This document shows, one piece after another, positions 1 to 10,744 of a stretch of DNA of 10,744 nt (the first letter of the stretch is position 1; each line of letters starts with the position of its first letter). Where the stretch lies: positions 1 to 10,744 of the forward strand of contig JAAFIT010000045.1 of NCBI GenBank assembly GCA_013298745.1, read 5' to 3'. Made by a program: the position numbers and the translations under genes. The DNA is from Sphingomonadales bacterium. GTDB taxonomy: Bacteria > Pseudomonadota > Alphaproteobacteria > Sphingomonadales > Sphingomonadaceae. The notes under the pieces were generated by a model. The model was not told the origin of the DNA and did not search any database. It saw only the letters and a program-made list of their open reading frames with translations.

Positions 1-1010
1 CGGGCGCGGCGGTAGTAGAATTGGCAATCGCTTTCCCAGGTGAAGCCGATGCCGCCGTGCAGCTGCACGGTTTCTTCGGCCGTGAAGCTGAGGGCATCGA
101 GGCTGGCGACACGGGCTGCGGCGGCGGCCTGGCGCAGTTCAGCGCCTTGCGTATCGATCATCGCAACGCCGTGCAGGGCATGGGCGCGGGCGATTTCGAT
201 CTTGATATACATGTCGGCGCACTTGTGCTTGACGCCCTGATAGCGGCCGATGGTCTGGCCAAAGGCGACACGCGTCTTGGCATATTCGACGGTCATGTTC
301 ATTGCCGCCGCCGCCGTACCGATGGCTTCATAGGCAAGGATGACCGCGGCGCGATCGAGCCAGGCCTGATAGTGCGAGGCATCGCCCAGCGGCTCAGCGG
401 CAACGCCATTCAGCGTCAACCGGCCGTGGCGGCGAACAAGATCGAGCGTTTCGACGGTTTCAACCTTGGCGGCCTTCAAGTCGACGATCCACAGCGATGG
501 GCCATCGGCACTGGCGGCCGCGACAATGGCGAGATGCGCGCCGGGCAGATCGGCAACCGGCGCCTTGACGCCATTGAGCTTGCCGCCGCTGGCGGTAATC
601 GCAACCGTGGCGGGTGTTACCGCGCCGGGTTCGTTCCAAGCCGGCACGGCGATGATGCTGCCATCGGCGATGCCGGGGAAATATTTGGCCTGCTGGGCTT
701 CGGTTCCGGCGATGAGCAGCGCTTCGGTGGCAAGCAAGGTGGAAACCAGCGGCACCACGGCGAGCGCGCCACCGGCGGCTTCGGCAAGCTGGCAGCTTTC
801 CTCGGCGCTCATGCCGAGGCCGCCATGCGCTTCGGGCACACGCGCGGCGGTCCAGCCCAGGCCGGCGACTTCGGCCCAGAGGCCGGCATCAAAATCGGGC
901 GCATCCTTGGCCATCGCCTTGCGGGCGGCGGTGGTGCCGGCCTTTTCGGCGAACAGCTTTTTCGCCTGTTCGCCAAGCGCCTTGGCATCATCGGAAAAAT
1001 CGAAATTCAC
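1..1010 (-). CDS. Acyl-CoA dehydrogenase, C-terminus cut by window edge
   Basis: FAD-dependent acyl-CoA dehydrogenase, expected to introduce an alpha,beta double bond into an acyl-CoA and pass electrons to ETF in the cytoplasm. 336 codons are visible. The family normally has about 370-390 residues, so only the last few dozen are missing beyond base 1. The N-terminus MNFDFSDDAKALGEQAKKLF is typical of the short FadE-like branch. The C-terminal helical domain shows VAFGQTIGRYQGVKHK (about residues 248-263, the R..FG..I...Q..KH core) and LHGGIGFTWESD (317-328), a hallmark of this branch. The GTG start is chosen because GGGGAG lies 7 bases upstream and the N-terminus fits the family. It follows the sulfotransferase gene by 75 bp on the same strand. 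I could not place the catalytic glutamate confidently, since some relatives are inactive halves of heteromeric enzymes. The substrate is unknown; aliphatic, steroid or terpenoid acyl-CoA are all possible. Confidence 0.93.
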   Translation of the reverse strand, partial: MNFDFSDDAKALGEQAKKLFAEKAGTTAARKAMAKDAPDFDAGLWAEVAGLGWTAARVPEAHGGLGMSAEESCQLAEAAGGALAVVPLVSTLLATEALLIAGTEAQQAKYFPGIADGSIIAVPAWNEPGAVTPATVAITASGGKLNGVKAPVADLPGAHLAIVAAASADGPSLWIVDLKAAKVETVETLDLVRRHGRLTLNGVAAEPLGDASHYQAWLDRAAVILAYEAIGTAAAAMNMTVEYAKTRVAFGQTIGRYQGVKHKCADMYIKIEIARAHALHGVAMIDTQGAELRQAAAAARVASLDALSFTAEETVQLHGGIGFTWESDCQFYYRRA

Positions 1011-1017
1011 GTGCGCA

Positions 1018-1035
1018 CTCCCCAACAATTTGGGG
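1018..1035 (-). promoter_or_regulatory. Ribosome binding site of the acyl-CoA dehydrogenase inside a short hairpin
   Basis: Read on the minus strand, CCCCAA-ATTG-TTGGGG is a perfect 6-bp inverted repeat with a 4-base loop, followed directly by AG. The GGGG of its right arm plus AG forms the Shine-Dalgarno sequence (GGGGAG, 1023-1018), 7 bases before the GTG start. If formed in mRNA, the stem would hide the ribosome binding site. Next to it lies the perfect 8-bp palindrome GTGCGCAC (1011-1018). The ribosome binding site is convincing. A regulatory role for the hairpin is inference. Confidence 0.5.
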
Positions 1036-1038
1036 CAC

Positions 1039-1054
1039 CTTACCTTAACGTCAA
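1039..1054. promoter_or_regulatory. Candidate LiuR/MerR-type operator with embedded -35 element
   Basis: On the minus strand the sequence is TTGACGTTAAGGTAAG, an imperfect inverted repeat centred on TTAA. From memory, it resembles the LiuR-type MerR-family sites that control branched-chain amino acid and fatty acid degradation genes in proteobacteria (of the form TTGACGTTAACGTAAA, 14 of 16 identical). TTGACG at its left end would also serve as a -35 box. The only -10 candidate at 17 bp spacing (AAATTG, 1031-1026) is weak, and it would start transcription downstream of the ribosome binding site, so the promoter assignment is doubtful. Its position ahead of an acyl-CoA dehydrogenase suits a LiuR-like regulator. 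Confidence 0.35.
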
Positions 1055-1085
1055 CCGCGTGCAACCCGCGCCTTTTGGACAGTTT

Positions 1086-1808
1086 TCACGCGGTGATGCG
1101 GAACCCGGCAAGATAGTCATAATCGGCTCGGCAGGCGTCGGCGACGACTTGCGCTTCGGCGTCGAGCACGACCGGCTTGGTTTCGGGCGCCCCGAAACCG
1201 GTGGAGGCTTCGACCGATTCATACCAATGCGAAGCCCAGATGCCGTCAGTATCGCGGCGGCCCGGCGCCCAGCGCAGCATCGTCGGATCGAAAGGGATGC
1301 CGAGTGCCGCACACAAAGCCGCGAGCATCGGTGCCGGGTCAGCAAGAATATCGGACGAATCGATCACCGGCGGTGCCTTGCCGAGCCGATCGGCCTCACG
1401 ATCAAAATACTGCCGCTGGCGAGCAACGCCGAGGTGATCGGGCCGCACCGCGACGCGCTTGACGGCGTAACTGGCGACGACCCGCGCCGGATCGCGGATC
1501 AGAAACGCATGAGTGTGCGCCGCCAGATCTGCAATGCCGACCGGGCCTTTCATATGATGCGCCATATGCTTCTGATACCAGATAGGCCGCGCTACCGGGC
1601 CGGACATGGCGCGCGCGACGCTGTGCCAGTCGCAATCCATCGACGCGATGACGGCCTCCTTCATCGGCTGATCATCACCGGTGGCCTTCAGATAGGCGCC
1701 GTAAAAGGGTTCATCGCTGACCACCGTGTCGGCACGCGCGCCAAAGCTGCGCATCATCGCGGTCGAGAGATTGCGCGGGCCAGACCACATGGCAATGCGA
1801 TGGGTCAA
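1086..1808 (-). CDS. Sulfotransferase-like P-loop protein coupled to an aminotransferase
   Basis: 240 residues with a sulfotransferase fold. Both PAPS-contact motifs are visible: the 5'-phosphosulfate loop at the N-terminus (WSGPRNLSTAMMRSF, residues 8-22) and the 3'-phosphate motif FLIRDPARVVASY (102-114). Sulfotransferases move a sulfuryl group from PAPS to an alcohol or amine, but members of this branch are mostly uncharacterised. The HMAHHM segment (81-86) lies between the motifs. There is no signal peptide, so the protein is cytoplasmic. The start is TTG, read as TTGA so that it overlaps the TGA stop of the upstream aminotransferase; this suggests translational coupling. An internal ATG at residue 7 would cut into the P-loop strand and is less likely. 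From memory, plant branched-chain-aminotransferase-like proteins begin with a closely similar domain fused to the aminotransferase, which supports a shared pathway. The sulfotransferase fold is well supported; the activity is not. Confidence 0.85.
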   Translation of the reverse strand: MTHRIAMWSGPRNLSTAMMRSFGARADTVVSDEPFYGAYLKATGDDQPMKEAVIASMDCDWHSVARAMSGPVARPIWYQKHMAHHMKGPVGIADLAAHTHAFLIRDPARVVASYAVKRVAVRPDHLGVARQRQYFDREADRLGKAPPVIDSSDILADPAPMLAALCAALGIPFDPTMLRWAPGRRDTDGIWASHWYESVEASTGFGAPETKPVVLDAEAQVVADACRADYDYLAGFRITA

Positions 1809-2725
1809 GGCCGCCCCCGTGCCGCGACATCGGCGGCAATCAGCGCGCGATAGAGCCGTTGCAACCGCTCGACCATCGGGCCGCGGCCGTCGGTGAGCTT
1901 ACGGCCATCAATGCTGCGCACCGGCACGACGCCGGCAAAGGTGCCGGTGACGAACGCCTCGTCGGCACCATAGACATCGGTCAGCGAGAAATTGCGTTCG
2001 AACACCGGAATGCCATTGGCCTTGCAGAGCGCGACGACATTGCCGCGGGTGATGCCGCCGAGGCAGTAATCGCCGGTCGAGGTCCACACTTCGCCTTTTC
2101 GGACGATGAAGAAATGCGTCGAATTGCACGTCGCGACAAAGCCGTGCGGATCGAGCATGAGCGCCTCGTCGGCGCCGGCCTCGGTCGCCTGGATGCACGC
2201 GGTGATGCAGTTGAGCTTCGAATGGCTGTTGAGTTTAGGATCCTGGACATCAGGGAAGCCGCGCCGGACATGGACGGTGAACAGCGTGATGCCGCGCTCG
2301 ATCGTGGCTGGCAGCGGGTCCTTATGTTCGGCGATAATGACGATGGTGGCGGGCGACACGACGACCCGTGGGTCCTGATAGGGTGTCGAGCGCAGGCCGC
2401 GGGTGACCATCAGCCGAATATGGCAATGGTCCATGGTGTTGGCGTCGATGGTCGCATAAAGCCGCGCTTCCAGCTCGGCCTTCGACACGCCGATATCCAT
2501 CGCGATTGCCCTGGCACCCTCCCACAGCCGTTCCAGATGCTGGCCCAGGAACGCGCATCGCCCGGCGTGGACGCGGATGCCTTCCCAGACGCCGTCGCCG
2601 AGCATAAAGCCCGAATCGAAAACGCTGACCATCGCCTCGGCGCGCGGCTTGAGGTCGCCATTGACGTTGATCAGGATGGTGTTGTTGCGCGGATCGGGTG
2701 TGAAATCATGCGTACCTTGCGCCAT
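1805..2725 (-). CDS. Class-IV PLP aminotransferase-like protein (BCAT/D-AAT fold)
   Basis: 306 residues, fold-type IV PLP enzyme. Hallmarks are VSVFDSGFMLGDGVWEGIR (33-51), the GGITRGNV phosphate-binding turn (223-230) and ADEAFVTGTFAG near the C-terminus. The length suits branched-chain or D-amino acid aminotransferases. Two things are unusual. The lysine region reads DPKLNSHSKLNC (162-173), with two candidate PLP lysines (K164, K170) and spacing that fits neither IlvE nor D-AAT exactly. The motif that is usually ETNATNIF reads TCNSTHFF (199-206), so the glutamate that contacts the PLP ring nitrogen appears to be threonine. Substrate and even reaction type are therefore open: amino transfer, lyase or something else. 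AAGGA lies 7 bases before the ATG. The stop overlaps the start of the sulfotransferase-like gene, so the two are co-translated. Family call is secure; an 'IlvE' label would be unsafe. Confidence 0.92.
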   Translation of the reverse strand: MAQGTHDFTPDPRNNTILINVNGDLKPRAEAMVSVFDSGFMLGDGVWEGIRVHAGRCAFLGQHLERLWEGARAIAMDIGVSKAELEARLYATIDANTMDHCHIRLMVTRGLRSTPYQDPRVVVSPATIVIIAEHKDPLPATIERGITLFTVHVRRGFPDVQDPKLNSHSKLNCITACIQATEAGADEALMLDPHGFVATCNSTHFFIVRKGEVWTSTGDYCLGGITRGNVVALCKANGIPVFERNFSLTDVYGADEAFVTGTFAGVVPVRSIDGRKLTDGRGPMVERLQRLYRALIAADVAARGRP

Positions 2726-2751
2726 CCCAATTTCCTTGCAGCGACGTGGCG

Positions 2752-2780
2752 TCTATCGCGCCGTTCGGATAATCTGTCAT
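2752..2780 (-). promoter_or_regulatory. Candidate promoter of the aminotransferase operon
   Basis: The 86 bp between the divergent aminotransferase and LpxR-like genes must serve both. On the minus strand ATGACA (2780-2775) and GATAGA (2757-2752) are 17 bp apart, the only sigma70-like pair I find there. It sits about 26 bp ahead of the aminotransferase start. For the plus-strand gene I see GATAAT (2768-2773) as a possible -10 but no matching -35. Confidence 0.3.
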
Positions 2781-2811
2781 GGCATGGATTAAGCTGCAAA
2801 GGGGAATGCAT

Positions 2812-3786
2812 ATGTACCGATCAATCCTCTTGGCGACACTCGCGATTGGCGGTGCCAGCGCCGGGAGCGCGGCAGCGGCGCCCGAGGACCGGCCGGTGTT
2901 GAGTGCGGGCATCGAGAACGACCTTTTCGGCGTTACCGGCACCGATCGCTATTATACCCACGGCACGCGCTTCGCGTTTCGCCACGGCACCGACAGCGCG
3001 CCGTTCTGGCGGGGTGCCCTCGACTGGGCGCCGTTGTTACCTCGCGGTGCGCGCATGAGCTACGAAACCGGTCTCCTCCAGCTGATCTTCACCCCCAGTT
3101 CGATCCGGGGTCGCGAGGTCCGCCCCGGTGATCGCCCCTATGCCGGCATGCTCGCGGGAACGATCGCGATTGACGGGACGGCGCTCGATGGCCGCCGGAG
3201 CGACCAGATCAGCCTGACCGTTGGTTTGATCGGCCCGGCCAGCCTTGCTGAACAGGCCCAAAAACTGGTTCACAGGGTGCAGCAAGGCATCGAACCACGC
3301 GGTTGGCAAACCCAGCTTGGAACCGAACCAGCGGTGAACCTTGGATGGCGACGACGCTGGGCATATGCAGCACCAGGGATGGCAGTATCCCCGCACATTG
3401 GCGCTGCGCTCGGCAACGTCCACACCCATGCTGCTGCAGGTGTCACGCTGGCGATCGGGGCCGGGCTCGCAAACCAGCGTCCTGCCGAACTGGAGCCCTT
3501 CAGCCCCGGCCTGGCCGCGTTGCCGGCAAGCCCGCGCCCCGTCCTCAACCTGCTGGCGGGTGTGGAAGGCCGAGTCGTGGCAAGGAACCTGTTTCTTGCA
3601 GGGAACAGCTTCACCGACGGGCGGGGCGTCGACACGAAACCGTTGGTCGGTGATGCATTCGCCGGCGCATCGCTACGCTGGCGCGGACTGCGGCTCTCGT
3701 TCCGCCATGTCTGGCGCAGTAAGGAGTTTGTCGGACAGCGCGGTATCCAGCGCTTTGGTGGTTTTACACTTGATCTGCGTGTCTAA
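2812..3786 (+). CDS. LpxR-family outer-membrane lipid A deacylase-like protein (DUF2219)
   Basis: 324 residues. A signal peptide at 1-23 (MYRSILLATLAIGG then Ala-rich, cleavage before PEDRP) is followed by a beta-barrel of the LpxR family. In Salmonella, LpxR removes the 3'-acyloxyacyl group of lipid A in the outer membrane. The family signature GIENDLFG (33-40; the conserved Asn-Asp pair), TDRYYTHG (44-51), RPYAGM (108-113) and a LVHR histidine (H154) followed by RGW (163-165) are all present, matching the catalytic Asn/Asp and His of LpxR as I recall them. I chose the ATG at 2812 because AAAGGGGA ends 6 bases upstream; the ATG at 2806 abuts that sequence, and 2779 would place nine extra residues before the signal peptide. 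The barrel ends in Val, not the usual Phe. The gene is convergent with the DUF1192 gene and shares stop-codon bases with it. If the host lacks lipid A, as many sphingomonads do, the true substrate must be another lipid. Confidence 0.9.
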   Translation: MYRSILLATLAIGGASAGSAAAAPEDRPVLSAGIENDLFGVTGTDRYYTHGTRFAFRHGTDSAPFWRGALDWAPLLPRGARMSYETGLLQLIFTPSSIRGREVRPGDRPYAGMLAGTIAIDGTALDGRRSDQISLTVGLIGPASLAEQAQKLVHRVQQGIEPRGWQTQLGTEPAVNLGWRRRWAYAAPGMAVSPHIGAALGNVHTHAAAGVTLAIGAGLANQRPAELEPFSPGLAALPASPRPVLNLLAGVEGRVVARNLFLAGNSFTDGRGVDTKPLVGDAFAGASLRWRGLRLSFRHVWRSKEFVGQRGIQRFGGFTLDLRV

Positions 3787-3986
3787 TCGACATTTCTGAA
3801 AAGCGAATCCGCAGCGGCGCGGAAAGCGGCCGCGCCCTCACGCTTGGCACGGGCGCGAACAAGCTCTGCCTCCAGCGCGACAATGCGCTCATCAAGCTCG
3901 GCAATCGACAGCTTGTCGAGGTCCTCGCGGGCGAGATCGGCGAGGAGGTCGGATTTGCGGCGGGGCAGATCGGCTTCATCGAACAT
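3783..3986 (-). CDS. DUF1192 family small protein
   Basis: 67 residues. Acidic N-terminus MFDEADLPRR, then LDKLSIAELDERIVALEAEL (24-43), a predicted short coiled coil, and a conserved tail with AADSLFR (59-65). This is the pattern of the alphaproteobacterial DUF1192 family, whose function is unknown to me. Its place divergent from a PIG3-type quinone oxidoreductase is a neighbourhood I recognise from other alphaproteobacteria. No clear Shine-Dalgarno sequence precedes the ATG, and a promoter-like -35 lies 31 bases upstream, so the transcript may be leaderless. The stop codon (TAG on the minus strand) overlaps the TAA of the convergent LpxR-like gene. Confidence 0.9.
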   Translation of the reverse strand: MFDEADLPRRKSDLLADLAREDLDKLSIAELDERIVALEAELVRARAKREGAAAFRAAADSLFRNVD

Positions 3987-3993
3987 GGCCAAA

Positions 3994-4026
3994 ACCGTTG
4001 ACCGGAGCGGTCCCCAAGTCAATATC
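3994..4026. promoter_or_regulatory. Overlapping divergent promoters around a GACCG/CGGTC inverted repeat
   Basis: The 45-bp gap between DUF1192 and the quinone oxidoreductase holds two face-to-face candidates. Plus strand: TTGACC (3998-4003), 17 bp, AATATC (4021-4026), predicting a start at or next to the ATG at 4032. Minus strand: TTGACT (4022-4017), 17 bp, a weak AACGGT (3999-3994), predicting a start near the ATG at 3986. Neither gene has a recognisable ribosome binding site, which fits leaderless messages. The shared spacer contains the perfect inverted repeat GACCG-GAG-CGGTC (4000-4012), a possible operator. The plus-strand promoter is the better supported. Confidence 0.4.
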
Positions 4027-4031
4027 TCCGC

Positions 4032-5030
4032 ATGACCATTCCCAGCACCATGACCGCCATCGATCCCGCAGCACCGGGAGGGCCGGAGGTGCTTGTCCCC
4101 GTTACGCGGCCAGTACCGCAGCCTGGGCCGGGCGAAGTTCTCGTCAAGGTCGTCGCCTCCGGGGTCAACCGCCCCGATGTGCTGCAACGCATGGGACTGT
4201 ATCCCATGCCGCCGGGCACGCCGTCGATTCCGGGGCTGGAGATTGCCGGCACAGTCGTGGCGATGGGTGCTGATGTGGCACGCTGGCGCGTCGGCGATTC
4301 TGTCTGCGCACTCGTCGCCGGCGGTGGCTATGCTGAATATTGCACCGCGCCGGCCGGCCAATGCCTCGCCATTCCCGCCGGCATGGCGCCGATCGATGCC
4401 GCGGGCCTGCCCGAAACCTGGTTCACCGTCTGGTCCAACGTCATGGACCGCGGCCATGCCCGGCCCGGCGAGACTTTGCTTGTTCATGGCGGCACCAGCG
4501 GCATCGGTGTCACCGCCATCCAGCTCGGAACAGCGCTCGGGATGACCGTCATCGTTACCGCCGGCAGTGCCGACAAATGCGCCGCCGCGTTGAAGCTCGG
4601 CGCCGCGCACGCCATTGATTACAACGCCCAGGATTTCGTCGCCGAAGTGGCGCGGATCACCGACAAGCGCGGGGTCGATCTGGTGCTCGATATGGTCGGC
4701 GGTGATTATCTGCCGCGCAATATCCAGTGCCTCGCTGATGATGGCCGACATGTCAGCATCGCCTTTCAGCGTGGGCCGCGCGCCGATCTCGATCTGGTGG
4801 CCGTGATGCGCAAGCGACTGACCCTCACAGGATCGATGCTGCGCCCGCGGTCGATCGCCTTCAAGACGACGATTGCCGAAACGCTGGAAGGCGTCATCTG
4901 GCCGGAGTTTGAGGCCGGGCGAATTGCGCCGGTGACGGATAAGGTGTTCCCGCTCGCCGAAGCCGCCGAGGCGCATCGGCGCATGGAGGCTGGCGCCCAT
5001 GTCGGGAAGATCGTGCTGAGCATCGCCTGA
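4032..5030 (+). CDS. NAD(P)H-quinone oxidoreductase, PIG3/zeta-crystallin type MDR
   Basis: 332 residues, medium-chain dehydrogenase/reductase superfamily, zinc-independent quinone reductase branch. It is expected to reduce quinones or enone-like compounds with NADPH in the cytoplasm. The N-terminal GroES-like domain carries APGGPEVL (14-21), [19 protein letters not shown] (44-62) and IPGLEIAG (66-73), which are PIG3-like. The Rossmann domain has VHGGTSGIG (151-159), the MDR nucleotide-binding motif in place of a zinc alcohol dehydrogenase signature; no structural zinc cysteine cluster is seen. The start at 4032 gives [10 protein letters not shown], matching the LPTTMTAI-like N-termini of relatives; the ATG at 4050 is the alternative. 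It is the first gene of a three-gene operon, with the SDR starting 2 bp after its stop. The physiological substrate is unknown. Confidence 0.93.
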
Positions 5031-5032
5031 CC

Positions 5033-5815
5033 ATGAAGGCCGCGCTTGTAACCGGCGCTGCGCAGGGCATCGGCGAAGGCATCGCCCGGCGGCTGCTCGA
5101 CGACGGGATGATTGTCTGGCTGACCGACATCCGCGGTGATGCCGTTGCGGCGCTGGCGACAACGCTCGGCGACCGCGCCCGCGCCTTCAGCCTCGATGTC
5201 CGCGATGAAGCGGCCTGGGATGCCGCGATCGCGGCGCTGCTGGCGCATGACGGCCGGCTCGATGTGCTCGTCAACAACGCCGGCATCACCGGCTTTGAAG
5301 ATAGCGCCGGCCCGCACGATCCTGAACACGCCAGCCTGGCCGATTGGCGCGCCGTCCATGCCACCAACAGCGATGGCACGTTCCTTGGCTGCCGCGCCGC
5401 GATCCGGGCAATGCGGCCGCAACGCAGCGGCGCCATCATCAACATCTCGTCGCGATCGGGGATGGTCGGCATTCCGGGGGCGGCGGCCTATGCCGCGTCC
5501 AAAGCGGCGATCCGCAACCACACAAAGTCGGTCGCGCTCTATTGCGCGGCGCAAGGCCTCGGCATCCGCTGCAATTCCATCCATCCGGCGGCGATCCTGA
5601 CACCGATGTGGGAACCGATGCTCGGCGATGGTGCCGATCGCGCGGCGCGGATGGCGGCGCTGGTGGCCGATACGCCGCTGAAACGCTTCGGAACGGTTGC
5701 CGAGGTAGCAGCAATGACAGCTTACCTTGCCAGCGATGCTGCGGCCTATGTCACCGGTGCGGAATTCACCATGGACGGCGGCTTGCTGGCGGGATCGGCG
5801 GCAAGCCCCGGATGA
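5033..5815 (+). CDS. Short-chain dehydrogenase/reductase, probably NAD-dependent
   Basis: 260 residues, classical SDR. It has the TGAAQGIG cofactor loop (7-14), NNAG (81-84), serines at 139-140 (INISS) and YAASK (153-157) as the catalytic Ser-Tyr-Lys set, then the [13 protein letters not shown] segment that covers the active site. D32 at the end of strand beta-2 (LTDIRG) suggests a preference for NAD(H). The C-terminal MDGG motif (247-250) is typical. Family members oxidise or reduce secondary alcohols and ketones; many of this group act on hydroxyacyl, steroid or cyclic alcohol substrates, but none can be assigned here. The gene begins 2 bp after the quinone oxidoreductase stop without a clear ribosome binding site of its own, so translation is probably coupled. 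Confidence 0.95.
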
Positions 5816-5827
5816 AAGGGCGCAGCC

Positions 5828-6955
5828 ATGCTCAACCGGCTTGACGATTATCCCGTTCACCAGACACCCGAACCCTTGGCAGTGCTCGCGACCAGCGATC
5901 GCAATGCCTATGATCGCACCTGGTTCAACGGCTATGCCCCTGACGGCAGTTACTATTTCGGCGTGGGCATGGCGGTCTATCCGCACCGCGGCATCCTCGA
6001 TTGCGCCTTTTCCACAGTACGCCCCGGCGAGCGCCAGCATTGCTTCTATGGCTCGCGCCGCGCGCCCATCGAGCGCACCGAAATGGCGGTCGGCCCGTTC
6101 CGCATTGAAGTCATCGAGCCGATGCGGCGCACCCGCGTCATCCTTGATGACAATGAAACCGGCATCGCCTGTGACCTGACCTTTTCGGCGCGCACCGCCG
6201 CCATCGAGGAGGCCCGACAGACACTGTGGCAGAACGGCCGCCGCATCATGGACGCCACCCGTTTCGACCAGTTCGGGCGCTGGAGCGGCACTGTCCGCAC
6301 CCCTGATGGCGAGTTCAAGGTGGATGATGCCGTCTGCCGCGGCACCAAGGATCGCAGCTGGGGCGTGCGCCGCGTCGGCGAGCCCGAAACCGGCGGCGCC
6401 CCATCAATGCCCGGCGGCATCATGTTCCTCTGGGCGCCTCTGGTGTGGGATGATCACATCACCCATGCGATCTTCTTTGACGGCGCACAGGGCCAGGCGC
6501 TGGTGCGTGAAGGCATTGTCGCGCCGCTCTATGGGAGCGAAGACGCGATTCCCGGCACCGAGGATGGGCGTGATGAGCGCATGGCAACGGCGCGGCACCG
6601 CGTGCGCTATGTGCCCGGTACCCGCCTCGCCGCCGACGCCGAGATCGATCTCGTCGGCCATGATGAGAGCGTGCGCACCATCGCGCTCGACCCTATCCTG
6701 CGCTTCCAGATGAAGGGGCTGGGCTATGGCCATCCGGTGTGGGGGCAAGGCATGTGGAAGGGCGAACTCGCCATCGGCGGCGAGAGCTTTGATCCGCGCC
6801 AGTTGGATCCGCTGGCGCCCGAGAACCTCCACGTCCAGCAGGTGGTGCGCGCCAGCGACGGGACGCGAACGGGCGTCGGCGTGTTGGAACAGGTGGTGTT
6901 CGGGCCTTATGCGCCAGCGGGGTTCACGTCGTTTCTCGATGGCGCCAAGGGCTGA
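5828..6955 (+). CDS. CrtC/AttH-like (DUF7064/7065-type) protein of unknown function
   Basis: 375 residues, no signal peptide or membrane segment. The protein is rich in beta-strand-like stretches. The central segment CRGTKDRSWGVRRVG (170-184) matches the G-x-RDRSWGVR signature I associate with the lipocalin-like double beta-barrel of hydroxyneurosporene synthase (CrtC), AttH and the DUF7064/7065 proteins. CrtC hydrates a carotenoid double bond, and related proteins bind or act on hydrophobic molecules. Many actinobacterial and sphingomonad relatives lie near lipid or steroid genes, which agrees with the SDR and quinone reductase upstream. The ATG has a good ribosome binding site (AAAGGG, 7 bases upstream), and the gene starts 12 bp after the SDR stop. 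I am confident that it is a gene and fairly confident of the fold class; the function is unknown. Confidence 0.85.
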   Translation: MLNRLDDYPVHQTPEPLAVLATSDRNAYDRTWFNGYAPDGSYYFGVGMAVYPHRGILDCAFSTVRPGERQHCFYGSRRAPIERTEMAVGPFRIEVIEPMRRTRVILDDNETGIACDLTFSARTAAIEEARQTLWQNGRRIMDATRFDQFGRWSGTVRTPDGEFKVDDAVCRGTKDRSWGVRRVGEPETGGAPSMPGGIMFLWAPLVWDDHITHAIFFDGAQGQALVREGIVAPLYGSEDAIPGTEDGRDERMATARHRVRYVPGTRLAADAEIDLVGHDESVRTIALDPILRFQMKGLGYGHPVWGQGMWKGELAIGGESFDPRQLDPLAPENLHVQQVVRASDGTRTGVGVLEQVVFGPYAPAGFTSFLDGAKG

Positions 6956-6971
6956 GGCGCAGCGCCGTCAG
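6952..6971. terminator. Hairpin spanning both stop codons of a convergent gene pair
   Basis: CTGAGGCG-CAG-CGCC-G-TCAG forms an inverted repeat of 8 paired bases with one bulged G and a 3-base loop. It contains the TGA of the plus-strand gene (6953-6955) and the TGA of the minus-strand gene (6968-6970), and fills nearly the whole 12-bp gap (core GGCGC-A-GCGCC, 6956-6966). No T-tract follows on either side, so it is not a classical intrinsic terminator. It could act as a weak two-way terminator or protect RNA ends. Confidence 0.35.
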
Positions 6972-7303
6972 TCGATGGCGGCGGCATAGATCCAGGCCGT
7001 GACAACCCCGTCCGGCGTTTCGACGTCCGTGACGACGCGGCGATAATCCGGCCCTTCGAAATCATCGAGCCGTGCCCAATGATTGGGCAAATCGGCAGAT
7101 TCGAAGATCTGCACAGCGACCGGCGCGCCATTGGCAGCGAGGATCAGCGCCGGATAGCCTTTGGTGGCGCCCCAACCCGTGGCGATCCTGGTGCCCCGCA
7201 CAATGCCAGCACGCCAGGAGCCAGCCAGGCCTTGGAGCTGGTGATGATTTTCGCGGCCCGGTGCGAGCGTTCCATAAACCGCCAGCCGATGCTCGATGGT
7301 CAT
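6968..7303 (-). CDS. Gamma-glutamylcyclotransferase-like (AIG2/GGCT fold) protein
   Basis: 111 residues. AVYGTLAPG (8-16) is the substrate-binding YGTL motif of the GGCT fold, GYPAL (49-53) is the usual following strand, and E83 in LDDFEGPDYRR (79-89) matches the catalytic glutamate. Characterised relatives release 5-oxoproline from gamma-glutamyl amines or dipeptides; many small bacterial members are uncharacterised. The length is typical of the short bacterial form. It is the last gene of the minus-strand run, 9 bp after the kinase-like gene, and has no clear ribosome binding site, so translation is probably coupled. It meets the convergent CrtC-like gene with only 12 bp between stops. Confidence 0.9.
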   Translation of the reverse strand: MTIEHRLAVYGTLAPGRENHHQLQGLAGSWRAGIVRGTRIATGWGATKGYPALILAANGAPVAVQIFESADLPNHWARLDDFEGPDYRRVVTDVETPDGVVTAWIYAAAID

Positions 7304-7312
7304 CGGACGGTT

Positions 7313-8392
7313 CTAGAGCCAGAATCCGAAACTGTCATGGTCCGCGACCTGCTCACAGGCGCCTTCGGTCATCCGCAGGAAGAGCGCATCGGCGCGGTCC
7401 GTGCGCTCGACGGATAACGCCGAGAAGACGCCCATCATGATGCCGTGCAGGGTAAACCGCGTATAATCATGCCAGCAGGCATCCCAGACATAGCCCTGCA
7501 CCCCGCGCCGCAGCAGTTCGCTGTGATAGTAGCGCACCAGATCGACCTCATGCGCGCGGCGTTCGGCAGGCGAAATGCCGGCGGAGAGGAAATAGGCGAC
7601 ATCGGTCAGCCCCGGTCCCGCCGTTACCGTCTGCCAATCGAGCGTTGCCAGCGGCCGCGCGCCGCCATTGACGTCGAACATCATGTTGTCGAGCCGGAAA
7701 TCGGCGTGCATCACGGTGATCGGCGCGCTGCGATTGCCGCGCATGGCGATGAGTGCCGCCGGCAGCCGATCGATCAGCGCCAGATGCTCCGGCACCAGCA
7801 TGCCGGCAAAGCGTTCGCGGAACAGCCCGATAATCGTCGGCAGCATGGCATCGACCATGGCGCCCAACGCCGCGGGCCGGACTGCCAGCCAATCGAGTGT
7901 TTCCAACACGGGATCGCCCCAGCGCGGCGCGTGCAGCGCCGCCGCCTCAGCCATCGCCACCTTGGCATCGTCGAGCGAGCAGCCGGTCAATTGATCTCCC
8001 TGCCGCGCCGGTGCCAGATCAGCGAGCAGCAGCACGAAATCATCGGTCGCCGGATCGTGAAGCGCTGCATAGGCTGGCGGCGTGTGGATCGCCACGGTAG
8101 ACGCCATCTCGCGATAGAAGGAGACTTCACGCAGATAAAGCAGATGATCGGTCCCCGATTTGCGGCTGACCGGATCGTGTGATGGGAACTTGCCGACAAT
8201 GCTGGCCGGCGCTGTCGGCGGCGCATCGGCATAGCCGAGTTGGAAGCGGATGCTGTCGGCAACCAGGCCATTGCCGACCGGCTGCTGTGTCACATCGACG
8301 ACACGGCCATGCGGGAGGGCGCCAGCGATGCGAAGGGCTTGCGTCAGCCAATCGGGGTCGACGGTCGCTGGCGTGCGGAGTTCCAATGTCAT
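7313..8392 (-). CDS. APH-fold phosphotransferase, ACAD10/11 or LvaA-like
   Basis: 359 residues, aminoglycoside phosphotransferase / choline kinase fold. K68 in IVGKFP and E89/E95 in the LREVSFYREM helix are the ATP-site pair, LADL (123-126) is the hinge, HADFRLDN (229-236) the catalytic loop (D231, N236), and LDWQ (251-254) the metal-binding aspartate. The DWQ ending and the N-terminal DPDWLTQALR resemble the kinase domain of ACAD10/ACAD11 and bacterial LvaA, which phosphorylate 4-hydroxyacyl-CoAs; this assignment is from memory of motifs. Many sphingomonad copies sit among lipid or xenobiotic catabolism genes. A GTG at 8428 would add 12 residues. The ATG at 8392 is preferred because it begins the conserved MTLELRTP segment, although neither start has a good ribosome binding site. 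An antibiotic-resistance role is not suggested by context. Confidence 0.88.
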   Translation of the reverse strand: MTLELRTPATVDPDWLTQALRIAGALPHGRVVDVTQQPVGNGLVADSIRFQLGYADAPPTAPASIVGKFPSHDPVSRKSGTDHLLYLREVSFYREMASTVAIHTPPAYAALHDPATDDFVLLLADLAPARQGDQLTGCSLDDAKVAMAEAAALHAPRWGDPVLETLDWLAVRPAALGAMVDAMLPTIIGLFRERFAGMLVPEHLALIDRLPAALIAMRGNRSAPITVMHADFRLDNMMFDVNGGARPLATLDWQTVTAGPGLTDVAYFLSAGISPAERRAHEVDLVRYYHSELLRRGVQGYVWDACWHDYTRFTLHGIMMGVFSALSVERTDRADALFLRMTEGACEQVADHDSFGFWL

Positions 8393-8447
8393 GGCAGGAT
8401 GATGAACCCGCGCAGCGCCACGCGTCACCCGCCGCTTTGGGCAGGGG

Positions 8448-9833
8448 CTACTTCGCCAGTTCGGTAATCAGCGTCGACCAATGCGTCAGCGCGGGGCCAA
8501 TGGCGGCGAGCGGAATGCGTTCGTTAAGGCCGTGCATGAAGACGTCGTCCGATTTCATGAACAGCCCGCTGACGCCATAGGAGGGGATGCCAAGCGCGCG
8601 ATAATAGACGCTGTCGCTGGCACCGGCGTCCATCGCCGGGGTCGGCACAACACCCTTGCGCGCCGCCGTCACCGCCTTGGTCACCGCCGCCACGATATCG
8701 GAGCGAAGCGGCGAAGCGGGGGTAGACACCCATTCCTGCCCGGTCTCGATCTTCACTGCCGGGTCCGCCACCACGCCTTCAAGCGTCTTGCGAACCGATT
8801 CGACGGTGACACCGGGGAAGATCCGGCAATTGACCGTCAGCGTCGCCTTTTGCGGCAGCGCGTTGGGCGCATGGCCGCCATTGACCATCGTCGGCACACA
8901 GGTGGTGGCGATCTGGCCGATGCTGCCCGGATCGGCGCGCAACACCGCCACCGCTGCGGCATCGTCAGGGTTCCTGGCAAAGGCAACCATCGCTTTGCCA
9001 AGGTCACCACCCTTCTTCGTGCCTTCGGCGATCAGCGAGGCCCGGGTGATCTCGTTGATCTGTACCGGGAAGCGATAGGCATCGATCTTCGCCGTCGCTG
9101 CGGCCAGCTGGGCGATGGCATTGGGCGACGTCGGCCGGCTGCTGTGGCCGCCGGGGTTGGTCACCGTCAGCCGATAGTCGGCATAGGTTTTTTCGGCTGC
9201 CGATAGCGAATAGCCAAGCGGCTTGCCATTGGCATCGAGCTCACCGCCGCCGCCGTCGGAATTGAGCATGAATTCGACGCCCGCCGCCTTGGCCTGTTTG
9301 GCCTGCAAATCGGCAGTGACGCCTTCGGTTTCCTCATCACCCGACAGGAATAGGTGGATATCACGGCCCGGCGTGAAACCGCTCTTCTTCAATGCTGCCA
9401 GCGTCGCCACCACCATCGAGACATCGAACTTGTTGTCACCCACACCGCGGCCGAACAGATAGCCGCCGTCCTCTACGGCCTTGAACGGATCGCGCACCCA
9501 ATCCTTGGGATCGGCTTCGACAACATCCATGTGCCCGGTGATCGCCATGGGCGCGTCATTGCCTTTGCCCTTCCAGACAAGGTGCAAGTTGGCGGTTTCG
9601 CCCACCGGCTCAATGCTGATGCTGCCCGGCGCAAAGCCTGCAGCGACCAGCACCGATTTCAGATATTCGGCATAGGCCGGCACCTTGCCGCGGCCCTTGA
9701 CGGTATCGAAACCAACGCCCTTTTCAAGCAGCTCCCGGGCATCGGCAACGGTCGCGACCGGCGCGGCAAGCGCTGGCTCGGCCGCCAGCAAGGCAGCCAA
9801 AGCCAGCATCTGGCCAATGCGGGGGGTGAACAA
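8448..9833 (-). CDS. Exported M20-family zinc metallopeptidase
   Basis: 461 residues from a TTG start. Residues 1-24 form a signal peptide (MFTPRIGQMLALAALLAAEP, then ALAA before PVATV), so the enzyme is probably periplasmic. All M20 di-zinc ligands are visible: H101 and D103 (GHMDVV), bridging D133 (GRGVGDNK), general base E167 and ligand E168 (SGDEETEG), D193 (NSDGGGG) and H434 (FMHGLNER). The inserted dimerisation domain carries NPGGHSSRP with H230. Such enzymes cleave peptides, N-acyl amino acids or similar amides. The TTG at 9833 gives the signal peptide its basic N-terminus; the ATG at 9809 would remove it, and a start at 9992 would run through the upstream gene. TAA of the lipoprotein gene and this TTG are one base apart, so translation is likely coupled. 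The substrate is not readable. Confidence 0.93.
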   Translation of the reverse strand: MFTPRIGQMLALAALLAAEPALAAPVATVADARELLEKGVGFDTVKGRGKVPAYAEYLKSVLVAAGFAPGSISIEPVGETANLHLVWKGKGNDAPMAITGHMDVVEADPKDWVRDPFKAVEDGGYLFGRGVGDNKFDVSMVVATLAALKKSGFTPGRDIHLFLSGDEETEGVTADLQAKQAKAAGVEFMLNSDGGGGELDANGKPLGYSLSAAEKTYADYRLTVTNPGGHSSRPTSPNAIAQLAAATAKIDAYRFPVQINEITRASLIAEGTKKGGDLGKAMVAFARNPDDAAAVAVLRADPGSIGQIATTCVPTMVNGGHAPNALPQKATLTVNCRIFPGVTVESVRKTLEGVVADPAVKIETGQEWVSTPASPLRSDIVAAVTKAVTAARKGVVPTPAMDAGASDSVYYRALGIPSYGVSGLFMKSDDVFMHGLNERIPLAAIGPALTHWSTLITELAK

Positions 9834-9834
9834 T

Positions 9835-10452
9835 TTAGAGGCGCACGCGGACGGTCTGTCCCGGCGTGCCGGGGAATTCGCGGAACAGGGCTTCGGCAAG
9901 CGCCGGCACAGCATTGGTGGCGGCGGCGAGATTGTCATTGGCGCTGACTTCCTTGGTCGCGCGGCCGTCCCAGATCTGCACACGATCGGCACGACGCTGA
10001 ATGTTCACCGCGACGGTGGTTGTGCGCAGCGCGGGGTTGCGGCGGCTGCTGCCCACCGGCACCGAGACATTGGCACCGACACCGGCATTGCTGCCGATCG
10101 GAACGCCGACACCACCACCGACGCTGACGCCGGGACGGCTGACATTACCCATCCCATCGACCTGGGTGATGTCGAGCGTGGCAATGAACTCCACTTGCGA
10201 GGCCGGCAGGCCGGTCGAATAGCCAAGGCGACGCATCTGCACTGCCACGCTTTCGGCATGGGTGCGGAATTCGAGGCTATCGGCCATCGCCGGATCCGGC
10301 GGTACGATCGCCAGTGTGCCGCGGCTGATCGGCGCGTTGGAGTGGAAGCGGGTGACATCGGCGTAGATATTGTTCGAGCACGCCGCCACGGCCAGCAGTG
10401 CGGCAAGCGGAAGCGCCTTGAGCGCGCGAGCAGAAAGGCGGATCATCGACAT
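9835..10452 (-). CDS. DUF4136 lipoprotein
   Basis: 205 residues. Lipoprotein signal peptide MSMIRLSARALKALPLAALL followed by the lipobox VAAC, with the acylated cysteine at residue 25. The residue after it is Ser, not Asp, which agrees with outer-membrane sorting by the usual rule. The mature part starts with a strand-rich region (LAIVPPDPAMADSLEF), continues through a glycine-rich stretch at about 107-135 (VGVPIGS and VSVPVGS are near-repeats) and ends with VQIWDGRATKEVS (158-170), the pattern of DUF4136. The function of this family is unknown. AGGAG lies 7 bases before the ATG, which decides the start: the open frame continues upstream to 10599 but without lipoprotein character. It is the first gene of the four-gene run and is immediately followed by the M20 peptidase gene, so both products act in the envelope. 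Confidence 0.93.
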   Translation of the reverse strand: MSMIRLSARALKALPLAALLAVAACSNNIYADVTRFHSNAPISRGTLAIVPPDPAMADSLEFRTHAESVAVQMRRLGYSTGLPASQVEFIATLDITQVDGMGNVSRPGVSVGGGVGVPIGSNAGVGANVSVPVGSSRRNPALRTTTVAVNIQRRADRVQIWDGRATKEVSANDNLAAATNAVPALAEALFREFPGTPGQTVRVRL

Positions 10453-10493
10453 GGCAAAGCTCCTGATCAGACGTCGGGATTTGGACCCCGCCA

Positions 10494-10521
10494 TCTCTAA
10501 CAGAGTAGGAACGCGAGACAA
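10494..10521 (-). promoter_or_regulatory. Candidate promoter for the DUF4136/M20 operon
   Basis: On the minus strand TTGTCT (10521-10516) and TAGAGA (10499-10494) are separated by 16 bp, about 40 bp ahead of the DUF4136 start. Both boxes are weak matches. No other sigma70-like pair stands out between this gene and the window edge. Confidence 0.3.
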
Positions 10522-10583
10522 GCCAGACCCGTCATGAAACAACGCTAAATGCATGAAGCGGGCATCGCGCCCTTCGCCACGTC

Positions 10584-10697
10584 TCAGCTCGGCGCCCATT
10601 GCACTCTTGCCGCGCCACCATCACGGCAAGCATCGCAGCCGCCGCCCGCGGCATCGGGACTGTTCATCCCCGCCTCGTCGCCGCGGGACAGCGGCAT
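10584..10697 (-). CDS. Possible small protein of 37 residues with a CxxC pair
   Basis: ATG at 10697 to TGA at 10584, reading MPLSRGDEAGMNSPDAAGGG and then CDACRDGG. AAGG lies about 9 bases before the ATG, and third positions in the first half are GC-rich as in real genes here. The product is short, resembles no family I know, and its start lies beside the tandem repeat, so it may be chance or the frame-shifted end of the gene coming from the right edge. Low confidence. Confidence 0.15.
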   Translation of the reverse strand: MPLSRGDEAGMNSPDAAGGGCDACRDGGAARVQWAPS

Positions 10698-10698
10698 A

Positions 10699-10726
10699 TC
10701 GATGCCTTGAGGTCGATGCCTTCAGG
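10699..10726. repeat. 14-bp tandem direct repeat
   Basis: TCGATGCCTTGAGG (10699-10712) is followed directly by TCGATGCCTTCAGG (10713-10726); 13 of 14 bases are identical. On the minus strand the second copy contains the TGA that ends the frame entering from the right edge. A recent 14-base duplication, which is not a multiple of three, would shift any reading frame across it. Confidence 0.6.
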
Positions 10727-10744
10727 CGACCAGTGCGCGGCGGC

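Follow-up and report, generated by a model that had tools for sequence, protein, structure and literature searches.

A sulfotransferase and a class-IV aminotransferase-fold protein lacking the PLP lysine are co-inherited in bacteria and occur as a fusion in plants

Class-IV aminotransferases depend on PLP bound to a lysine, and sulfotransferases on PAPS. In a contig of a Sphingomonadales bacterium (10,744 nucleotides, hereafter the window) a gene of each kind overlaps the other, and the question is what the two products do together. Both genes lie on the minus strand. The aminotransferase-like gene (AT) occupies 1805..2725, starts with ATG and encodes a 306 aa protein of the class-IV aminotransferase fold (PF01063) in which the PLP lysine is absent. 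The sulfotransferase gene (ST; Sulfotransfer_5, PF19798) occupies 1086..1808, starts with TTG and encodes 240 aa. A preliminary description of this DNA stated that the AT stop and the ST start share the bases TTGA, and both reading frames confirm it. The minus strand junction reads ...C TTGA CCC..., which places the TTG start (1808-1806) across the TGA stop (1807-1805) in a 4-nt overlap (1805..1808, minus strand) that couples AT and ST. An acyl-CoA dehydrogenase-like frame, which scored under the cut-off for all NCBIfam models listed, is located 3' of the pair on the same strand. The divergent gene upstream of the pair (2779-3786, plus strand) encodes an LpxR outer membrane protein (PF09982). 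Elsewhere in the window an Rv3169 family protein (5828-6952, plus strand; NF053593, 368 bits) adjoins an SDR and a PIG3-type quinone reductase.

The preliminary description let its case depend on adjacency reaching beyond the genus, and a survey of gene neighbourhoods found it in the Proteobacteria, in the order and in the Fidelibacterota. Both genes were present at 124/127 loci examined. The 4-nt overlap was observed in 68/124 loci (ATGA 37, GTGA 27, TTGA 4), and in 28/124 the ST model start was within 20 nt of the AT stop. The genes were further apart in 24 loci and reversed in two (L243 and L286), and two were unscored because AT was cut or broken. The reversed order, ST then AT, is found in L093, which comes from the same genome as L243, and in L286. 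A scan with one genome per species yielded 141 ST relatives, 80 of which were kept, and AT was at the same locus in 77/80. Two of the three kept STs without AT are at a contig edge and one is on a mis-binned contig. The gap between AT and ST exceeded 400 nt in five of the 80 kept loci.

Co-inheritance was examined in three genome sets. Among 200 Proteobacteria genomes, counting the window's own, 11 carry ST, and exactly these 11 carry this AT type; the two genes adjoin in 9 of them and are separated in 2, G083 and G183. For the order, 147 genomes yielded 40 with both genes and one (G280) with AT alone; by coordinates, 40/40 pairs are adjacent on a single strand, with AT ahead of ST. Of 199 genomes of the Fidelibacterota, the phylum of L077, 55 have both, two have AT only (G486 and G514) and one has ST fragments only (G448). 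Fisher tests of co-occurrence, which ignore kinship, gave 3e-18 for the Proteobacteria, 2e-35 for the order and 2e-45 for the Fidelibacterota. The ATs of G083 and G183 group in the tree with plasmid copies that have no ST, not with ST-linked Rhodobacter-type ATs, and both genomes are therefore weak examples of co-inheritance. The coupling of AT and ST is not chance. It is also specific to this ST type: no such AT was found in any of 15 stretches, most of them 3-4 kb, fetched from around other types of PF19798 protein. Across 110 loci a broadly conserved third gene was sought and rejected: AT and ST alone are widespread. Of the remaining gene clusters, the three largest (29, 28 and 28 members) occur in sphingomonads alone, and none of those shared between lineages exceeds 10 genes. 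The pair thus looks self-contained, as it is in the plant fusion described below.

Several candidates were set aside. Three bacterial in-frame fusions, AT then ST (P0003, P0084 and P0096), contain frame-shifted stretches and so look like sequencing errors. An apparent second pair in the window's own genome, formed by an ST fragment on contig C123 and an AT on contig C182, was rejected as firm evidence. The C123 fragment and the window ST share 92 percent identity, and the DNA that follows also matches closely (92.5 percent over 200 residues in one frame). Since the DNA is near-identical and the bin is contaminated (5.34 percent), this copy may come from a near-identical strain. The C182 AT is of a different type (51 percent) and groups with that of L006. 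In L006, from Glacieibacterium, an ST that closely resembles that of the window (74 percent) adjoins the other type of AT (51 percent), which suggests a partner swap. An ST on a contig filed under Pseudanabaena biceps (L041:6001-10850; JAATWA010000012.1) shares about 91 percent identity with the window ST over residues 77-240. It was rejected as cyanobacterial, for the DNA is sphingomonad-like and several frames match C123 at up to 98 percent; the contig is likely mis-binned. In very small genomes (L228-L232, L281 and L282) an M1-peptidase-like gene lies near the pair in 7 loci and a Wzi-like gene in 6.

The window ST matches the PF19798 profile with 210.7 bits (cut-off 23.2), and two papers count this family among the sulfotransferases (PMC12506393; PMC11625862). 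Its 5'-phosphosulfate-type P-loop, WSGPRNLST (residues 8-16; 1761..1787, minus strand), is well conserved in 144 distinct rows (P11 in 140, R12 in 141, S15 in 139 and T16 in 137, with 3 rows gapped). Residues R105...S113 (1470..1496, minus strand), which we take to be the 3'-phosphate-binding stretch, are likewise conserved, R105 and S113 each being found in 143/144 rows with 1 gap. E33 of a DEP motif (1710..1712, minus strand) is E in 140/144 rows (3 gaps and 1 X), the motif is present in plants too, and by analogy this residue is a candidate for the catalytic base. The structure was predicted with a pLDDT of 92.5, and its best fold matches are olefin-synthase, CurM and tyrosylprotein sulfotransferases. 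A sequence search of the PDB gave weak matches only (CurM, E 0.031). The ST therefore has both motifs of a PAPS sulfotransferase, the 5' P-loop and the 3' R...S, on a sulfotransferase fold. The CurM and olefin-synthase ST domains (4gbm and 4gox) and the tyrosylprotein sulfotransferases are 10-15 percent identical to the window ST over aligned residues and have other acceptors. Sulfation by CurM and olefin synthase precedes and serves elimination. A sulfotransferase of a Dolichospermum plasmid cluster is homologous to the window ST (31 percent identity) and sits beside an APS kinase (cysC). That cluster differs in having no such AT in a 16.8-kb stretch; the enzyme looks like one for secondary-metabolite tailoring, presumably resembling the cylindrospermopsin enzyme CyrJ.

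AT has the sequence and fold of class IV (PF01063, 141.3 bits). It falls under the cut-off for all NCBIfam models listed, including the BCAT IlvE and DAAT models; the best score was 246.8 against 363 required (NF006185), and ilvE_I gave 197.3 against 245.55. The closest PDB entries by sequence are 7z79 and 9j32 (E 1e-101 or below; 7.7e-102 for 7z79). The preliminary description had taken AT for an ordinary class-IV aminotransferase. In the motif D162-P-K-L-N166-S-H-S-K170 (2216..2242, minus strand), N166 (2228-2230) stands in the position of the PLP lysine. This column was aligned in three ways, by profile, by MAFFT and by HMMER against the PDB, and the three agree on N in the bacterial pairs. 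In the profile alignment it is N in 126/126 distinct bacterial rows, L286 having been fetched afterwards. In the MAFFT alignment it is N in 31/31 pairs, and H in 9/9 plants and in L286; 58/61 ordinary class-IV relatives have K and 3 have a gap. No lysine column is invariant elsewhere in the AT alignment (136 rows). Because AT lacks the lysine that forms the Schiff base with PLP in a working class-IV transaminase, with N or H in its place, it is not an ordinary class-IV aminotransferase, and this part of the preliminary description has to be given up.

The rest of the site is well kept. The GITR motif (residues 224-227; 2045..2056, minus strand), presumably the phosphate cup of the class-IV fold, is retained. 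G224, T226 and R227 are kept in 31/31 pair rows and 9/9 plant rows, and together with R66 they make up a phosphate cup of fixed residues. W47, H102, N201 and C221 are fixed across 41 rows (pairs, plants and L286) and are not among the residues commonest in ordinary class-IV relatives. Alignment to known motifs would place W47, H102, N166 (or H), N201 and C221 near the PLP site. With the phosphate cup kept and four new near-invariant residues, the AT site looks rebuilt for another use rather than decayed. The Variovorax paradoxus aminotransferase-like protein in the PDB has the same NSHS motif and lacks the lysine like the window AT. Its wild-type entry (7z79) carries LRLNSHSR, and the mutant (9j32) has K at that N and is titled N174K, so its depositors had noticed the missing lysine. 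It differs from the window AT by falling in a branch with plasmid copies that have no ST. The archaeal BCATs 5mqz and 5cm0 and IlvE share the class-IV fold and phosphate cup with the window AT; they have the PLP lysine, and the archaeal BCATs lie outside the clade of pair and plant ATs.

The preliminary description placed the same two domains in one Arabidopsis protein with a similar WSxPRxLST motif, and both points are confirmed. PF19798 and PF01063 are found in a single chain in 120/120 plant matches listed (the best 120 of 5802 at E<=0.001), including A. thaliana P0245, whose P-loop reads WSAPRSLST as against WSGPRNLST in the window ST. At the lysine site SKIHHNNLLNN is present in 120/120 listed plant proteins, and the corresponding sequence of L286 is LDSKIHHANLLNN. 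L286, from a genome of the Fidelibacterota set, has two separate but closely packed genes in the plant order, ST then AT, and its AT shares 57 percent identity with the Arabidopsis protein. In a quick tree of 102 rows, the ATs of plants and of bacterial pairs fell into one clade (support 99). In a more careful tree of 56 rows, from which 46 of the 102 had been removed as long-branch or redundant, this clade had 100/98 support and the L286 AT was sister to the plant AT domain, also with 100/98. A grouping of plant ATs with archaeal BCATs was rejected by the AU test (p 0.0007, or 0.0004 with L286 added). Plant and bacterial pair ATs have a common ancestry. By raw PDB score the plant AT domain prefers the archaeal BCAT 5mqz (222 bits) to 7z79 (196 bits). 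In the quick ST tree the plant STs group with those of L286 and L223 (99); beyond these two, their closeness to pair STs versus cyanobacterial STs is not settled. A better match of the plant domains to other families, which was to count against a common module, is thus contradicted for AT by the tree and the AU test, though 5mqz outscores 7z79, and is unsettled for ST beyond L286 and L223.

The plant proteins concerned are the branched-chain-amino-acid aminotransferase-like proteins 1 and 2. They have the same two domains as the pair, they lack the lysine and their ATs belong to the one clade (100/98). They differ in being fused, in the order ST then AT, opposite to that of most bacterial pairs, and in having H instead of N. 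The window has both domains and the common AT ancestry, as two overlapping genes and not as one polypeptide. A structure model of the plant fusion gave no confident domain arrangement or interface (pTM 0.52).

In a plasmid collection, 24 records had a relative of the window AT (50.7-56.4 percent for the 15 listed), and searches of the same collection for ST found only distant STs, on other records. Sixteen plasmid records were opened from the top of two search lists: 14 annotated Proteobacteria, L308 (unannotated) and L314 (a Bacillota ilv cluster). L308 and L314 were dropped from the lysine check, as no readable frame was found at the coordinates used. The lysine is absent in 14/14 readable rows and C221 is present in 13/14. 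An import system is near AT in 14/14 annotated records, which is a raw count. The same holds for the kinds of transporter (amino-acid or branched-chain ABC in 12, TRAP or TAXI in the other 2), for ClC anion channels (5/14) and for genes of the proC or ornithine cyclodeaminase type (5/14). A betC choline-sulfatase gene is found in 2/14 records, overlapping AT by 4 nt in L305 and further on in L307. Single cases are TauE/SafE (L310), SfnB (L303) and an Asp/Glu racemase (L299). In the AT tree 7z79 falls with L301-L303, and the unlinked ATs of G083 and G183 fall with L299, L300 and L304. The AT type is broader than its link to ST: ST is almost always near AT, and AT occurs without ST nearby.

PAPS supply was examined in the genomes that carry the pair. 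A match to APS kinase (E<=0.001) was found in 57/65 pair genomes, and it was strong (E<1e-50) in 41/65. None was found in G032, a pair carrier listed as 100 percent complete, and the window's own, incomplete genome has two APS-kinase fragments. A full-strength APS kinase lies <=10 kb from the pair in 4/54 genomes of the phylum set and in 0/11 Proteobacteria. In 11 further genomes of the 54, all 1.0 Mb or less, a weak match lies <=10 kb from the pair. Two of those 11 were placed in the tree and group tightly, and in L228, the most fully annotated small-genome locus, the weak APS-kinase-like gene sits in a sugar-nucleotide gene cluster. PAPS-synthesis genes directly follow the pair in L279 (AT-ST-cysD-cysNC) and in L226 and L280 (AT-ST-sat/cysC), and in L281 cysC is two genes beyond it. 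These four loci account for the 4/54 genomes; L279-L282 were picked for fetching on account of APS-kinase proximity already seen. We take cysD-cysNC and sat/cysC to represent two unrelated kinds of ATP sulfurylase. Upstream of AT-ST-sat/cysC in L226 (2206-6726) are molybdopterin genes and a TauE/SafE exporter.

The preliminary description argued for one conserved reaction sequence or complex. The pair, the plant fusion, the common ancestry of the ATs and the wide adjacency speak for it. It is to be corrected on two points: the partner is not an ordinary aminotransferase, and the AT type is also found without ST on the same plasmid. AT and ST probably carry out a shared chemical step. Our tentative proposal, which we consider quite possible, is that the pair is one functional module in which ST sulfates an amino-acid-like compound and the lysine-less AT processes it. 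Judging from its motifs and fold, ST would move a sulfo group from PAPS to the hydroxyl of a small amino-acid-like acceptor. AT, having no lysine-PLP Schiff base, would bind the same compound through its phosphate cup and changed site and perform a lysine-independent step; our favoured guess is that the sulfate would be lost as a leaving group. The PAPS-synthesis genes that follow the pair in L279, L226 and L280 favour the proposal; the lack of an APS-kinase match in G032 and the small number of pair genomes with a full-strength one close by weigh against it. The ClC channels, proC and ornithine-cyclodeaminase genes and sulfur genes near the ST-free ATs fit a leaving-group reaction, the proC and ornithine-cyclodeaminase relatives being presumably imine reductases. 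Serine O-sulfate inactivates aminotransferases by trapping, which a class-IV fold without the lysine would escape. Possible precedents are CurM-type sulfation ahead of elimination and ColD, a PLP enzyme of another fold that has histidine replacing lysine. A fuller version would extend this chemistry from bacteria to plants. ST would convert a hydroxyl of an amino compound into an activated sulfate ester, from which the lysine-less AT would remove the sulfate by elimination or replacement. Copies without ST would take imported amino acids that come with a leaving group; the anion would then be exported or used, and the imine formed would be reduced. In all these particulars it is unlikely to be right.

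It is also conceivable, if rather doubtful, that AT is a non-catalytic subunit, there to hold the acceptor in position for ST (or, as a sensor, to bind PLP/PMP), and that the pair simply makes a sulfate ester. Loss of the catalytic lysine favours such a subunit; ST is almost never without AT (11/11, 40/40 and 55/56), and the two are fused in plants. However, the AT site is newly conserved (W47, H102, N201 and C221) rather than decayed, and 14/14 readable plasmid ATs without ST keep the same changed site without the lysine. ATs with no ST on the record adjoin amino-acid transporters, which would make little sense for a positioning subunit unless ST is chromosomal. This explanation nevertheless stays close to the reading in two steps.

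Two further explanations do away with a shared step. AT could be an ordinary aminotransferase that uses another lysine and happens to lie beside an unrelated sulfotransferase. Its fold and phosphate cup are intact, and two lysines are frequent: K170 is K in 130/135 rows and K164, at the -2 position, in 100/135. Neither is constant: at K170, 4 rows have R, one has L and the plants have L, 33 rows have R, H or M at the -2 position, and 7z79 has R at both places. With N166 (or H) fixed where K is expected, use of another lysine is improbable. Least probable is linkage without biochemical coupling, the two unrelated genes traveling as a hitch-hiking cassette. Distribution of the pair within genera is patchy, as such a cassette would predict, but the same pair is found in two phyla without a third gene that is broadly shared, the 4-nt overlaps and the plant fusion are at odds with mere proximity, and the linkage is seen in both gene orders (ST then AT in L093 and L286).

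Two of these features are already visible in public records: Pfam annotation shows the domain pair in plant proteins, and one of the two PDB titles shows the missing lysine. A literature search found nothing published on the pair, on how it is co-inherited or on what it does, and in the papers searched no function was found for plant BCAT-like proteins 1 and 2. Arabidopsis and many named flowering plants carry the fusion, often under the name 'branched-chain-amino-acid aminotransferase-like'. Since the protein is without a residue that an aminotransferase needs, this label probably misleads. The function of the bacterial pair is probably the same, and there it is accessible to genetics and biochemistry. 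Testable clues to a chemistry of the class-IV fold that, to our knowledge, is in no textbook enzyme come from the absence of the lysine, the PAPS genes linked to the pair and the uptake operons without ST. Among the plant entries, six of 922-961 aa (P0248, P0295, P0309, P0319, P0349 and P0354) contain the fusion plus a PF10294 (FAM86-type) methyltransferase. They are probably gene-model joins of neighbouring genes, though they occur in several plant families.
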